Shown here one piece after another: positions 1-64,000 of a stretch of DNA of 64,000 bases. Source of the DNA: an uncultured Planctomycetaceae bacterium. Lineage in GTDB: Bacteria; Planctomycetota; Planctomycetia; Pirellulales; Pirellulaceae. Within the stretch, counting starts at the first letter, position 1. Each line of letters starts with the position of its first letter. The notes beneath the pieces were generated by a model that was given only the letters and a program-made list of their open reading frames with translations, was not told the origin of the DNA and did not search any database. Position numbers and translations under genes: made by a program. The stretch lies in assembly GCA_937862885.1 (NCBI GenBank), contig CALMEE010000122.1, positions 62,001 through 126,000 of the forward strand, in the 5' to 3' direction.

Positions 1-1496
1 CTCATCGTAAAGTTCCAGGCGTCGACAGAGCGCTGGCTGATATTGTCAATCGTTGCATCGTACCTGATCCCAAACAACGATTTGCGACCGTGCAAAGCGT
101 CATTGATGCGCTGCGACAACGTAAAGAAGCGATGGTGCGACGTCCTTTGATGTTGCTTGGAATTCTCGGGCCATTTTTGGTTCTCGGTTTGATGGGAGGA
201 TTCGCAGCTTGGGCTTATAACACATCCATCACGCGAGCCGAAGCCGATTTTCGCGAACGCGCCGTCGAAAGCAATCGTTGGGCAGCGATGTTCGCCGCTC
301 GAGCCGTGGCTGAACGGATCGCGGATTATTTTGAGGGGTTAGAGTACCAACTCAACAGCCCAGAGTTTGTGGCGGCTTACAAAGAGTTCCTGAGCCACGA
401 ACGCGTTCAAGAGTTGACGCCTTTATTTACCGATCCTAATCAAAACGACTTAGAAATATCGAATCGTCTCACCCAGGAGGAAGAGCAAATTGTCTTGGCT
501 CGTGAAGAGTTCGTGGATTTAGAAGTGAGACAGAAACTCAATCGGTTCGTGGATGGCTGGTTGAAAGACCCAAAGATGCCTCACGCGAATAGTTGGTTTG
601 TTTGTGATCGAAATGGAGTTCAGGTCGCAGCGGTTTGGGATAAAGATACCAGCAACACCCTTGGCAAGAACTGGTCTTATCGCTCCTATTTTCACCAAGG
701 TGAAACCGATTGGATTAGCTGTGATGAGTCCGGCACTGTGCGATATCATGGAACAACATCTGGTAGCACCAAGGAACATATAACCGACAAAAAAGTCTCG
801 GAGGTGTTTCTCAGTCGCGCCACGAACACCTGGAAAGTTGCTTTTTCCGTCCCCATATTTTTGCAAAACGAATTCGAGGGAATCATCGGCGTCACCGTAG
901 AGTTAGGTGAGTTCATCTCGTTCGAGGATGGAGATACGCAATACGCGATGTTGATCAATGGCCGCGGAGGCATGAACCAAGGGATGATCTTGGAACACCC
1001 AATGATTCGAGACGCCCAGAAAAATCTTCGTGAAGGCGAACAACTGGATGAGCGATTCGCCAAACGCCAAGTTGACTTTGCGCAATTTAAGGAGGCCCAA
1101 AATTATTTCGCGGATCCGCTAGGTTACGATCCGAGGCACCGCGGCGACCAACAGAAGTGGGTGGCGGGTATCGTGCCGGTCACCTACAAGCCTAATGGTA
1201 CGAATCAATCTGGCGAAACTGGATTGTTTGTCGTCGCTGTGCAAGATGCTAATACTGTCATGGAACCGGTCCGCAGTCTAGGCCAACGCCTTGCGCGGGT
1301 GGGCACATTTGCATTGCTCACTTTCGTGATTGTAACAGCTAGTTTGACCTACATCGTTTTTCGTTCTTACCGACAGTCGCGACGGTCGCTTTCGCGATTT
1401 TATAGCCCGCAAACTGAGGCGAGTTCGCTGCATGAATTACGCACCATACTCGCTCCTGCAGATGACTTGGCCAAAACCAGCCAATTCGGCAGCTAA
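1..1496 (+). CDS. Ser/Thr protein kinase with extracytoplasmic Cache-like sensor (5' end outside window)
   Basis: The open frame runs in from the left edge. The first ~30 codons read as the end of a Hanks-type kinase domain, with the subdomain XI pattern C-x(3)-DP-x(2)-RF. A membrane helix follows at about nt 147-222, then a ~340-residue extracytoplasmic region (about nt 225-1270), and a second helix at about nt 1297-1360 before a short basic tail. The middle region has features of a double-Cache sensor: NSWFVCDRNG followed by a GKNWSYRSYF segment. The likely role is a membrane kinase that phosphorylates cytoplasmic proteins when a small ligand binds outside. The order kinase, TM, sensor, TM differs from PknB-like kinases, which have one helix. 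An internal GTG at 90 is not the real start, because the kinase motif lies upstream of it. The kinase active site is outside the window, so activity cannot be judged. Confidence 0.8.
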   Translation, partial: HRKVPGVDRALADIVNRCIVPDPKQRFATVQSVIDALRQRKEAMVRRPLMLLGILGPFLVLGLMGGFAAWAYNTSITRAEADFRERAVESNRWAAMFAARAVAERIADYFEGLEYQLNSPEFVAAYKEFLSHERVQELTPLFTDPNQNDLEISNRLTQEEEQIVLAREEFVDLEVRQKLNRFVDGWLKDPKMPHANSWFVCDRNGVQVAAVWDKDTSNTLGKNWSYRSYFHQGETDWISCDESGTVRYHGTTSGSTKEHITDKKVSEVFLSRATNTWKVAFSVPIFLQNEFEGIIGVTVELGEFISFEDGDTQYAMLINGRGGMNQGMILEHPMIRDAQKNLREGEQLDERFAKRQVDFAQFKEAQNYFADPLGYDPRHRGDQQKWVAGIVPVTYKPNGTNQSGETGLFVVAVQDANTVMEPVRSLGQRLARVGTFALLTFVIVTASLTYIVFRSYRQSRRSLSRFYSPQTEASSLHELRTILAPADDLAKTSQFGS

Positions 1497-1717
1497 TTTT
1501 TAGCAACCGAACGATCGAATTAAACTCTTGATATTGATTGACAACAAATTCGACTCGCCGGCTAAGGGCAAGTATAGCCAATGAATTTAGATTCGCTTAT
1601 GATTGGCGCACCAATTGATGGTTCAGCTCGACCTGAGCTTACACAAGTCGTTGGGCATTCGTGGCTTGCCAGTGCAAACTGAACAGAATATTGCGTTCTT
1701 CGAATCGTCGAACTTTC

Positions 1718-3232
1718 ATGGTACAACAATCGCTCCACATGCAATGGATTCTCGCGGCGACCATAATCGCATACGTAGTGCTGATGTTGTTTATCGCTAG
1801 GGTGGCTCAACGCAAGGTCAAGAATCAAACCGACTATTTGATCGCGGGGCGTCGGCTCGGCCTGTCGCTGGCCTGGATGACACTGCTCGCTACATGGTTT
1901 GGTGCCGGAACGATCTTGGCAGTGGCGGATGACGTGCAGGAAGAGGGAATCCGCGCTGCGGCCCTCGACCCGCTGGGCGCTGGAATCTGTTTGCTGCTTG
2001 TGGGTTGGTTTATTGCGGCTAGGATGTGGCGTTTCCAAATTGAAACTGTTCCGGACCTGTTCGCCAAACAGTTTGGTAAGCGCAGTGAAATCGTTTGCTC
2101 ATGCGTGATGATCCCCAGCTATTTCGGATGGATCGCCACTCAGTTTGTAGCGTTGGGTGGGCTGTTAGAGTTGATTTTTGGGCTACCCATATCTGTTGGC
2201 ATTCTTTTGATCGCTCTGGTAACAACGATTTACACGATGATGGGTGGGATGTGGTCGGTCACGTTGACGGATTCGGTCCAAGTGCTCCTGCTGTTAGTTG
2301 GCTTGATCTTCTTGGTCGGTACAGTGCTTTGGCAAGTCGGGGAGGGCAGCCCCCTGACTGGATTTCAGAAAGTGATCGAAAGCGGCGAGGAAGGACATTG
2401 GGTTCTCGTCCCATTGGAGAGCAGAGTTGCGTTCTTCTCATGGCTCGGACTGTTGGCGGTCGGGGCTCTGGGTAACATTCCAGGCCAAGATTTGATGCAA
2501 CGCGTATTCGCTGCGAAGTCCGCAATCGTTGCGCGGAGAGCCTGCCTAATTGCAGGTTTTATGTACTTATTATTCGGTGCCATCGCCGTCTATTTGGCAG
2601 CGGGGGCGGCTGTGCTATTACCTGGCGAAACTGAAAAGGGAGTTCTCGCGACGCTTGCACAAGCGTTCTTGACCCCTCCGCTCAACATCATCTTCATTGT
2701 CGTGATTTTTTCAGCTGTTATGTCAACCATCGATAGCGCGATCCTTGCACCTTCTGCAGTATTGTCAAAAAACCTTCTGCAACCGCGATTGAACATGGAC
2801 CCGCTGAAACTGAACCGAATCTGCGTGGGGGTTGTGGCCTTTTGCAGTTTGCTCGTTGCTTATTCTGGAAAAACCGCTTACGAATTACTTGAGGATGCTT
2901 ATGCGATCACCATGGTGGGCTTATTTGTGCCAATGATCTTTGCCATATATTCCAAACCGCGGCGCGAATGGCCAGCACTCGCCAGTATGCTCGTCGGAAT
3001 TTCCGTATGGGGCTGCCACTTCTTATTGGGCTGGGAGTCATTTTTGAATCCAGGCGGACTCATTTTGGAGACGGACACATTCGCACCCACTTGGTTCCGT
3101 CCTATCGGCGACTGGCAACTCCCCATTTCGCTCGTGGCAACATTGATGAGCTTGATCGCGTATGTGGCCGTCGATTTCTTCTTGGCTAGGATCACGAATA
3201 AAAGGAACTCCCGTGAACCATCGAGCCAATGA
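1718..3232 (+). CDS. sodium:solute symporter family (SSS) transporter
   Basis: This 504-residue protein has about 13 predicted membrane helices and motifs typical of the SSS/SLC5 family. The N-terminal part has DYLIAGRR after helix 1, followed by the WFGAGTIL region that contributes to the sodium and substrate sites. It is expected to couple uptake of a small organic solute to sodium entry across the cytoplasmic membrane. The substrate cannot be told from sequence. I chose the ATG at 1718; an in-frame ATG at 1739 is equally possible because neither has a clear ribosome binding site. A longer frame from 1661 adds a polar, non-conserved extension and was not used. The gene stands alone between the sensor kinase and an RNA methyltransferase. 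Confidence 0.85.
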   Translation: MVQQSLHMQWILAATIIAYVVLMLFIARVAQRKVKNQTDYLIAGRRLGLSLAWMTLLATWFGAGTILAVADDVQEEGIRAAALDPLGAGICLLLVGWFIAARMWRFQIETVPDLFAKQFGKRSEIVCSCVMIPSYFGWIATQFVALGGLLELIFGLPISVGILLIALVTTIYTMMGGMWSVTLTDSVQVLLLLVGLIFLVGTVLWQVGEGSPLTGFQKVIESGEEGHWVLVPLESRVAFFSWLGLLAVGALGNIPGQDLMQRVFAAKSAIVARRACLIAGFMYLLFGAIAVYLAAGAAVLLPGETEKGVLATLAQAFLTPPLNIIFIVVIFSAVMSTIDSAILAPSAVLSKNLLQPRLNMDPLKLNRICVGVVAFCSLLVAYSGKTAYELLEDAYAITMVGLFVPMIFAIYSKPRREWPALASMLVGISVWGCHFLLGWESFLNPGGLILETDTFAPTWFRPIGDWQLPISLVATLMSLIAYVAVDFFLARITNKRNSREPSSQ

Positions 3233-3309
3233 TTTGAATCTGCAGAAGAAATCAGCGAATTTGTAAGAGTAACGTGCGTAGTGCAGGTAGACACCAGAGC
3301 AAAACAAAC

Positions 3310-3819
3310 ATGTCTGGATCAAACAAATTTGAACATTTGCGACACAAGCCGCCGACAAAGCTCGCAAGAGACAGAGAACTGGTGATCGCCTGCATGCCGA
3401 TGAGAAGCAACGTCAATTTGTCGCGGATCGTGCGTGCCGCGGGCTGTTTTGGCATTACATCGCTGGTTATCGCTGAACGATGTCGACTGGATCCTGAAAT
3501 TACTCGCGACGCCATCGAAGTTGTTAACATCAAGCAAATCCGGTCTCTCGCTCCAGCCCTGCATGAATACGCACGCCTTGGTTATCGCTTAGTGGGATTG
3601 GAACAAACAACGAATTCACAATCCATTTACGAGTATTCCTTTGTGCGACCATCAGTGCTGGTGGTTGGTAACGAGCGGCTTGGAATTACGGACGACATCT
3701 TGGCGATCTTGCACGATGTGGTGGAGATCCCGGTTTATGGTCGCCCGTTAAGTTTTAATGCTGCGACGTCTGCCGTAGTGGCCATGTACGAATACTGCCG
3801 GCAGTTTCCCGCAGGATAG
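3310..3819 (+). CDS. TrmH/SpoU-family RNA 2'-O-methyltransferase
   Basis: This 169-residue protein covers the SPOUT catalytic domain almost exactly. The three family motifs are visible: motif 1 as NVNLSRIVRAAGCFG with the conserved Asn and Arg, motif 2 as VVGNERLGI, and motif 3 as IPVYGRPLSFNAATS. These build the knotted SAM site, and the family methylates ribose 2'-OH groups in tRNA or rRNA. There is no N-terminal substrate-binding extension of the RlmB type, so a minimal tRNA-type enzyme (TrmH/TrmL-like) is likely; the target nucleotide is unknown. The ATG at 3310 starts a polar segment just before the conserved domain. Motif 3 has Phe-Asn where Leu-Asn is usual, a mild change. Confidence 0.85.
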   Translation: MSGSNKFEHLRHKPPTKLARDRELVIACMPMRSNVNLSRIVRAAGCFGITSLVIAERCRLDPEITRDAIEVVNIKQIRSLAPALHEYARLGYRLVGLEQTTNSQSIYEYSFVRPSVLVVGNERLGITDDILAILHDVVEIPVYGRPLSFNAATSAVVAMYEYCRQFPAG

Positions 3820-4247
3820 TCGACCTGTAAACGTAATCGATGGGAACTTACGTGCATGTCGCCGACAACTTGCACGGCAGCTTGGCATAAATTGTTCACG
3901 ATCTCGAACCCGTGCGCGTAGGCTTGTAAAGAATGTTGTCCAACGCACTTTGTATTTGGTCGTTGTGTGATTCCCTGGTGCGAGACTACAATTCGACATG
4001 GCAGTGTTTTCCTGACGTCAACGCGTGAAAGTTCATCGCGTCGACGAATCGACATTCCGCAGCAGCGACCCAACATCGCTCACAAAACGCATTAAGAGAT
4101 AGTGAGCGTTTTAGAGATTTTTTCCCGTCTATCTCGATTCGCCCGCAAATTTATTGTAGAAAGACTCCGAGGTCATGGTTTACTCGTATTCGACTTATTG
4201 GCATGGTTGAGTGAAACCTGATATTCGCTAACGCTGAGGTTCTGCTG
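3820..4247 (+). other. intergenic region with an inverted repeat
   Basis: No credible gene was found on either strand in these 428 bases. The short minus-strand frames here have no recognisable motif. An inverted repeat GAGATAG (4096-4102) / CTATCTC (4129-4135) lies about 110 bases before the pseudokinase start and could be an operator or hairpin. This is a weak inference. Confidence 0.4.
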
Positions 4248-5924
4248 GTGGAAAATTCGCGCATTGGTCCTTTTCAAATCGGAAAGTCGATTGGTCGCAA
4301 CCGACGGCCATCGTTGTACCGCGCGACACATTTGGAACATGGCAAAGAGTTTGCGCTCAAGTTCATTTCCTTGTCCGAGAATGTTGATCGAGACGAGGCC
4401 ATTGCCAAGTATCACAGGGAAGCGGAATTGCTGAAACCGATTCGGCACGACCATTTGGCGCGTGTCTACGGGATCGGAACCGATGGTAACAAAATTTTCA
4501 TTGTATATGAACTGGTCGCCGGTGAGTCGCTGGCGTCCGTATTGCTGAGACGAGGTCGATTGGCTACCGATCAAGCGGTTGCCTTCGGAAAACAGTTGGC
4601 AGACGTGTTAGACTACTTGCATCAGCAGGAACTTGTTCACGCTGAGGTGTCACCCGACAAAATCATTGTACAAGACGATGCAAATGTGAAACTGGTCGGC
4701 CTGCGATACAATCGCAGCGGCAAACGACGTTGGGATAATCTGAGACGTCCACAACTTGAAACTGCTGCGTACCTCTCGCCTGAAGGACTGCTCGGACACC
4801 CGCCGACCCCAAAACATGATCTTTATTCGTTGGGAGTCGTGTTGTACGAAATGCTGACGGGCCATTTACCCTTTGAACCGGACAACATTGCCAAATTAAC
4901 TCAACAAAAACAAAAGATGAGCCCACCTCTGGTTTCGTCGCAGCTACTCAATTGCCCGTTTTGGCTGGATCGGGTTGTCTCGCAGTTGTTGCAACCGGAT
5001 ATACGCCTCCGCATGCACAGCGCAAAAGCTGTCACCCTTGCATTAAATCAGGTACAACGCATCGATCAGGTTCAACAATCTGCCGCCGAGCAGTTGGCCA
5101 GCAGTTTCAACCCCTTACATGCAGGCATTGATAAGTCTGAGGCAAAGCGCGTGTTCGGACAAACGGATGCAAAATCAAGATCATCGCGAAACCAGTCCGT
5201 TGTGTTGTCGTCGCTCGGAATTTTGGCTGCTTTGCTTGTGATCGCATTGATCTTTGGCTACGCACTAAGTCCAGTCCCTACGGCCAAGCTGATGGACCGT
5301 GCAAAATTGTTGCTGACGTCCGATCGCGCGACAGATTGGCAGACCGCTCGCGAGCATTTGCAAATCGTCATGCAGCGAAATAATGCAGGCCCGTTAGCTG
5401 AAGAAGCAGAAGAATTGTATTATGGTTCTCTCCGCAAGAGTTTGATCCATCGAATCGAACGAGGAATCAACCCCTTCGAATCGAACGAAGCAAAACAATT
5501 TCGCGAAGCTTACGCATTGGAACTCGACGGGAAAACGCTGGAGGCCGTCGACTCATACACCGTCTTGATGGCAACTTTGGATCCCACAGGTGAGCATCGA
5601 CACATCTACGAGGAATGTAACGAACGAATCGCAAACCTTCATGCAGCAAAACAAAAAACGGAACAAGAACGCCTCGATCGGCACAACCAATTTACCGAAC
5701 TAATGCAGACGGCCGAGCGATTTTACGCGAATCAACAATATCCGCTTGCCATGCAAGCGTTCAAACAGGTTATCAGCGAATTCGGCAACGACGCGGAGTT
5801 CGCTGAGACAATCGAAGTATTACGAAACAAAGTACAAGAAATCGAGAAAACGCTGATCAAGGAAGATGACGAAGCAAGGCAAACTGAAGAAGGCAACGAC
5901 AAACAATTGGAATTGCAATTTTGA
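4248..5924 (+). CDS. membrane-anchored Ser/Thr kinase-like protein, probable pseudokinase
   Basis: This 558-residue protein has a Hanks-type kinase fold at about residues 8-265, a single membrane helix near residues 320-342, and a C-terminal helical, TPR-like region rich in Gln, Glu and Lys. Structural kinase motifs are kept: the ATP lysine in FALKF, the alpha-C Glu in YHREAELL, SPEGL in place of APE, and DLYSLGVVLYEMLTG. Catalytic motifs are lost. The HRD loop reads HAEVSPDK, the DFG triad reads VGL, and the Gly-rich loop keeps only its first Gly. The protein is therefore unlikely to transfer phosphate and may act as a scaffold or allosteric partner of real kinases. The GTG start at 4248 has GAGG about nine bases upstream. 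The kinase-like fold is certain; loss of activity is a strong inference. Confidence 0.85.
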   Translation: MENSRIGPFQIGKSIGRNRRPSLYRATHLEHGKEFALKFISLSENVDRDEAIAKYHREAELLKPIRHDHLARVYGIGTDGNKIFIVYELVAGESLASVLLRRGRLATDQAVAFGKQLADVLDYLHQQELVHAEVSPDKIIVQDDANVKLVGLRYNRSGKRRWDNLRRPQLETAAYLSPEGLLGHPPTPKHDLYSLGVVLYEMLTGHLPFEPDNIAKLTQQKQKMSPPLVSSQLLNCPFWLDRVVSQLLQPDIRLRMHSAKAVTLALNQVQRIDQVQQSAAEQLASSFNPLHAGIDKSEAKRVFGQTDAKSRSSRNQSVVLSSLGILAALLVIALIFGYALSPVPTAKLMDRAKLLLTSDRATDWQTAREHLQIVMQRNNAGPLAEEAEELYYGSLRKSLIHRIERGINPFESNEAKQFREAYALELDGKTLEAVDSYTVLMATLDPTGEHRHIYEECNERIANLHAAKQKTEQERLDRHNQFTELMQTAERFYANQQYPLAMQAFKQVISEFGNDAEFAETIEVLRNKVQEIEKTLIKEDDEARQTEEGNDKQLELQF

Positions 5925-5990
5925 ACGTCGTTCAGCGGTCTCGAAACTTACTCGCGTTGTCGATAGGAGACTCTGTCGACCTTAGTAGAG

Positions 5991-6049
5991 TGCTGGTTTG
6001 GTGAAATAGTATTAAATTCGGACGGGTCCGCAACCGTCAAACACCAGCA
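5991..6049 (+). ncRNA. candidate structured leader (nested hairpins) upstream of the Nramp-like gene
   Basis: An outer stem pairs 5991-6000 with 6038-6049 (one or two bulges), and an inner hairpin pairs GACGG (6021-6025) with CCGTC (6034-6038). The element ends about 150 bases before the Nramp-like ATG. It does not match the metal or cofactor riboswitch consensus sequences I know, and there is no U-tract, so it is not an obvious terminator of the preceding gene. The call rests on pairing alone. Confidence 0.25.
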
Positions 6050-6198
6050 AGTGCAGCGGCGGCATCACGACTAGATCATCGTTTAGATCGGATCTGCTAT
6101 ATTGCCAGCGAATCGGTCTTATCGCCGTGACGAGCGTTGGCCCGTAACCAGCCGACCCTTTTAGTATCAAATGTCATCCATAGAACTGGTCAACGAAC

Positions 6199-7437
6199 AT
6201 GAAGCAAAACGAGAGGTCGCTGTTTGGTCCAGGTTTCTTGGTAACAGCAGCGTTCGTCGGACCGGGGACAATCGCCACCGCCAGTAAAGCTGGATCAAGC
6301 TTCGAGTTCGCTTTGCTATGGGCAGTCGGGTTCGCCGTGGTAGCCACTATTCTGCTGCAAGAGATGACAGCGCGGTTGGGAGTTGTAACCGGGCAAGGAC
6401 TCGGCGAATCCTTGCGTGCAACATTTCCTTCGGCCTTCCCTCGATTCTTGGTCTTCACGCTGGTGATCGTGGCAATCCTTATTGGTAATTCAGCATTTCA
6501 AGCGGGTAACATAACAGGTGCTTCCTCCGGCATCGCCGGCCTGGTGGGCATTCCCTTTCGCTGGATCGCAGTGCCAATTGCGATCGTAGCGTGGTTGCTC
6601 TTGATGTCGGGCAAATTCAAACTAATCCAAAACGTCTTGGTATTTTTCGTGGTATTGATGAGTATTTTGTTCATCATCTCCGCGATCATTGCCAAACCGG
6701 ATTGGGGGTTGGTGTTGCAGGGACTTGTGGTTCCCAACCTTCCCGCCGAATCCATTGGAATCGCGATTGCTTTGATCGGAACAACGGTAGTGCCGTACAA
6801 CCTGTTCTTGCACAGCAGCTCGGCAGCAAACACTTGGGGCAACTCGCCCGATCCACGCCTTGCGCTCTCGCGTTCTCGCCTCGACTTGATCATTTCTATT
6901 CTAATCGGCGGTTTGATTACGGCTTCCATCGTAATCACAGCGGCCGTCACTTTCGCCGACAAGGAATCAAGTGGAAACCTACAAGAGATTGCGAAGCAAC
7001 TGGAACCGAGTCTAGGTTTTGCCAGTCATTGGTTGCTTGGTATCGGCTTGTTTTCGGCAGGCCTGACTAGCGCAATTACCGCACCTTTGGCGGCCGCCTA
7101 CGCGATCTCGGGCTGCTTGGGTTGGAGTTCCAATTTGGCAGATCGTAAATTTAAGATCGTATTTAGCGCCGTCATACTATTCGGTTTAATTGGCTGTTTG
7201 GTATTTGCGGACGGCCGCAGTCCGGCACAGCTTATTGTAGTGGCACAAATCGCTAACGGCATGTTGTTACCCATTGTCGCGATAATCTTGTTGATTGTGA
7301 TGAACAACCAAAAACTTCTGGGTGACAAGATCAATGGACTGGTGGGAAACGTTTTAGGGGTTGTTATCGTCCTGCTCACGAGTGTTTGGGGCCTTCAAAA
7401 AATCGCCGCAGAACTCATCAAGATAGTCTCGAAGTAA
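6199..7437 (+). CDS. divergent Nramp-family divalent metal transporter
   Basis: This 412-residue, roughly 11-helix membrane protein follows the Nramp pattern. The first helix begins GPGFLVTAAFVGPGT, the helix-6 equivalent reads GTTVVPYNLFLHSS, and the helical spacing fits throughout. Canonical Nramp proteins move Mn(2+) or Fe(2+) with protons using DPGN in helix 1 and MPH in helix 6. Here those positions read GPGT and VPY, so the Asp, Asn, Met and His used in metal binding and proton coupling are replaced. The substrate may differ from Mn/Fe; the Nramp-related magnesium transporters are a precedent for such a shift. The ATG at 6199 directly precedes the conserved helix, so the start is well placed. 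The gene stands alone, with a possible structured leader upstream. Confidence 0.8.
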   Translation: MKQNERSLFGPGFLVTAAFVGPGTIATASKAGSSFEFALLWAVGFAVVATILLQEMTARLGVVTGQGLGESLRATFPSAFPRFLVFTLVIVAILIGNSAFQAGNITGASSGIAGLVGIPFRWIAVPIAIVAWLLLMSGKFKLIQNVLVFFVVLMSILFIISAIIAKPDWGLVLQGLVVPNLPAESIGIAIALIGTTVVPYNLFLHSSSAANTWGNSPDPRLALSRSRLDLIISILIGGLITASIVITAAVTFADKESSGNLQEIAKQLEPSLGFASHWLLGIGLFSAGLTSAITAPLAAAYAISGCLGWSSNLADRKFKIVFSAVILFGLIGCLVFADGRSPAQLIVVAQIANGMLLPIVAIILLIVMNNQKLLGDKINGLVGNVLGVVIVLLTSVWGLQKIAAELIKIVSK

Positions 7438-7952
7438 GCAACAATACAAAACAATTTCTGTGTTCCAAATCAAGCGATAGACCAGAACCTTTTGCCTATG
7501 GCCAAAGCAATGATAAAGCCGATACACACTTGATTGCCATCGGCAACAAATGGCTGAACTTGAATAGCGCGATCGCCAAACCGCTCCCTATGAACAAGTT
7601 GAAAAGCCAATTTCGATCAATTGATCCCAGACGAAATTCACTGTGGAACATTTTTTTATCTGAGCCAACATAATGGACTCCCAATTGACGGGTTGCATCG
7701 CTTGGTCCGACAGAATTCGCGCGTGGACTCATGTCTTACACGTACACAGTGTCACGGGTCAACTAATTGCCGTCGATGATCCCAAACAATAACCGCGCAT
7801 TCTGCGATGGCTGCTTCGTCCCACTTCTTTCACTATTGGATTTGCATGTTCGGTGGGGTAGAATTCGAGTATCGTGATCGCGTCCGACTAAGATGAAGGA
7901 CATGACGTATTTAGCCAACCCGCTGAATGAGTTTTACGTGAGAGGAATCCGA
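7438..7952 (+). other. intergenic region, no gene seen
   Basis: These 515 bases hold only short frames without motifs or ribosome binding sites. The last ~60 bases can be read in frame with the dioxygenase, but I treat them as leader because the Shine-Dalgarno-like GAGAGG lies before the ATG at 7953. Confidence 0.5.
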
Positions 7953-8639
7953 ATGTCGCCTGACTCAATTTCCCAGCTATCCAGAAGACGAATGCTACAA
8001 GTCCTAACTGGCGGTATGGCTCTTGCGTTGCCCGGTTGGACCTTGCGAAAAAACGGGCTGTGGATGCCGGATGACTTATTGCCGGTAACTCCCAGCCAAA
8101 CTGAAGGTCCGTTCTATCCAGAAATCGAAATTGCAAAACAACTTTTCAGTGACACAGATCTCAGCCAAAAAATGGATGGTCATGAATTTGCCAAAGGGCA
8201 ATCCATTGAACTCGGCGGCATCGTGAGAAATCGCAAAGGTACTCCGTTGGAAGGTGCCATCGTTGAAATCTGGCAAGCATGTTCTACTGGGCGATACAAT
8301 CACAGTCGGGATCAGAATAAGAAAGCCTTGCTCGACAACAACTTTCAATTTTGGGGACGAGCGATCACAGGTGCCGATGGAAGGTACGCGTTCAAAACGA
8401 TCATTCCGGGGCTGTACCAAGGCAGAATGGGGCGACACATCCATTTTCGAATTGATCGAGAAGGCATGAAAAGATTGACGACCCAATGCTACTTTTCTGA
8501 CTATGGTGAGGACAACGCTAAGGATTCACTATATCGTCAACTAAATGCCGAACAACGCCGTCAACTAACGGTTGAGTTAAATAAGTCCGACGAACAAACT
8601 ATGCCTTGGACTGGTGCGTTTGACGTCGTCCTTGGTTGA
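7953..8639 (+). CDS. Tat-exported intradiol ring-cleavage dioxygenase-like protein
   Basis: The 228-residue protein starts at an ATG preceded by GAGAGG. Its N-terminus has a twin-arginine motif (SRRRMLQVL) followed by a hydrophobic stretch, indicating export in folded form. The enzyme part carries protocatechuate 3,4-dioxygenase-type signatures: TPSQTEGPFYP near the start, then G-IVEIWQA, GRYNH, IPGLYQGR and HIHF. These supply the two Tyr and two His ligands of the ferric site, so the iron centre looks complete. Family members insert O2 into catechol-type rings between the two hydroxyls. No uptake or downstream beta-ketoadipate genes are next to it, so the substrate is unknown; a phenolic or polysaccharide-associated compound outside the cytoplasm is possible. 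Only a single subunit is present. Confidence 0.85.
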   Translation: MSPDSISQLSRRRMLQVLTGGMALALPGWTLRKNGLWMPDDLLPVTPSQTEGPFYPEIEIAKQLFSDTDLSQKMDGHEFAKGQSIELGGIVRNRKGTPLEGAIVEIWQACSTGRYNHSRDQNKKALLDNNFQFWGRAITGADGRYAFKTIIPGLYQGRMGRHIHFRIDREGMKRLTTQCYFSDYGEDNAKDSLYRQLNAEQRRQLTVELNKSDEQTMPWTGAFDVVLG

Positions 8640-8815
8640 AGCGTCAAGTTTCGGTAAAATCCGTTCTGACAAAAATTTCGTATGCTTTGGAGGTGCCAAC
8701 ATCGGATTGTCTTTCATGACGGATCGTTGCCTGCAGCGGTTTCTGCAGCCTGCAGGAATCGAGCTCAATGGCCCCAGAACGATTGTGATAATAGTGCGAC
8801 AAACAATACAATTTC

Positions 8816-11044
8816 ATGTTGAATGCTGCTAGATTGAACAAGCAAAGGATTCTTGACCTAGCAACCATTTCTGTTACTGCTTTGGCATGTGCCATTTCAG
8901 TGAGCTTGATCTTAGGCGCTCGCAGCAACACTCAAGATTGGCAAAATTGGGTAGATGTCAAATCCCATGACCGCCAAGTGTTCGACGATTTTCAAAAACA
9001 TTTTGGGTCGAGCGATTATATTCTGGCGAGTTGGGATGGATGCCGAGTCGACGATGAACGGTTAATCGAGTTTAAGCGGAAGATCGACGCACTTGATGAA
9101 CAAAATCTCGTTGACCATATTGTGTCTGGCATGGATATCATCGAGCAGCTTACTCAGCGGGATGCTGGCTTTTCGGCATCTCAAGCTCGTCGCCGTTTAA
9201 AAAACGTGTTCTTTGGCAATGATCTGGAGGTGACGTGCGTCTCGATAAAGCTGAGTGATCAAGGATCACATAATCGGCGCGAGTCGGTTGAACTCCTCTA
9301 TAACATAGCAGACCAGGTGACAGGTCTAGGACGAGATAAGCTGAAACTGCTGGGCCACGCTTATCTCACGGTCGAGATGGATCGGCTTACAAAAAGAACA
9401 GCCTTGTGGGCACCACCGGCCTTGCTCGCGGCACTTGTTGTTGCGTGGCTCGGCGTGCATTCGTTTCGCTTGATACTCGTCCCGATGATTGTGAGTGGCG
9501 TTGCCGGTTTGTTTTCGCTGGCCATCGCAGTCGTAATCAATGGTGAGTTGAATGGCCTATTGGTTGTCATGCCCTGCTTGGTGATCACCATTTGCCTATC
9601 GTCGGCCGTCCATGCACTTAAACATTTTCAGATTGCTGTTTCGCAGGGAGTAAGCGAACCGGAGAAAAAAATGGTGCTGACAGCCGCACGTCCCGTGGTT
9701 TTCGCCATGTTTACCTCCGCGGTGGGCGTCGGGTCGCTGATTGTCGGTCGTGTCCCCGCAGTGAAGCAGTTTGGCACGTTCTCAGCCATAGCGATCATCG
9801 TGGCACTAATTTTATTGATGACGCTTTTTCCCAGCTTGCTTAGACTGCTCCAGATTCAACGCGTTACCAATTACGGCTCGCTCAGCAAAGAACTCGACCC
9901 GTTACGTCGCAGATTATTTGAACTGGCGACTCGTCGGCCAATGCTGACCGTTGCTGCCATGATATGTGTCTTGGCGTTTGCGGTCGCGGGATTATCTCGA
10001 CTTAACGTCAACTTGGACAGTGCGGCGTTAATTCGCAAATATAGCAAGTTCAGCCAAGATCGGCTCTGGTTTGAGGAGCAAGGCTTGGCGAGTAAAGCCG
10101 TCGAATTTGTGGTCTGGTTCGATCGTGCCAGCGAAGAGGATGTTCATTTACAGGTTCGCTCGTTGTTGCACATTCAGGCAGTATTGAATGAAGATCCGCG
10201 AGTCTTATCCTCAGTATCGATTGCCAGTCTAATACATCACTCAAAGTATCCGTCCTTGTCGCGCGGCGTGCGCGACTTGAGTTATCGCACCACATTCAAC
10301 GAGGGATTGTTGGCGCGGCAATCGCAATTGGAGAACAATGGGCTACTGGCTGTGGTTGATGGACGATGGCACTGGCGAATTACGGCCTCTTGTCAAACCG
10401 ATGAACGCATTGATTTGAAAGACTTGATCGAAGACAACACAAGGAAAATCAAAGAGCTAAGTCTGCCGATGCCAGGGGAAGTGCACGTGATCGGAACGGG
10501 ATTGGTGCCGATCGCGCGGCAAGGACATCATAGTTTATTCGCCGATCTAACGTGGAGTTTCTTTCTTGCGTTCGCAATTATCACGCCGCTGGTCATTGTT
10601 CTATTGCGTTCCGTGGCTGGGGGGTTCCTTGCCATGTTACCTAACGTGTTTCCAGCAGGAGTCTTTTTCGGCATGTTAGGCTGGTTTGAATTTCCAGTTG
10701 ACGTTGGTTTGGTCCTTACCGCAAGTGTCGGTTTGGGTATCGCCGTCGATAACACGTTTCACTTCCTACACAACTTCCGGATGGCGTATATGCAAAAAGG
10801 TGAGTGCAGTCAGACCGTATGTATTGCGTACCAGCAGTGCAGTGGACCGATGCTCCTCACTACGGCCATCTGTTGTTCAAGTCTCATTATGTTTTCATTT
10901 GCCGAGTTTGTTCCCGCCAGCCAATTTGCCATCGCGATTGTATTAATTCTCTTGTTGGCGACAGCTGCTGACTTAATGTTTTTGCCTGCGTTGGTATCTT
11001 TGGCTCGGGGAACGTTGTTTGCAAGGGGGAGATCGAGACATTGA
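8816..11044 (+). CDS. MMPL/RND-superfamily transporter
   Basis: The 742-residue protein has the duplicated RND layout. There is an N-terminal helix and a ~160-residue extracytoplasmic domain, then a five-helix bundle at about residues 190-345. A second copy follows with its single helix near residue 380, another soluble domain, and a final bundle at about residues 580-735. The helix carrying GIAVDNTFHFL matches the Asp-containing proton-relay helix of MMPL and sterol-sensing-domain-like transporters. Such proteins move lipids or hydrophobic compounds outward using the proton gradient. No membrane-fusion partner or outer-membrane channel lies next to it, which favours a lipid-type MMPL over a tripartite drug pump. 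The ATG at 8816 has no clear ribosome binding site. The cargo is unknown. Confidence 0.8.
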   Translation: MLNAARLNKQRILDLATISVTALACAISVSLILGARSNTQDWQNWVDVKSHDRQVFDDFQKHFGSSDYILASWDGCRVDDERLIEFKRKIDALDEQNLVDHIVSGMDIIEQLTQRDAGFSASQARRRLKNVFFGNDLEVTCVSIKLSDQGSHNRRESVELLYNIADQVTGLGRDKLKLLGHAYLTVEMDRLTKRTALWAPPALLAALVVAWLGVHSFRLILVPMIVSGVAGLFSLAIAVVINGELNGLLVVMPCLVITICLSSAVHALKHFQIAVSQGVSEPEKKMVLTAARPVVFAMFTSAVGVGSLIVGRVPAVKQFGTFSAIAIIVALILLMTLFPSLLRLLQIQRVTNYGSLSKELDPLRRRLFELATRRPMLTVAAMICVLAFAVAGLSRLNVNLDSAALIRKYSKFSQDRLWFEEQGLASKAVEFVVWFDRASEEDVHLQVRSLLHIQAVLNEDPRVLSSVSIASLIHHSKYPSLSRGVRDLSYRTTFNEGLLARQSQLENNGLLAVVDGRWHWRITASCQTDERIDLKDLIEDNTRKIKELSLPMPGEVHVIGTGLVPIARQGHHSLFADLTWSFFLAFAIITPLVIVLLRSVAGGFLAMLPNVFPAGVFFGMLGWFEFPVDVGLVLTASVGLGIAVDNTFHFLHNFRMAYMQKGECSQTVCIAYQQCSGPMLLTTAICCSSLIMFSFAEFVPASQFAIAIVLILLLATAADLMFLPALVSLARGTLFARGRSRH

Positions 11045-11205
11045 AAGCGAAGGAACTCGCTTAAACATTTGAAACAATCGTGCTACAATTTGGGCTTACG
11101 ATTGGCTCACTGGAATCTACGGACCGGAGTCGCTGTGTCGCGCTAAATGTGACCAATGCAATCATCTAATCCAATATCTGTATTGAACTTGAAAGGGAAA
11201 GACTC

Positions 11206-11988
11206 ATGAATACGCCGCTTGAACATCGCAGTTTGGCCATCAGCAAAAGCGGAAGGGTGGGACGACGACAATTCTTGCAAGTTACTTCTGCAACATTGCT
11301 CGCCAGCGGCGCAGCCTGCACATTCCCCTCGTGCGTGGCCAGCGACTCGGCATTCAAACAGGTTGGATCCGCCGAGACGTTTCCTGACTTCGAGTTACCA
11401 GAACTTCCCTATGCATACGATGCCTTGGAACCTGTCATCGATAGTAAAACGATGAACATTCACCATACGAAACACCACCAGGGATACGTTACGAATTTGA
11501 ATAAGGCTTTGGAGGGGCATGCTGAACTGGCCGGCCATAGCCTGGATGATCTATTGCGAAAATTAAACGACTTGCCGGAATCGATTCGAACAGCAGTTCG
11601 CAATCATGGCGGTGGACATGCCAACCACAATCTATTCTGGCGTGTGATGCGCTCGCCGCGTGATGTCAATACTCCTCAAGGCAAATTGGCGGAAGCAATT
11701 GCATCAACGTTCGACGGCTTTGAGAAATTTAAGGAAGTGTTCACCAAAGCTGCAATTGGGCAGTTTGGTAGTGGATGGGCTTGGCTTGTCAAAGCGGATG
11801 ATGGATTGTCGGTTGTCGCCACAGCGAATCAAGATAGTCCAATCACAAACGGTAAGCAGCCACTTTTGGGCATCGATGTGTGGGAGCATGCATATTATCT
11901 CAACTACCAAAATCGCCGTGCGGATTATGTCGACGCGTGGTGGCGAGTAGTTAACTGGGAAGAAGTGGCTAACAACTTCGCGGCTTAG
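11206..11988 (+). CDS. exported Mn-type superoxide dismutase
   Basis: The 260-residue protein is about 45 residues longer than a normal Fe/Mn SOD because of an N-terminal export signal with a Tat motif (GRRQFLQ) and a hydrophobic, Ala-rich stretch ending in Cys. The enzyme part is complete. Metal ligands are His-86 ([10 protein letters not shown]), His-141 (NHNLFW), Asp-224 and His-228 (DVWEHAYY). GGGHANH together with Gln in the ANQD segment is the Mn-SOD arrangement rather than the Fe-SOD one. It converts superoxide to peroxide and O2, here probably in the periplasm. The ATG follows GAAAGGGAAA, a good ribosome binding site. It stands alone and ends before a strong terminator shared with the convergent peptidase gene. 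Confidence 0.92.
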
Positions 11989-12030
11989 ACAGCTTGAGCG
12001 CTGAGCAAAGTGAAGTCTTGAAGAAAATGA

Positions 12031-12060
12031 AGCCACGAGCGACGCGCTCGTGGCTTTTGC
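12031..12060. terminator. bidirectional rho-independent terminator
   Basis: A perfect 11-bp stem (AGCCACGAGCG, loop ACG, CGCTCGTGGCT; 12031-12055) is followed by TTTGCTTT on the plus strand and by a T-rich run on the minus strand. It lies between the convergent superoxide dismutase and M3 peptidase genes and can serve both. Confidence 0.85.
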
Positions 12061-12124
12061 TTTGCCAGGTTTCTTCGCAATGTCTGGATTCCAGCGAATC
12101 CTGAATACAGATCCGTCGTCGAGA

Positions 12125-14269
12125 CTATTCCTCTTTTAGGCCACGGCGAATCAGCAAACCATCGACCGAGGGTTCTCGTCCAGCGAACTCGATATACAAG
12201 TCCATCGGCTCTGAACTTCCCCCGCGAGATAGGATGCTGTTGCGAAATTGTTCGCCACTTTCACGAGAAAGTCCGCCACGACCCTGTACCAACGCAAACG
12301 AATCGGCCGCTAAGACTTCGCTCCACATGTACGCATAATAACTGGCCGCGTATCCTCCCGGCCAGACATGGGCGAAATATGCTGTCTTGTAGCGTGGTGG
12401 AACAGCAGGCAGATCCACGCCGTGCCTTCTTAACGAAGCAGCTTCGAAATCCTCCATATCTGTTGGCGCATTTTCCGGTGAAACCGCATGCCAGTCGAGG
12501 TCTAGCAATGCCGCTGAAATGTATTCCAGCGTGTCAAACCCTTGATTGAATTTGTTGGCCTGCAGCACTCGCTGCAGCAATTCATTGGGTAACACTTCGC
12601 CAGTCTGGTAATGCTTGGCGTAATTCTGCAGCACTTCTGGTTCGATCGACCAATCCTCTTGGAATGTCGAGGGGAACTCAACGAAGTCTCTCGGAACCGA
12701 TGTCCCAGCGAGCGAGGGGTACTCCACGTCGGAGAACAGTCCATGAACGCCATGCCCCATTTCATGGAACATCGTGCTCGCTTCATCAAATGTCAGCAAG
12801 GCAGGGGCTCCCTCAGCAGGTTTCGGAATATTCATCACATTGATGATTACCGGTTTGGTGCCTTGTAAACGAGATTGGGTGACAAATGAACTCATCCATG
12901 CACCACCTCGTTTTTCAGGTCGAGCAAAATAGTCGGCGTAGAACAAACCAACGGTCGAGCCGTCTTCGTTGAATACATCAAAGACGCGCACATCAGGATG
13001 GTAGACGGGAATATCGAACCGCTCGCTAAACGACACACCGAACAAGCGATTCATCGTGTAAAACACGCCATTTTTCAACACGCTATCCAGTTCCAAGTAT
13101 GGCTTAACTTGCGACGCATCGACATCATACTTTGCTTTTCGCACTCTTTCGGCATAGTACTCCCAGTCCCATGGCTGGACGTCGCCGTCGAGACCATCGG
13201 CCTTCATCATGGCCTTTATCTCCGCGGCTTCCTGCTTGGCCTTGTCGACCACGGCGGGCACCATATTCGTCAACATCTCCGAGGCAGCTTGAGGGGTCTT
13301 GGCCATTTGCGGTTCCAACGCATAATGCGCGTGGCTGGCATAGCCGAGCAACGCTGCCTTTTCCGCACGCAACCTAGCAAGTTGCAAAACCAACTCGCGA
13401 TTGTCAATTCCACCGTTTCTGCCCAAACCTCGATAGGCTGAGGCTTCCCAGACACGTTTACGCAAATCGCGGCTTTTGAGCGAAACGGTGATCGGTTGTC
13501 GAGTGGTATTCGTAATCACTACTAAATATTTTCCATCGTCGCCTCGATCAGCAGCTAACTTAGCGGCAGCGGCAATTTCGGCTTCGCTCATCCCGTCCAA
13601 CTCCTTGACGTCGTCAACCAAGACTGAGCGTTCTTTAGTAAGCGCCAGCAAGTTCTCTTGGAATTTCGCCGAGATCGACGACATCTCTTCATTAATCGCG
13701 CGGACTCGCGCCTGCTCCTCTGCATTCAATTGTGCACCGGCCCGCACAAAGCGAATATACGTTTCTTTGAGAAGCTGATGTTGTTCGCCATTGAGTTCCA
13801 GATTTTCACGATCGTCATACAATTGCTTGACGCGCGAGAACAACTGTGGATTTAAAAAAATATTATCCGAATGCGCTGCCAGCTTAGGCGCCATTTCGAT
13901 TTGAATTCGCTGCAATTCCGGATTGGTATTGGCGGAGGTCAAATTGAAGAAAACGCGCGAGACGCGAGTCAACAATTCCCCCGTTTTTTCCATGGCGACA
14001 ATCGTGTTTTCGAAAGAAGGTGGGTCGGGATTATTGGCGACTTCTAAGACTTCTTCGTATTGTTGTTTGATTCCGGCGTCGATTGCGGGCTGGAAATGCT
14101 CGTTCTTGATCTTGGTAAAGTCAGGTGCTTGAAACGGCAACGTACTGGGGACCGAAAACGGATTGTCACGGTCCAATTCAATTGTTTGAGCATGCATATG
14201 CGGTAAACTAGTAAGAGTCATGGCAATCAAGCCAAATGATAAAGGAATTACGAAAAAGAATTTTGTCAT
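12125..14269 (-). CDS. exported M3-family oligopeptidase (Dcp/OpdA-like)
   Basis: The 714-residue protein has the M3 zinc motif HEMGH at about residues 502-506, followed by FVEFPSTFQEDW, which supplies the third zinc ligand. Length and layout match peptidyl-dipeptidase Dcp and oligopeptidase A. Both are long alpha-helical enzymes that cleave short peptides inside a deep channel. A signal peptide (MTKFFF... to MHAQ) sends it out of the cytoplasm, which fits breakdown of peptides in the periplasm. The ATG at 14269 is preferred over a longer frame from 14377, since it begins the signal peptide and follows a GGAGCAGACCTC stretch. Dcp versus OpdA specificity cannot be decided. Confidence 0.88.
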   Translation of the reverse strand: MTKFFFVIPLSFGLIAMTLTSLPHMHAQTIELDRDNPFSVPSTLPFQAPDFTKIKNEHFQPAIDAGIKQQYEEVLEVANNPDPPSFENTIVAMEKTGELLTRVSRVFFNLTSANTNPELQRIQIEMAPKLAAHSDNIFLNPQLFSRVKQLYDDRENLELNGEQHQLLKETYIRFVRAGAQLNAEEQARVRAINEEMSSISAKFQENLLALTKERSVLVDDVKELDGMSEAEIAAAAKLAADRGDDGKYLVVITNTTRQPITVSLKSRDLRKRVWEASAYRGLGRNGGIDNRELVLQLARLRAEKAALLGYASHAHYALEPQMAKTPQAASEMLTNMVPAVVDKAKQEAAEIKAMMKADGLDGDVQPWDWEYYAERVRKAKYDVDASQVKPYLELDSVLKNGVFYTMNRLFGVSFSERFDIPVYHPDVRVFDVFNEDGSTVGLFYADYFARPEKRGGAWMSSFVTQSRLQGTKPVIINVMNIPKPAEGAPALLTFDEASTMFHEMGHGVHGLFSDVEYPSLAGTSVPRDFVEFPSTFQEDWSIEPEVLQNYAKHYQTGEVLPNELLQRVLQANKFNQGFDTLEYISAALLDLDWHAVSPENAPTDMEDFEAASLRRHGVDLPAVPPRYKTAYFAHVWPGGYAASYYAYMWSEVLAADSFALVQGRGGLSRESGEQFRNSILSRGGSSEPMDLYIEFAGREPSVDGLLIRRGLKEE

Positions 14270-14608
14270 GAGGTCTGCTCCAGAATAGATTATTGGATTG
14301 AGTCGACCTTCTTGTTTGCACCGCCAATTTGTACATGACGAGCGGGCTGTAATGGCCCCAAGAAGAACGGAACACATATTCTCAGATGTCTGTGCAATAT
14401 TCGGGAATCAGGAATCGATTCCAGAATGCACCCCCATAGTTTTAAACTTAACATTGGCCAGCGTCAATTATTGAGGTCCTGCGGCGAGTGGCTACTCAAC
14501 GAATTCGGAATCGACTAGCCTTAAGATCGCCCGCGATGGTCTCGCGGCGAACGCAAAGATGGTTGGAAAATTGTGGGACCATTGTCGAAATCACTTTTGG
14601 AGGAAAAC
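14270..14608. other. divergent promoter region
   Basis: These 339 bases separate the minus-strand M3 peptidase from the plus-strand dienelactone hydrolase and should hold both promoters. No confident -35/-10 pair or operator was seen. Confidence 0.4.
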
Positions 14609-15418
14609 ATGCTCAAGGCAGTTCAATTGTGTTTGACCTTACTCTGTATAACTTGTGTCGCAAGTATCTATGGTCAAGATTGGGCGAAAGCTCGCTTGGA
14701 AGAATCACCACGACATGGCGAATGGGTCGAGATCGAGCAAGGCGACCGAAAATTGCAAGCTTTCTTGGTTTTTCCGGAAATCAAGGACAAGGCAACCGCA
14801 GTGATCGTGATTCACGAAATCTTTGGGCTCACCGATTGGGTTCGAGGTGTTGCAGATCAACTGGCGGAAGCGGGCTACATTGCGATCGCACCGGATTTAT
14901 TATCCGGCATGGGTAAGGACGGAGGTGGAACATCGAGTTTTGGTGGTGAAGAAGTTCGCCGAGCGATCGCTGGTTTGTCCCTTGAGCAAATCACGGCTGA
15001 TTTGAACGCCGCCTTGAAATATGTTGAAGAATTGCCAGCCTGTAATGGAAAAGTGGTTGTGACCGGCTTTTGCTGGGGCGGTACGCAAACGTTTAATTTC
15101 GCGACCAACAATTCGAAGATCCTGGCTGCGTTCCCATTTTACGGCACGGCTCCGCGCGAGGCTGATGCGATCGCCAGGATCGAGTGTCCTGTATACGCGT
15201 TCTACGCTGAAAACGACGCGCGTGTGAATGCCACCATCGACGACACCAAGCGACAGATGCAGGAACACGAAAAGAAATTTGATTCGGTCATGTATGACCA
15301 AGCCGGTCACGGTTTCATGCGCGCTGGCGAAGCTCCCGATGCCAACACCGCCAACAAACTTGCTCGTGAAGCGGCCTGGGCGCGTTTGAAAGAAATCTTG
15401 TCAGGTTTAAACGACTGA
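14609..15418 (+). CDS. exported dienelactone hydrolase family protein
   Basis: The 269-residue alpha/beta hydrolase starts at an ATG preceded by GGAGGAAAAC, a strong ribosome binding site. An N-terminal signal peptide (about residues 1-22) precedes the enzyme. The catalytic triad of the dienelactone hydrolase family is visible: Cys-155 in GFCWGG, Asp-203 in YAENDARV and His-234 in AGHGFMR. EIFGLTDWVRGVADQLAEAG is the usual oxyanion-loop region. The family opens cyclic ester intermediates of catechol breakdown, but many members act on other esters, so the substrate is open. An exported intradiol dioxygenase lies ~6 kb upstream, which may or may not be related. The stop lies 11 bases from the convergent PhoX gene. 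Confidence 0.85.
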   Translation: MLKAVQLCLTLLCITCVASIYGQDWAKARLEESPRHGEWVEIEQGDRKLQAFLVFPEIKDKATAVIVIHEIFGLTDWVRGVADQLAEAGYIAIAPDLLSGMGKDGGGTSSFGGEEVRRAIAGLSLEQITADLNAALKYVEELPACNGKVVVTGFCWGGTQTFNFATNNSKILAAFPFYGTAPREADAIARIECPVYAFYAENDARVNATIDDTKRQMQEHEKKFDSVMYDQAGHGFMRAGEAPDANTANKLAREAAWARLKEILSGLND

Positions 15419-15429
15419 CATTTTTTAGT

Positions 15430-17370
15430 TCAAGATCCAATCGGTCGCCCGTCGAGTCGCCGCACGACGATCGTGGCGGAACGCGGGCGTCCTCCGCTGG
15501 ACCCGTCCGGCCATTGGCTGTACATATTGGGATCGAAGGCATCGCTGACTTCATCGGCAGGTTCACCTGGATGCTGAATGTTCACGAACATCACCGTACG
15601 ATCAGGTGTCATGGCGTTACCGGTAATTTCGCATCCCAATGGTCCGGTAAGGAAGCGACGAATCTCGCCAGTCGAAGGATCTGCGGCCAGCATCATGTTG
15701 TTTCCCAACTCTTCGAAGCCAGGTTGCCCAAGCACCGATGACGATACATCGGTCTGGATCCACAAAATGCCGCTGGAGTCAAATTTCAAACCATCTGGGC
15801 AAGCAAACGAATCGCCGTTAATTGTACCACGATGTGCTGGCTCGCTTTGAGCAGCATTTCCTGCCAAGACAAACACTTTCCAGCGAAACGTCAATGATGC
15901 GGCATCTTGATCATCTTCTTGCCAGCGAACAATATGACCATAAATATTCTTGGAACGCGGGTTCGCGGCATTGCTCACGCTGCGTCCTTTGTTATTCGTC
16001 AATGACACAAATACTTCACCCGACACGGGATGGACGGCGACCCATTCAGGTCGATCCATTGGGGTCGCTCCCACCAGAGTTGCCGCCTGGCGACTGAAAA
16101 CAGCGATTTCAGCCGATGTCAAATCAGCCAATTCAACGCGGTTGGGCGACAGTTCTAGCCATTCTCCGCGTCCTCCTTCATCGAACCGGGCGACATACAA
16201 CGTTCCATCATCCAGCAGGCTACTGGTCGATTCGACGCCTACCGCTGATTTGGTTTCTGTATCATAAGCCTGTCGCGAAACATATTTGTAGATGTATTCG
16301 TCAGCTTGATCATCACCCATGTAAACGACAACACGTCGATCGGCGGCAAGTGTCAGCTCCGCGTTTTCATGACGGAATCGACCGAGGGCTGTGCGTTTAA
16401 CAGGAACTGATTTTGGATTCAGTGGATCGACTTCAACCACATAACCGAAACGCAACGAGTCATTATCCGGATCCGCCAAATCAAATCGGCGATCTTGTTG
16501 CCACCAGCGAAATGAGGAAACCTTTACACCGTCGATATTGTAGGTGTAACCACTGGCTTGCAGTCCGTAGCGAACTTGGTTTTCATCGGGCGAAAAATCG
16601 GTCTGATCGGTTCCAAACACGCCCTGAAAATTTTCTTCACACTTCAGATAGGTGCCCCACGGAGTCCGACCAGCTGCGCAGTTGTTCAACGTGCCCAGAA
16701 CGTGCGTTCCGATCAATTCACTCGCGGGCCCGGAAATTCGCAGCGGCGTATTCGCAGTCAACCGTCGCGCTCGCGGCGAATCGATGACTTTCCAAGTTTG
16801 GTCTGCTTGTCGGGCGATTTCCACAATAGAAATTCCGTGTGCCGCTTGTGACTTGCGCACCTTTTCCTCAAGCATCGCGGAGGGAGGCATCGGTTGAAGT
16901 CCATCGCTAAACAAAAGAACTTGATCGGTGTACTCATGATTGACGCACAGGATTCCCTGCAAATTTGGGTCTACCCCGGGAATCGCAAAATATTCCATGC
17001 CATCGTGTCCCATTCCAGCTTGAAGTTCCTGGTCGGCTGCAGAATCTGACGCGTCCATCTGGAACCGTGGCGCAACTCCATTGATGGGATCGCCCCAGCG
17101 ATAGAGGACTTCGGCCACGTATCCCTCGGGAACCACAACTGCATCACGTTGTGACGTCGGTACACCAGTAAATTGAAACAGTTCGGAAGTAAATCGAGAA
17201 GCAGACCTGTCGCCCAAGCGTTTCAATTCCGCTGCGGAACTCGGCGCGAGCAAGGCTCCACAAGCGGAGGCAAAGGTCACATGCAGAAAGTCACGACGGT
17301 CGATGGCTTCCTCGACGATTTTCGAAAGCGATTTCGGCACTGGAGGCGATTTTTTATGGGTAGAAGACAT
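15430..17370 (-). CDS. PhoX-family (DUF839) exported phosphatase
   Basis: The 646-residue protein has a Tat signal (DRRDFLHVT followed by a hydrophobic Ala-rich run) and a long beta-propeller-like body with PhoX-family segments such as CVNHEYTDQ, ADQLQAGMGHDGMEYF-like residues near 85-105, and NNCAAGRTPWGTYL. PhoX enzymes are calcium- and iron-dependent alkaline phosphatases that release phosphate from organic esters outside the cytoplasm. The ~600-residue length and Tat route match the family. Specific metal-ligand positions could not be assigned by eye. There is no Pho-box or Pst operon nearby, so phosphate control is not visible. Some DUF839 proteins are annotated only as hypothetical, so the activity is likely but not proven. 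Confidence 0.8.
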   Translation of the reverse strand: MSSTHKKSPPVPKSLSKIVEEAIDRRDFLHVTFASACGALLAPSSAAELKRLGDRSASRFTSELFQFTGVPTSQRDAVVVPEGYVAEVLYRWGDPINGVAPRFQMDASDSAADQELQAGMGHDGMEYFAIPGVDPNLQGILCVNHEYTDQVLLFSDGLQPMPPSAMLEEKVRKSQAAHGISIVEIARQADQTWKVIDSPRARRLTANTPLRISGPASELIGTHVLGTLNNCAAGRTPWGTYLKCEENFQGVFGTDQTDFSPDENQVRYGLQASGYTYNIDGVKVSSFRWWQQDRRFDLADPDNDSLRFGYVVEVDPLNPKSVPVKRTALGRFRHENAELTLAADRRVVVYMGDDQADEYIYKYVSRQAYDTETKSAVGVESTSSLLDDGTLYVARFDEGGRGEWLELSPNRVELADLTSAEIAVFSRQAATLVGATPMDRPEWVAVHPVSGEVFVSLTNNKGRSVSNAANPRSKNIYGHIVRWQEDDQDAASLTFRWKVFVLAGNAAQSEPAHRGTINGDSFACPDGLKFDSSGILWIQTDVSSSVLGQPGFEELGNNMMLAADPSTGEIRRFLTGPLGCEITGNAMTPDRTVMFVNIQHPGEPADEVSDAFDPNMYSQWPDGSSGGRPRSATIVVRRLDGRPIGS

Positions 17371-18039
17371 TTTTCAAAATTTCAAGAATGACAGTATTAA
17401 TACAGGAATTTCACGTGAATAATCGGCTGTCTCATTGTTCACCAGGGACAAAAACCTGAAGGCAAACACGAATCAAATAATTCATCACTCGATCTCGAAC
17501 ATCGCATGAGGTCGAGCAAACGAATTTCCGTGGCAGACTTCGACGAGCAGCGCAACCGTGACGTCGACTGCGAAAATGCGGACAATTTTAAGCACAACCG
17601 CGCATTGCATGCTTGCGAACAGCGACAACGGTAATGGAAACGATTATACCGGGTTCGCATTTTTATGGCAGATAACGCACAAGCGAATTAACCGAACGTT
17701 CATATATTGCAAGTGATCGGGACCCGCCTCATTGCAGCATTCGCGAAGCCGAGTTGAGCAACTATAATCTAGTGATCGAGCGTCCAGAAATCTCGCTCAT
17801 GAGCCGACCCAGACCGAAGTCCAGACTCGTGAAGGTCACTGCAGGGCGTTGGCTCGTTATGAAGATTCCTGGGTACGTCTAGGCTCTCGAAAGTGTGGGT
17901 CGCTCAACACTGGTTCACCAAGCCGAAAATGTCCGAGGGAGTAAACACCACGCATTTGCGGACTTACGAATTACTGAGGGATCGACGATTCCAACTTCGC
18001 TTGAACGCGTACATTAACTGAAACAAAATTAGACGTCAC
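17371..18039. other. 669-base intergenic region, no gene seen
   Basis: The region holds only short frames, including a 27-codon one at 17799-17882 that lacks a ribosome binding site. No tRNA, terminator or clear repeat was found. It separates the divergent PhoX and glycosyltransferase genes, so both promoters should be here. Confidence 0.45.
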
Positions 18040-19239
18040 ATGTCCATAGCCTCCGCCCCGGAAAAACCTGATTTGAAAACTGAACCACTGGATGCACGCG
18101 TCGTCGTTTTAACCCATTACTTGCCGCCGTACGTATCCAGTGTCTTCAAGCACTTGGCCAAGCAAATAAAAGAGTTCCAAGTGTTGTTATCGATTGATCA
18201 GGAACCCAATCGCGATTTCGGTAACACTTGGGCGGATTTGAGCGTTACGGTCCAAAAGAGTTGGATGTTGCGGCGCAAGTGGAGGCATAGGAAGGCCGGG
18301 TTCCAGGACGAATTGTACGTTCATTTTCCATACGACACATACAGTCAACTGCGACGGCGAAAGCCAGACATCGTCTTTTCTTACGAGTTGGGCTTTCGCT
18401 CATTGGTTAGCGCAATCTATTGCTGGTTGAATCGCAAGAAACTCGCGATCTGTGTTTGCGTTAGTGAGCGAACTGAGCATGGGCGTGGCAAACTACGATA
18501 TTTGCTGCGGAGATTTTTACTGCGTCGCGCGCACGCAGTCACTTACAATGGTCCAAGTTGTCTCGCTTACCTAAAGCGATTTAAGGTCGATGATAGGAAA
18601 CTCTATCATTTCCCTTATGCCTGTTCGGATCAATTGCAATACACCGGTTCAATCGAGCGATCACCCAGCGCGCGGCGGCGTCTGCTCGTTGTCGGTCAGT
18701 TGACTGCGCGTAAGGGCGTAATGATCTTGCTCGATAGCCTCATCGAATATTGTGCGGAAAGGCCGTCGCGACATGTCGAACTTGATTTCGTGGGACGAGG
18801 GAATTTGGAGGATGAACTGCAGGCGCGTGAGCTCCCGGCGAACTTGCAAGTGCGGTTCCTCGGGTCTATGGGCTATGGTCAAATTTCCACAGTGATGGAA
18901 GATTGCGGCATGATGTTGTTTCCAACCCTTGCCGACGAATGGGGGTTAGTTGTCAACGAAGGTATGCGTGCCGGAATGCCGGTTATTGGCAGTGAATATG
19001 CTCAAGCCAGCACGACCTTGATTCAAAATGGTGAGAATGGTTGGAGATATCGCCCCGATTGCCCGCAAACTTTATTCGACGCGTTAGATGCATTGTATAC
19101 ATCTTCAGACGAGCGTTTGCTTGAAATGCGTTACTCCGCACTGGCCACGGAAAAAGAGATCACCTCAGCAAACGTCGCTGCAAAGGCACTAAAGATGTTC
19201 CACGATCTGTGCAATGGTCCCGACACGCGACGGCATTGA
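18040..19239 (+). CDS. family 4 glycosyltransferase
   Basis: The 399-residue protein has the two-domain GT-B plan. The C-terminal half carries the GT4 nucleotide-sugar site: LLVVGQLTARKGV at the domain start, DFVGRGNLEDEL, then FPTLADEWGLVVNEGMRAGMPVIGS, which contains the E-x(7)-E-like motif as EWGLVVNE. The N-terminal half (acceptor site) is not recognisable by specificity. It probably adds a sugar to a surface polysaccharide or lipid-linked glycan from an activated donor. It is not in an obvious polysaccharide operon; the neighbour is the convergent PTPMT1-like phosphatase. Donor and acceptor are unknown. Confidence 0.82.
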   Translation: MSIASAPEKPDLKTEPLDARVVVLTHYLPPYVSSVFKHLAKQIKEFQVLLSIDQEPNRDFGNTWADLSVTVQKSWMLRRKWRHRKAGFQDELYVHFPYDTYSQLRRRKPDIVFSYELGFRSLVSAIYCWLNRKKLAICVCVSERTEHGRGKLRYLLRRFLLRRAHAVTYNGPSCLAYLKRFKVDDRKLYHFPYACSDQLQYTGSIERSPSARRRLLVVGQLTARKGVMILLDSLIEYCAERPSRHVELDFVGRGNLEDELQARELPANLQVRFLGSMGYGQISTVMEDCGMMLFPTLADEWGLVVNEGMRAGMPVIGSEYAQASTTLIQNGENGWRYRPDCPQTLFDALDALYTSSDERLLEMRYSALATEKEITSANVAAKALKMFHDLCNGPDTRRH

Positions 19240-19611
19240 AGTCCAGTTACGCCCAACGCCAATCAGTCACAATCGTTCATGGAGTTGTACCATCCGGCGA
19301 TTGTATGGAAGGCTTTTCCGAACCAAAACATCGATAAGTTTCTCTCGATCGATGCCGATTTGCGCATCTGAGTGCGAAACTGGACGGCAGTTCGTTTCAC
19401 ATTTGATGCGAAATTCAGGAGACTGGTTGCCGATCGCCACCAGCGATTGCGTCCCCAACCATCAAATAACAGTATAGTCCTACTTGTACTCAGCCTTTGC
19501 GGGCCTCGCCGGTGCAAACTCGCATGCCTAGGAGTTGGAGTTTGCGGTTGGAGGAGGTGGTGTTCAGCGAGAAGTTCAAAATAACTCGTATTTTTGGTGA
19601 CTGGCTTTACG
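19240..19611. other. convergent intergenic region with an 8-bp inverted repeat
   Basis: No gene is supported. GCAAACTC (19514-19521) and GAGTTTGC (19538-19545) can pair across a 16-base loop between the convergent genes. It has no U-tract, so a terminator role is only possible. Confidence 0.35.
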
Positions 19612-20136
19612 TCAGTCCAGGTGGTTGATAGCAAGGAACTCTTTTACCACGGGACGATCTTTGATGCGAGGGTTCACGTGAGGGCGTTTTTCCAACAAGA
19701 GTTGCTGGATCTCCGTCGCCTGTTTGTGATAATGTCGACACATCCAGCACAACAGAATCGTTGCACTTCGAGCTCGACCAGCTTTGCAATGGACATAAAC
19801 TTTATGCCCCTGCCGCACCATATCGTCAATGAAATTGACGGCAGATTCTACGTCAGCCAGCGTGGGGTGTGTGAAGTCCTGCGTAGGAATATAGCATTGC
19901 TGGATTCCGAGCCGCTCATATTCGGCCAATGGACCCTCGTATTCAAGACAGGTATTGACGACCGCTCGAACGCCCAAATTGTACAACGTGTCTACATCGC
20001 TGGAGAATGGCAACGCTCCAAGATAAACGTGCTCATCAATTTGTGTCCACCAATCACGAATTCGCAGCCAACGGCCAAGGATCACGTTCCAAAGCAGGGT
20101 GACTCGAAACAAGAATTGAATTTTAAGCCATTGCAT
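19612..20136 (-). CDS. PTPMT1-like dual-specificity phosphatase (probable phosphatidylglycerophosphatase)
   Basis: The 174-residue protein is a single DSP domain with the signature HCKAGRARSAT (C-x5-R loop). It also has features particular to PTPMT1: an N-terminal hydrophobic RVTLLWN segment, RDWWTQIDEHVYLGALP and VYVHCKAGRARSAT. The mitochondrial enzyme PTPMT1 dephosphorylates phosphatidylglycerophosphate in cardiolipin synthesis, and a mammalian-type enzyme of this kind has been described in the planctomycete Rhodopirellula baltica. By that analogy this gene likely makes phosphatidylglycerol at the membrane. The general-acid Asp should be in the IPTQDFTHPT loop. No pgsA or cardiolipin synthase lies in the window. 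Protein phosphatase activity is the main alternative. Confidence 0.82.
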   Translation of the reverse strand: MQWLKIQFLFRVTLLWNVILGRWLRIRDWWTQIDEHVYLGALPFSSDVDTLYNLGVRAVVNTCLEYEGPLAEYERLGIQQCYIPTQDFTHPTLADVESAVNFIDDMVRQGHKVYVHCKAGRARSATILLCWMCRHYHKQATEIQQLLLEKRPHVNPRIKDRPVVKEFLAINHLD

Positions 20137-20443
20137 TACAGTGCGGATAACTGCAAAATATAACGATGAAAATTGAATGAAGGGCTGTTACAGGATTCCA
20201 GGCGACTCAAACAGCCGCGTTGTGCAACCAATTCACTGGTTGGTAGGTCAACTGCGTGCTCACGGGGCAGCTTGGGCAATGGTTTCGCCTCACCGTATCG
20301 ATGCAGTGATCGAGCAAATCGAGGCGACGGAGATGATGCTGCCTGCCGGAAAGTAACGAACCGGAGAATCGCCTCAAGCTCCTTTTAGTTTAATCCGTTA
20401 AGTTTTGCAAGTATCAACCACTATTTAGAGATCGGATACGGAA
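20137..20443. other. divergent promoter region
   Basis: These 307 bases separate the minus-strand phosphatase from the plus-strand arginine decarboxylase. Short frames only; no recognisable operator or RNA. Confidence 0.4.
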
Positions 20444-22486
20444 TTGGAAAACCATTTACAGCAGAATTATTGGTCGACCTTGGATGCCATGCACTTATAT
20501 GGCATGGATCGTTGGGGGCGTGGCTTCTTTTCAGTCGACGGACAGGGCGATGTCGTTATCAACAGTGAATCGAAAGACGGCAGAAGAATTCGCTACAACC
20601 TGCCCGCCATAATTCGCGAGACAACATCACGGGGTCTGGAACCGCCGATTATCGTCCGTTTTCCCGGGATTATTCGGCAGCGTATCAAGCAATTGCACGA
20701 TTCGTTTGAAAAGGCCATTAGCGAATTTGACTATCGCGGCAGTTACCGCTTTATCTATCCGATTAAAGTCAATCAGCATAAAGAGGTCATCGACGCGACG
20801 CTCGATGTTGCTGAAGAAGTCAAGATTGGCTTGGAATCGGGCAGTAAGGCCGAGTTATTGACGGTGGTTGCCAAAGCGAGCAACGAAATCAAGATCCTGT
20901 GCAATGGGTTCAAAGATCGCTCGATGATTGAATTGGCGTTTCGAGCATTTCAGATCGGCAGAGATATCACCATTGTTATCGAAAAACTCTCTGATATCGC
21001 CATAATCGCTGATGTGGCCAAAGATTTCGCAAAAGTGCCAAAACTTGGGATTCGTGCCAAACTCAGTTGGCAGGGTGCGGGACACTGGCGTTCAACTAAC
21101 GGTCCACGTTCGAAATTTGGTTTGACATCGACCGAGTTGCTCTCCGCAATCTCTAGTCTGCGAAATGCGAATCTCTTGGATAATGTACACTTGCTGCATT
21201 TTCATCCTGGAAGCCAAATCACTGACGTTCGGGAAATCAAATCGGCACTGAACGAAATCACTCGCGTCTACGTGGATTTGGTCAAGCAGGGAGTCCCATT
21301 GGACACAATCGACGTGGGAGGAGGGTTGGCCGTTGACTACACCGGCAACCAAAACCGCGAAGCGTCAAGTATGAACTACACCGTGCAAGAATATGCCAAT
21401 GACGTTGTCTATTACATTCAAATGGTTTGTAACCAAGCTCACGTACCTCATCCGAATCTGTACTCGGAAAGCGGTCGCGCCGTCACGGCTCATCACAGTG
21501 TTCTCGTGGTTCCCGTTTTTGCCAGTTCGGACAAAGTTACCGAGGACTTGTCGGTGGCCACCAACAATGGCCCGGTCGATCCTAACAATCCAAATTTGCA
21601 ATCGGTTCGCGAACTATCGATGATCCACGATGAGGTGGTCAAGCAACTTATGGGGACAACTAAGCCGAACCACCGGTTTCTAACGGAAGCGTATCACGAT
21701 GCACAACAAGCATTGGAAACGTCGCTGCAGTTGTTCATTAACGGATACTTGACGTTGGAGCAACGGTCGCAGGCCGAGATGAAGTTCTGGAATATCTGTG
21801 CGAAAATTCGCGAAGTGTTGTACACGCTCGATTTCGTTCCTGACGAGTTGTTGCAGATGCGCGATATGCTGTGCGACACGTATTTCGCCAATTTTTCTGT
21901 TTTCCAATCACTTCCGGATTTTTGGGCAATCGACCAATTGTTCCCGGTTGTACCCATTCATCGTTTGAATGAACGCCCCACCAAACGCGGTGTGATTGGC
22001 GACATCACCTGCGATTCCGATGGGCAAATCAATTGCTTCTTGAGCAGCGTGTCCGACGACGACAACTCATTGCCATTACATGAATTGCGAACCGGAGAGC
22101 CGTATTGGCTGGGCGTGTTTCTCGTAGGAGCTTATCAGGAAGCCCTGAGCGATGATCATAATCTGATGGGCAAATTCCATATGGTTTCAGTCGATAAGTG
22201 CTCGGACGATGACGGAAGCAATAGTACGTTTTCGAAGATTATGGAAGGATCGGACCTACGCGAGGTCATCGAACACGTAGATCATAACTGGGCGCAGCTA
22301 CTCTCCAGTTTCCAAAGTGCATGCGATACCGCGTTAGAAAACGGTTCAGTCGACCAAGAGTTTTACCAAACGACCATCGATTATTTTAAGGATTTGTCCA
22401 ACCACTACACGTACCTCAAGTCGTTTCCTGGTGAAGTTAGTATGGGTCCGCGCAATCCCGATGAAGCCGTTACGACCGCCCATTGA
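20444..22486 (+). CDS. speA: biosynthetic arginine decarboxylase
   Basis: The 680-residue protein follows the SpeA type throughout. It has WSTLDAMHLYGMDRWGRGFF at the N-terminus, the PLP lysine in YPIKVNQHKEV (about residue 108), the Gly-rich VGGGLAVDY, and ESGRAVTAHHSV. The enzyme decarboxylates arginine to agmatine, the first step of polyamine synthesis by the agmatine route. The start is TTG at 20444: it is the first possible start after an in-frame TAG at 20426, and the conserved WST segment follows within ten codons. Agmatinase or agmatine deiminase genes are not in the window. Length is slightly above the usual 630-660 residues. Confidence 0.95.
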   Translation: MENHLQQNYWSTLDAMHLYGMDRWGRGFFSVDGQGDVVINSESKDGRRIRYNLPAIIRETTSRGLEPPIIVRFPGIIRQRIKQLHDSFEKAISEFDYRGSYRFIYPIKVNQHKEVIDATLDVAEEVKIGLESGSKAELLTVVAKASNEIKILCNGFKDRSMIELAFRAFQIGRDITIVIEKLSDIAIIADVAKDFAKVPKLGIRAKLSWQGAGHWRSTNGPRSKFGLTSTELLSAISSLRNANLLDNVHLLHFHPGSQITDVREIKSALNEITRVYVDLVKQGVPLDTIDVGGGLAVDYTGNQNREASSMNYTVQEYANDVVYYIQMVCNQAHVPHPNLYSESGRAVTAHHSVLVVPVFASSDKVTEDLSVATNNGPVDPNNPNLQSVRELSMIHDEVVKQLMGTTKPNHRFLTEAYHDAQQALETSLQLFINGYLTLEQRSQAEMKFWNICAKIREVLYTLDFVPDELLQMRDMLCDTYFANFSVFQSLPDFWAIDQLFPVVPIHRLNERPTKRGVIGDITCDSDGQINCFLSSVSDDDNSLPLHELRTGEPYWLGVFLVGAYQEALSDDHNLMGKFHMVSVDKCSDDDGSNSTFSKIMEGSDLREVIEHVDHNWAQLLSSFQSACDTALENGSVDQEFYQTTIDYFKDLSNHYTYLKSFPGEVSMGPRNPDEAVTTAH

Positions 22487-22637
22487 AGGTACGTGCACTT
22501 GCCGATTTCATGTTGATGAAGGCGAGTTGATCGAGGGATGAGCATGGGCACGAGAGTAATGCTAGTTGCTTACCTAAGGCGTGATTGCCGTCGGCACCGG
22601 TTGGAGATTTTTTTTACGAATGCATGGAGCTAAAATT

Positions 22638-23693
22638 ATGTCGGATGCAATTCGATCCTTGATTGGCTGTGGAACCAAGTTGTGGCTCGATTCTATTGAT
22701 CCAAAGTTGATTGATGAAAATCGGCTGCTGGGTGCGACCGGTGCAACGTCGAATCCAATCATCATTTCCGATTTGATCAAATCAGGTCGATTTGATGAGC
22801 GATTATTGGAGCTACTTGACGAGAATCCAGATGACGAAGCTGTTGCTTGGGCCATGACCGACGAGTTGGTTTCAACGGCTGAAGAAAAGTTTCTGGCAGT
22901 CTATCAACAGAGCCAAGGTGACGATGGCTATGTTAGTTTCGAGCTGGATCCCTTGATTGAAGACGAATCGTTCGACGGCACCGATGCTGATCGGATCTCA
23001 AAATATATTGAGTCCGGTATCGCCTGGAACAAACAGCACGTTAATCGCATGATTAAAGTACCGGCAACGACCGCTGGTTTAGGTTCGCTGGAATCGTTGG
23101 TAAAAAATGGTGTGAGTGTCAACGTCACGTTGATTTTTACTTTGGAACAATATCGTGCGGCACGTGAAGCCGTCTGGCGAGGTGCTCAGGCTCGCAGTAA
23201 CTTAAAGAAATTTAAAAGTGTATACAGTATCTTCGTGTCACGAATCGACGTTTACACCAAGAAACATTGTCGTGCATTGTCTGCGGCAGCTCAAGGATTA
23301 GTTGGAATTGTCAATGCGCAAAGAATTTGGGCTGAGAACCAAGAGTTTTGGCGGGATAAAGCATGTCCATTACGGCAAGAAATCGTGTTCGCAAGCACGG
23401 GGTCCAAAGACCCGGCAGATGACCCCTGCAAGTATGTTAAAGCTCTAGCCGGAAGCGATATCCAGACCAACCCGCCGCAAACAAATGAGGCAATTGTCGA
23501 AAGTGGGCACGCATTTACGCGTTTGGTCGATCGATTGCCGCCTCAGGAGATCTTGGACGACATAGATCAACACGTCGATTTCGGACACCTTTTCAATACC
23601 TTGATGGCTGAGGGAATCGCCAAATTTTCCGAGCCGCAGAAAGATCTGTTGCGATTGATTTCCAAAAAACGACACGAACTTGCGGGCACATGA
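22638..23693 (+). CDS. tal: transaldolase
   Basis: The 351-residue protein has the transaldolase (beta/alpha)8 signatures: LWLDSIDP and GATSNP near the N-terminus, the Schiff-base lysine at about residue 140 in MIKVPATTAG, then VNVTLIFTLEQYR and SIFVSRID. It transfers a dihydroxyacetone unit between sugar phosphates in the non-oxidative pentose phosphate pathway. The size is nearer the long Tal type (about 370 residues, as in actinobacteria) than E. coli TalB. The ATG at 22638 has GGAGCT eight to nine bases upstream and was preferred to upstream starts at 22581 and 22620. It lies 151 bases after speA on the same strand, but co-transcription is not established. Confidence 0.9.
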   Translation: MSDAIRSLIGCGTKLWLDSIDPKLIDENRLLGATGATSNPIIISDLIKSGRFDERLLELLDENPDDEAVAWAMTDELVSTAEEKFLAVYQQSQGDDGYVSFELDPLIEDESFDGTDADRISKYIESGIAWNKQHVNRMIKVPATTAGLGSLESLVKNGVSVNVTLIFTLEQYRAAREAVWRGAQARSNLKKFKSVYSIFVSRIDVYTKKHCRALSAAAQGLVGIVNAQRIWAENQEFWRDKACPLRQEIVFASTGSKDPADDPCKYVKALAGSDIQTNPPQTNEAIVESGHAFTRLVDRLPPQEILDDIDQHVDFGHLFNTLMAEGIAKFSEPQKDLLRLISKKRHELAGT

Positions 23694-23772
23694 ACGGGTC
23701 AATTAGCTGTGGAAGCTATTCAGGTTATTGACCCAAAGATTGTCGGCAGATAGTTTCTGGTTGAACACTTGA

Positions 23773-23802
23773 TTGACGTTTTGACGTCATCAATAGTATA
23801 TG
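23773..23802 (+). promoter_or_regulatory. candidate sigma-70-type promoter for the tRNA gene
   Basis: TTGACG (23773-23778) and TATATG (23797-23802) are separated by 18 bases, close to the consensus, about 100 bases before the tRNA. The spacer contains a GACGT/ACGTC pairing that may be incidental. Confidence 0.4.
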
Positions 23803-23905
23803 TTGAGTCACTACGTATTTGGCGAAGATCATTGTACTTTGGTCGGGTGATAAAGTCGTTGGGCAATTTTCGTCCAGAGGTCACTATTTTTGAATTAGAG
23901 TTTTT

Positions 23906-23979
<74 letters not shown>

Positions 23980-24122
23980 TTTTTGTTTTTTGCATGGCAC
24001 GGACTGCTTTTCAAGTAATTTTAGCCTGCAAGTTGAGACTTCAATTCGTGATGTGTGAGCGCTCTGAATCGCTATTTGCGAATCAACCATGCCCCACTAG
24101 CGCGCATCTGAGGTAAGAAGAA
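23980..24122 (+). other. spacer between tRNA and the following gene
   Basis: A T-rich run directly follows the tRNA and may end its transcript. GAGG about ten bases before the TTG at 24123 is a plausible ribosome binding site for the next gene. Confidence 0.4.
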
Positions 24123-26963
24123 TTGAGTGAGCCTTCTGAACGTAAAATCATTTTGCCAGTCGGTGATTCTCGGTTGAACGAGTTCATTCGCCGAGCCGCA
24201 CCGATTATCACTTCCGAACGAGGCTTGAACGAACGCAGTCGGTTGAAACTTCGCTTAATTGCGGATTCGTTAAACCTACCCAAGACCTTATTCGACTTGG
24301 CACTTGAGTATTTGCGTCAAGAAGGAATTGAGCCCAAAGACAAATATACTCGCTTCGAGCGTGCATTCGTCAATTGGTGGAAAAAGTATTTACAGACCTC
24401 TCAGACGAACATCCTTTCAGCCGAACTAGAGCAAAAGGCTCTAGTTCATGCCAAGGACAAATACCAATTGACGGTTGAGCGAGCCCGCGAACTGATTCAT
24501 GAGGTTGCGCGTGAACAAGGTCTACAACGTGTTTCATTAAAGGAGGCTGAAAGCTATTTGCGTCAACTGGTCGATGAACAAATCGGCACGGCAGTAGTGC
24601 TCAACGACCATTTGCGACAACGACTGGAGAAGGCAGCGCAATCTTGGGGTGTCGAGCTAAATACCATCGATGGTTTTATTGATTATCGATTAGCGGAAAA
24701 TTCGAAGCTGGATGCCAACCCGCAAGTCACTCGTCGAAACGCGGTACTGGTTGGGACGATCATCTTGATGACTTTGGTGTTGTTTGCTGTAAGTTGGTAC
24801 CAACAAGAACAGATAGCGCGTCGAGCTCGATCGGAAAAACAACGCATTGATCTGATTTCAAGGACTCAAGAACAAATGACGGCGACGGAGGTTGATTCCG
24901 GCTCTCCGGACATCGAGCCCGCCGCCCTCAGACACCCTGGCTGGAGTGAGTCCACGTACGAGATGCTTGTATTGGCCCGCGAACGCGATTCGCTAGTTGA
25001 GCAATGCTGGAATGTCTTGACGGCGAATGACTCGGCGGGACGTGTCGAACTGCTGAGGGATGTGAAAGACCATATTCTTGATCGCGAATCGAACTCGCCG
25101 GGATTAAGTGTTGATTCAGTCGCTGAACGCCAGTTTCTGGGTCTCCTATTAAGTAGTGAGCCCGATGGAAGTAGCTTGCCGCGTTTGGTCTCGGAACTCG
25201 CAGATGGAATTGACATTGAATTGTCCGGCGTATCAACAACCGAAACGTCTCAGTTGGGAAGTGCCTTCAAGACGGCTGAACTAACCGTTGAAGTCCGCGG
25301 CATGCTGGAGCCTGGGTCTGCGGCCAGGACGTTGTTGGATCAGGAGTTCGTTGCACTTTTAGGCGTGAGCGACATAAAGGTCGTTTCCGAAGGGGAAGAA
25401 GGGTTATCGAATGCATCTGAACCACCTTCGACTCTCATGGCATCTCTGCTTCGAGCGATTGCAGATCGCTGGTTGGACCAATTGGTGATATCTACGCGAC
25501 AAGGAAGCGATAAAACGGCCTCTCTCGCCGTTCAAGTTAAGGCCACAGTTGACAAATGGTTGGGTGACGAAGCATTCAGCAATCGATTCGAAGATTTGTT
25601 CATGCTGATCTTGGAAACCTCTCCGGATTCTCTGCCAAAATTGCAGGACTCAATCGATCCATTTCTTCGCAAAGCTGACCGAGAACAGATTTTTGCCTGG
25701 GGACAGTTGTTGAAAACTACAAAGGATGAACGGGTTCGCACATGGCTCGTTGACCACTTGGCAAATCATTTCAAGATTGATCGGCAAATCCCGATACTAA
25801 AACAATTAGAACAAGTTCGCCAAATTCTAGATCAACAACTGAATGAGTTCACTGGCGGACGGAATACGTTAGTGATGCAATGGATTAATGAGAATCCTAG
25901 ATTGCGCAAGTTATTGGAAAGCGATGAAGTACCCGCAGCGACTCCGCAGAATATTGCTGATATTGCCTACTGGGGCACGCAAGCTTTGGCATTCAGCCGC
26001 GGTCATTTTGAGCTTTTCCGGCAAATGAATGACCATCAGCCAGATTCACTGATTGATGCGGCGCTGATTGATTCCTCAATAGATGATGTTCGACTATTGC
26101 GTGGCGCGACGTTTCGCGCTCATGCGACCCATCGCGAAAACATGGAAAAAGCTCTTGCAACCCTATTCGATACGTCGTCGACACCTACAGCCAGGGCAAG
26201 TGCCTTTCAACGGGTTGCCGCCGAAGCGAATCGTTTCGAAGATATTGAAACCGAACAAGCTCGGTCGCTCGTTAGATACCTGCTGATGGCGGAATCGGAT
26301 GATGAGTTTGTCGCTATTCGAAATGGAGTGGGAAAGCTGAGGCATTGGACGACGCTGCACCAGGCGATGATCGAGTTGACGGACGACGCGAACACTGGTC
26401 AGGAGCGAGTCCTCCGACTATGCCGTCTGTTGACTGGCGAAACGTTTGCCATTGATGACGAACACGATTGGCGGGTCGAACTACGGACGAAGCTCACGGC
26501 TTGGTTGCGGCTACATTTGCATTTCGCTGTGCTCCAAAGCGGAGAATCGGATAGTTTGTTGTGGGAACATCTGCATCAACGATTAAGGGATGAACAGCAA
26601 AGAAGAATAAGGATTTCGGGTGCCGCCATTCTGAATAATACGTCCTATCTTCAAATGTTGCACGCTTTTACCGATGCATTGGCGGCCAACTCCCTGGAAG
26701 CGGAAGACTTAGAATCGATGTGGCAACTCGATGCATTTATTGCACGAAATGAATTGCACGAAGTGATTTTGGCCGGACGCAGGTTGATTGACGTCGTAGC
26801 GCGCTTGGGGAGAACTGGAACTCCGCAGATTGACTATCGGATAACAAAAATCAGTGACTGGCATGCCACTCGGGTAAAACTGTCAAACAGCTTTGCTGAT
26901 CAGTTGATGCTTAATGAGGTAACGCTACTCAAGATTTGGACGGCAATATGCTTAGCGAAGTAA
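24123..26963 (+). CDS. large membrane-anchored helical protein of unknown function
   Basis: I do not recognise this 946-residue protein. About 205 N-terminal residues, predicted to be cytoplasmic, contain two or three similar helical units of about 50 residues, for example RLNEFIRRAAPII...YLRQEG, then LEQKALVHAKDKY...YLRQLVDEQ, then LNDHLRQRLEKAA. One membrane helix follows at about residues 205-225 (VLVGTIILMTLVLFAV). The ~700 C-terminal residues are rich in alpha helix, Leu, Glu and Arg, with no Cys-rich or catalytic motif seen, so a repeat-type (HEAT/TPR-like) structure is likely. The TTG start at 24123 has GAGG upstream. The stop overlaps the next gene by 16 bases, so the two are probably translated together. 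A planctomycete-restricted family is likely but unproven. Confidence 0.75.
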   Translation: MSEPSERKIILPVGDSRLNEFIRRAAPIITSERGLNERSRLKLRLIADSLNLPKTLFDLALEYLRQEGIEPKDKYTRFERAFVNWWKKYLQTSQTNILSAELEQKALVHAKDKYQLTVERARELIHEVAREQGLQRVSLKEAESYLRQLVDEQIGTAVVLNDHLRQRLEKAAQSWGVELNTIDGFIDYRLAENSKLDANPQVTRRNAVLVGTIILMTLVLFAVSWYQQEQIARRARSEKQRIDLISRTQEQMTATEVDSGSPDIEPAALRHPGWSESTYEMLVLARERDSLVEQCWNVLTANDSAGRVELLRDVKDHILDRESNSPGLSVDSVAERQFLGLLLSSEPDGSSLPRLVSELADGIDIELSGVSTTETSQLGSAFKTAELTVEVRGMLEPGSAARTLLDQEFVALLGVSDIKVVSEGEEGLSNASEPPSTLMASLLRAIADRWLDQLVISTRQGSDKTASLAVQVKATVDKWLGDEAFSNRFEDLFMLILETSPDSLPKLQDSIDPFLRKADREQIFAWGQLLKTTKDERVRTWLVDHLANHFKIDRQIPILKQLEQVRQILDQQLNEFTGGRNTLVMQWINENPRLRKLLESDEVPAATPQNIADIAYWGTQALAFSRGHFELFRQMNDHQPDSLIDAALIDSSIDDVRLLRGATFRAHATHRENMEKALATLFDTSSTPTARASAFQRVAAEANRFEDIETEQARSLVRYLLMAESDDEFVAIRNGVGKLRHWTTLHQAMIELTDDANTGQERVLRLCRLLTGETFAIDDEHDWRVELRTKLTAWLRLHLHFAVLQSGESDSLLWEHLHQRLRDEQQRRIRISGAAILNNTSYLQMLHAFTDALAANSLEAEDLESMWQLDAFIARNELHEVILAGRRLIDVVARLGRTGTPQIDYRITKISDWHATRVKLSNSFADQLMLNEVTLLKIWTAICLAK

Positions 26964-27892
26964 TGCACAAACTTGTTCAAGTCATTTGGTGTGCGACTTT
27001 CTGCACTATCGCGAACGAACGATTGCTGGCAGATATGGTTTGGCTGAAAAATGTTCCGCAACCGCTGTCCGGATTGATCGACGCTGAACAGGAGACCACG
27101 ATTGAGTTCCTAGAGTTTACTGGGGGTGAGCACCTGCTGCCCCGTTCGATCCCCAAGTCCGAAATAGTTCGCTGGGTCAGTAACATCGATGGCTCAAAGT
27201 TTTCCTTGTTCTCAAGTGAAAAACCTGAATTGTTCTTGGATATTGCTGAAACAATGCTTAGTTTCAGCCAAGACGCCTATGCACAATATCTAGCTCGGAG
27301 ACTCTATTTTCTCGGCGCCTATTGGGGAAATGACAATGTTCGGGAAAGTTGCTTGCGAGGGTTAATAGCGACAGCCGACAATCGCGATCAAGCGCGGCGA
27401 CTTCAAGCACTGGCATATCAGCTTGATCCCTCTCGCAACGCAACATGGCTTTTAGATGTTTCAGACCAAAAATCACATGGCGAATCCAATTCCAGCATTC
27501 TCGACTCACTCAAGGTTGACGTAGTCCAGGCCATCAACTTCTTACGAGGATCAAATTACGCAGATGCTACTTCAATCGTTAAGTCGATAAAAGAACGCAT
27601 CCGAAACGTTGATCTTCAGAGTTCGGCTGAAGTGCAGGCATTGTCAGCGCTGTTGTTGATCTTTGAAGAGGTCATCCAGCAGCAAAAAGCCTCGCCATCG
27701 CAATGGGTTCTAATTCTTGACTTCGAACTTGCATTGTTGCGAGAACAAAAAGCACCGCTGTCTTGGAATGTCATTATCGCTAATGAGCCACCTGACTTTC
27801 GTCCATTGCACTTGGAAGCGATTATCGGAATTGACCCGAGGTCATGTTATTTTGCAAATGGAATTTGGCGTCGCGATCCGATCGAAGACTAG
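26948..27892 (+). CDS. unknown protein, probably exported, coupled to the upstream gene
   Basis: The 314-residue protein is not recognised. It begins with a possible signal peptide (a hydrophobic stretch in residues 8-22, LVQVIWCATFC) and continues as a mostly helical, mixed-charge domain without known motifs. Its ATG at 26948 lies inside the end of the 946-residue gene, a 16-base overlap that points to translational coupling and a shared process. If the 946-residue protein has its large C-terminal part outside the membrane, this protein could meet it there; that is inference. No homologue family could be named. Confidence 0.7.
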   Translation: MLSEVMHKLVQVIWCATFCTIANERLLADMVWLKNVPQPLSGLIDAEQETTIEFLEFTGGEHLLPRSIPKSEIVRWVSNIDGSKFSLFSSEKPELFLDIAETMLSFSQDAYAQYLARRLYFLGAYWGNDNVRESCLRGLIATADNRDQARRLQALAYQLDPSRNATWLLDVSDQKSHGESNSSILDSLKVDVVQAINFLRGSNYADATSIVKSIKERIRNVDLQSSAEVQALSALLLIFEEVIQQQKASPSQWVLILDFELALLREQKAPLSWNVIIANEPPDFRPLHLEAIIGIDPRSCYFANGIWRRDPIED

Positions 27893-28198
27893 AATTGCCG
27901 ATTTCGCTCAAGTGAACTTGGCCATGAAACTCAAGCATCCTCAAGATGCTTGGGCGGCACACATCGGGTGCTGTGCGCGAATGCTGGAATGCAAAAAAAT
28001 CGCGGGACAGGTTTTACCTGCCCCGCTGAAATCTCGTTAGAGGATGAGTCGTTGTGCGCTTATTGCTGATGCATGATCAATCGCACCAAAACCTATGGTC
28101 ACTCTTGCAAACCATCGCAAGCACTAAACACGTACAAGTTAGAGACCTCAGCCGTAGTGCTTGACATAGCAGCCAAGATAGCCGACCTCAAAATAAAA
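27893..28198. other. convergent intergenic region with hairpins
   Basis: No gene is seen. An 8-bp hairpin (CAAGCATC 27932-27939 / GATGCTTG 27945-27952) lies 40 bases after the plus-strand stop, without a U-tract. A stronger minus-strand terminator follows and is listed separately. Confidence 0.4.
27993..28026 (-). terminator. rho-independent terminator for the Spy-like gene
   Basis: On the minus strand an 11-bp stem with one mismatch (28002-28012 with 28016-28026, three-base loop) is followed by seven T residues (27993-27999 on the plus strand are A). It lies about 170 bases after the stop of the Gly-rich Spy-like gene. Confidence 0.75.
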
Positions 28199-28972
28199 TT
28201 AGAAATCGTCTCGTCGGCGGTTTCGATTAGGGGCTTCGCCTCCCTCGCGATTCCGATTCCGTTGTCCCTGCATGCCGGGGAATGCGCCGCCACGGTCAAA
28301 TTCAAATCGGTCACCTACCAACTCTTTATATTGTTCCCGTTGAGAACTCGTCAGCACGCTCAAAATCGATTCCTGCATTTCCTGACGGGCCTTGCTCATC
28401 TTCTCTTCAAAATCCTTTTGAGCGGTTTCAGCCCGTTCTTTGAGTTGTTCCATCTGTTCATCGCTGATGTCCAACTTCTCTTTCAAAGACTCAAGAGCCG
28501 ACAACGCGCCGCGTTGCTGGCGATTCTGAATGACCAATTGATCAAGGCGCTTCGTCTGATGCGGTAGCAGGATCGACCGAATGTCTTCCTCAATTTCCTT
28601 CATTTTGGCTTGCATGTCTTCTTGGATTCTGCGGAAGTCCGGTCGTTCCCCACCGCGTCCCTGACCTTGAAAGCCCTGGAACATGTCTCTGCCCCATTCC
28701 CGCATTTCATTTTGAATATCTTCAAATTCCTTGATTTGATCTTCGTTGATGGCCAATTCTCGACGAATGTCGTCACGCATCAGCAACCCTAAAGCGCTAT
28801 CAAACATCTGTCCGAAGCCACCAGCTCCACCAAATCCACCGCCGCCCTGGCCACCAAATCCGCCGAATCCACCCCCCTGGCCACGTCCTCCAGGTTGAGC
28901 CAAACCGACATTACACGCCAATGCGGAAACTGCTAACACAGCGGCCAGCGTCAAACACCATCGAGAACCCAT
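28199..28972 (-). CDS. exported Gly-rich Spy/CpxP-like protein
   Basis: The 257-residue protein has a signal peptide (MGSRWCLTLAAVLAVSALA...) and then a ~40-residue segment of Gly, Phe and Gln repeats such as GGFGGFGGQGG. The rest is charged helix rich in Glu, Gln and Arg, with LAINEDQIKEFEDIQ, LLPHQTKRLDQL and LDISDEQMEQLKE, which resemble the LTxxQ repeats of Spy and CpxP. The tail is Arg/Asn-rich. Spy-type proteins are periplasmic chaperones, and planctomycetes have many long relatives of unknown role. The ATG at 28972 follows GGAGATGGAAA, a good ribosome binding site. The N-terminal extension from 29059 was rejected. Chaperone activity is inference. Confidence 0.75.
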   Translation of the reverse strand: MGSRWCLTLAAVLAVSALACNVGLAQPGGRGQGGGFGGFGGQGGGGFGGAGGFGQMFDSALGLLMRDDIRRELAINEDQIKEFEDIQNEMREWGRDMFQGFQGQGRGGERPDFRRIQEDMQAKMKEIEEDIRSILLPHQTKRLDQLVIQNRQQRGALSALESLKEKLDISDEQMEQLKERAETAQKDFEEKMSKARQEMQESILSVLTSSQREQYKELVGDRFEFDRGGAFPGMQGQRNRNREGGEAPNRNRRRDDF

Positions 28973-29914
28973 TTTCCATCTCCAAAATCTAAGACCAAAC
29001 TCGTTTATCTTTGCGTTCAAAAAATTCCACAATTCGTGGTTGTTTTTTGTATGGAACAAGAATTGCCAGCTTATGTTTCGGAAAAAGTCAATATTTTTGC
29101 AAAAAACTACCCGAATTCAGCAGAGACATGAATCGCCGTAACTCCCGAACCAACCGCAAACAACTGTCTTTCCGCGAGAGCCGCCGTAGATTGGCTGTTT
29201 TTGCTGAGAAATTGAGGCAATTTCCTATGTCTTTTCTAAATCGCCTTTGATGCACGATACCCATCGGCACAACGTGATCCAATTTCGAATTGACCAGCTA
29301 GTCGCCAATTAACCGCCAGCGTTTCAATCCAGGTTCCGCTACCACTCGCCAAGTCCCCTTTACCGCTTTCGCAGAAAAGGCCCCCGCGTCTCTAATTAGG
29401 TCGTTAGTTTGCTGCTCCAATCGAAGCGGTGAAAAGGCAACTTGATGAACCTCAGCGGAATTCCCGAACAAAACCATTCAATCTCGATCGTTTATGCTAA
29501 AATTGGGCTAGGCAACGCAATTTTTGCCCGTAAATTTTGGTTGGAGACTGTCGTCCCCGCGTTCGGCGTTAACGTTCCTCGGGTTTGGTGGTGCCAACGG
29601 GAAAGTTGATATGGACAAACGAAAAACGGCCGCTCCGCATGAAAACGAGTGCAGACAGCGGGACCGGGAACCGGGCGATGTGTTTCACGCGGCATTGGTT
29701 ACGCAATATCATCTTTTGAGCGATTAAACCGTGTGCTCACGTTTGTGAACCATCAATGAACTGCGCGTGCGAAAATGGAAGCTTAGTTATGAAGCTCTGA
29801 AATTTTTTTGGTGATTGCCTAGACTGCGGGCCATTTGTAATTTGTCTTCAAGTCCGCCAAACGTATGTTCGAACAGCAATTGGAAATTGAATAACTATTG
29901 TTAATGATCCGAAT
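28973..29914. other. 942-base intergenic region, no firm gene
   Basis: The largest gene-poor stretch in the window. Two plus-strand frames were considered: 29128-29250 (40 codons, very Arg-rich) and 29524-29727. Neither has a good ribosome binding site or recognisable motif. No tRNA or known structured RNA was identified. It holds the promoters of the divergent Spy-like and 203-residue membrane protein genes. Confidence 0.4.
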
Positions 29915-30526
29915 ATGAACACAGACCCATCGCAACCAAGTGACTTTGGTTCCTCGCAGTTCAGAAAAATTCAATTTGGCCATAAGCCGCATGAAGAAAT
30001 CAAATCCGAGGATATCGAGCGTTCCGCACGTGAACGGATCTCGGTGCCGGCGAAAATCCTATTGATCTTATCAATCCTGCATATAGCTGGCTTAGCGATT
30101 TTCGCGATGGTCTATGTGGGCGGCATGACCGTGAATAAAGGGGAATGGGTAGAATATTGGAACGAGTTGGCGCGCGAACAACACCGCGCGAACAAGCGAA
30201 CAAGTGGAGCCCAAAATCCGCGGTTGAACAAGAAAGAGGAGGAAGAACTCAAAAAGGTATATGCATGGAACGAAAATCTGTTTGCGATCATGCTAACCGC
30301 ACAGATTATTCAGTTTTTTGCTGGAATGTGTTTTGCCGTATTCATCGCAGTTGCTGCACGTAACATGATGCAACTTAAGAGGAGAAGACAAGCTTACATT
30401 GCCAGTATCCTTAGCGTGATCCCCTTTACGGCACCATTGTTTATTCTGGGAATACCCATCGGAATCTGGTGCTTAATTGCCTTAGGTCATCCCGATGTGA
30501 AACGGGCCTTCGATCGAATCAAATAA
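29915..30526 (+). CDS. small membrane protein of unknown function
   Basis: The 203-residue protein has three predicted membrane helices, near residues 48-70, 125-148 and 163-188. A charged loop of about 55 residues lies between the first two. The C-terminus (GIWCLIALGHPDVKRAF) resembles small planctomycete membrane proteins that end in a similar proline-containing DVK motif, but no function is known for them. It lies 113 bases before the ABC ATPase gene on the same strand and could be transcribed with it. Confidence 0.65.
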   Translation: MNTDPSQPSDFGSSQFRKIQFGHKPHEEIKSEDIERSARERISVPAKILLILSILHIAGLAIFAMVYVGGMTVNKGEWVEYWNELAREQHRANKRTSGAQNPRLNKKEEEELKKVYAWNENLFAIMLTAQIIQFFAGMCFAVFIAVAARNMMQLKRRRQAYIASILSVIPFTAPLFILGIPIGIWCLIALGHPDVKRAFDRIK

Positions 30527-30639
30527 CTCAGTTGTGCGAACGTCTCAGTTGCGTTCACTCCGTAGACCTAGCATCATGGGCCACTTGGTCCCCTCGGTTA
30601 GTTGCTTTTGCCCTAAGTTCGTCAAGGGAATCATGCATA

Positions 30640-31632
30640 ATGCAATTGGCCATTGAAGTTCGCAAGCTCGTCAAGACGTATCCTGGTCGTCCACCGGTCG
30701 AAGCAGTCCGCGGAATTGATTTGACCGTTGAAGTGGGGCAATGCTACGGCTTCTTGGGCCCAAATGGTGCTGGCAAGACGACGACAATTGAGATCCTTGA
30801 AGGGCTGATGTCGGCAACTTCGGGGTCCATACGTTTATTGGACCTCGACTGGCGGTCGAATCAACGGCAATTACGACAGCGTATTGGCGTATCCCTGCAA
30901 GAGACCAAGATGAGTGACAACTTGACGGTATTGGAAACGGTAAAACTTTTCCGCAGTTTCTACAACAGCGGGATCTCAGCCGAGGACGCCATCCAAAAGG
31001 TCAGCTTGCTCGAAAAATCCAAAGCCAGGGTAAAGACTTTGTCGGGCGGACAAAGACAACGATTGGCGATTGCCTGTGCGATTGTGGGCTCGCCTCAATT
31101 GTTGTTTTTAGACGAACCGACGACTGGCCTCGACCCCGCGAGTCGACGGCAGTTGTGGGACATCATTCGTGGTTTCAGGGAAGCTGGTCAGACGATTCTG
31201 CTGACCACACATTACATGGAGGAGGCGGAGCGATTGTGTGATCGCGTCGCCATCATTGATCAAGGCCGCATTATTGCGGAAGGAACACCGCCAGAGTTGA
31301 TTCGAGGTTTAGGGGCGGAACATGTTATCGAAATCCCTTTGGAGACGATGAAAAAAGCGATTGAGGCTTCTGCTGTCTCTGGTCTTCCCACGGTTCAGCA
31401 GGTCGAAGTGCAAGACAACTGTTTGCGCATTGCCGTTGGTCAACCGCATTTGGCGCTCCCAAAGCTGCTGGATGCTCTATCGAGCAGGGGCTTGGAAATG
31501 ACCGGACTTTCGATTCGGCACGCCACACTCGAAGATGTCTTCATTAGTCTGACAGGGAGAAACATCGACAACGGCAGTGCCAATGGTGCTCCAACACGAA
31601 TTGTTAATAGTGGCTCGACGTCGCTGAATTGA
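30640..31632 (+). CDS. ABC-2-type ABC transporter ATP-binding protein
   Basis: The 330-residue ATPase has Walker A GPNGAGKTTT, the Q-loop LQET, signature LSGGQRQRL, Walker B LLFLDEPTTGLD and the switch His in TTHYMEEAERL. The C-terminal ~90 residues form the extra domain seen in NodI/DrrA-type exporters (TLEDVFISLTGR). It powers the permease encoded next: the TGA stop overlaps that gene's ATG by one base (TGATG). The ATG at 30640 is preceded by AAGGGAA. The likely role is export of a lipid, drug or polysaccharide-type substrate; the substrate is unknown. Confidence 0.92.
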   Translation: MQLAIEVRKLVKTYPGRPPVEAVRGIDLTVEVGQCYGFLGPNGAGKTTTIEILEGLMSATSGSIRLLDLDWRSNQRQLRQRIGVSLQETKMSDNLTVLETVKLFRSFYNSGISAEDAIQKVSLLEKSKARVKTLSGGQRQRLAIACAIVGSPQLLFLDEPTTGLDPASRRQLWDIIRGFREAGQTILLTTHYMEEAERLCDRVAIIDQGRIIAEGTPPELIRGLGAEHVIEIPLETMKKAIEASAVSGLPTVQQVEVQDNCLRIAVGQPHLALPKLLDALSSRGLEMTGLSIRHATLEDVFISLTGRNIDNGSANGAPTRIVNSGSTSLN

Positions 31633-32735
31633 TGGTACTTAACCAGGACACGATGAACACAAGCCCCACACGCGAGTCGAACACGCCTTCTGGCAACTCT
31701 TCACCATTGCTGCAGATGGTCAAAGCACGTTTGCTGGAGTTTATACGTCAACCGGAGGCAATCTTTTGGGTTTACGTTTTTCCAGTGCTCATGATGGTGG
31801 CGCTGGGTGTTGCCTTTCGCTCAAGGTCGGTTGAGACGTTTGATGTGCTGATCGTCGAAGGAACGCAGGCCCATTCCGTTGCGCAAATCCTGGAGGGAGC
31901 AAGTGACTTTGCTTTTAATCTCTCGATATTGAGTGCTGATGAATGCGCCACAAGGTTACGAACTGGCAAGACCAGTTTAGTAATTGAAACAAAAGGCGAG
32001 TCTTATGTATATCGATTTGACCCGACACGACCTGGTAGCATGGCAGCCAAGGCCGCCGCCGATCAAACGTTGCAAGTGGCTGCAGGTCGGCAAGATGTGT
32101 TCGAAGCTGAAGAAGTTGCCAGCACGGAACCGGGCGGGCGGTACATCGACTTTCTGGTACCGGGACTCTTAGGACTCGGATTAATGGGAGGCGGGTTGTT
32201 TGGCGTGGGATTCGTAATCGTCGACATGAGAATTCGAAAACTGCTGAAGCTGTACATGGCCACACCCATGAAACGTTCTCATTTTCTTATGTCCTTAATG
32301 CTGAGCCGCATGGTGTTCATGATTCCCGAAGTACTCCTTTTATTGGTGATGGCGTGGTTGTTCTTCGGTGTGTTGATTTTCGGCTCGCTGTGGCTGGTCA
32401 TCCTGTTGATCGTTTTGGGGTCAATTCAATTCTCAGGAATCGGTCTATTGATTGCTTCCCGAGTGCGAACATTAGAAGCGGCCTCTGGACTCCTGAATCT
32501 CGTTATGTTGCCGATGTGGACCTTGAGTGGCGTATTCTTTTCGTATGACAATTTTCCACAAGCCATTCATCCATTGATCAAGGCGTTACCTTTGACGCCC
32601 TTGATTGACGCGTTGCGAGCCGCCATATTGGAAGGCGAAGGGCTCACTCAGCTAATTCCAGAGTTGGCAATAATTATGGTGTGGGCAATCGCCTCGTTTG
32701 GCGTTGCTTTATTGATTTTTCGCTGGCAAGATTAA
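31632..32735 (+). CDS. ABC-2-type ABC transporter permease
   Basis: The 367-residue protein has the ABC-2 layout. There is one helix near residue 45, a soluble loop of about 130 residues, then five helices in the C-terminal half with RSHFLMSLMLSRM and TLSGVFFSYDNFP, the usual ABC-2 segments. It pairs with the ATPase before it, to which it is translationally coupled (TGATG). A TTG at 31629 is an alternative start. The next ABC gene begins 77 bases downstream on the same strand, so all five genes to 35681 may form one transcript. Confidence 0.88.
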   Translation: MVLNQDTMNTSPTRESNTPSGNSSPLLQMVKARLLEFIRQPEAIFWVYVFPVLMMVALGVAFRSRSVETFDVLIVEGTQAHSVAQILEGASDFAFNLSILSADECATRLRTGKTSLVIETKGESYVYRFDPTRPGSMAAKAAADQTLQVAAGRQDVFEAEEVASTEPGGRYIDFLVPGLLGLGLMGGGLFGVGFVIVDMRIRKLLKLYMATPMKRSHFLMSLMLSRMVFMIPEVLLLLVMAWLFFGVLIFGSLWLVILLIVLGSIQFSGIGLLIASRVRTLEAASGLLNLVMLPMWTLSGVFFSYDNFPQAIHPLIKALPLTPLIDALRAAILEGEGLTQLIPELAIIMVWAIASFGVALLIFRWQD

Positions 32736-32812
32736 ACGGAATTCGTTTCCAGAATTGCTTCGTGGCCCGCCGATTTGCCAAGCCTAATCCAGTTTTTGTG
32801 GCCTCAGCCTAT

Positions 32813-33499
32813 ATGATTCGACTTCGCAACATTGAATTCTCGCACCCGCGATCGACGTTCCGTTTAAGTTTTCCGTTGCTCGAGATTGCACGCGGCGAAA
32901 AGGTAGCCATCGTTGGTCCGAGCGGGTGCGGCAAGACGACTCTTTTGAATTTAATTGCCGGCATTCTGTTGCCCCAATCGGGGATTGTCGAACTTGGCGG
33001 CGAAGCCATCTCAAAGATGAAAGATGCGCAACGCAGACGCTTTCGTATTGCGCGGATCGGCCAAGTATTTCAACGGTTCGAGCTGGTTGAGTACTTGAAT
33101 GTGCGCGATAACATTTTGTTTCCGGTTTACATAAATTTTTTGCTCCGCCTTGATCGAGCCACAATGCAGCGAGCCGAATCTGTCGGGGAACAATTGGGCC
33201 TAGCGGATAAGATGCTTCGCTTTCCAGCGCAGCTTTCACAAGGCGAACAACAACGCGTCGCCATCGGGCGTGCCATGCTCCTCGATCCACGCTGGATTCT
33301 GGCAGATGAACCTACGGGCAGCCTCGACCACTCGAATAAACTTAAGATGATCGACATGCTATTTGAGCAGAGCATGAAGAACAACAGCACTTTAATCGTT
33401 GTGACCCACGACACCGGCATTTTAGGTGGTTTTGATCGGATCATTGACTTCGCTGAACTTTGTGGCGCCCATTCGGAGGCCGCGCTAACTGCTTTATGA
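32813..33499 (+). CDS. MacB/LolD-type ABC transporter ATP-binding protein
   Basis: The 228-residue ATPase has Walker A GPSGCGKTTL, the signature as LSQGEQQRVAIGRA and Walker B WILADEPTGSLD followed by VVTHD. ADEPTGSLD and the short length are typical of the MacB/LolD/FtsE group, which drives mechanotransmission or lipoprotein release rather than classical solute import. Its stop overlaps the permease start by four bases (ATGA), which shows they are partners. The ATG at 32813 is chosen because the domain begins directly after it. Confidence 0.9.
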   Translation: MIRLRNIEFSHPRSTFRLSFPLLEIARGEKVAIVGPSGCGKTTLLNLIAGILLPQSGIVELGGEAISKMKDAQRRRFRIARIGQVFQRFELVEYLNVRDNILFPVYINFLLRLDRATMQRAESVGEQLGLADKMLRFPAQLSQGEQQRVAIGRAMLLDPRWILADEPTGSLDHSNKLKMIDMLFEQSMKNNSTLIVVTHDTGILGGFDRIIDFAELCGAHSEAALTAL

Positions 33500-34677
33500 C
33501 GAGAATCTTTTGGTTAGCTTGGCGGTACGTGCTGTATCATCGTTGGAAGACGGCGATCATGATTGCCTGTATATCGCTCACGTGCTTGTTCCCGATCGCG
33601 ATTTCTGTTTTGCTCGATCAGTTTAATCACCAGATCGTACTACGGGCTAGGGCGACGCCTTTCGTCGTTGGGGCTCGCGGCAGTAAGTTAGACTTGGCCC
33701 TGCATACGATCTATTTTGAAGGTCGTTCCCCCGAACAAATTCCCTATGGCAGCATGGAATTAGTGACATCATCCGGCTCGGCTGCAGCGCTACCGATTCA
33801 CTCCAAATATACGGCGCACGGCAAGCGGGTAATTGGCACAACACTCGACTACTTTGAGTTTCGCGGATTAGTCATCGATCGTGGCGATTCTCTCGTTCGC
33901 ATTGGCGACTGTGTTGTCGGAGCGAACGTAGCCAGAGATTTAAAGTTGAAGCCCGGTGACCAAATATTGACTCACTCGGATAATATTGTGGATATTGCGG
34001 GAAGTTATCCCGTCAAGTTGACCGTCACCGGCATTTTTTCCCCAGCCGATTCCCCCGATGATCAAGTAATTTTTGTCGATATCAAAACGACTTGGGTTAT
34101 CGATGGACATGGTCATGGCCATGCGGATGTCCGACATGTGGGTGATGAAAAATTACTCGGCATTGACGGAAACAAACGAATCGCCAGCGCGGCCGTTCAG
34201 CCTTACATCGAATTCGATGAAGAGTCTCTTCGCGACTTACATTTCCACGGAGTGATGCAAGACTTTCCGGTTTCGGCCATAATTGTTATACCGCGAGACG
34301 AACGATCGGCGACGTTGTTGTTGTCACAGCTAAACCGTAGCGAGTCAATGATCCAGATGACAGAACCGCTGTTGGAAGTTCAACAACTCATGGCAATCGT
34401 CTTCCAAATCAAGCGATTGTTTAACGCCAATGCTTTGTTGATGGGTATTTCTACGTTATTGTTGTTATTCTTGGTTGTTATGCTCTCGTTGCGATTGCGT
34501 GAAGGCGAACGACAAACCATGCATAAATTAGGTTGCGGTCGTCGCACGGTTTGGCTAACCCAGGTAACTGAACTCGTGTTGGTATTTATTTTTGCCAGCA
34601 TCTGCATCTCAATTATGACGATCTTGCTCGTCCTTGTTCCGCCAGATTTTCTTAAATGGTTCACAGTGGCATCATGA
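33496..34677 (+). CDS. FtsX/MacB-type ABC permease with His-rich loop
   Basis: The 393-residue protein has one N-terminal helix (about residues 14-36), a ~270-residue extracytoplasmic domain, and C-terminal helices near residues 310-332 and 360-385. The start matches FtsX-like permeases (LAWRYVLYHRWKTAIM; ATPFVVGARGSKLDLAL). The large domain contains HGHGHADVRH, a likely metal-binding loop. Family permeases normally have three C-terminal helices; I see only two clear ones, so the last may be short or missing. Four-base overlaps (ATGA) join it to the ATPase before it and the lipoprotein after it. A zinc-linked Vibrio system (Zrg) also uses an ABC pair of this general type, from memory. Confidence 0.82.
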   Translation: MTRIFWLAWRYVLYHRWKTAIMIACISLTCLFPIAISVLLDQFNHQIVLRARATPFVVGARGSKLDLALHTIYFEGRSPEQIPYGSMELVTSSGSAAALPIHSKYTAHGKRVIGTTLDYFEFRGLVIDRGDSLVRIGDCVVGANVARDLKLKPGDQILTHSDNIVDIAGSYPVKLTVTGIFSPADSPDDQVIFVDIKTTWVIDGHGHGHADVRHVGDEKLLGIDGNKRIASAAVQPYIEFDEESLRDLHFHGVMQDFPVSAIIVIPRDERSATLLLSQLNRSESMIQMTEPLLEVQQLMAIVFQIKRLFNANALLMGISTLLLLFLVVMLSLRLREGERQTMHKLGCGRRTVWLTQVTELVLVFIFASICISIMTILLVLVPPDFLKWFTVAS

Positions 34678-35681
34678 ATTCGCTGCGGCGTCAAAGATTT
34701 TTAGTGAAGATTAGCATTAGTGTTCGAGCCTGTTACCGCCGTCGATTGTGGTCGCAGTTGATCGTCTGCGTATTTTTACTTGCGGCTATTGGATGTCGGC
34801 AAAGTGTTGCTGACAAGTCAGGCGATAAGCAATATTCCGCGCAGCCACGTGTAATTGCAATCAGTTTTGCGCTGAAATCGTTGACGCAAGAATTGCTCGA
34901 CGGAATTTGCGAGGTCAGCATGCCTAATTACGCCGGACAATATCCGCTGCATTGGTATCCGAGAACTGAGTTCATTCGCGAGATGCAGCGGGCGGATTTG
35001 GTGATTTGCAACGGCGGCGGTGCGCAGGAAGCTCCTTGGCTAAATACCGTAACTGTATCGCCATCGAAATTGGTGGAAACGATCAACAATATTCAATTGA
35101 GTGACTTTCTTGTGGTCGACGATGCACCAACGCATTCCCATGGACCGGAGGGCGAGCATTCTCATTCTGGGTTAATCGCATCAACCTGGTTAAATCCCAG
35201 AGTGGCGAGAGATCAAGCTGAATACGTTTACCGACGGCTCGTTCAGCGCTTTCCGGAACATGCCGCTAGGATCGAGTTGAACCGCCATCAGCTGATTGAT
35301 AAATTCAAGGACTTGGAGGCGAGATTTGCTGAGATTATTGACTTGCGGGGGAAGGTCGTATTGAGCAGTGAACCTACGTTCAAATATCTATTCAAGAGCC
35401 TTGGAGTTGAGGACAAACACTACTTTTGGTCACAAGAAAAAGGCGAGCTAGAGGCTTCAATGTGGGAGGAGTTTGACACGACGCGTCCGCCTGCAGCCAG
35501 CGTCATGTTCTGGCCGTTTCCTCCTCCACCCGCAGTACAAGAAGGGTTGCGTAGCAGGTCCATCTCATTTGTGGCCTTGGATGCAATGATCGAAAAACCA
35601 AAAAACGAAACAGATTACTTTTCCACCATGCAAAAGAATCTGGCTTTGATCACCGCTAGTCTGTCGAATGACCTGAAATGA
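34674..35681 (+). CDS. ZnuA/TroA-like metal-binding lipoprotein with altered ligand residues
   Basis: The 335-residue protein has a lipoprotein signal (lipobox LLAAIGC) and a ZnuA-like body. ADLVICNGGG, STWLNPRVARDQA and the final segments with VMFWPFPPPPAV match the cluster A-I substrate-binding fold. The His ligands of ZnuA appear changed: the first position reads PLHWYP (His shifted by one), the DPH-x-WLDP His is Ser (STWLNP), and the third His is Glu (SSEPTF). A central loop HSHGPEGEHSHS is His-rich, as in many zinc-binding relatives. ATGA overlap couples it to the FtsX-type permease, an unusual partner for this fold. It probably binds a transition metal, but may not deliver it as ZnuA does. 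Confidence 0.78.
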   Translation: MNSLRRQRFLVKISISVRACYRRRLWSQLIVCVFLLAAIGCRQSVADKSGDKQYSAQPRVIAISFALKSLTQELLDGICEVSMPNYAGQYPLHWYPRTEFIREMQRADLVICNGGGAQEAPWLNTVTVSPSKLVETINNIQLSDFLVVDDAPTHSHGPEGEHSHSGLIASTWLNPRVARDQAEYVYRRLVQRFPEHAARIELNRHQLIDKFKDLEARFAEIIDLRGKVVLSSEPTFKYLFKSLGVEDKHYFWSQEKGELEASMWEEFDTTRPPAASVMFWPFPPPPAVQEGLRSRSISFVALDAMIEKPKNETDYFSTMQKNLALITASLSNDLK

Positions 35682-36251
35682 TGCTACGGCAGAGGCAACA
35701 GATTGCTAGAGATGGTGCCTGCATTGCCAAACAGGCGCAGCACATTCACTGTGATACGGCCAGTTGCATCATCCAACGCGAACGTTCGCAGACGTGACAT
35801 TTTGTTCCGTGCATTTCAATGTCCCGCCGAAGATAATTCATTATCGAGTTTTCTGGCATGAAGAGATAACCATATCGGCATCACCAAATGAACACGCGAT
35901 GAATGGCTTTAAACGGTATGCAATTTACTGCACGCATCAAAACAGGCGGGACTAGCCAATTGAATGGTTCTATTGTAGGATCACCGCGTATTGAGATGTA
36001 AGCACTGCCGCTTCGCGACAAACATCCGCGCGGGAAACAGAGTTTAAATAGAATCTGGAACTTTGAGGTTGGCAGGTTGGAGACCGTCTTCAGTTAACTT
36101 GTTTTATCGAGAACACGAGCAGAGCCAACGCGTTTGTTCGATTGACGTCGCTGGCCGCAAGACATGCTGGCCTACAAAGTGAAGTTTATTGCCGCATGGA
36201 ACCGGCGCTAGCAGCCGACTTACGAAGATTCGTCATTAGAGAGATACGCTC
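35682..36251. other. 570-base intergenic region
   Basis: No gene is supported. A perfect 12-base palindrome GCGAACGTTCGC lies at 35778-35789; it may be chance or a regulator site. The last bases before 36252 hold GAGAGATAC, a weak ribosome binding site for pgk. Confidence 0.4.
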
Positions 36252-37433
36252 ATGGCCAAAAAGACGATTGATCAAATTCCGGTTGAAAACAAAACCGTGA
36301 TCATGCGAGTTGATTTCAATGTTCCCATATCAGATGGTCACATTGACGATGATCGCCGCATTCAAATGGCGTTGCCGTCGATCAATTCCGTCGTTCACCG
36401 GATGGGAAAGTTGATTTTGATAAGCCATTTGGGACGTCCCAAAGCGAAACCGGATGCAAAATATAGCTTGCGGCCAACAGCGACACGATTGCAGGAATTG
36501 GTCGAGAACAAGGTGCGTTTTTGCCCCTTTACGGTTGGGCCCGAAGCTGCGCGCGCCGCCGCTGAACTGAAGCCTGGCGAAATTCTGATTCTGGAGAACC
36601 TTCGATTTGATGCTGCTGAGGAGGCTGGCGAAAAGGCATTTGCTTTGGAACTGGCGGCGATGGCTGATATTTATTGCAACAATGCGTTCGGAACGTGCCA
36701 TCGAAACCATGCGTCCATGTATGCGCTCCCGCTTGCCATGGGTGATCGGCCCAAGGTAGTCGGATCGCTGGTTGAAAAGGAAATCAAGTATCTCCAAGAT
36801 GTGATTGCCAATCCGGTACGCCCATTTGTAGCTATTCTCGGTGGAGCAAAGGTATCGGACAAGATCAAGGTGATTGATAGGTTGTTATCGGTCTGTGATC
36901 ACGTGTTAATCGGCGGCGCCATGGCTTTCACGTTCGTTAAGTCGATCGGCGGGAAAGTTGGCAAAAGTCTAGTGGAACTAGAACACCTTGAGCTTGCCAA
37001 GCAGTTACTGGCACGAGCCGGTGATAAGTTAGTGCTCCCGGTCGACGTCCGATGTGGTGAAGAATTAAAGGAAGGTGGCCATACGGAAGTCTGTTCGGTA
37101 GATGCAATTCCCGATCATTTGATGGGTTTGGACATCGGCCCGGCAACGATCCAAAAATTTTCCGCCATAGTTGCAACGTGCAAAACCGTGATCTGGAATG
37201 GTCCCATGGGAGTATTTGAGATAAAACCCTTTGATCAAGGGACCGTGGCGATTGCCGAGGCAGTTGCAAATTCTGATTCGACAAGTATCATCGGTGGTGG
37301 AGATAGCGCTTCGGCAATAGCTCAGTTCGGCTTCGAAGATCGAGTCACTCACGTGAGCACTGGAGGCGGCGCCAGCTTGGAACTGCTCGAAGGCAGCACG
37401 TTTGCAGCGGTTGACATCCTTGATGATGCATAA
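36252..37433 (+). CDS. pgk: phosphoglycerate kinase
   Basis: The 393-residue protein is a full-length PGK with the N-terminal RVDFNVP and the [15 protein letters not shown] and GGAKVSDKI segments, and the C-terminal GGGDSASA and [13 protein letters not shown] nucleotide-site motifs. It converts 1,3-bisphosphoglycerate and ADP to 3-phosphoglycerate and ATP in glycolysis. One oddity is [13 protein letters not shown], where most PGKs have an Asp in NDAFG and Ala-His in the next positions. The catalytic Arg in RVDFN and the Lys and Gly of the nucleotide site look normal. No gap or tpi gene is adjacent. Confidence 0.96.
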
Positions 37434-37852
37434 TCAGTGTCGATAAACAACGGGGTTATTGGCCTCTTTGCAGGGCTCAAGGTAAACGTCTAAACCGGGA
37501 TTCAGGACCCTCCGTCGAGCTATTGTCGCGTTGCCTGACGATTGTCTGATATCCGCATGGCAGTAAGCGCTGACAGTCATCTTGCAGAATTCACGCCAAC
37601 CAATAGAATCAAGGGCGAAAAGTCGCACTGGTTACTAGTTGGGAAACGTCGTGAACGCGAGAATCGTTGCGAAATTCGCGGGTGGGCCGGACGCGTTTGT
37701 TCGAGTGTGCTTCGCGATGCAACGACTTTGCATCCTGGTCAATTCATACCCACCGATTTCAAAATTGGCTACGCGTGACGCGAGTACCTATTGGCGGAAA
37801 ATTGGAACAAACGTTTTAAGTTATTTACGTTCTTCATATAAATAGGTGAAAA
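37434..37852. other. 419-base intergenic region, no gene seen
   Basis: Only short unmotivated frames are present. AGGTG just before the GTG at 37853 is a plausible ribosome binding site. Confidence 0.4.
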
Positions 37853-38215
37853 GTGGTTGATGTAAGGCAACGTGTCGATGGGCTAATCAGAATTGTGCTG
37901 CTGGAAGACGCAAAGATCTTGGACGAGCAGTTTGCCAAGTCTGTTGGCTCAAACATCGTCAAGCTTGTCAACGAGATGAGCCAAAAAAAACTACTCCTGA
38001 ATTTATCGAAAGTGCAATTCATGGCATCCGCCATGATTGGGCAACTCGTCTTGGTCCGCGAAAATTGCAAGCGTCGCGGCATTGAACTTGCAATCTGCGA
38101 TTTGAATCCAAATCTGTGCGAGGCCATAAAACTTATGCGGATCGATGAAATTTTGAAGGTCCACGACACAGAAGCGAATGCATTGGCGGCGATGTCTGAA
38201 TCGTCTGCCGGATGA
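37853..38215 (+). CDS. STAS-domain protein (anti-sigma-factor antagonist-like)
   Basis: The 120-residue protein is a single STAS domain. The regulatory loop reads VQFMASAMIGQLV where SpoIIAA has FMDSSGLG: the phosphorylated Ser is kept and the preceding Asp is Ala. In the classical pathway such a protein binds an anti-sigma kinase when unphosphorylated and frees a sigma factor. No RsbW-like kinase or sigma gene is adjacent, so the partner is unknown; planctomycetes have many solitary STAS proteins. The GTG start at 37853 is preceded by AGGTG. The next gene, a histone-deacetylase-family protein, starts 108 bases downstream. Confidence 0.82.
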   Translation: MVDVRQRVDGLIRIVLLEDAKILDEQFAKSVGSNIVKLVNEMSQKKLLLNLSKVQFMASAMIGQLVLVRENCKRRGIELAICDLNPNLCEAIKLMRIDEILKVHDTEANALAAMSESSAG

Positions 38216-38323
38216 CAGGCATTCGCGCTGGGGACTCACGTTGCCGCCAGGTGATGTTGCTTGCGTCTTCCCATCGACGGTAATGCGGCCTGTTCCTCTC
38301 CCAAAGTCGAAGAATGCATTTCA

Positions 38324-39238
38324 GTGAAGATATTCTACACCGATGTGTTTGAACTGCCATTGCCTCCTGGACATCGTTTTCCGATGGCCAAGTATCGACT
38401 GCTTCGACAACGGATCGAGGAATCGGATATTCGTCCTCATTGTCACTTGATCGTACCTCGTGCGGCGAGCAACGAGGAACTCATGCTTGTTCATACGCAA
38501 GATTATGTAACCCGTGTCGTTTCAGGGCAATTGTCTCAATTGGAACAGCGCCGGATAGGGTTCCCTTGGTCTGAAGCCATGGTTGAACGATCGCGCCGAT
38601 CCGTTGGCGCGTCAATTGACGCAGGACTTGCTGCGCTGCAAGATGGCATCGGCGTTAATCTGGCCGGTGGCACGCACCACGCCTTCGCAGAAAGTGGGCA
38701 AGGTTACTGCGTTTTTAACGATGTTTGTGTGGCTGCCCGCGTGTTACAGCGGGAAACGCCGGTGCACAGAGTCTTGATTGTCGATTGTGACGTGCATCAA
38801 GGAAATGGGACTGCAGCCATTTGTCAACATGATCCAAGCCTGTTTTCTTTCTCGATGCATTGCGACAAGAATTTTCCGTTTCGCAAGGCGAACAGCGATC
38901 TCGATATTGCCTTACCGGAAGGCACATCCGATGCAAAGTATCTGGACGCGCTGGAAAGGGGTTTGGCTTCGGTGTTCCGCTTGTTCACGCCTGACATCTG
39001 CTTCTACGTATCCGGTGCGGATCCTTTTTCGGATGATCGCCTGGGACGACTCAAGTTGACCAAACGTGGATTAGCTCAGAGGGACAGTTTGGTTATTGAA
39101 TCTATGAACCATTATCGGATACCTGTCGTCGTCACGATGGCTGGCGGCTATGCTAAGCAAATAGACGATATCGTCGAAATTCACTTCACGACGGTTTCAA
39201 CGGCTTTACGGGTGACAAAAGGCTTGCCTAGTCACTGA
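38324..39238 (+). CDS. histone deacetylase family (AcuC/HDAC-like) hydrolase
   Basis: The 304-residue protein has the arginase/deacetylase fold with the HDAC active site: GGTHHAF (paired His), DCDVHQGNGT (zinc Asp and His) and SGADPF (second zinc Asp). PPGHRFPMAKYRLLR is the usual N-terminal region. Family members remove acyl groups from lysines, polyamines or acetoin-related substrates. Here the substrate is unknown; acetyl-lysine or acetylpolyamine are options, and arginine decarboxylase ~17 kb away gives only loose support for the latter. The GTG at 38324 directly precedes the conserved KIFYTD segment; an upstream extension was dropped. It follows the STAS gene on the same strand. Confidence 0.88.
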   Translation: MKIFYTDVFELPLPPGHRFPMAKYRLLRQRIEESDIRPHCHLIVPRAASNEELMLVHTQDYVTRVVSGQLSQLEQRRIGFPWSEAMVERSRRSVGASIDAGLAALQDGIGVNLAGGTHHAFAESGQGYCVFNDVCVAARVLQRETPVHRVLIVDCDVHQGNGTAAICQHDPSLFSFSMHCDKNFPFRKANSDLDIALPEGTSDAKYLDALERGLASVFRLFTPDICFYVSGADPFSDDRLGRLKLTKRGLAQRDSLVIESMNHYRIPVVVTMAGGYAKQIDDIVEIHFTTVSTALRVTKGLPSH

Positions 39239-39619
39239 ATGCGATCGCCGATTTTCAGAGTTGAATGCAATCAGAGACGTGTCAAAACGTCCCTACCAGA
39301 ATTTCTCGTGGCGACGTGGCGAGCCCTGATAACTTACTCGGCAACCTGCATTGTTTTCAGGTAAGCAGCAGCTCAGAACGGAACGCCCATTATCCCGGAC
39401 CAATCAATACTTGTTGCTGATTGCCACCAAGGCCAACTGCAAATCGTACTTGTACTCGAACATTCACACGGTTTCGAGTAGGCGTACGAATAACGCACAA
39501 GCTGAAAACAAGGTCGAAAATGAAGTTGTGTTTGGTTTTGGGCGGCACTTCGTGACGGCGGTCAGCGAGAAGTGGCAACTAATCGACTTTTATGAAAAAC
39601 CATAAGTAAAGGTCGAATA
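39239..39619. other. convergent intergenic region, no gene seen
   Basis: These 381 bases between the convergent HDAC-like and vWA genes have no supported gene. No clear terminator was seen. Confidence 0.4.
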
Positions 39620-40537
39620 CTAGTCTGTTTTGGGTATGAACTGGTAGATGCCGCCAGACTGTTTAGAGATCGCCTTCAAGTTCACTTGGTTGTCGAGATC
39701 TTCGAGCCCAATCGTGTGAATCGGACATCTAGATTTATTGAGCTTCTTGCAAAGTTCAACTGTGGATATTTCGCCACCAAACTTACCGTTACGATATTGC
39801 ACGCCATTAAACTCCCCATCGGAGAGGAGAAAAATACACGAAGGTTGTAAACTGAATGCTTCCGCCAAGGCTTCGCGGGGATCAGTCCCCGAACCCAAGC
39901 GTCGGGATTCCAGCCATTCGCGCAATTTAGCCTGGGTTTCCTTGGTTGAAAAACAAAAGCGATCCCCATCAATTTTCATGCGATCCGTCGTAAAGCTGAA
40001 TAAGAATACGTAAAATTGTTGATGAACATCAAGTTGTTCAACCGATTGCATCAGCGCCTTGACCGCTCGCTCATAGCGAGTGTGATATCGGCCCCGTGCG
40101 GACATGCTGCGCGAAATGTCGATAATGTAGACGATTCGCTCACCATAGGGTTGGATGCCAAAAAAGCCGAGGCTCTCTGCGCTGGGAGCGGCGGTATACA
40201 AATCGAACGGGTCATTGCTTTCCAAGCCAAAGTGCTCAAAATCTGCAACCATCACAACGTCATTGGACGCTAAATCCGTCGTCCAAGGTTCACTCTCTAT
40301 CGGATCAAATAAAGAATCGTCAATCTTCTGCTCGACCGATTTGAGCATGTCGTTAGATTCAAATGACGTTACAACATCGTACAACGGCATTTGCGATTCC
40401 AGCGAGATCGTCGCCCGATTCGTCACAGGCCAGAACACAACGGCCAAGACAACGATCAAGGACGTATGTAGTAAGGTGGACGTCAGTATGCAGGATGCCG
40501 ATCGTTTAATCTCGCGGATATTGTTCACGTACATCAT
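39620..40537 (-). CDS. membrane-anchored von Willebrand factor A-domain protein
   Basis: The 305-residue protein has an N-terminal helix (about residues 20-38) and a vWA domain in the C-terminal half. The MIDAS metal site reads DISRSMS, with the later Thr in SGTDPREAL and Asp in LLSDGEF. It starts 32 bases inside the end of the upstream gene (overlap 40506-40537), suggesting joint translation and perhaps a joint membrane function. vWA proteins of this type bind protein partners through a divalent metal; no partner such as a MoxR ATPase is in the window. The first ATG is taken as start; a GTG at 40528 is possible. Confidence 0.75.
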   Translation of the reverse strand: MMYVNNIREIKRSASCILTSTLLHTSLIVVLAVVFWPVTNRATISLESQMPLYDVVTSFESNDMLKSVEQKIDDSLFDPIESEPWTTDLASNDVVMVADFEHFGLESNDPFDLYTAAPSAESLGFFGIQPYGERIVYIIDISRSMSARGRYHTRYERAVKALMQSVEQLDVHQQFYVFLFSFTTDRMKIDGDRFCFSTKETQAKLREWLESRRLGSGTDPREALAEAFSLQPSCIFLLSDGEFNGVQYRNGKFGGEISTVELCKKLNKSRCPIHTIGLEDLDNQVNLKAISKQSGGIYQFIPKTD

Positions 40538-41243
40538 CCATTAGATTTTGCTGGACATTGGCGTTCTGGGATTGTTCTTGAGCGAGTCGATCCGCAAACA
40601 ATCCATACACTTCATAGGTGTCCGCCAACATCTGTTTCATATCGTCTGGCTTTACTCTTCTATTATTTCTGAAGAATATCAAATGTCCAGGTCTTGCTTC
40701 GACGGAGATGCCGCTATGTTTGGCAAAATAATCCAAGACGGGTTTGTTGAAAAACTGCCGCACTCGATCTTCTTGGCTCGATTTCAAAACGAAAGCATTT
40801 GAAAACTCGGGATGATTGTCGAAGTCGATGTCCTGAAATCCAAGCATTCCGCCGATGGAATCCAAAAATCCTTCCGGACGCATCGTGAACTCAGGAATAT
40901 TGAAATCCGGCGATTGAATTGTGCTGATCGTTTGGCGGTGCGTGGAGGAGTTTTTGCCGCTGCCGACCGTAAACGTGTAATCGAAAATTGCCAACTTGAC
41001 TTCATCCGTTTCCCCGCAGAGCACATTGCTGACTTTTCGACTATGCCCCTGATTGAAGAGTTGAAAATTTCGGCGAATCGAATCGAGCTGATCGTCTCCT
41101 TGGGGCAGAAAAACGAGCCCCAAACTTTCAGCTAACTCTGTTAGTTGTTCGGTTCTTTTCTTCTCATACCGGTAGGAGGCATATATACCAATAATCACAG
41201 CCAGAATGACGATGGCAAAAATGATGAAGGGGAGCATTCCCAT
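40506..41243 (-). CDS. membrane protein of unknown function
   Basis: This 245-residue protein is not confidently assigned. One membrane helix sits at residues 5-24 (FIIFAIVILAVIIGIYA), followed by a short charged linker and a soluble domain with RTEQLTELAESLGLVFLP. It resembles small envelope proteins found in several phyla, perhaps of DUF3137 type. It ends 32 bases inside the vWA gene start, so the two probably form a translationally linked pair on the minus strand. Confidence 0.6.
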   Translation of the reverse strand: MGMLPFIIFAIVILAVIIGIYASYRYEKKRTEQLTELAESLGLVFLPQGDDQLDSIRRNFQLFNQGHSRKVSNVLCGETDEVKLAIFDYTFTVGSGKNSSTHRQTISTIQSPDFNIPEFTMRPEGFLDSIGGMLGFQDIDFDNHPEFSNAFVLKSSQEDRVRQFFNKPVLDYFAKHSGISVEARPGHLIFFRNNRRVKPDDMKQMLADTYEVYGLFADRLAQEQSQNANVQQNLMDDVREQYPRD

Positions 41244-41644
41244 GGTTTATTCAATTTGATGCTAAATGCTTGTTTGCTGTTTTCCGCGAATACCGTCGCG
41301 CTGCAAGGTTGCAACGATTTTCGGAAACGACGGCATCCGAATCACGACGCAATGGCCACATTTTTCCACCAAAGAATCCCCCAGGCGCCAAGGAATGAAC
41401 CGACTTACATCAGTGCAAGATCTTCAATTCGAAAAGAACATTTCTTGGGGAAATCGACTAGGCTTTCTTGGATTTAGCCGATAAGGGCATCAGCAAGTCT
41501 TTGCGGAAATCGCAACCACTGTGATATTGGCCTGCGGCAACGGAATGGCGAATACCGCAAACCAATCGACGCGTCTGTTCCGAGAAAATCACACCTTCGA
41601 TACCCGTCACGAAACGTCGCGTCAAAGTCTAGATTAACATTCAA
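41244..41644. other. 401-base intergenic region, no gene seen
   Basis: Located between the DUF3137-like gene's upstream side and the tRNA-Leu 3' end. Only short frames; nothing else recognised. Confidence 0.4.
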
Positions 41645-41729
41645 TACCCGAGGCGGGACTCGAACCCGCACGTCCTTAACGGACACAGGATTTTAAATCC
41701 TGTGCGTCTACCAATTCCGCCACTCGGGC
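41645..41729 (-). tRNA. tRNA-Leu (anticodon TAA)
   Basis: The minus strand folds as an 85-base class II tRNA: acceptor GCCCGAG/CTCGGGT with a G1-U72 pair (also present in E. coli tRNA-Leu(UAA)), D-arm GCGGAATTGGTAGAC, anticodon stem CAGGA/TCCTG with loop TTTAAAA, a long variable arm, and T-stem GCGGG/CCCGC around TTCGAGT. The anticodon is TAA. CCA is not encoded. Confidence 0.96.
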
Positions 41730-42046
41730 AACTGAGGCAAAGTGCTTCAAAAACGATGGCTTGCTAGGCGATTTTACTCGCCAGTGCATTGGTTTGAAAG
41801 CGATATGTTTTCTGCCGACAACTCCTTTTCCCAATTGCTGCTTGAACAAAGCATTAAATATCCGTCAATCCGCTCACATTTGTGAATCATCCAGACAGGC
41901 TCGCGAATTCATGCTCAACTCAAACCATGGAAAATACCAATTGCGTCTAAGCGATCCCCGGGAATTATGCTAAAACTATCCGTTTATCACAATGTTGCCA
42001 AGTGGCTTTTTTTATATTTTTGCACGGTTTTTATTAGGAAATTGTT
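41730..42046. other. intergenic region, no gene seen
   Basis: These 317 bases should hold the tRNA-Leu promoter (minus) and the DUF420 promoter (plus). No clear -35/-10 pair was found. AGGAA at 42036-42040 lies six bases before the TTG of the next gene. Confidence 0.4.
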
Positions 42047-42517
42047 TTGATTAACGGACTCTTGCCAACGCGTGCAACGTTGATGCTGGACTTGCTAGTT
42101 GTCGGGATGGTGATCATCGTTGCCGCGATGTTTCTCAGTGTGTTGTTGGTCAAAGCGGGAAGATACAAAATGCACCGCCAAATTCAAACCGTTTTGTCTG
42201 CGATTCTATTGATCGTCGTGATTATGTTCGAAGTTGACGTCCGGTTTTTTACGGATTGGCGCGCTTTGGCCCGCGAATCAGCCTACTTCGAATCTGGCTG
42301 GGTATTTAGGACACTAATAATCCATCTCGTGTTCGCGATCCCGACGCCGTTCGTGTGGGGGACTGTACTTGTCCTAGCATGGAAAAATTTCGCAAATCCT
42401 CCGCAGCCTGGAGCACACAGCCGGCTCCATTGCAAGCTAGGTTATACGGCGATTGGATTAATGTTGATGACGGCAATCACCGGCTGGTTGTTTTATGTAA
42501 CCGCATTTGTTTTATAG
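42047..42517 (+). CDS. DUF420-type membrane protein
   Basis: The 156-residue protein has four predicted membrane helices with His positions in the DUF420 pattern: MHRQIQ after helix 1, IIHLVFAIPTP in the middle and HSRLHCKLGY near the C-terminus. DUF420 proteins are found near cytochrome oxidase assembly genes in many bacteria, but no oxidase gene lies in this window and the role is not established. The TTG start has AGGAA six bases upstream. It ends 29 bases before the stop of the convergent PDZ gene. Confidence 0.75.
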   Translation: MINGLLPTRATLMLDLLVVGMVIIVAAMFLSVLLVKAGRYKMHRQIQTVLSAILLIVVIMFEVDVRFFTDWRALARESAYFESGWVFRTLIIHLVFAIPTPFVWGTVLVLAWKNFANPPQPGAHSRLHCKLGYTAIGLMLMTAITGWLFYVTAFVL

Positions 42518-42546
42518 ACCTGACCACGTCGATACCGCCGCCAAGG

Positions 42547-43941
42547 TTATCTCGCAGACGGCTCGGTCAAAGTCACATTCATTCCAACTTGTTCTCCCGC
42601 TCGCTCAACTACTAGCCAAGCCGTATCTCCCGGCGACAGGGTCGACACGACAAGTCGGAGGCTTGCGAAGTTTGAAATTGGATAGCCGGCGAATTCAATG
42701 ATGGTGTCGCCTGGTCTAACGCCACCGCGTGCGGCTGCGGAATCTGCAACAACGTCGCTGATCAGACAGGCGGTATTCCGATGGCTGACACTCAGGTACG
42801 ACTGCACTCCTAGGAAAGCCTTGGGATCCAATAGAATTTCAACCTCCGGCTTTCGTCGAAGAAAACCGAGCATATTGTCGATTTCAAATTGGCACCGGTC
42901 AATCGTCACGGAACGCAAGCCGCCTAATTCCGATAGAAATACCAATGTGCCTTCATCAATTTCGATTTCTCGCAAAATGACCTGTTCAAACGCGGGTAGT
43001 CGTTTCAGCAACTCCAATCCATTGGCGGCCTTCTGCCATCGAGAATTTAGGATGACGGTATCGATTCTTTTTCCCGGCGAACGCAGTGTTGAAATGGCGG
43101 CAAAGCCTTCAGCGGGTACCAGCGAAATTATGGCGGAAGGCTCAACTTCAACTGCTTCTTCGACAACACCTTCGAAATGAATATCGAGTCGCGGGATTCC
43201 TAAGCCGTAATTCTTCGCAAGATTATTTTCACTGCCGAGATCTGAAAGCTTCGCAATGAACTCGGATTCAAGGTCTTCCGCAGATGCGAGTTGGATCCGA
43301 GCTATCTCGTTCTTAAGCTTGTCAGTTTGTGTGACGTCCAATTCTGTCAAACGAGATTTCGTCTCAACTTCCGGAAGATCGGTTGATGCGTAATCATCGG
43401 TAATTTCCGGGAGGATTAGGCCCAACGGAACGCGGTACCCATCTGGAACCAAATGTACTTCAGCTCCCGTGCTTTCGAGAGCCCGAATATTTTCAAGAAT
43501 TTTCGCGTCTTTCCAGTCATCAATAATTGCGGACACGGCTGGACGAAAATCAAAGACACCCAGGTCGGTGAACGCTTGCAATGTCAATGCGGCTCGGTAA
43601 GTCGTCTCGTCGTCCGCCGTGATCTGCATCTGTCGAATTAACCGTAGACAACTTGCCTGAGTTTGTACGGTACCCGATATCAATGTTTTGGCCAGAGGAA
43701 CGATAATTGCCGGCCCAAGTTCGCGCAACTTATTCTCTGCGTTTTGACGGGTTTCAAATTTGTCCGCGGAAAGTTTTTCGATTAATGTTGCCACCTGTTG
43801 TTCATTGATGGATGGCTGTTGGGCGTGAGCAGCTCGTACAAGAATGCATTGAACTAAGAGCGACACCGCAAGTACCGAGACCATTTCCGCTAGCAAATGT
43901 TGCCGAAAAGGCCGACATTTTTCATCTTGAACACAATCCAT
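42547..43941 (-). CDS. exported PDZ-domain protein
   Basis: The 464-residue protein starts with a signal peptide (hydrophobic stretch ending at AHAQ). The first third has Leu-rich helical segments resembling HEAT repeats; the middle contains leucine-rich-repeat-like units, for example FEQVILREIEID. The C-terminal ~95 residues form a PDZ domain (LGVQSYLSV... ; RGGVRPGDTIIEFAG; SPGDTAWLVVERAG). No protease triad is visible, so it is not an intact HtrA. It may bind C-terminal peptides or act as a periplasmic scaffold. The ATG at 43941 is chosen because it lies closest to the signal peptide; an upstream ATG at 43962 is possible. Confidence 0.75.
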   Translation of the reverse strand: MDCVQDEKCRPFRQHLLAEMVSVLAVSLLVQCILVRAAHAQQPSINEQQVATLIEKLSADKFETRQNAENKLRELGPAIIVPLAKTLISGTVQTQASCLRLIRQMQITADDETTYRAALTLQAFTDLGVFDFRPAVSAIIDDWKDAKILENIRALESTGAEVHLVPDGYRVPLGLILPEITDDYASTDLPEVETKSRLTELDVTQTDKLKNEIARIQLASAEDLESEFIAKLSDLGSENNLAKNYGLGIPRLDIHFEGVVEEAVEVEPSAIISLVPAEGFAAISTLRSPGKRIDTVILNSRWQKAANGLELLKRLPAFEQVILREIEIDEGTLVFLSELGGLRSVTIDRCQFEIDNMLGFLRRKPEVEILLDPKAFLGVQSYLSVSHRNTACLISDVVADSAAARGGVRPGDTIIEFAGYPISNFASLRLVVSTLSPGDTAWLVVERAGEQVGMNVTLTEPSAR

Positions 43942-44759
43942 TTTAAATCTCTGCGGGGTCATTGCGCGATTTGCTCTTCCCAATCTCGTAAAGGATCGCA
44001 ACGGCATAAGCTAAGTTCGCCGTAATATCATGGGCTTACGTAGCAATTGTCCTCAATTTACGAGCAATGTTACAACAGTCTCGGAATTCACGGGCCAATG
44101 CACATGCGTGCCATCGATGCTGCCTTCGCCCCTGGAGTTCTTCAAAATAATTCGTTGAGGTTGACGACTTGCCAGTGTTGCCTGTTGCGAAATTCATGGA
44201 CAGAAAATCTTCATGCAGGCGGAAAAAGCGCAACGTCCCAGATGAAAGGCACGCTCAAACAGCCATTCCACGACACCCGATGTCGCGCATCTCAAACCTC
44301 GTGCCGTCGACATTGGTTGGCTTCGTTCATAACTGCAATGCAAGTCTTAACCATTAAATTCTAGGTCATTCAGCGAATTATTTCGATGCCGAAATCCAAA
44401 AAAATAATCTCGATTAATTTGGATTGACGGTAGAAGTTCATTGCTGGTGCCATGCTAACGAAGTTGACAAACGAGATAATTCCACGATTCCAGAGTATTG
44501 CGATTCACATCCTATTCAAACGTGTGAATAGAATTCGCCTTCATCTCCCAATATTGAATTAAGCACATCATAGCGAAGTTGTGTGATAGCATGCGAATTG
44601 AACATTTAGTATAATTTCGGGTGGAGGGGTACGTTAAAGAAAACAATGGGGCGAGGAACAGGTTAATAGGAGGCATTCTAGAGGGAACAGTTTACATAAA
44701 TTTGTTTACGCAATGATCGCGCGATGTGTGCGTAGCTTGCTCGGACTTCGGAGGGCACG
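43942..44759. other. 818-base intergenic region, AT-rich in its second half
   Basis: No credible gene was found; short frames on both strands lack motifs. Two structures are visible: a paired-arm hairpin AATCCAAA (44393-44400) / TTTGGATT (44418-44425), and an overlapping set of inverted repeats at 44503-44531, listed separately. Confidence 0.4.
44503..44531. promoter_or_regulatory. overlapping inverted repeats, candidate operator
   Basis: CTATTCA (44512-44518) pairs with TGAATAG (44525-44531), and ATTCACA (44503-44509) pairs with TGTGAAT (44523-44529). The two pairs share bases and could be alternative structures or a dimer-binding site. It lies ~230 bases before the DUF2071 start. No matching regulator is in the window. 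Confidence 0.3.
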
Positions 44760-45497
44760 ATGGGTGAGATTCAGGCGAAAACACTATACCGGGCTGAGTG
44801 GCGAGAGATTGTGGTCGTTAATTTTGAGATTGACCCCAAGCAGCTAGCCAGTTACGTACCACCTAAAACCGAACTTGATTTGTTTGACGGCACCGCGTTC
44901 GTATCGCTGATGTGTCGAACGTGTAAGAACGTACGACCACACGGATGGCCAATTCGCGTGGCTAGGTCCGTGGAACAAATTCAATTGCGCTTCTATGTGA
45001 AGCGCACCGTCAATGACGAAGTTCGACGTGGAATTTGTCCGATCCGCGACTATGTGGCAAGCCGCAAAGCAAATATCTTTTTGAACATGTTGTTCAAATA
45101 TTCATTTGTTCCCGTAAAAATCAAGCGAGAATCTCAGCATTTTGATTCCGCTTCCAAAGATGACGTCCCCTCGGTCGAGTATCGATGGCTCGTAAATGAT
45201 CACTGGAATCGTCTACGCGTAAAGGCGCGGAGTCAAATGCGCCAACAGTTAAAAGAGACGAAAGAGTCGTTCGTCCTTGATCATCACTATGGGTATATCG
45301 TCAACCAAGGACGTACGCTCGAATTCAAAGTCGACTACTCACCGTGGGCCATGTGGGACGCACAATCAGGTTCTTTTGAATGCAATGTCGAGGAAGTTTT
45401 TGGACGACCTTTTGTCCGTGCCTTGAGCCACCGACCAGCCTCCGTTTTCCTGGCGCGCGGTGGTGACGTTGCCATCTATCGACCAACAGTTGTATGA
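44760..45497 (+). CDS. DUF2071 (YqjF-like) protein
   Basis: The 245-residue protein matches the DUF2071 pattern: an N-terminal VVVNFEID-x-KQLASYVP segment, then FDGTAFVSLMCRTCKNVRPHGWP and PIRDYVASRKANIFLN. Function of the family is unknown. A clear GGAGGG seven bases before the ATG supports the start. No operon partner is seen; the next same-strand gene starts 181 bases downstream. Confidence 0.8.
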   Translation: MGEIQAKTLYRAEWREIVVVNFEIDPKQLASYVPPKTELDLFDGTAFVSLMCRTCKNVRPHGWPIRVARSVEQIQLRFYVKRTVNDEVRRGICPIRDYVASRKANIFLNMLFKYSFVPVKIKRESQHFDSASKDDVPSVEYRWLVNDHWNRLRVKARSQMRQQLKETKESFVLDHHYGYIVNQGRTLEFKVDYSPWAMWDAQSGSFECNVEEVFGRPFVRALSHRPASVFLARGGDVAIYRPTVV

Positions 45498-45677
45498 CGT
45501 TGTTGGAATTTCTTGCGCTACCCGCTATACTAGGAGTGAAGGTGTTGTAGTTCCTTAGTCAACTGACACTTCATGGCAAAATGCGGATTTCGCTCGCCCA
45601 GCTCGACATGGAATGCTGGGTTTCGCTCACATTCAATCGCGAATCATCTCAACTGATCTTCTGCGAGGACCAACGAC

Positions 45678-46643
45678 ATGAGAAATCAAAATTTCGTTCC
45701 GATTCCATTGCAAGTTTTTTGCTGGCTTGTGCTCAGCGTTGCCCTAACCGGAATTGGCTTCGCAACTGATGACACGACCGCAGTGTATGAACGTGAAGAG
45801 AAGCCACAAAGTATCGCCCAGGTTACTGCCCCTGTCCGGCAAGATTCGCTCAGTGAACAGATGAAGCGATTTTTGAGGATTAAGCGAGATGAAAATCGAA
45901 AATCGGTTGCCATGCAGACGAGTGTGACACGGTACATGAAGACGCTCGAAGACGGCCAACGTGTTACGGTCGACTTGATCGGTGTTGTGCACATTGGGAA
46001 TCGCGAGTACTACGAAAAGCTGAACGAGATTTTTCAGAAGTACGATGCGGTCTTGTATGAACTGGTCGCTCCCGAGGGAACTCGGATTCCTAAAGGAGGG
46101 CGGATCGACGATGGCATGAACCCGCTGGCAGCACTTCAACGAGGAATGAAAAGCGTTTTGGAATTGGAGTTCCAACTTGATCATGTCGATTACACTGTCG
46201 AAAATTTTGTGCATGCTGATATGACTCCCGAAGAATTTTCGGAAAGCATGGTGAACAATGAGGAAAGCATCGTCGGCATGTTTATGAAGGCACTTGGTCA
46301 AGGACTAGCCAACTCGAATCGATCTGGTCCATCGGATACTGAACTCCTCTTGGCTCTCATGTCGCGAAATCGCGCGCAGCGCCTGCGCCAGATGGCTGCA
46401 GAACAAATGGAGGATTTGGAATCGGGCATGGTCATCTTTAGTGGCAAAGATGGATCAACGATCATCAATCACCGAAATCGCAAAGCATTCACGGTCTTGG
46501 ATCGAGAAATCGAAATCGGAAAGCGTCATCTAGCGGTTTTTTATGGAGCGGGACATTTGCCAGATATGGAAAACCTGTTGATGAACGAACGTGGCATGAA
46601 GCGCGCGGGTCAATATTGGCTGGACGCGTGGCATCTCAGGTAA
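45678..46643 (+). CDS. exported TraB/Tiki (GumN-like) family protein
   Basis: The 321-residue protein has a signal peptide followed by the TraB/Tiki-type GxxH motif in LIGVVHIGNREYY, a conserved acidic-Tyr segment VLYELVAP, and a late His in FYGAGHLPDMEN. In eukaryotic Tiki these residues form a metal-dependent protease that clips Wnt; most bacterial members have unknown substrates. The protein likely acts outside the cytoplasm. GAGG upstream of the ATG supports the start. Catalysis is not certain. Confidence 0.75.
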   Translation: MRNQNFVPIPLQVFCWLVLSVALTGIGFATDDTTAVYEREEKPQSIAQVTAPVRQDSLSEQMKRFLRIKRDENRKSVAMQTSVTRYMKTLEDGQRVTVDLIGVVHIGNREYYEKLNEIFQKYDAVLYELVAPEGTRIPKGGRIDDGMNPLAALQRGMKSVLELEFQLDHVDYTVENFVHADMTPEEFSESMVNNEESIVGMFMKALGQGLANSNRSGPSDTELLLALMSRNRAQRLRQMAAEQMEDLESGMVIFSGKDGSTIINHRNRKAFTVLDREIEIGKRHLAVFYGAGHLPDMENLLMNERGMKRAGQYWLDAWHLR

Positions 46644-46901
46644 CTCTCCTTGGCGGTTCGTGAATTGTAGGCATCCTGCAATCGAGCGGAATGGTGTGGG
46701 CGATTTATGCTGCATCTCTCTCTGCGCCGGTGAAGGATTGGCGTCCACGCCTATTTGAAGGATAATGGGTTTTGGCGAATCGAATACCGTGCCGTCGGCC
46801 GATTTGCCCATATCGTTTAAGTTCGGTGGAATGCGAACGAATACTGTCCTGCTTCTGGTGGTGAAGGAAGTCCAGGGTGTAACACTCTACTTAAAATACA
46901 A

Positions 46902-47654
46902 ATGGTTGAAATTACTGACACATCCCCCAATAGCACAATACTTCCCCAATTTGAGCAAGCTGAACTGACCCGGTCGGAATATATCGCCACGATGGTCCAT
47001 TTTTACCGTGGCGAATTGCATCGCTCGACTGAATGGCGACTTCGTTTGGACACTACCACGAATTGGGCCATCATCTCCGTAATGGCTCTGGTAACTTTCA
47101 GTCTCGGTGAGACGTCGCATTCGCACATCGGAATTCTCGCTGGCATGGCGCTAGTGTTTACATTTTTGACAATCGAAACTCGAAGATTTCGTTTTTTTGA
47201 CGTGTGGCGCAGTCGCACGCGCATGTTAGAGGAAAACTTTATTGGCGCAATCGTGCGCCGTGATTTACGCAGTCCTATTCAAAACTGGGGGAAACTCGTC
47301 GCCGCAGATCTGCTCTGGCCCAAGTTTAAAATTACCTGGCATCAAGCGTTGAAAGCGCGGCTATTGCGAAATTATTTGCCTTTGTTCATCTTGTTATTCG
47401 TATGCTGGGTGTTGAAAATCAGCATTCCCACAGAAGAACCTTCGCTTGGCTTCGCAAATTTGGTATTTGAACTGAATGAATCAAGAACCAATTGGGCGCA
47501 AATTATCGCGTCGTATATTTCTGTGGCCTTTGTCATCGGAATTTACGGATATTTGGCGGCAGTGATCACTTTCGCAAGGCGAACCAAAAAGGCGGAAGAG
47601 GAGTATTGGCAAGTTGGCGTTGAGCTAGAAGAACTTCCAGAGTTGGACACGTAG
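46902..47654 (+). CDS. DUF2270 membrane protein
   Basis: The 250-residue protein shows DUF2270 signatures: MVHFYRGELHRSTEWRLRLD, then TTNWAIISVMALV and RRFRFFDVWRSRTRMLEENF. There are three to four predicted helices with a large cytoplasmic loop. The family is widespread but without assigned function. A weak ribosome binding site precedes the ATG. Confidence 0.8.
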   Translation: MVEITDTSPNSTILPQFEQAELTRSEYIATMVHFYRGELHRSTEWRLRLDTTTNWAIISVMALVTFSLGETSHSHIGILAGMALVFTFLTIETRRFRFFDVWRSRTRMLEENFIGAIVRRDLRSPIQNWGKLVAADLLWPKFKITWHQALKARLLRNYLPLFILLFVCWVLKISIPTEEPSLGFANLVFELNESRTNWAQIIASYISVAFVIGIYGYLAAVITFARRTKKAEEEYWQVGVELEELPELDT

Positions 47655-47823
47655 TCGACCAGCCAAAACTGTCGACAATTTGAGAAGAAACTTCGTTGTT
47701 GAACAAGTGAGTTGTTGGAGTGAACACAATCCGCTCCCTGCGATATTGCAGCTAACTTAAGTCATATCGTGCCAGAATATTTGTAGTCAATTTACACCTC
47801 GCTTGAAGTGACCGCGAGCCATC

Positions 47824-50205
47824 ATGCAATTATTTGATCTGGAAGCTGCATGCGCCTTTGGGCTTGAGGCGGTCGTCAAACGCGAATTGATCGAGCTTGG
47901 TTTTGATCCACATGTTTCGCAATCGGGGCGCGTTGCCTTTTCCGGCGATCTACGCGCAATTGCCAAGTGTAATTTATGGTTGCGAACTGCCGATCGCATC
48001 TTGGTTGTCGTGCAGAAATTTCCAGCAGCCGATTTTGACGCTCTGTTTGAAACAATCAAGAATATCGATTGGCACCAGTATTTACGCATTGATGCTAACT
48101 TCCCAGTGACTGCGCGAACCAAGGGTTCGCGATTAACAAGTCTCCCCGCAATACAGCGATCGGCCAAAAAGGCCATCGTCGAATCGTTGCGAAAAGGGGC
48201 GCAATACCAATTAACGGAAACTGGTCCGCTGTATAAAATCGATGTGGCTTTGCACAACGATCAAGCAACATTGACCATCGATACTACGGGACCCAGCCTC
48301 CATAAACGCGGATATCGTAAACTAGCCGCTCGGGCACCAATTAAAGAAACCTTGGCTGCATCGTTGGTCTTACTGAGTTTTTGGAATCCGCAACGCCCCT
48401 TGTTGGATCCATTTTGTGGAAGTGGCACGATACCGATCGAAGCCGCCATGATCGGCTTGAGTATTGCCCCAGGGCTACAGCGCGATTTTGCTGCCCAAAA
48501 TTGGTCGACGGTCCATGGCCAAATTTTCTCAGAAGAGCGAGCGATTGCATTGGCAGCGAGCCAGCAAACACGAAACGAGTTATCCGCGACAGCCGATGCT
48601 CGGCACATTGTGGGGTTGGACATTGATGCTGAAGTCCTGAGTTTGGCACGTTACCATGCCAAATGCGCAGGAGTGGAACAATGGATTCATTGGCAACAAC
48701 GTCCCTTTGCTGAACTGCGCAGCAAACGAGAATTTGGCTGCTTGATCACGAATCCACCGTATGGTGAACGGCTCGATGACCAGCGAAATTGGATCTCCTT
48801 GTATCAGTCAATTCCTCAGGTACTTTCGCGTCTGCCGACTTGGTCACATTATTTGATCACCAACTTCCCCAAATTTGAACAAGTTATTCAAAAGAAAGCA
48901 GATCGACGTCGAAAGTTATACAACGGCCGGATCGAGTGTACGTATTACCAATTTCACGGTCCCCATCCCAACACGGGCACGGTTTCAACTAGCTCGTACG
49001 CTGCGGACAATGAACCTCATGACACACAGCATGGTGACGTGGTTGATCCAATGACGATGACCCAGGAACTCGCAGAGCACGGAACTCAACGACCAAACCA
49101 AAAAGCAATAGACTTGGATCCGCTATCCCCAGAGCCGGTACACGTTTCCATGTCAGCTAACGGAAGAACTGAGTCGAACGAGGAACTGACAACTGACCGG
49201 CTGACAAAATCTCCACACCGAGTCAGCACGCATCCTGTGTTTGGAGCGCTACCAGACAAAGCTTCTGAACAAGCGAACTTGTTTGCAGCGCGATTGAGCA
49301 AACGGGCTCGACACTTTCGCCGTTGGCCGACTCAGCGAGGAATCGGCTGTTTTCGATTATATGACCGGGATATCCCTGAGATCCCACTGGTTGTGGATCG
49401 GTACCAAGATTTCCTGCACATCACAGAATATGAACGGCCCAGCGATCGGGATTTGGGACAACAGGCAAGTTGGTTGGAATTAATGGCCAAAACGGCAGCC
49501 AAGGCGCTGAACATCGACCGAAAAAATGTATTTGTGAAGAGTCGCCAGCGTCAACGCGGAAATATTCAGTATGAAAAGATTGGAAATAGCCAACACCAAG
49601 TTATCGTCAATGAGGCTAATCTGAAGTTCTACGTCAATTTGGCCGACTTCGTTGATACGGGACTTTTTCTTGACCATCGGATTACGCGTTCGATGGTGCG
49701 TGCAGCCGCTGGCAACAAACGTTTTCTTAACCTGTTTGCGTATACCGGTTCCTTCAGTGTATACGCGGCAGCTGGAAACGCTAGTTCAACGACGACGGTT
49801 GATTGGTCGAATACTTATCTCAATTGGGCCAAAGAAAATATGAAGTTGAATGGTTTTATCGGGTCAGAACATCAATTCGTACGGGAGGATGCAACTACAT
49901 TTGTCAATTCGTTACCTAAAATACCATTATTCGATCTGGCGGTCATCGATCCGCCGACGTTTTCTAACAGCAAGCGAATCGAGGATGGTGTGTGGGATAC
50001 TCAAAGGTGCCATGCCGCGATGATTATCTCGGTGGCGGAGCGAATGCCGACAGGTTCGACGATCTATTTTTCCACGAACTATCGCCGATTCAAACTTGAT
50101 GAGGAATCATTGCGTTCACTTCAGATTCGGGATATTAGCCGCCAAACAGTCCCTGAAGATTTCCGCAACAAACGTATCCATCGCTGTTGGCGTATTATAA
50201 CGTAG
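47824..50205 (+). CDS. rlmL: bifunctional 23S rRNA methyltransferase RlmKL
   Basis: The 793-residue protein fuses two SAM-dependent methyltransferases. The N-terminal THUMP plus RlmL domain carries LDPFCGSGTI and NPPYGERL; the C-terminal RlmK domain carries FLNLFAYTGSFSVYA and DPPTFSNSK. In E. coli the fused enzyme makes m2G2445 and m7G2069 in 23S rRNA. Here about 95 residues of polar, Asp- and Thr-rich sequence (roughly residues 380-475) are inserted between the domains, so it is about 90 residues longer than E. coli RlmKL. Both SAM motifs look intact. The ATG at 47824 directly precedes the conserved FDLEAACAFGLEAVV segment. Confidence 0.92.
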   Translation: MQLFDLEAACAFGLEAVVKRELIELGFDPHVSQSGRVAFSGDLRAIAKCNLWLRTADRILVVVQKFPAADFDALFETIKNIDWHQYLRIDANFPVTARTKGSRLTSLPAIQRSAKKAIVESLRKGAQYQLTETGPLYKIDVALHNDQATLTIDTTGPSLHKRGYRKLAARAPIKETLAASLVLLSFWNPQRPLLDPFCGSGTIPIEAAMIGLSIAPGLQRDFAAQNWSTVHGQIFSEERAIALAASQQTRNELSATADARHIVGLDIDAEVLSLARYHAKCAGVEQWIHWQQRPFAELRSKREFGCLITNPPYGERLDDQRNWISLYQSIPQVLSRLPTWSHYLITNFPKFEQVIQKKADRRRKLYNGRIECTYYQFHGPHPNTGTVSTSSYAADNEPHDTQHGDVVDPMTMTQELAEHGTQRPNQKAIDLDPLSPEPVHVSMSANGRTESNEELTTDRLTKSPHRVSTHPVFGALPDKASEQANLFAARLSKRARHFRRWPTQRGIGCFRLYDRDIPEIPLVVDRYQDFLHITEYERPSDRDLGQQASWLELMAKTAAKALNIDRKNVFVKSRQRQRGNIQYEKIGNSQHQVIVNEANLKFYVNLADFVDTGLFLDHRITRSMVRAAAGNKRFLNLFAYTGSFSVYAAAGNASSTTTVDWSNTYLNWAKENMKLNGFIGSEHQFVREDATTFVNSLPKIPLFDLAVIDPPTFSNSKRIEDGVWDTQRCHAAMIISVAERMPTGSTIYFSTNYRRFKLDEESLRSLQIRDISRQTVPEDFRNKRIHRCWRIIT

Positions 50206-50270
50206 TCGACCTGATTCCGTTATTGAATGGTTGGTGACGGTAGATGAGTTTTGGGACGTCGGTTTTCAAA

Positions 50271-51122
50271 TCAAGATTTCATCGCCGTACGATCTTTTCT
50301 CCATTGTCTGAAAACGAGTTGAGGAAAAACCCACGCATCTTTGGCGTAACGTTTGACAAGGCGTTTTGGTTCACTCAGCATACGATGCAGCCATTCAATA
50401 CCCAGGCGCTGCATCCATACCGGGGCTCGTTTTTTCTCACCAGCTAAGAAGTCAATTGTAGCGCCGACACACAGAGCAACCTTGGCCTGAACTCGTTCGC
50501 AGTGTTCCGCGATCCAGCATTCTTGTTTCGGAGCACCGAGGCCGATTACCACCAAATCGGGACGAACCTCCGCGATTTTGCTCAAGATATTTTCGTTCTC
50601 AGATGGCTTGGTTTCGAATCCTAGCGGTGGACTATAGACCCCTACAATATCAACCTGAGCGAACCTTCGACCGATGTTTGCCGCAGCACGCAAACCGACG
50701 CCTGGTGCCGCGCCAAGCAGAAACACGCGCAGCCGTTCTTGTTGACTCAATGAAGAGAAGAGCAAAGGAACCAAGTCAGAACCTGGGACACGCTCCGGGA
50801 GTTTTTTTCCCAATAATCTGGAGGCCCATACAACCGGATGGCCGTCCGCCAATACCAGGTCGGCCTTAGAGTAGGCACTGCTCAGCCTTTTGTTCGTTTG
50901 CAAAAGCACGGCATGGTCTACGTTAGGAGTCACGACAAATCTACAACCGCCTGGGACCATCTCTTGCCTAGCGAACATCCAACATTTGATTTGAGCAATT
51001 GCCTGTTGCATGTTGACTCGATGAATTTTCATATTGAAAAGCGAGACAGTTGGTATCGCCTTCGATACTTCAGATATGGCGGTGGCCGACACTTTTGGAG
51101 CAGGGGACATCGTTGCTGGCAT
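50271..51122 (-). CDS. WecG/TagA/CpsF-family glycosyltransferase (GT26)
   Basis: The 283-residue protein has the GT26 core with VTPNVDHAVLL, ADLVLADGHPVVWASRLLGKKLPERVPGSDL, and VVIGLGAPKQECWI. GT26 enzymes transfer a sugar such as N-acetylmannosaminuronate or N-acetylmannosamine to a lipid-linked intermediate in enterobacterial common antigen, teichoic acid or capsule synthesis. The exact sugar here is unknown. The gene lies divergent to the polysaccharide deacetylase, 398 bases apart, which fits a surface-polysaccharide region. Confidence 0.88.
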   Translation of the reverse strand: MPATMSPAPKVSATAISEVSKAIPTVSLFNMKIHRVNMQQAIAQIKCWMFARQEMVPGGCRFVVTPNVDHAVLLQTNKRLSSAYSKADLVLADGHPVVWASRLLGKKLPERVPGSDLVPLLFSSLSQQERLRVFLLGAAPGVGLRAAANIGRRFAQVDIVGVYSPPLGFETKPSENENILSKIAEVRPDLVVIGLGAPKQECWIAEHCERVQAKVALCVGATIDFLAGEKKRAPVWMQRLGIEWLHRMLSEPKRLVKRYAKDAWVFPQLVFRQWRKDRTAMKS

Positions 51123-51520
51123 TTAGTCTTTTCCTTGAGAATTCTTCGGACACGAAACTCTAGGTTTTTTCCACTTACTTCGCAGAATTGGTGAAAACTT
51201 GGGGAATTCAATCCATCGAAGTCGAGTGCGGTTGTAAGGTTTATGCACGCTGTTCCGTTATGGCACGTGCCAGTATTTGGCAAATGGCGAGAAGAGATTT
51301 GATCGAGTAGCGAGAATAACCAACACTAGGCAAGAGACGGCGTTTTGCATTTTCAAGCCGAATCGACCGCTCAAATTTGTAGCCATCAAGTAGCTCAGTT
51401 TCGAAACATGGCAACTCGTGAATTCTATTCAAGCGGCGATTTCAATATTTGGATCGTGACGTGAATCCCGATTGAACTCGCCAAAGGCACATTTGTGCAT
51501 TCAATATCTCGGTACCGCAG
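51123..51520. other. divergent promoter region
   Basis: These 398 bases separate the GT26 and NodB-type genes. No gene or clear promoter motif was recognised. Confidence 0.35.
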
Positions 51521-52390
51521 ATGATCGACTACCAATCAATATTCATTGATGCCTATCGATGGGCGACCATGCCATTGCGTACCGCCTATTCGCGAAAAGC
51601 CGCCAAAGATCGTCTCGTGCCGATCGGTTTGCTCTTCTACCATCGAATTTCGAATGAATGGCCCAACGCATGGACGATGAGCGAGCTCGATTTTGAACGG
51701 CAAATTGACTGGCTGTCCGCGAATTTTGAGTTGATATCGCTTGAAGAGACGCAAAAGCGAATCACCGTGACTGGTAATGATACGCCTGCGATCAGTATCA
51801 CGTTTGACGACGGTTACGCCGACAACTGTCGACGGGCAATCCCAATGTTATTGGAGCGAAGTATCCCATTTACGTACTTTGTTACTCTCGACAACTTGGT
51901 AAAGGGTACACCTTTTCAACATGACGTCGACCTGGGCAGGCCACTTTGGCCAAATTCAATCGAAACCATCAAAGTGATGGCTCAGGCTGGCGTCGAAATT
52001 GGATCACATACGCGAACGCATCGCGACTTAGGCACCATTCACGATGAAGAAGTCCTGTTCGATGAAGTGGTAGTTGCGACGAGAGAACTGGAAGAATTAA
52101 TTGGAAAGAGAATTCGGTATTTCGCATTCCCTTTCGGCCGAGAAATCAATTTGAATCAACGCGTCTTTGCGATGGCGCAAGAACATGGTTTTGAGGGGGT
52201 GTGCTCCACAATTCATGAATGGAATTCAATCGGTGGAGACGCATTCCATCTAAAAAGATTTCACGGTGATCCAAATTTCGCACGCTTAAGAAATTGGCTC
52301 ACATTCGACCCGCGTTTGCGTTGTTCGACTGGCGCGACAGAATTGCGATCTTCCGATCTCGCAAATCCCGCGTCTAACTCCGGCTCTTAG
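51521..52390 (+). CDS. polysaccharide deacetylase (NodB homology domain)
   Basis: The 289-residue protein contains the NodB domain: motif 1 TFDDGYADN with the catalytic Asp and metal Asp, motif 2 GSHTRTHRDL with the two metal His, and motif 3 as FAFPFGRE. The enzyme removes N- or O-acetyl groups from sugars in a metal-dependent way. No signal peptide is evident, so it may act on cytoplasmic glycan intermediates. It precedes a GT4 gene on the same strand by ~200 bases and likely shares a polysaccharide pathway with it. Confidence 0.88.
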   Translation: MIDYQSIFIDAYRWATMPLRTAYSRKAAKDRLVPIGLLFYHRISNEWPNAWTMSELDFERQIDWLSANFELISLEETQKRITVTGNDTPAISITFDDGYADNCRRAIPMLLERSIPFTYFVTLDNLVKGTPFQHDVDLGRPLWPNSIETIKVMAQAGVEIGSHTRTHRDLGTIHDEEVLFDEVVVATRELEELIGKRIRYFAFPFGREINLNQRVFAMAQEHGFEGVCSTIHEWNSIGGDAFHLKRFHGDPNFARLRNWLTFDPRLRCSTGATELRSSDLANPASNSGS

Positions 52391-52587
52391 TGTCCGGCAG
52401 AACATTGTTGGGAAAGTTCATCTTACAATGCAACCAAAAACCGAATCGATGCCAGTTGTCCGATCGTGGCCCAGGAGCTGAAAACCACAATCAGGAAAGT
52501 AGAATTCGTTCCCAAGTTTCATTCACCACGTAGTACACGAAGGACAGGCATTGTTCGTTGTGTTCACATCGAACCATTTCAATCGTC

Positions 52588-53817
52588 ATGACTAGAGAAA
52601 TACAAGATCGTCCCCCGTTGCGTTGTATGTTTGTGATTACAAGCATGCCGGTCGGGGGCGCAGAGACGTTGTTGGTGAATCTGGTTCGACGGCTGGACCG
52701 GGATCGGATCGAACCGATGATTTGCTGTTTGAAAGAGCCTGGCGAACTTGGGGAACGGATCAAACATGACGTGCCTTTGTTTTCTCATATGATCTCGCAT
52801 CGATACGACGTTCACGTGATTCGACGTCTGCAGCGACTGTTCAAAGACCATCGAATTGATTGTGTGATTACTGTTGGCGCTGGGGACAAAATGTTCTGGG
52901 GGCGTTTGGCAGCTAAGTACGCTAAGGTTCCCGTAATTCTCTCAGCGTTGCACTCCACCGGCTGGCCAGACGGCGTTGGGCGCCTCAATCGTTGTTTGAC
53001 TTCAATAACGGATGGTTTTATTGCAGTTGCCGATGATCATCAGAGATTCCTAATCGATCACGAGCGGTTTCCCAGCGACAAGGTCTTCCTCATCCCAAAT
53101 GGAATTGATAACGACGTCTTCATGTTCAACACTACAGCCCGACAGGAATGGCGAACTAGACTCGGCATTGATTCGGCTGACCCCGTCGTTGGCATCGTGG
53201 CTGCTTTACGTCCGGAAAAGAATCATGAACTTTTCATGCGTTTGGCTGCAAGTACATCTGCACATTTCCCGCAGGCGCACTTCTTGATCATTGGCGATGG
53301 CCCACGGCGAGCAGACTTGCAGCATCTGGCGTCAGCGACCAATTGCGCGAATAATATTCACTTTCTCGGATCATGTTCGGATATACCGGGAATCTTGTCT
53401 GCACTGGATCTGTTTGCCTTGACGAGTCACAACGAAGCGAGTCCAGTGTCCATACTTGAGGCGATGTCGTGTGCCAGACCAGTTGTCGCGCCAAACGTAG
53501 GCTCGATTCGACAGGCAGTCTTGCATGAAAAGACCGGATACCTTTACGATCCTCGCGATGAAAATGCGGCATTGCAAGGATGGCTTACATGCCTCGCGAA
53601 CCAAGGCCTGCGCGAGCAATTGGGAGCGGCGGGCCGAGAACATGTCTCCGCCTATGGTTCGCTCCACTCAATGACGGAGGGATATATGCGGCTGATTGAG
53701 CGATTGCATTCAAAAAAGACCGAACGCAAGTCGAACCAACGCTACCAAGCGAATTCCGGTGCGACCTTTGCAAAACATGCTATGAACAGCGCAGAAAATC
53801 TGAATGATTACCGTTGA
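52588..53817 (+). CDS. family 4 glycosyltransferase
   Basis: The 409-residue GT-B protein has the N-terminal MPVGGAETLLVNLVRRL segment common in GT4 enzymes and the C-terminal VVGIVAALRPEKNHELF, LIIGDGPRRADLQ and SHNEASPVSILEAMSCARPVVAPNVG, the last with the E-x7-E-like motif ASPVSILEAM. It adds a sugar to a polysaccharide or lipid acceptor. The ATG at 52588 is preferred to one at 52558. It ends 36 bases from the convergent fabF gene. Confidence 0.85.
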   Translation: MTREIQDRPPLRCMFVITSMPVGGAETLLVNLVRRLDRDRIEPMICCLKEPGELGERIKHDVPLFSHMISHRYDVHVIRRLQRLFKDHRIDCVITVGAGDKMFWGRLAAKYAKVPVILSALHSTGWPDGVGRLNRCLTSITDGFIAVADDHQRFLIDHERFPSDKVFLIPNGIDNDVFMFNTTARQEWRTRLGIDSADPVVGIVAALRPEKNHELFMRLAASTSAHFPQAHFLIIGDGPRRADLQHLASATNCANNIHFLGSCSDIPGILSALDLFALTSHNEASPVSILEAMSCARPVVAPNVGSIRQAVLHEKTGYLYDPRDENAALQGWLTCLANQGLREQLGAAGREHVSAYGSLHSMTEGYMRLIERLHSKKTERKSNQRYQANSGATFAKHAMNSAENLNDYR

Positions 53818-53853
53818 GGCAGTTGCTTCGCTCTAGCTACCGCGCACGGCTGC

Positions 53854-55092
53854 CTATCTAAGCTTTCCGACGACGATGGAAGCGTTGTGACCTCCAAAAC
53901 CGAAACTATTGCTCATGCAAAAGTTCAGCTCCCGTTCCTGTGCAGTATTCGGCGTGTAGTTCAGGTCACATTGCGGGTCTGGATTGTGCAGATTAATGGT
54001 TGGCGGGACCAATCCTTGATTCATTGCGCAGATGCTGATGATCAACTCCAGACCACCACTGGCCCCTAACGTATGCCCGAGTTGGCTCTTAGTGCTACTG
54101 ATCGAGAGTTTTCGTGCGTGGTTTCCAAAAACAGATTTGACCGCGTTGGTTTCGGCGACATCACCGAGTGGAGTACTCGTGCCGTGGGCGTTGATGTAGT
54201 CGATTTGATCGGCGTTTAATTTCGCATCGCGCAGAGCAAGTTCCATTGCTCGAGCCGCGCCGGTTCCATTCTCATCTGGCTGAGTAATATGACCTGCGTC
54301 GCCGCTTGTGCCATAACCTAGAATTTCAGCGTAAATCTTCGCGCCGCGCTTCTTGGCATGCTCGTATTCTTCAAAGATTACGATTCCCGCCCCTTCGCTA
54401 AAGACAAATCCATCTCGGTCCACGTCGAAGGGCCTGCTCGCGCCACGCGGGTCATCATTGCGCGAACTTAGGGCACGCATGTTTTGGAAAGCGCTCAAAC
54501 CCATGCGGGTCATCGCGGCTTCAGTTCCTCCAGTAATCAGACAATCCGCGTCTCCTGATCGAATCAGATTCAGCGAATCACCCATCGCATTAGTGGCACT
54601 GGCGCAAGCCGTGGCGACCGTGTAATTGGTGCCGCGAATTCCGTACTTGATCGAAATATTTGAGCCGGCAGCGTTCAACATCAACTTCGGGATTGTCAGC
54701 GGCGATACTTTATCCGGCCCTTTAGTGATAAGCCGAGTCAGTTGCTGCTCGATGGTTGAGAGGCCGCCAATCCCGGAACCCAAAACGACGCCGCAAAGAA
54801 ATGAATCTTCTTTGTTGAAGTCAATTCCCGAATCATCGACTGCATCGGTTCCCGCAACCAATGCAAATTGGGTAAAGCGATCGATGCGTTTCAGTTCCTT
54901 GGCGTCGATGTACGAAGCGGGATCCCAATCGTAAATGTCTCCACCAAAGCGTACGTCAAAGTCAGAGACATCAAACAACTTGATCTCATGGATTCCACTC
55001 TCGCCAGCGGCCACTTTTCTCCAGCACTCGTCGACGCTGCATGACAACGAAGTCACGATTCCCATGCCCGTAACAACTACACGCCGACTCAT
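53854..55092 (-). CDS. fabF: beta-ketoacyl-ACP synthase II
   Basis: The 412-residue protein has the KAS II signature and triad: Cys in TACASA, His in NAHGTSTPLGD and His in GHTLGASGG. It elongates acyl-ACP by two carbons with malonyl-ACP. The ATG follows AAGGAATTACTCT, a good ribosome binding site. It is the last gene of the minus-strand cluster fabD-fabG-acpP-fabF; acpP ends 21 bases upstream of it. Confidence 0.96.
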   Translation of the reverse strand: MSRRVVVTGMGIVTSLSCSVDECWRKVAAGESGIHEIKLFDVSDFDVRFGGDIYDWDPASYIDAKELKRIDRFTQFALVAGTDAVDDSGIDFNKEDSFLCGVVLGSGIGGLSTIEQQLTRLITKGPDKVSPLTIPKLMLNAAGSNISIKYGIRGTNYTVATACASATNAMGDSLNLIRSGDADCLITGGTEAAMTRMGLSAFQNMRALSSRNDDPRGASRPFDVDRDGFVFSEGAGIVIFEEYEHAKKRGAKIYAEILGYGTSGDAGHITQPDENGTGAARAMELALRDAKLNADQIDYINAHGTSTPLGDVAETNAVKSVFGNHARKLSISSTKSQLGHTLGASGGLELIISICAMNQGLVPPTINLHNPDPQCDLNYTPNTAQERELNFCMSNSFGFGGHNASIVVGKLR

Positions 55093-55113
55093 AGAGTAAT
55101 TCCTTGGTCAGTT

Positions 55114-55356
55114 TCAGCTATTTGCAGTCGCGCTTTCAATGTGATCGACAGCCTGACCGACAGTTTGGATATTCTCGGCAACGTCGTCGGGAATGTTGAT
55201 ATCGAACTCTTCTTCCAACTCCATCACCAGTTCTACCTGATCCAACGAGTCGGCACCCAAGTCGTTTACGAACGAAGATTCACGAGTAATTTTTTCTTTT
55301 TCTACACCGAGTTGCTCGGCGACGATGTCAATCACACGCTCCAAAACACTGGCCAT
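55114..55356 (-). CDS. acpP: acyl carrier protein
   Basis: The 80-residue acidic protein has the phosphopantetheine site [17 protein letters not shown]. It carries acyl chains during fatty-acid synthesis after attachment of phosphopantetheine to the Ser of DSL. AAGGAGG precedes the ATG by about ten bases. It lies between fabG and fabF; the 317-base gap before it suggests its own promoter, in line with the high ACP demand in other bacteria. Confidence 0.97.
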
Positions 55357-55673
55357 GCTTCATCGTCCTCCTTAATAAAATTGTTAATTGATTGTAAATT
55401 CAATCCTTCACTACACTTAACTTTTTCGGAAGGTTGATGTCCTATCGACCACCCCTTCGAGCGACTCGCTAATGGCGCGTATCCCCCGAAAAAAATTTAT
55501 AAGCAAAATCCAAGCTACCAATATCTAGAGCCTGGTATTTCTTTGCAAGCCACGTTCAACCCGTTCCTACCAAGGCAAAAGCCGCAAGTGCAACAAGATA
55601 GATGATAAATGGCGGTTAGGTCAAGGCAGTATTGGTACGAAAACTGGTGTGAAACACTGAAAAATTTGACATT
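55357..55673 (-). other. fabG-acpP gap, probable acpP promoter region
   Basis: No gene is seen in 317 bases. AAGGAGG near 55370 is the acpP ribosome binding site. A TACAAT-like -10 is present but no matching -35 was found. Confidence 0.4.
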
Positions 55674-56432
55674 TTAGCCGGTCATTCCACCATCGACGAT
55701 CAATACTTGGCCCGTTACATAACTGGCGGCCGGACTGGCCAAAAACAGGACGCAGGCTGCGACATCCTCGGCGGTTCCCAACCTATTCGCGGGAATTCGT
55801 TTCGTTACTTCGCTCAGAATGGAATCCCCCAGAGCCTTTGTCATATCGCTTTCTATAAATCCGGGAGCAACGGCATTCACCGTAATTTTGCGTTTCGCTA
55901 GTTCTTTGCTCAAGCTCCTCGTCATGCCAATCAACCCCGCCTTGGAAGCCGAGTAATTTGTCTGTCCAGCGTTTCCAATTATACCCGAGACGCTAGACAT
56001 ATTGATAATTCGCCCATATCGACTGCTCAGCATGTGACGCGCGGCAGCCCGAGCAAATAGGAAACTTCCGCGTAAGTTCGTGTTGATCACCGCATCCCAC
56101 TGTTCATCGGTCATCCTCAGCATCAACGTGTCTTGCGTGATACCTGCATTGTTCACCAAAATGTCAATCTTGCCCCAATCTTCAGCGATTTTGTCAACTA
56201 ATTGATCGACACTTTCGCGTTGAGCAACATCGCACGTAAATGCTTCACCCGTCCCACCTTGAGCTGTAATCGTCGATATCGTGTCCGCCAGCTTTTCGGC
56301 ATTCCGCGCGATACATGCGACTCGGGCACCATTCAAGGCCAGACTAATGGCAACTTGCCGACCAAGGCCCTGCGAGGCCCCAGTTACAATTGCCGTTTGA
56401 CCCCGTAAATCAGCCTGAAGTGCTTGACTCAT
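55674..56432 (-). CDS. fabG: 3-oxoacyl-ACP reductase
   Basis: The 252-residue SDR protein has the NADPH motif TGASQGLGR, NNAGIT, the catalytic Ser in NMSSVSGIIGN, and YSASKAG with the Tyr and Lys. It reduces beta-ketoacyl-ACP in the elongation cycle. The ATG at 56432 is chosen (GGA is close upstream); an ATG two codons earlier at 56438 is possible. fabD ends 67 bases upstream. Confidence 0.95.
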   Translation of the reverse strand: MSQALQADLRGQTAIVTGASQGLGRQVAISLALNGARVACIARNAEKLADTISTITAQGGTGEAFTCDVAQRESVDQLVDKIAEDWGKIDILVNNAGITQDTLMLRMTDEQWDAVINTNLRGSFLFARAAARHMLSSRYGRIINMSSVSGIIGNAGQTNYSASKAGLIGMTRSLSKELAKRKITVNAVAPGFIESDMTKALGDSILSEVTKRIPANRLGTAEDVAACVLFLASPAASYVTGQVLIVDGGMTG

Positions 56433-56498
56433 ATTCATTCCAAATAGAAATCGAATTATCGCCCGGCTAATCACCGAGCTTCCCAACATATTAACGGC

Positions 56499-57407
56499 TT
56501 AACCAATATTCTCGCAAGGTATCGAGCGGTCGATGCGCTTGAGGATTCCCTTTAGCGTGGTGCCTGTGCCCACTTCGTAGAATTTCTCGACCCCTTGTTC
56601 AACCATGAAGCGAATTGACTGTTCCCAGTAGACCGGGGAACAAACTTGACTCACCAAAATTTTCTTCAATTCGTCGGGAGAACTATGGATATTCGCGTCA
56701 ACATTTGACACAACCGGAATTTGGGGGGGAACCAAGGACGCTTTCGCCAAAGCGGACTCCAACAGCGGCACGGCAGGACGCATCAGTTCGGTATGAAAGG
56801 CCCCCGCAACCTTGAGTCGTACTACGCGAAAAGCGCCTCGCTCAGAGGCAAGCTGTGACGCGCGCTCGATTGCAGAATTGTGCCCCGAAATCGCGATATT
56901 GCCTGGACACAAATAGTTGGCAACTTGCAGTACTTCTCCCTCTTCCCTTGCATCGATGCACACCTGTTCAACGGCTTCGGTTTCCATGCCCAAGACGCTA
57001 GCCATTCCACTTTCGACCAAATCAGAGGAAGCTTGCATCGCGTCTCCCCGGCATTGCACGACTCGTAAGCAGTCCTCGAAACTGAGCGATCCAGCAACCG
57101 CCATCGCAGTGTATTCACCCAAGCTCAACCCGGCCGTGAATGCGATGTCGTCGAATATGGCAGGCATTTCGGCCTTGAGCTTTTCCAAGGCTGCTATGCT
57201 GTGCACAAATAACGCAGGTTGAGAACGATTCGTGTGATGCAGGGTTGCTTCCGGCCCTTCAAAACATAGTTCACTCAGCGAATAACCCAAGATTTCATCG
57301 GCTTTCGAAAAAACTTCGCGCGAAGCCGAAAGTTGATTTGCCAAGTCTTTACCCATACCGAGCGTCTGAGCACCTTGACCGGGAAATAACAGCGCTAACT
57401 TTGCCAT
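56499..57407 (-). CDS. fabD: malonyl-CoA:ACP transacylase
   Basis: The 302-residue protein has the acyltransferase core with FPGQGAQ, the nucleophilic Ser in GLSLGEYTAM and the catalytic His in AFHTELM. It loads malonyl groups onto ACP. It is the first gene of the minus-strand fatty-acid cluster; fabH, plsX and rpmF, which often come before it in other bacteria, are absent upstream, where a divergent sugar-nucleotide gene begins instead. Confidence 0.96.
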   Translation of the reverse strand: MAKLALLFPGQGAQTLGMGKDLANQLSASREVFSKADEILGYSLSELCFEGPEATLHHTNRSQPALFVHSIAALEKLKAEMPAIFDDIAFTAGLSLGEYTAMAVAGSLSFEDCLRVVQCRGDAMQASSDLVESGMASVLGMETEAVEQVCIDAREEGEVLQVANYLCPGNIAISGHNSAIERASQLASERGAFRVVRLKVAGAFHTELMRPAVPLLESALAKASLVPPQIPVVSNVDANIHSSPDELKKILVSQVCSPVYWEQSIRFMVEQGVEKFYEVGTGTTLKGILKRIDRSIPCENIG

Positions 57408-57629
57408 TAAATTGAATCGTTATGAATTTGTTTCTATTTTCCAAAAAGAATCGACCGCTGATCAACGCGATCGTAGCCCAGTGTAAGTTGCACCATGGTA
57501 ATCGTCAACAACCGGTACGATGTCAGGAATCGCTAGTCTTGTTTTTGCACTTAGACTATATTGACTTGCAAATTAGGCTTCTCGGGTTTCAAACGCCAAC
57601 ACCTTTTTTCTTTGGAAAATTTAAAGTCG

Positions 57630-58604
57630 ATGTCAAGTTTAAAACGCATTTTAGTCACCGGAGGCGCGGGATTTCTGGGCTCTCACTTGTGTGAAAGGTT
57701 AGTTGAACAAGGGCACGACGTTATTTGCGTCGATAACTTTTTCACCAGCCAAAAAAGTAACATCATGCATCTCTTGGATTTTGCTAACTTTGAATTATTA
57801 CGGCATGACATCGTCAATCCGTTTTGGCTCGAAGTCGACCAGATTTACAATTTGGCTTGTCCAGCTGCGCCCGGTCATTACCAATACAACCCGATCAAGA
57901 CGATGAAAACTTCGGTCATTGGTTCGATCAATCTCTTGGGGATGGCGAAACGTTGCAATGCGCGCATCATGCAAGCGTCCACAAGCGAAGTTTACGGTGA
58001 TCCGGAAGAACATCCTCAACGCGAGTCGTATCGTGGTAGTGTCAATCCAGTCGGTCCACGCGCGTGCTACGATGAAGGAAAACGTGCGGCAGAAACGCTT
58101 TTTACTGACTACCACCGCATGCACAAACTCGATATTCGAATCGTGCGGATTTTCAACACGTATGGGCCTCGCATGCACCCGTTCGATGGCCGAGTTGTCT
58201 CTAACTTCATTCGACAAGCACTCAACAATGAAGAAATCACTGTGTTCGGTGACGGCTCACAGACGCGATCTTTTTGCTATCGCGATGATCTTGTCGAGGG
58301 GTTTATCCGCTTGATGAATTCCGAGGAGCCCTTGTACTTCCCCATTAATATGGGCAATCCAGGCGAGTACACGATTAAGCAATTGGCCGAACTCACGATC
58401 GAATTGACAGGCGCCTCCTCCAAGCTTGTTTACAAGGACCTGCCCGCAGATGACCCGACGCGGCGCCGGCCTGATATCAGCCTGGCAAGCAAACATCTTG
58501 CCTGGCATCCCACCGTGCCATTACGGGAAGGATTGAAGAAGACGATCGACTGGTTTAAGACCATCGATCCGGAACATTACCGACCGCCGACTCCGAATTA
58601 TTGA
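57630..58604 (+). CDS. UDP-glucuronate decarboxylase (UXS-like NAD-dependent epimerase family)
   Basis: The 324-residue extended SDR has [12 protein letters not shown], the catalytic Ser/Thr region [11 protein letters not shown], and YDEGKR (Tyr-x3-Lys). The segments [30 protein letters not shown] and [13 protein letters not shown] are typical of UXS enzymes, which turn UDP-glucuronate into UDP-xylose. Other extended SDRs cannot be fully excluded. The ATG at 57630 begins just before the nucleotide motif. Xylose donors would feed the glycosyltransferases nearby. Confidence 0.9.
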
Positions 58605-58709
58605 AAACACAAGTTGATCAATAATGTTCTACCACGAACTGAACGCATCGAGCATCGGTTACATGATCAATGCAAGAGCGATCAATTTCGAAATTGGTCG
58701 TTGAGGGAG

Positions 58710-59144
58710 TCACAGTCCTAAATCCAAACTGCCTTCGCGAAATAATTCCGTTTCGCCGATCGTAACGACGTCACGCGTAAACAGCCGACCAAAAAAGGTA
58801 TTATCGGTTATGGGAACTCGCACGGTGACCTTAACCTTGGGCGTGTTATTCGTTATGACGCTAGGCGTTATCGTAATTTGGGTGTTTCGAGCCCCAGACC
58901 GTCTCATCGCCGCCTGCACGGCATGTGTTACATCATCGGCACTCGCCCCCGGAAGGATGCCAACGCGCGCTCCTTCATAGGCTGCTGCACCGGCGGCATG
59001 ACGCAAAAAACTTGCGCGGGCCAGTTCGTAAGTGCCAAACAGGAATAACAAGAATATCGAAAGTGTTAGTGACATCTCTACAGCGACGGCACCGCACCGC
59101 GTCCTGCGTTTCATTGCTTTTCGGTGAGCACTTTTCATAAGCAT
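58710..59144 (-). CDS. TadE-like pseudopilin-type membrane protein
   Basis: The 144-residue protein has the TadE pattern: a basic stretch, then GAVAVEMSLTLSIFLLFLFGTYELARASFLRHAA, i.e. the Glu after a hydrophobic start, then AAYEGAR. TadE and TadF proteins are minor pilins of the tight-adherence system. It is the third gene of a minus-strand group with a TadG-like vWA protein and another TadE-like protein. No tadA, tadB, tadC or prepilin peptidase is within the window. Confidence 0.82.
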   Translation of the reverse strand: MLMKSAHRKAMKRRTRCGAVAVEMSLTLSIFLLFLFGTYELARASFLRHAAGAAAYEGARVGILPGASADDVTHAVQAAMRRSGARNTQITITPSVITNNTPKVKVTVRVPITDNTFFGRLFTRDVVTIGETELFREGSLDLGL

Positions 59145-59265
59145 GAGTTTATTTTGGTGATATTTCAGGAAACGTTTTGTGGCGAGTCGTTCTGAATACT
59201 TCGCCCAACTTTGAGTGCCTGCTTTGCATTGTGAAATTCACAGTAGCACGGGAAGACTTGCCATC

Positions 59266-60309
59266 TCACTCAATGAGCACAATTGGTAACAGACGCGCCA
59301 TGTCACGGAACGCATCAACAAGGTCAGCATTGGTTTCGGCATGCAAATAAATGCCCCCGGTTTGTTGCGCGACTTGCTGCATGAGGCTGCGGTTCGCGCT
59401 TGGGCTGAAAGTGATCGTGTGAACAGTGATATTTGCAGCGGAAGCCTGTTGAACCGCCACTAGAGGGCTAACCCCTCGATTGTGAATCCCATCGGTCATC
59501 ACGATCATAATCCGTTGTGCGTTTGACCGCGCAAGCGGATCGCTAAATGTACTCAAGCCCATGAGAATCCCCTCGCCGATTGCCGTGAAACCGTTCGGCG
59601 TTGCATTGGCAAAAGCATTTCTGACCGATTGATGATTTGGCGTCATCGGGTGGAGCTTTGTCGAATTGGTGCTGTATACCGACAGTGATATTTGATCGCG
59701 CTGCCCCGATTGCTCAAGCTCGAACAGGAAGATGTTGAACGCATCGCGCAAAGCGTCGAAACGCCCAAAACTCGACATCGAACCAGACACGTCCAAGACC
59801 AAGGCAATATCTCGACTTGCTCGCGTTGAAGCGGCCGTAATCATCGGCTCAAATTCGGTCACGCCGAAGATTGGGCCAAACAACATGGGAACCGAACCAC
59901 TCAAAGAGTTTTGGGTTCGATCACCGGTAACCCGCACGGTATCGAACGGTTGTTGGTTGGGGACAAACTCAATTTTTCCATTACTGCTGCGGAGGTTTCC
60001 TCCAAACTCGATGTCCGTACCTCGGAGTTGCAAAGGTTTTCCTGCCACGACATTCTGCGAGGCAATATCGATTGCTGCTTGACGCGCGAGGTCGACATTG
60101 CCAGTTCGACTAAGGGCTTCTGAACCCGCTCTGGCAGCTGCATCGGTCGCTGTTCTCAATTCAGCTCGAGTCACATGAATATGCGCGAAGTCAATCGCGA
60201 ATGCTGCGGCAACCAGCAAGATGACAATGGTTATTGCGACAAAGACCATCATGGCTCCATCGCGATTGCCGTATTTTTGGGACCGTTTGATTTGGCTTTG
60301 ATTAGTCAT
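59266..60309 (-). CDS. TadG-like protein with vWA domain
   Basis: The 347-residue protein has an N-terminal TadE/TadG region (GAMMVFVAITIVILLVAAAFAIDFAHI; RTATDAAARAGSEAL) and a C-terminal vWA domain with MIDAS DVSGSMS and Asp in MTDGIHN. TadG with a vWA part is thought to work in the assembly of tad-type surface structures. The two TadE-like genes flank it on both sides on the same strand. Confidence 0.82.
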   Translation of the reverse strand: MTNQSQIKRSQKYGNRDGAMMVFVAITIVILLVAAAFAIDFAHIHVTRAELRTATDAAARAGSEALSRTGNVDLARQAAIDIASQNVVAGKPLQLRGTDIEFGGNLRSSNGKIEFVPNQQPFDTVRVTGDRTQNSLSGSVPMLFGPIFGVTEFEPMITAASTRASRDIALVLDVSGSMSSFGRFDALRDAFNIFLFELEQSGQRDQISLSVYSTNSTKLHPMTPNHQSVRNAFANATPNGFTAIGEGILMGLSTFSDPLARSNAQRIMIVMTDGIHNRGVSPLVAVQQASAANITVHTITFSPSANRSLMQQVAQQTGGIYLHAETNADLVDAFRDMARLLPIVLIE

Positions 60310-60357
60310 GATATTTACGGTATCGAGTGCATGAAAGTGAACACAAGCAAATCGGAG

Positions 60358-60804
60358 CTATTCCTTAATCATCGCTGCCTGTCCGCTCAAACCGATGCCA
60401 TTGAACGGAGGGATATTGAACAGCGTGTTGTCACGTCCAGTCGCAGTGACACTGACGCGGACAACTTGTCCTCTGGTAACAGCGGAGACATCAGGAGGAT
60501 CAAACACAACTTCGATATTGGCGATACGCCGACCGCTCGCTACGTTTTTGGCCGCAATCTCAGCTGTCGCATTTGTTCCGTTGCGGTGAGCAGCGACTTT
60601 TGCGGATTCGTAGGCAGCCTGTACCAATGCCTGACGTTTAAAGAGCATATTTGACGACTCGAATGTCCCCATCACGATCAAAATGATGACAGGTAAACAA
60701 ACCGTTAATTCCACGATGGCGGCCGCTCGTCGATTTGCCCTCTTGGAAATGGGCTTGCAAGTTCGCCTAGCATAGAGATTTGAATTCACTGATTGGCTAG
60801 TCAT
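60358..60804 (-). CDS. TadE-like pseudopilin-type membrane protein
   Basis: The 148-residue protein has the TadE pattern: a basic leader, then AAAIVELTVCLPVIILIVMGTFESSNMLFKRQALVQAAYESAKVAA. It is the first of the three minus-strand tad-like genes. Like the others it would sit in the membrane with most of its length outside. Partner genes for secretion are not in the window. Confidence 0.82.
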   Translation of the reverse strand: MTSQSVNSNLYARRTCKPISKRANRRAAAIVELTVCLPVIILIVMGTFESSNMLFKRQALVQAAYESAKVAAHRNGTNATAEIAAKNVASGRRIANIEVVFDPPDVSAVTRGQVVRVSVTATGRDNTLFNIPPFNGIGLSGQAAMIKE

Positions 60805-60985
60805 TTTCGTTGTGTCAAATTGGTGGATTGGTTGGTGAACGAATAACGTCGAAACATCAACGATTGAACCTCAATGGATGTTCATGCTGCACGCTCGCTT
60901 GGAGCCGGCATGAACAAAATTCATTTTTGTGTAACCGAATTGTGACCTGCTGATCGATGCCGCGCGTCGGCGAATTGTCATTGCC

Positions 60986-61450
60986 CTACGCGTTCACTTC
61001 GACTTGATTCGAGTTCTTATTGTCCAGTGACTCACAGCTAGTAGTCTCAACTCTCTGCATTTTCTCGACGATCTGATTGAACTCGGTAGCGGCGTCAGCC
61101 CAGAAGTCATTGTCTCTGAACTTGAGAGGTGCAGCAGTCCCAGTTGCCGCCAGTTCTCGCATGGCTTTGCGCAGGCGGTATACGGGTCCGACAAAGCGGT
61201 TGCTAAAGCGAATCGTGTCCAACATGAAGGCGGGCAACAGAGAGATCATCGTAAGCCCCAACAAGAAGTTTTGACGAAAAGCGTCGGAGAACCGGTCGCT
61301 CAACGACTTTTCGGGGGACTCCAGCAATATATTGAAAAAGGCAATCGTCAACATCAGCACCGCAAAAAAGATTAGCCAATGAAACATGACGCGACGTATC
61401 AAGCGCCCTTGCACTTTCGCGTCAATTAGATGTTGTTTGCGCTTAGACAT
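60986..61450 (-). CDS. membrane protein with HAMP-like region
   Basis: The 154-residue protein has two membrane helices (about residues 22-42 and 65-84). A HAMP-like linker follows (FVGPVYRLRKAMRELAATG), then a short cytoplasmic helix (EFNQIVEKMQRVE). HAMP regions pass signals from membrane sensors to enzymes or chemotaxis proteins; here no output domain is attached. Small solitary HAMP proteins are common in planctomycetes. AGG lies just before the start. Confidence 0.7.
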   Translation of the reverse strand: MSKRKQHLIDAKVQGRLIRRVMFHWLIFFAVLMLTIAFFNILLESPEKSLSDRFSDAFRQNFLLGLTMISLLPAFMLDTIRFSNRFVGPVYRLRKAMRELAATGTAAPLKFRDNDFWADAATEFNQIVEKMQRVETTSCESLDNKNSNQVEVNA

Positions 61451-61907
61451 TTGTTCAACCTAAAATCAAAAGTTTGCGATATATGGCGAGAGTTGAACCG
61501 CCATTACAATTTCCTGTAAGAAATTTAGGTCAGACCAGGTGATTTCAAAAATAATTGCGAGCAAACATCGAGACACGGCGGCATTGCCGACGCTACAATC
61601 GGCAAGATCGTTACAACAACTTTGCGCGGCCAGTAGTTCACTGTTAAACGATCGTGCGTTTGTTGATGGGTAACTGAGGAAACGGGCTAGGCTTGCGGGT
61701 GGGGAAAACAACGACTTCGCAATCGAACTGCGGTGGGGCCGGATGCCGCCAGACTTTGAATCACCGCTGCGGGTGGCCCACGGCTGGAAAAACGGCTGCG
61801 CGGCCAAAGTGATGCCACGCAGAAATATCCCTAGATTGGTGAGAAAACTGAGATAGCGGGATTTGCAGGTCGGTGCGCTTCTGAATCAGATGTGCTGCAT
61901 AGCGATA
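61451..61907. other. 457-base intergenic region, no gene seen
   Basis: A minus-strand frame at 61466-61807 was rejected because its composition is unlike the neighbours and it has no motif. No known structural RNA was matched. Confidence 0.4.
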
Positions 61908-62759
61908 TTACGCGACTTGCCGTGTCACGCGACGTTGCATGGAAGCGGCGTGCTGATCCGTGGTCTCAGATTCGTCAAATTCTTTAGGCAAGGGTTGCGG
62001 CAGACTGTGATAAAGTTCCCACAACCTAGCTTGCTTCATAAAGGAATAGAAAGCCGCCATCCAAGCTAATTGCAAACCTGCTTTCCCATCCAAAATTCCC
62101 AGCTGCAAAATATATTCTCGAAAGAACCGGAACGCAGGACGTACCAGCAGTTTAAAGTAAGAAGGTTTTATACCTTGTTCGTACCATTGCTCGGCTTGCA
62201 AAGTCGTATAGCGATGATACTTCATCAGGATTTGGTCGTAGTTCCAAACGGAGTAGTGCAAGAATTTCGCCCGCAAGGTTTCCACTTTATTTGTGGGGAT
62301 AATCGTTTGGGCGTGGTCGCCAGGCCCCTCGCAGTAGCCGATATCCCGTCGGAATAATCTTAGGACGGCATCAGTCCTTGCGTCTCCCCAATAAAGCCGG
62401 TGCCCCATGAAATGGTTGTCGCGGTAAATCCAATAACCGTCGGCAGTCGGACCTCGGTCTAGCACCAGTCGAATTTCTTCGGCCAGTTCCTTAGTAACTC
62501 GTTCGTCGGCATCCACGACAAGGATCCACTCATTTTTCGCCTGTGGACAGGCCCAGTTTTTGAAGTCTCCCGACGTAATGTACTCGCGTTGGATGATCCT
62601 GGTTTTCGGATATTGTCGACTGATTTCAATTGTGCGGTCCGTTGAACCCGAATCAGCGATCAAGATCTCGTCCGCGAGGTCCAAAAAACTCTCGATACAT
62701 GCGCCAATATTGTCCTGCTCATTTTTGCAAGGAACAATAACTGTCAATGGACGAAACAC
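61908..62759 (-). CDS. family 2 glycosyltransferase (WaaE/KdtX-like)
   Basis: The 283-residue protein has the GT2 fold near the N-terminus: VIVPCKNEQDNI, ADSGSTDRT and LVVDADERVT (the DXD-type motif), then MGHRLYWGDARTDAVLRLFRR. These match WaaE/KdtX-type enzymes, which add a glucose to the LPS inner core in some Gram-negatives. The start is GTG at 62759, preceded by GGGAG. The exact acceptor here is unknown, but an envelope glycan is likely. Confidence 0.87.
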   Translation of the reverse strand: MFRPLTVIVPCKNEQDNIGACIESFLDLADEILIADSGSTDRTIEISRQYPKTRIIQREYITSGDFKNWACPQAKNEWILVVDADERVTKELAEEIRLVLDRGPTADGYWIYRDNHFMGHRLYWGDARTDAVLRLFRRDIGYCEGPGDHAQTIIPTNKVETLRAKFLHYSVWNYDQILMKYHRYTTLQAEQWYEQGIKPSYFKLLVRPAFRFFREYILQLGILDGKAGLQLAWMAAFYSFMKQARLWELYHSLPQPLPKEFDESETTDQHAASMQRRVTRQVA

Positions 62760-63282
62760 AATGAAACTCCCGAGCCTTCTGACGACTGCTTGTTGAAAGT
62801 CGTCTATTTAAATGATGCCAAAACTAGTCGTTAAAGTCTGATCTCAGAAAACAGTGTTAAGAAAGGACCGAATTCTGATTCGCGGAAGAAACTAGAGATT
62901 TCGTGCTTTTGCGTCAAATCCATTCTGCTCATTTGCCAGCGAAAATACCTTCAAAGAAAATTCTCGCTAGCAATGAAGCTGGACCTACCTCGATGAAATT
63001 GCCAACGAATCAATTTTTTCCGCATAAGTTTCGTCACAAAGGCTCAAATAAATTTGGTGATTGCCAAACTGGTCACTTCAAATACTTTCGTTTGTGAATT
63101 ACCCTAAATAATCAAGTGAAACCCATGGATTCGCTGGATCAATCTTGTTAATCGGACGTCAAACTTCTTCCGTTTTTTCGGCGGAATTCGACTGAACCGA
63201 TGCTAGTGCGGTCACATTTGTATCGATAGATGCTAATCTCATTTTTGGCAAACTTCTTCCCCGTCCTGAATTAGACAACTCG
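62760..63282. other. 523-base divergent intergenic region
   Basis: AT-rich, with only short frames. It separates the minus-strand GT2 gene and the plus-strand TPR gene and should hold both promoters. No clear motif was found. Confidence 0.4.
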
Positions 63283-64000
63283 ATGAAATTATTCGAAATT
63301 CAAAGCATAACGTTGTTCAATATATTGCAGTTTATCTTCAGTTTTGCGGTCTTCGCGGAAACTGTCGCACACGCGCAAACGGTAGGTGAGCGAGTATTCG
63401 TGACGACAACCTCCGATACGAGAATTCGAGACCGCGTTGTCGGCAAAGTCTATGGTTCGTCGATTTATACAGTGACTCATGTCGAAGGAAATTGGCTGGC
63501 ACTTCGAGGCGTCGAAGGTTGGTTGCAATCCCGTTTTGTATTGTCACTTGATGAAGCGATTGAACAAATGAGTCAAAGAGTTGGCCGTAACCAAACGGAT
63601 GCTGAAGCTTTGGCAACTCGAGGAATGCTGTTTTTGGAGCAGAGAGATTATGCCAAAGCATTTCACGATCTGAACGCGGCATTGCAGGTCAATTCGAAAT
63701 TAGCGCAAGCGTGGAATAATCGCGGCTTGGCCTTATGGGGACAGGGACAACCTCAACTGGCAATCAAAGATCTTGAGATGGCCGTCAGTCTAGCTCCGAA
63801 GTTCACTGATGCCTATTACAACTTAGGCGCCATCTATTATGACGGGGGCAATTTCGCAAAGGCGATCGAGTACTACGACAAAGCGATTGGGTTGGCACCG
63901 AAAAACGCTCAGTATTATTTGAATCGCGGAAGTGCCAAACTCGAATGGGGAAAGACAGCTGAAGCGTTGGCGGACTACAACCGAGCCTTAGAAATTGATA
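63283..64000 (+). CDS. exported SH3-like/TPR protein (3' end outside window)
   Basis: An open frame starts at the ATG at 63283 and runs off the right edge (239 codons inside). A signal-like hydrophobic N-terminus ends near VAHAQ, followed by an SH3-like domain (VGERVFVTTTSDTRIRD to EGWLQSRFVL). Then come at least four TPR units with typical spacing: ALATRGMLFLEQRDYAKA, AWNNRGLALWGQGQ, AYYNLGAIYYDGGNFAKA and YYLNRGSAKLEWGKTAEA. TPR domains bind peptides or proteins; the SH3-like part often anchors to the cell wall or a partner. Function beyond protein binding is not evident. Confidence 0.75.
   Translation, partial: MKLFEIQSITLFNILQFIFSFAVFAETVAHAQTVGERVFVTTTSDTRIRDRVVGKVYGSSIYTVTHVEGNWLALRGVEGWLQSRFVLSLDEAIEQMSQRVGRNQTDAEALATRGMLFLEQRDYAKAFHDLNAALQVNSKLAQAWNNRGLALWGQGQPQLAIKDLEMAVSLAPKFTDAYYNLGAIYYDGGNFAKAIEYYDKAIGLAPKNAQYYLNRGSAKLEWGKTAEALADYNRALEID

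Follow-up and report, generated by a model that had tools for sequence, protein, structure and literature searches.

The window, by which we mean the whole stretch of 64,000 nucleotides analyzed here, comes from an uncultured Planctomycetaceae bacterium (GCA_937862885.1, contig CALMEE010000122.1, positions 62,001 to 126,000). It carries three co-directional genes, which encode an ATPase, a permease and a lipoprotein (Table 1). The neighboring genes share 4 nt (ATGA) at both the ATPase/permease and the permease/lipoprotein junctions. These coordinates confirmed a preliminary description of the locus, according to which three genes overlap by four bases each. Directly upstream of the cassette, the window has an ABC-2 exporter pair, as do two relatives.

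Table 1. Genes and motifs of the three-gene cassette (positions in the window).
Feature	Coordinates	Strand	Evidence
ATPase, MacB/LolD/FtsE type, 228 aa	32813..33499	+	ABC_tran 1.2e-30
Permease, type VII (MacB/LolC fold), 393 aa	33496..34677	+	MacB_PCD 2.4e-7, predicted fold
GHGH motif, permease periplasmic domain, residues 206-209	34111..34122	+	H207, H209 invariant (71 aligned relatives)
HFHG motif, permease periplasmic domain, residues 249-252	34240..34251	+	H249, H251 invariant (71 aligned relatives)
Non-canonical ZnuA/TroA-like lipoprotein, 335 aa	34674..35681	+	Pfam ZnuA 1.1e-22, PDB cluster A-I
Lipobox LAAIGC (Cys41) of lipoprotein	34779..34796	+	Read from sequence
His loop HSHGPEGEHSH, lipoprotein residues 154-164	35133..35165	+	Conserved in relatives

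The first product had been named a MacB/LolD-type ATPase, and its Pfam match agrees with this. Its motifs are intact (Walker A GPSGCGKT, signature LSQGE, Walker B/D-loop ILADEPTGSLD). The best NCBIfam models were those for bacteriocin-export ABC proteins, FtsE and LolD, every one of which scored under its cut-off. The ATPase gene adjoins the permease gene in nearly all relatives.

The second product had been called an FtsX-type permease, but the chain stops after its third transmembrane helix and does not match the FtsX family. Hydropathy gave an architecture of TM1 (residues 21-39), a periplasmic domain of about 260 amino acids, TM2 (314-332) and TM3 (361-379). A fourth transmembrane helix was sought in the same way and none was found; the chain ends about 13 residues past TM3. 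The Pfam FtsX C-terminal domain (PF02687), which scores 69.6 bits on ZrgB, had no match in the permease. The MacB_PCD match and structural comparison indicated a MacB-like periplasmic core and a type VII membrane fold. The AlphaFold model used 71 aligned relatives (pLDDT 86.6), and its alignment omits one relative's row, taken from a plasmid record. It matched Spr0695 with VIA Z 17.6, LolE with VIA Z 16 and the MacB periplasmic domain 3ftj with VIA Z 13.8 (rmsd 3.8, 186 residues), giving an overall VIA Z range of 13-17. The matches of the predicted model to type VII structures are firm at the level of domains; the whole-chain rmsd values were high, which would be expected of swinging domains. 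GHGH was present in 72 of 74 permease relatives, and the HFHG of the window permease usually reads FHFHG in relatives. These His motifs could be structural.

The assignment of the third product to the ZnuA/TroA-type lipoproteins also seemed correct from its sequence. The cysteine of its lipobox, Cys41, is invariant among 14 family-level relatives, and its Pfam ZnuA score is 81 bits, compared with a cut-off of 29. It aligned over most of its length to solved cluster A-I proteins at about 1e-10 (ZnuA 2ogw, 1.4e-10; manganese-binding 4utp, 1.6e-10). The lipobox occurs in just 29 of 82 relatives; therefore, most ZnuA-like relatives are not lipoproteins, and the lipoprotein form is mainly planctomycete. 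When aligned to canonical ZnuA, the window copy has L, S, E233 and D at the classical ligand positions. His stands at ligand 1 in one of the 82 relatives, at ligand 2 in eight and at ligand 3 in 65, while Asp stands at ligand 4 in 28. The ZnuA-like protein has thus lost the classical metal ligands for the most part. The His loop of ZnuA is usually variable, whereas that of the window family is near-invariant: in the family loop HxHGPxGEHxH, HxHG was found in 81 of 82 relatives and H162 and H164 in 96%. In a tree of these proteins, four canonical ZnuA sequences were set apart on a long branch (4.13 changes per site, support 100/100). The window protein clustered with four Mariniblastus copies, with the finer placement left unsure by the rooting and the long branches. 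All four Mariniblastus copies lie in ATPase-permease-ZnuA-like clusters.

The genome encodes two more ZnuA-family proteins, on contig C5 and contig C121, whose Pfam scores (278 and 240 bits) far exceed the 81 bits of the window lipoprotein. Both genes adjoin ABC-3 permeases. Therefore, the window system is an addition and not the sole ZnuA of the cell.

The central claim of the preliminary description was that a ZnuA-like lipoprotein is coupled to an ABC pair of the MacB/LolC fold. Among 199 genomes of the planctomycete phylum, the permease was found in 50, the ZnuA-like protein in 47 and both in 46, leaving four genomes with the permease only, one with the ZnuA-like protein only and 148 with neither (Fisher P = 3e-39, kinship ignored). 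The ZnuA-like gene lies directly 3′ of the permease gene in 40 of the 46 genomes with both, according to coordinates read by eye. The pairing of the ZnuA-like gene with the type VII ABC pair is far beyond chance, and the claim of coupling holds. In the window's own family, the ZnuA-like gene adjoins the permease in just 3 of 15 (G000, G022, G034). Most of the nearest relatives have the gene at a separate locus, which suggested that it is just loosely linked, but the 199-genome sample overturned this reading.

Neighborhood clustering revealed a further partner, which we call C5, a family of about 400-690 amino acids encoded beside the ABC pair in many genomes. C5 was found in 51 of the 199 phylum genomes, including all 50 with the permease (Fisher P = 1e-46, kinship ignored). 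The sole C5 genome without the permease, G243, is a fragmented genome, and it also has the ZnuA-like protein that is present in 46 of the 50. Among 98 near relatives, strong permease and strong C5 matches coincided in exactly 23 genomes; the ZnuA-like protein was present in 15 of these 23 and in none of the 75 others. The co-occurrence counts (23 of 98 and 50 of 199) show that C5 and the ABC pair are the core and that the ZnuA-like protein is the usual third partner. The ZnuA-like protein is truly coupled to the pair, as had been claimed, but that account was incomplete, since the protein is less constant than C5, which had been missed. Across phyla the order of the cassette is C5-ATPase-permease-ZnuA-like. 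Of 77 loci, 60 have the ZnuA-like gene within two genes of the permease and 40 have C5 within three.

In this genome C5 is a single copy on contig C7 (about 32528-34459), unlinked to the ABC pair; elsewhere it is often encoded directly upstream of the ATPase-permease pair. Pfam and NCBIfam gave no assignment for it. An AlphaFold model (29 relatives, pLDDT 81.7) placed residues 50-235 closest to 9gce, a Cu-binding Ang-1 domain from a HupE/UreJ-2 protein (Z 11.3, rmsd 3.6, 141 residues), and residues 237-395 close to the structures of ZrgA and PA4063 (Z 8.6-9.8 over about 130 residues, at an rmsd of about 4). Residues 423-462 were predicted to form a helical membrane hairpin, and residues 480-627 an NTF2/ARC6-like domain (Z about 10), in which an invariant HWGHxHxR motif is located. 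The hairpin is a candidate for the element that takes the place of the absent TM4 of the permease. Many other planctomycete copies align to the second half of the model alone. Cu and Ni have been linked to the Ang-1 domain and to the related DUF6702 and DUF4198 (PMC12537917). The anglerase Ang-1 differs from C5, whose N-terminal domain it resembles, in being fused to HupE/UreJ-2 permeases. In several planctomycete C5 copies, removal of the signal peptide would leave an N-terminal His (AHPxS), but a clear N-terminal His was not seen in the C5 of this genome nor in most non-planctomycete copies. ZrgA binds zinc (PMC9820375). No sequence similarity between C5 and ZrgA was found by hhalign, and a search with PF10986 (ZrgA) gave no match. 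Their likeness is therefore one of fold only, which indicates a common fold and not proven descent, and the predicted likeness does not by itself establish function.

When looked for beyond this genome, the three-gene order recurred in other planctomycetes and in other phyla. When one genome per species was scanned with a 6-sequence permease alignment, 341 permease relatives were returned. The best 80 of the 341 were mostly from metagenome-assembled genomes and belonged to Planctomycetota, Verrucomicrobiota, Lentisphaerota, Pseudomonadota, Desulfobacterota, Myxococcota and others, although some short contigs (e.g. those labelled Fimbriimonadia, Flavobacteriaceae and Crocosphaera) may be misbinned. 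The same gene order was seen in Planctomycetota, Verrucomicrobiota, Pseudomonadota and Desulfobacterota. It was also present on finished plasmids of cultured Methylomagnum ishizawai and Paracoccus liaowanqingii (ATPase-permease-ZnuA-like), so it is not an assembly artefact.

The neighbors of the cassette are not conserved, and they suggest more than one metal. In Methylococcales they include CopC, a TonB receptor and a two-component system; NikR occurs in Methylomagnum and DUF4198 in Paracoccus. Proteins with the metallo-beta-lactamase fold adjoin the cassette in 15 of about 81 loci, too few for them to be regarded as client enzymes. A Pfam census of 89 neighbors revealed no conserved extra partner and no constant regulator, and DUF3299 (ZrgE), part of the Zrg operon, was not seen among the annotated neighbors. 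A crude scan for Zur-like boxes (GTTAT..ATAAC) upstream of 77 cassettes found no site, with a consensus that may not be the planctomycete one, and a scan for NikR boxes also found no site.

We compared the cassette with known systems. The permease profile scored 90 and 99 bits on ZrgB of P. aeruginosa and Catenovulum, compared with 12-17 bits on MacB, FtsX and LolE, and hhalign linked the permease to ZrgB at 99.1% over 345 columns. A Deinococcus plasmid permease scored 86 bits on the same profile; thus, the permease clade is wider than Zrg. The cassette shares with ZrgABCDE and PA4063-PA4066 the type of ABC pair, a homologous permease and a partner of the ZrgA fold, the last being predicted in C5. 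However, ZrgB has four transmembrane helices and does not have the GHGH and HxH motifs (H207/H209 and H249/H251) of the window permease, the ZrgA-like domain is embedded here in the larger, membrane-anchored C5, and a ZnuA-like protein is present in addition. The preliminary description had likened the pair to Zrg while assigning Zrg a different periplasmic protein. The likeness was upheld by the relationship of the permease to ZrgB. The contrast was too simple, because the constant partner of the permease has a predicted ZrgA-like domain.

The likeness to ZnuABC, TroABC and PsaABC lies in the lipoprotein, a member of the cluster A-I sequence family with a His-rich loop, whereas the window permease is of type VII and not ABC-3 (PF00950) and most of the classical ligands are gone. 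LolCDE, MacB, FtsEX and YbbAP have in common with the cassette the fold of the periplasmic domain, the first three transmembrane helices and the ATPase type. In contrast to them, the window permease has no TM4, and its partners are metal-type proteins and not LolA, MacA/TolC, EnvC or TesA. The permease is three-helical and ZrgB-like with His motifs, and the ZnuA-like protein is without most classical ligands; therefore, the cassette is not a ZnuABC importer, LolCDE or MacAB. It is related to Zrg, whose defining features it has in part, and it lacks defining features of ZnuABC and of the four-helix type VII permeases. We found no description of it in the literature among open-licence papers.

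Zrg is regulated by zinc and linked to it (PMC9820375, PMC9817125, PMC11481552), and its role is disputed, with zinc uptake proposed in Vibrio (PMC9820375, PMC9817125) and export of pyochelin-cobalt in P. aeruginosa (PMC11481552). Characterized type VII systems act mechanically on the periplasmic side, and passage of a substrate across the membrane is not typical of them (PMC12646458). We think that the cassette is probably, though by no means surely, a conserved Zrg-related type VII ABC system for handling transition metals in the periplasm, where ATP would drive their loading or stripping between C5, the permease and the ZnuA-like protein. Binding of ATP by the ATPase would set the periplasmic domains in motion, as happens in LolCDE, FtsEX and MacB. 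The movement might then load a transition metal onto, or strip it from, C5, the His motifs of the permease and the His loop of the ZnuA-like protein, and the metal would not be passed through the membrane domain of the permease. By analogy with Zrg, the metal would most likely be zinc; copper, nickel and cobalt are possible. The His motifs on the moving domain of the permease, together with two His-bearing partners, would fit such an ATP-driven hand-over between carriers. A mechanotransmission pump, which the preliminary description had suggested, fits the type VII fold, but its work would more likely be done on periplasmic carriers. Points that we counted against the periplasmic hand-over were the unlinked C5 in this genome, the empty Zur scan, the lack of conserved neighbors, the likeness of C5 to ZrgA in fold only and a possible structural role of the His motifs. 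A more far-reaching version of it, which we put forward tentatively and rather doubt, is that the cassette represents a distinct type VII class of several phyla, in which a three-helix permease with periplasmic His sites would use ATP to transfer metal between C5 and a re-purposed ZnuA and not through the membrane domain.

A true metal importer seems unlikely. In such a system the ZnuA-like protein and C5 would capture metal and the ABC pair would carry it into the cytoplasm, as has been proposed for the ZrgABC system of Vibrio. ZrgB is the closest characterized relative of the permease, zrg mutants of Vibrio have growth defects under zinc limitation (PMC9820375, PMC9817125), and TonB receptors adjoin some cassette loci. 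However, most type VII members have no known translocation path and the window permease has one helix fewer, its ZnuA-like binding protein is without the classical ligands, and two ABC-3 metal systems already exist in the genome. The departure from classical uptake that the preliminary description had proposed is likely. A metal-gated exporter, which it had also raised, is possible. We regard it as quite improbable that the cassette moves a metal or a metal-metallophore complex out of the periplasm, in the manner suggested for the pyochelin-cobalt system PA4063-PA4066 of P. aeruginosa. PA4064/PA4065 are of the same ABC type and deletion of PA4065 raises cellular cobalt (PMC11481552); the MacB-like fold of the permease and the upstream ABC-2 exporter pair also speak for export, but neither a MacA-type adaptor nor a TolC-type channel was found as a regular neighbor, and conserved metallophore genes were not seen nearby. 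It is very unlikely that the cassette is a LolCDE-like machine whose task is to sort or release the lipoprotein, metal having no active role. The resemblance of the permease to LolC/LolE and the lipoprotein nature of the partner in the window are offset by the absence of a lipobox from most relatives and by His motifs, invariant or nearly so, in each of the three extracytoplasmic proteins, which point to metal.

It is probable that many genes annotated as 'zinc ABC transporter substrate-binding protein' do not encode classical uptake proteins. The role of a MacB-type ABC pair in zinc homeostasis is disputed, and the cassette is a widespread relative with all of its parts defined. It offers testable sites (GHGH, HxH, HxHGPxGEHxH and HWGHxH), and its naturally three-helical permease can serve to probe how such machines function.

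The block of membrane protein, DrrA-type ATPase and ABC-2 permease also precedes the ATPase–permease pair of the cassette in one or two relatives (loci L071 and L073), the L073 version being without the clustered small protein. An ABC-2 gene lies upstream of the pair at L095 too. Metallo-beta-lactamase-fold proteins were repeatedly found close to the cassette, and in three of the planctomycete genomes without the ZnuA-like protein (G002, G005 and G008) a protein with this fold adjoins the ABC pair and C5, the partner of the permease by co-occurrence. A Pfam search with the 286-aa Gly-rich protein of the window gave no significant match.

Features in the window and at related loci
Feature	Position	Remarks
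Gly-rich, Arg/Glu-rich, secreted-looking protein	window 28202-29059	- strand; 286 aa
203-aa membrane protein, DrrA-type ATPase, ABC-2 permease	window 29915-32735	directly upstream of pair, same direction
STAS-domain protein	window 37853-38212	adjoins next
Histone-deacetylase-like protein	window 38261-39235	PF00850, 5e-59
Two ABC-3 permeases	L068:9915-12675	G000 (genome of the window), contig C121; adjoin canonical ZnuA
Metallo-beta-lactamase-fold protein, cluster c14	L085:2471-4408; L089, L090	
Metallo-beta-lactamase-fold protein, cluster k5	L108, L113, L127, L131, L138, L148, L154, L156, L157, L160, L163, L166	
Permease relative	L177:4243-6044	Deinococcus radiodurans pMP1
Permease relative	L178:4291-6236	Shinella

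In both ABC-3 permeases of L068 the C-terminal part is an iron-dependent-repressor metal-binding domain (Fe_dep_repr_C); they are fusions of a transporter with a metal-sensor domain.

Two distant groups, represented by D. radiodurans and Shinella, share an arrangement in which genes for an alkaline phosphatase and for a small hypothetical protein lie upstream of a permease relative. These relatives look like an additional branch of the same ABC type with different partners.
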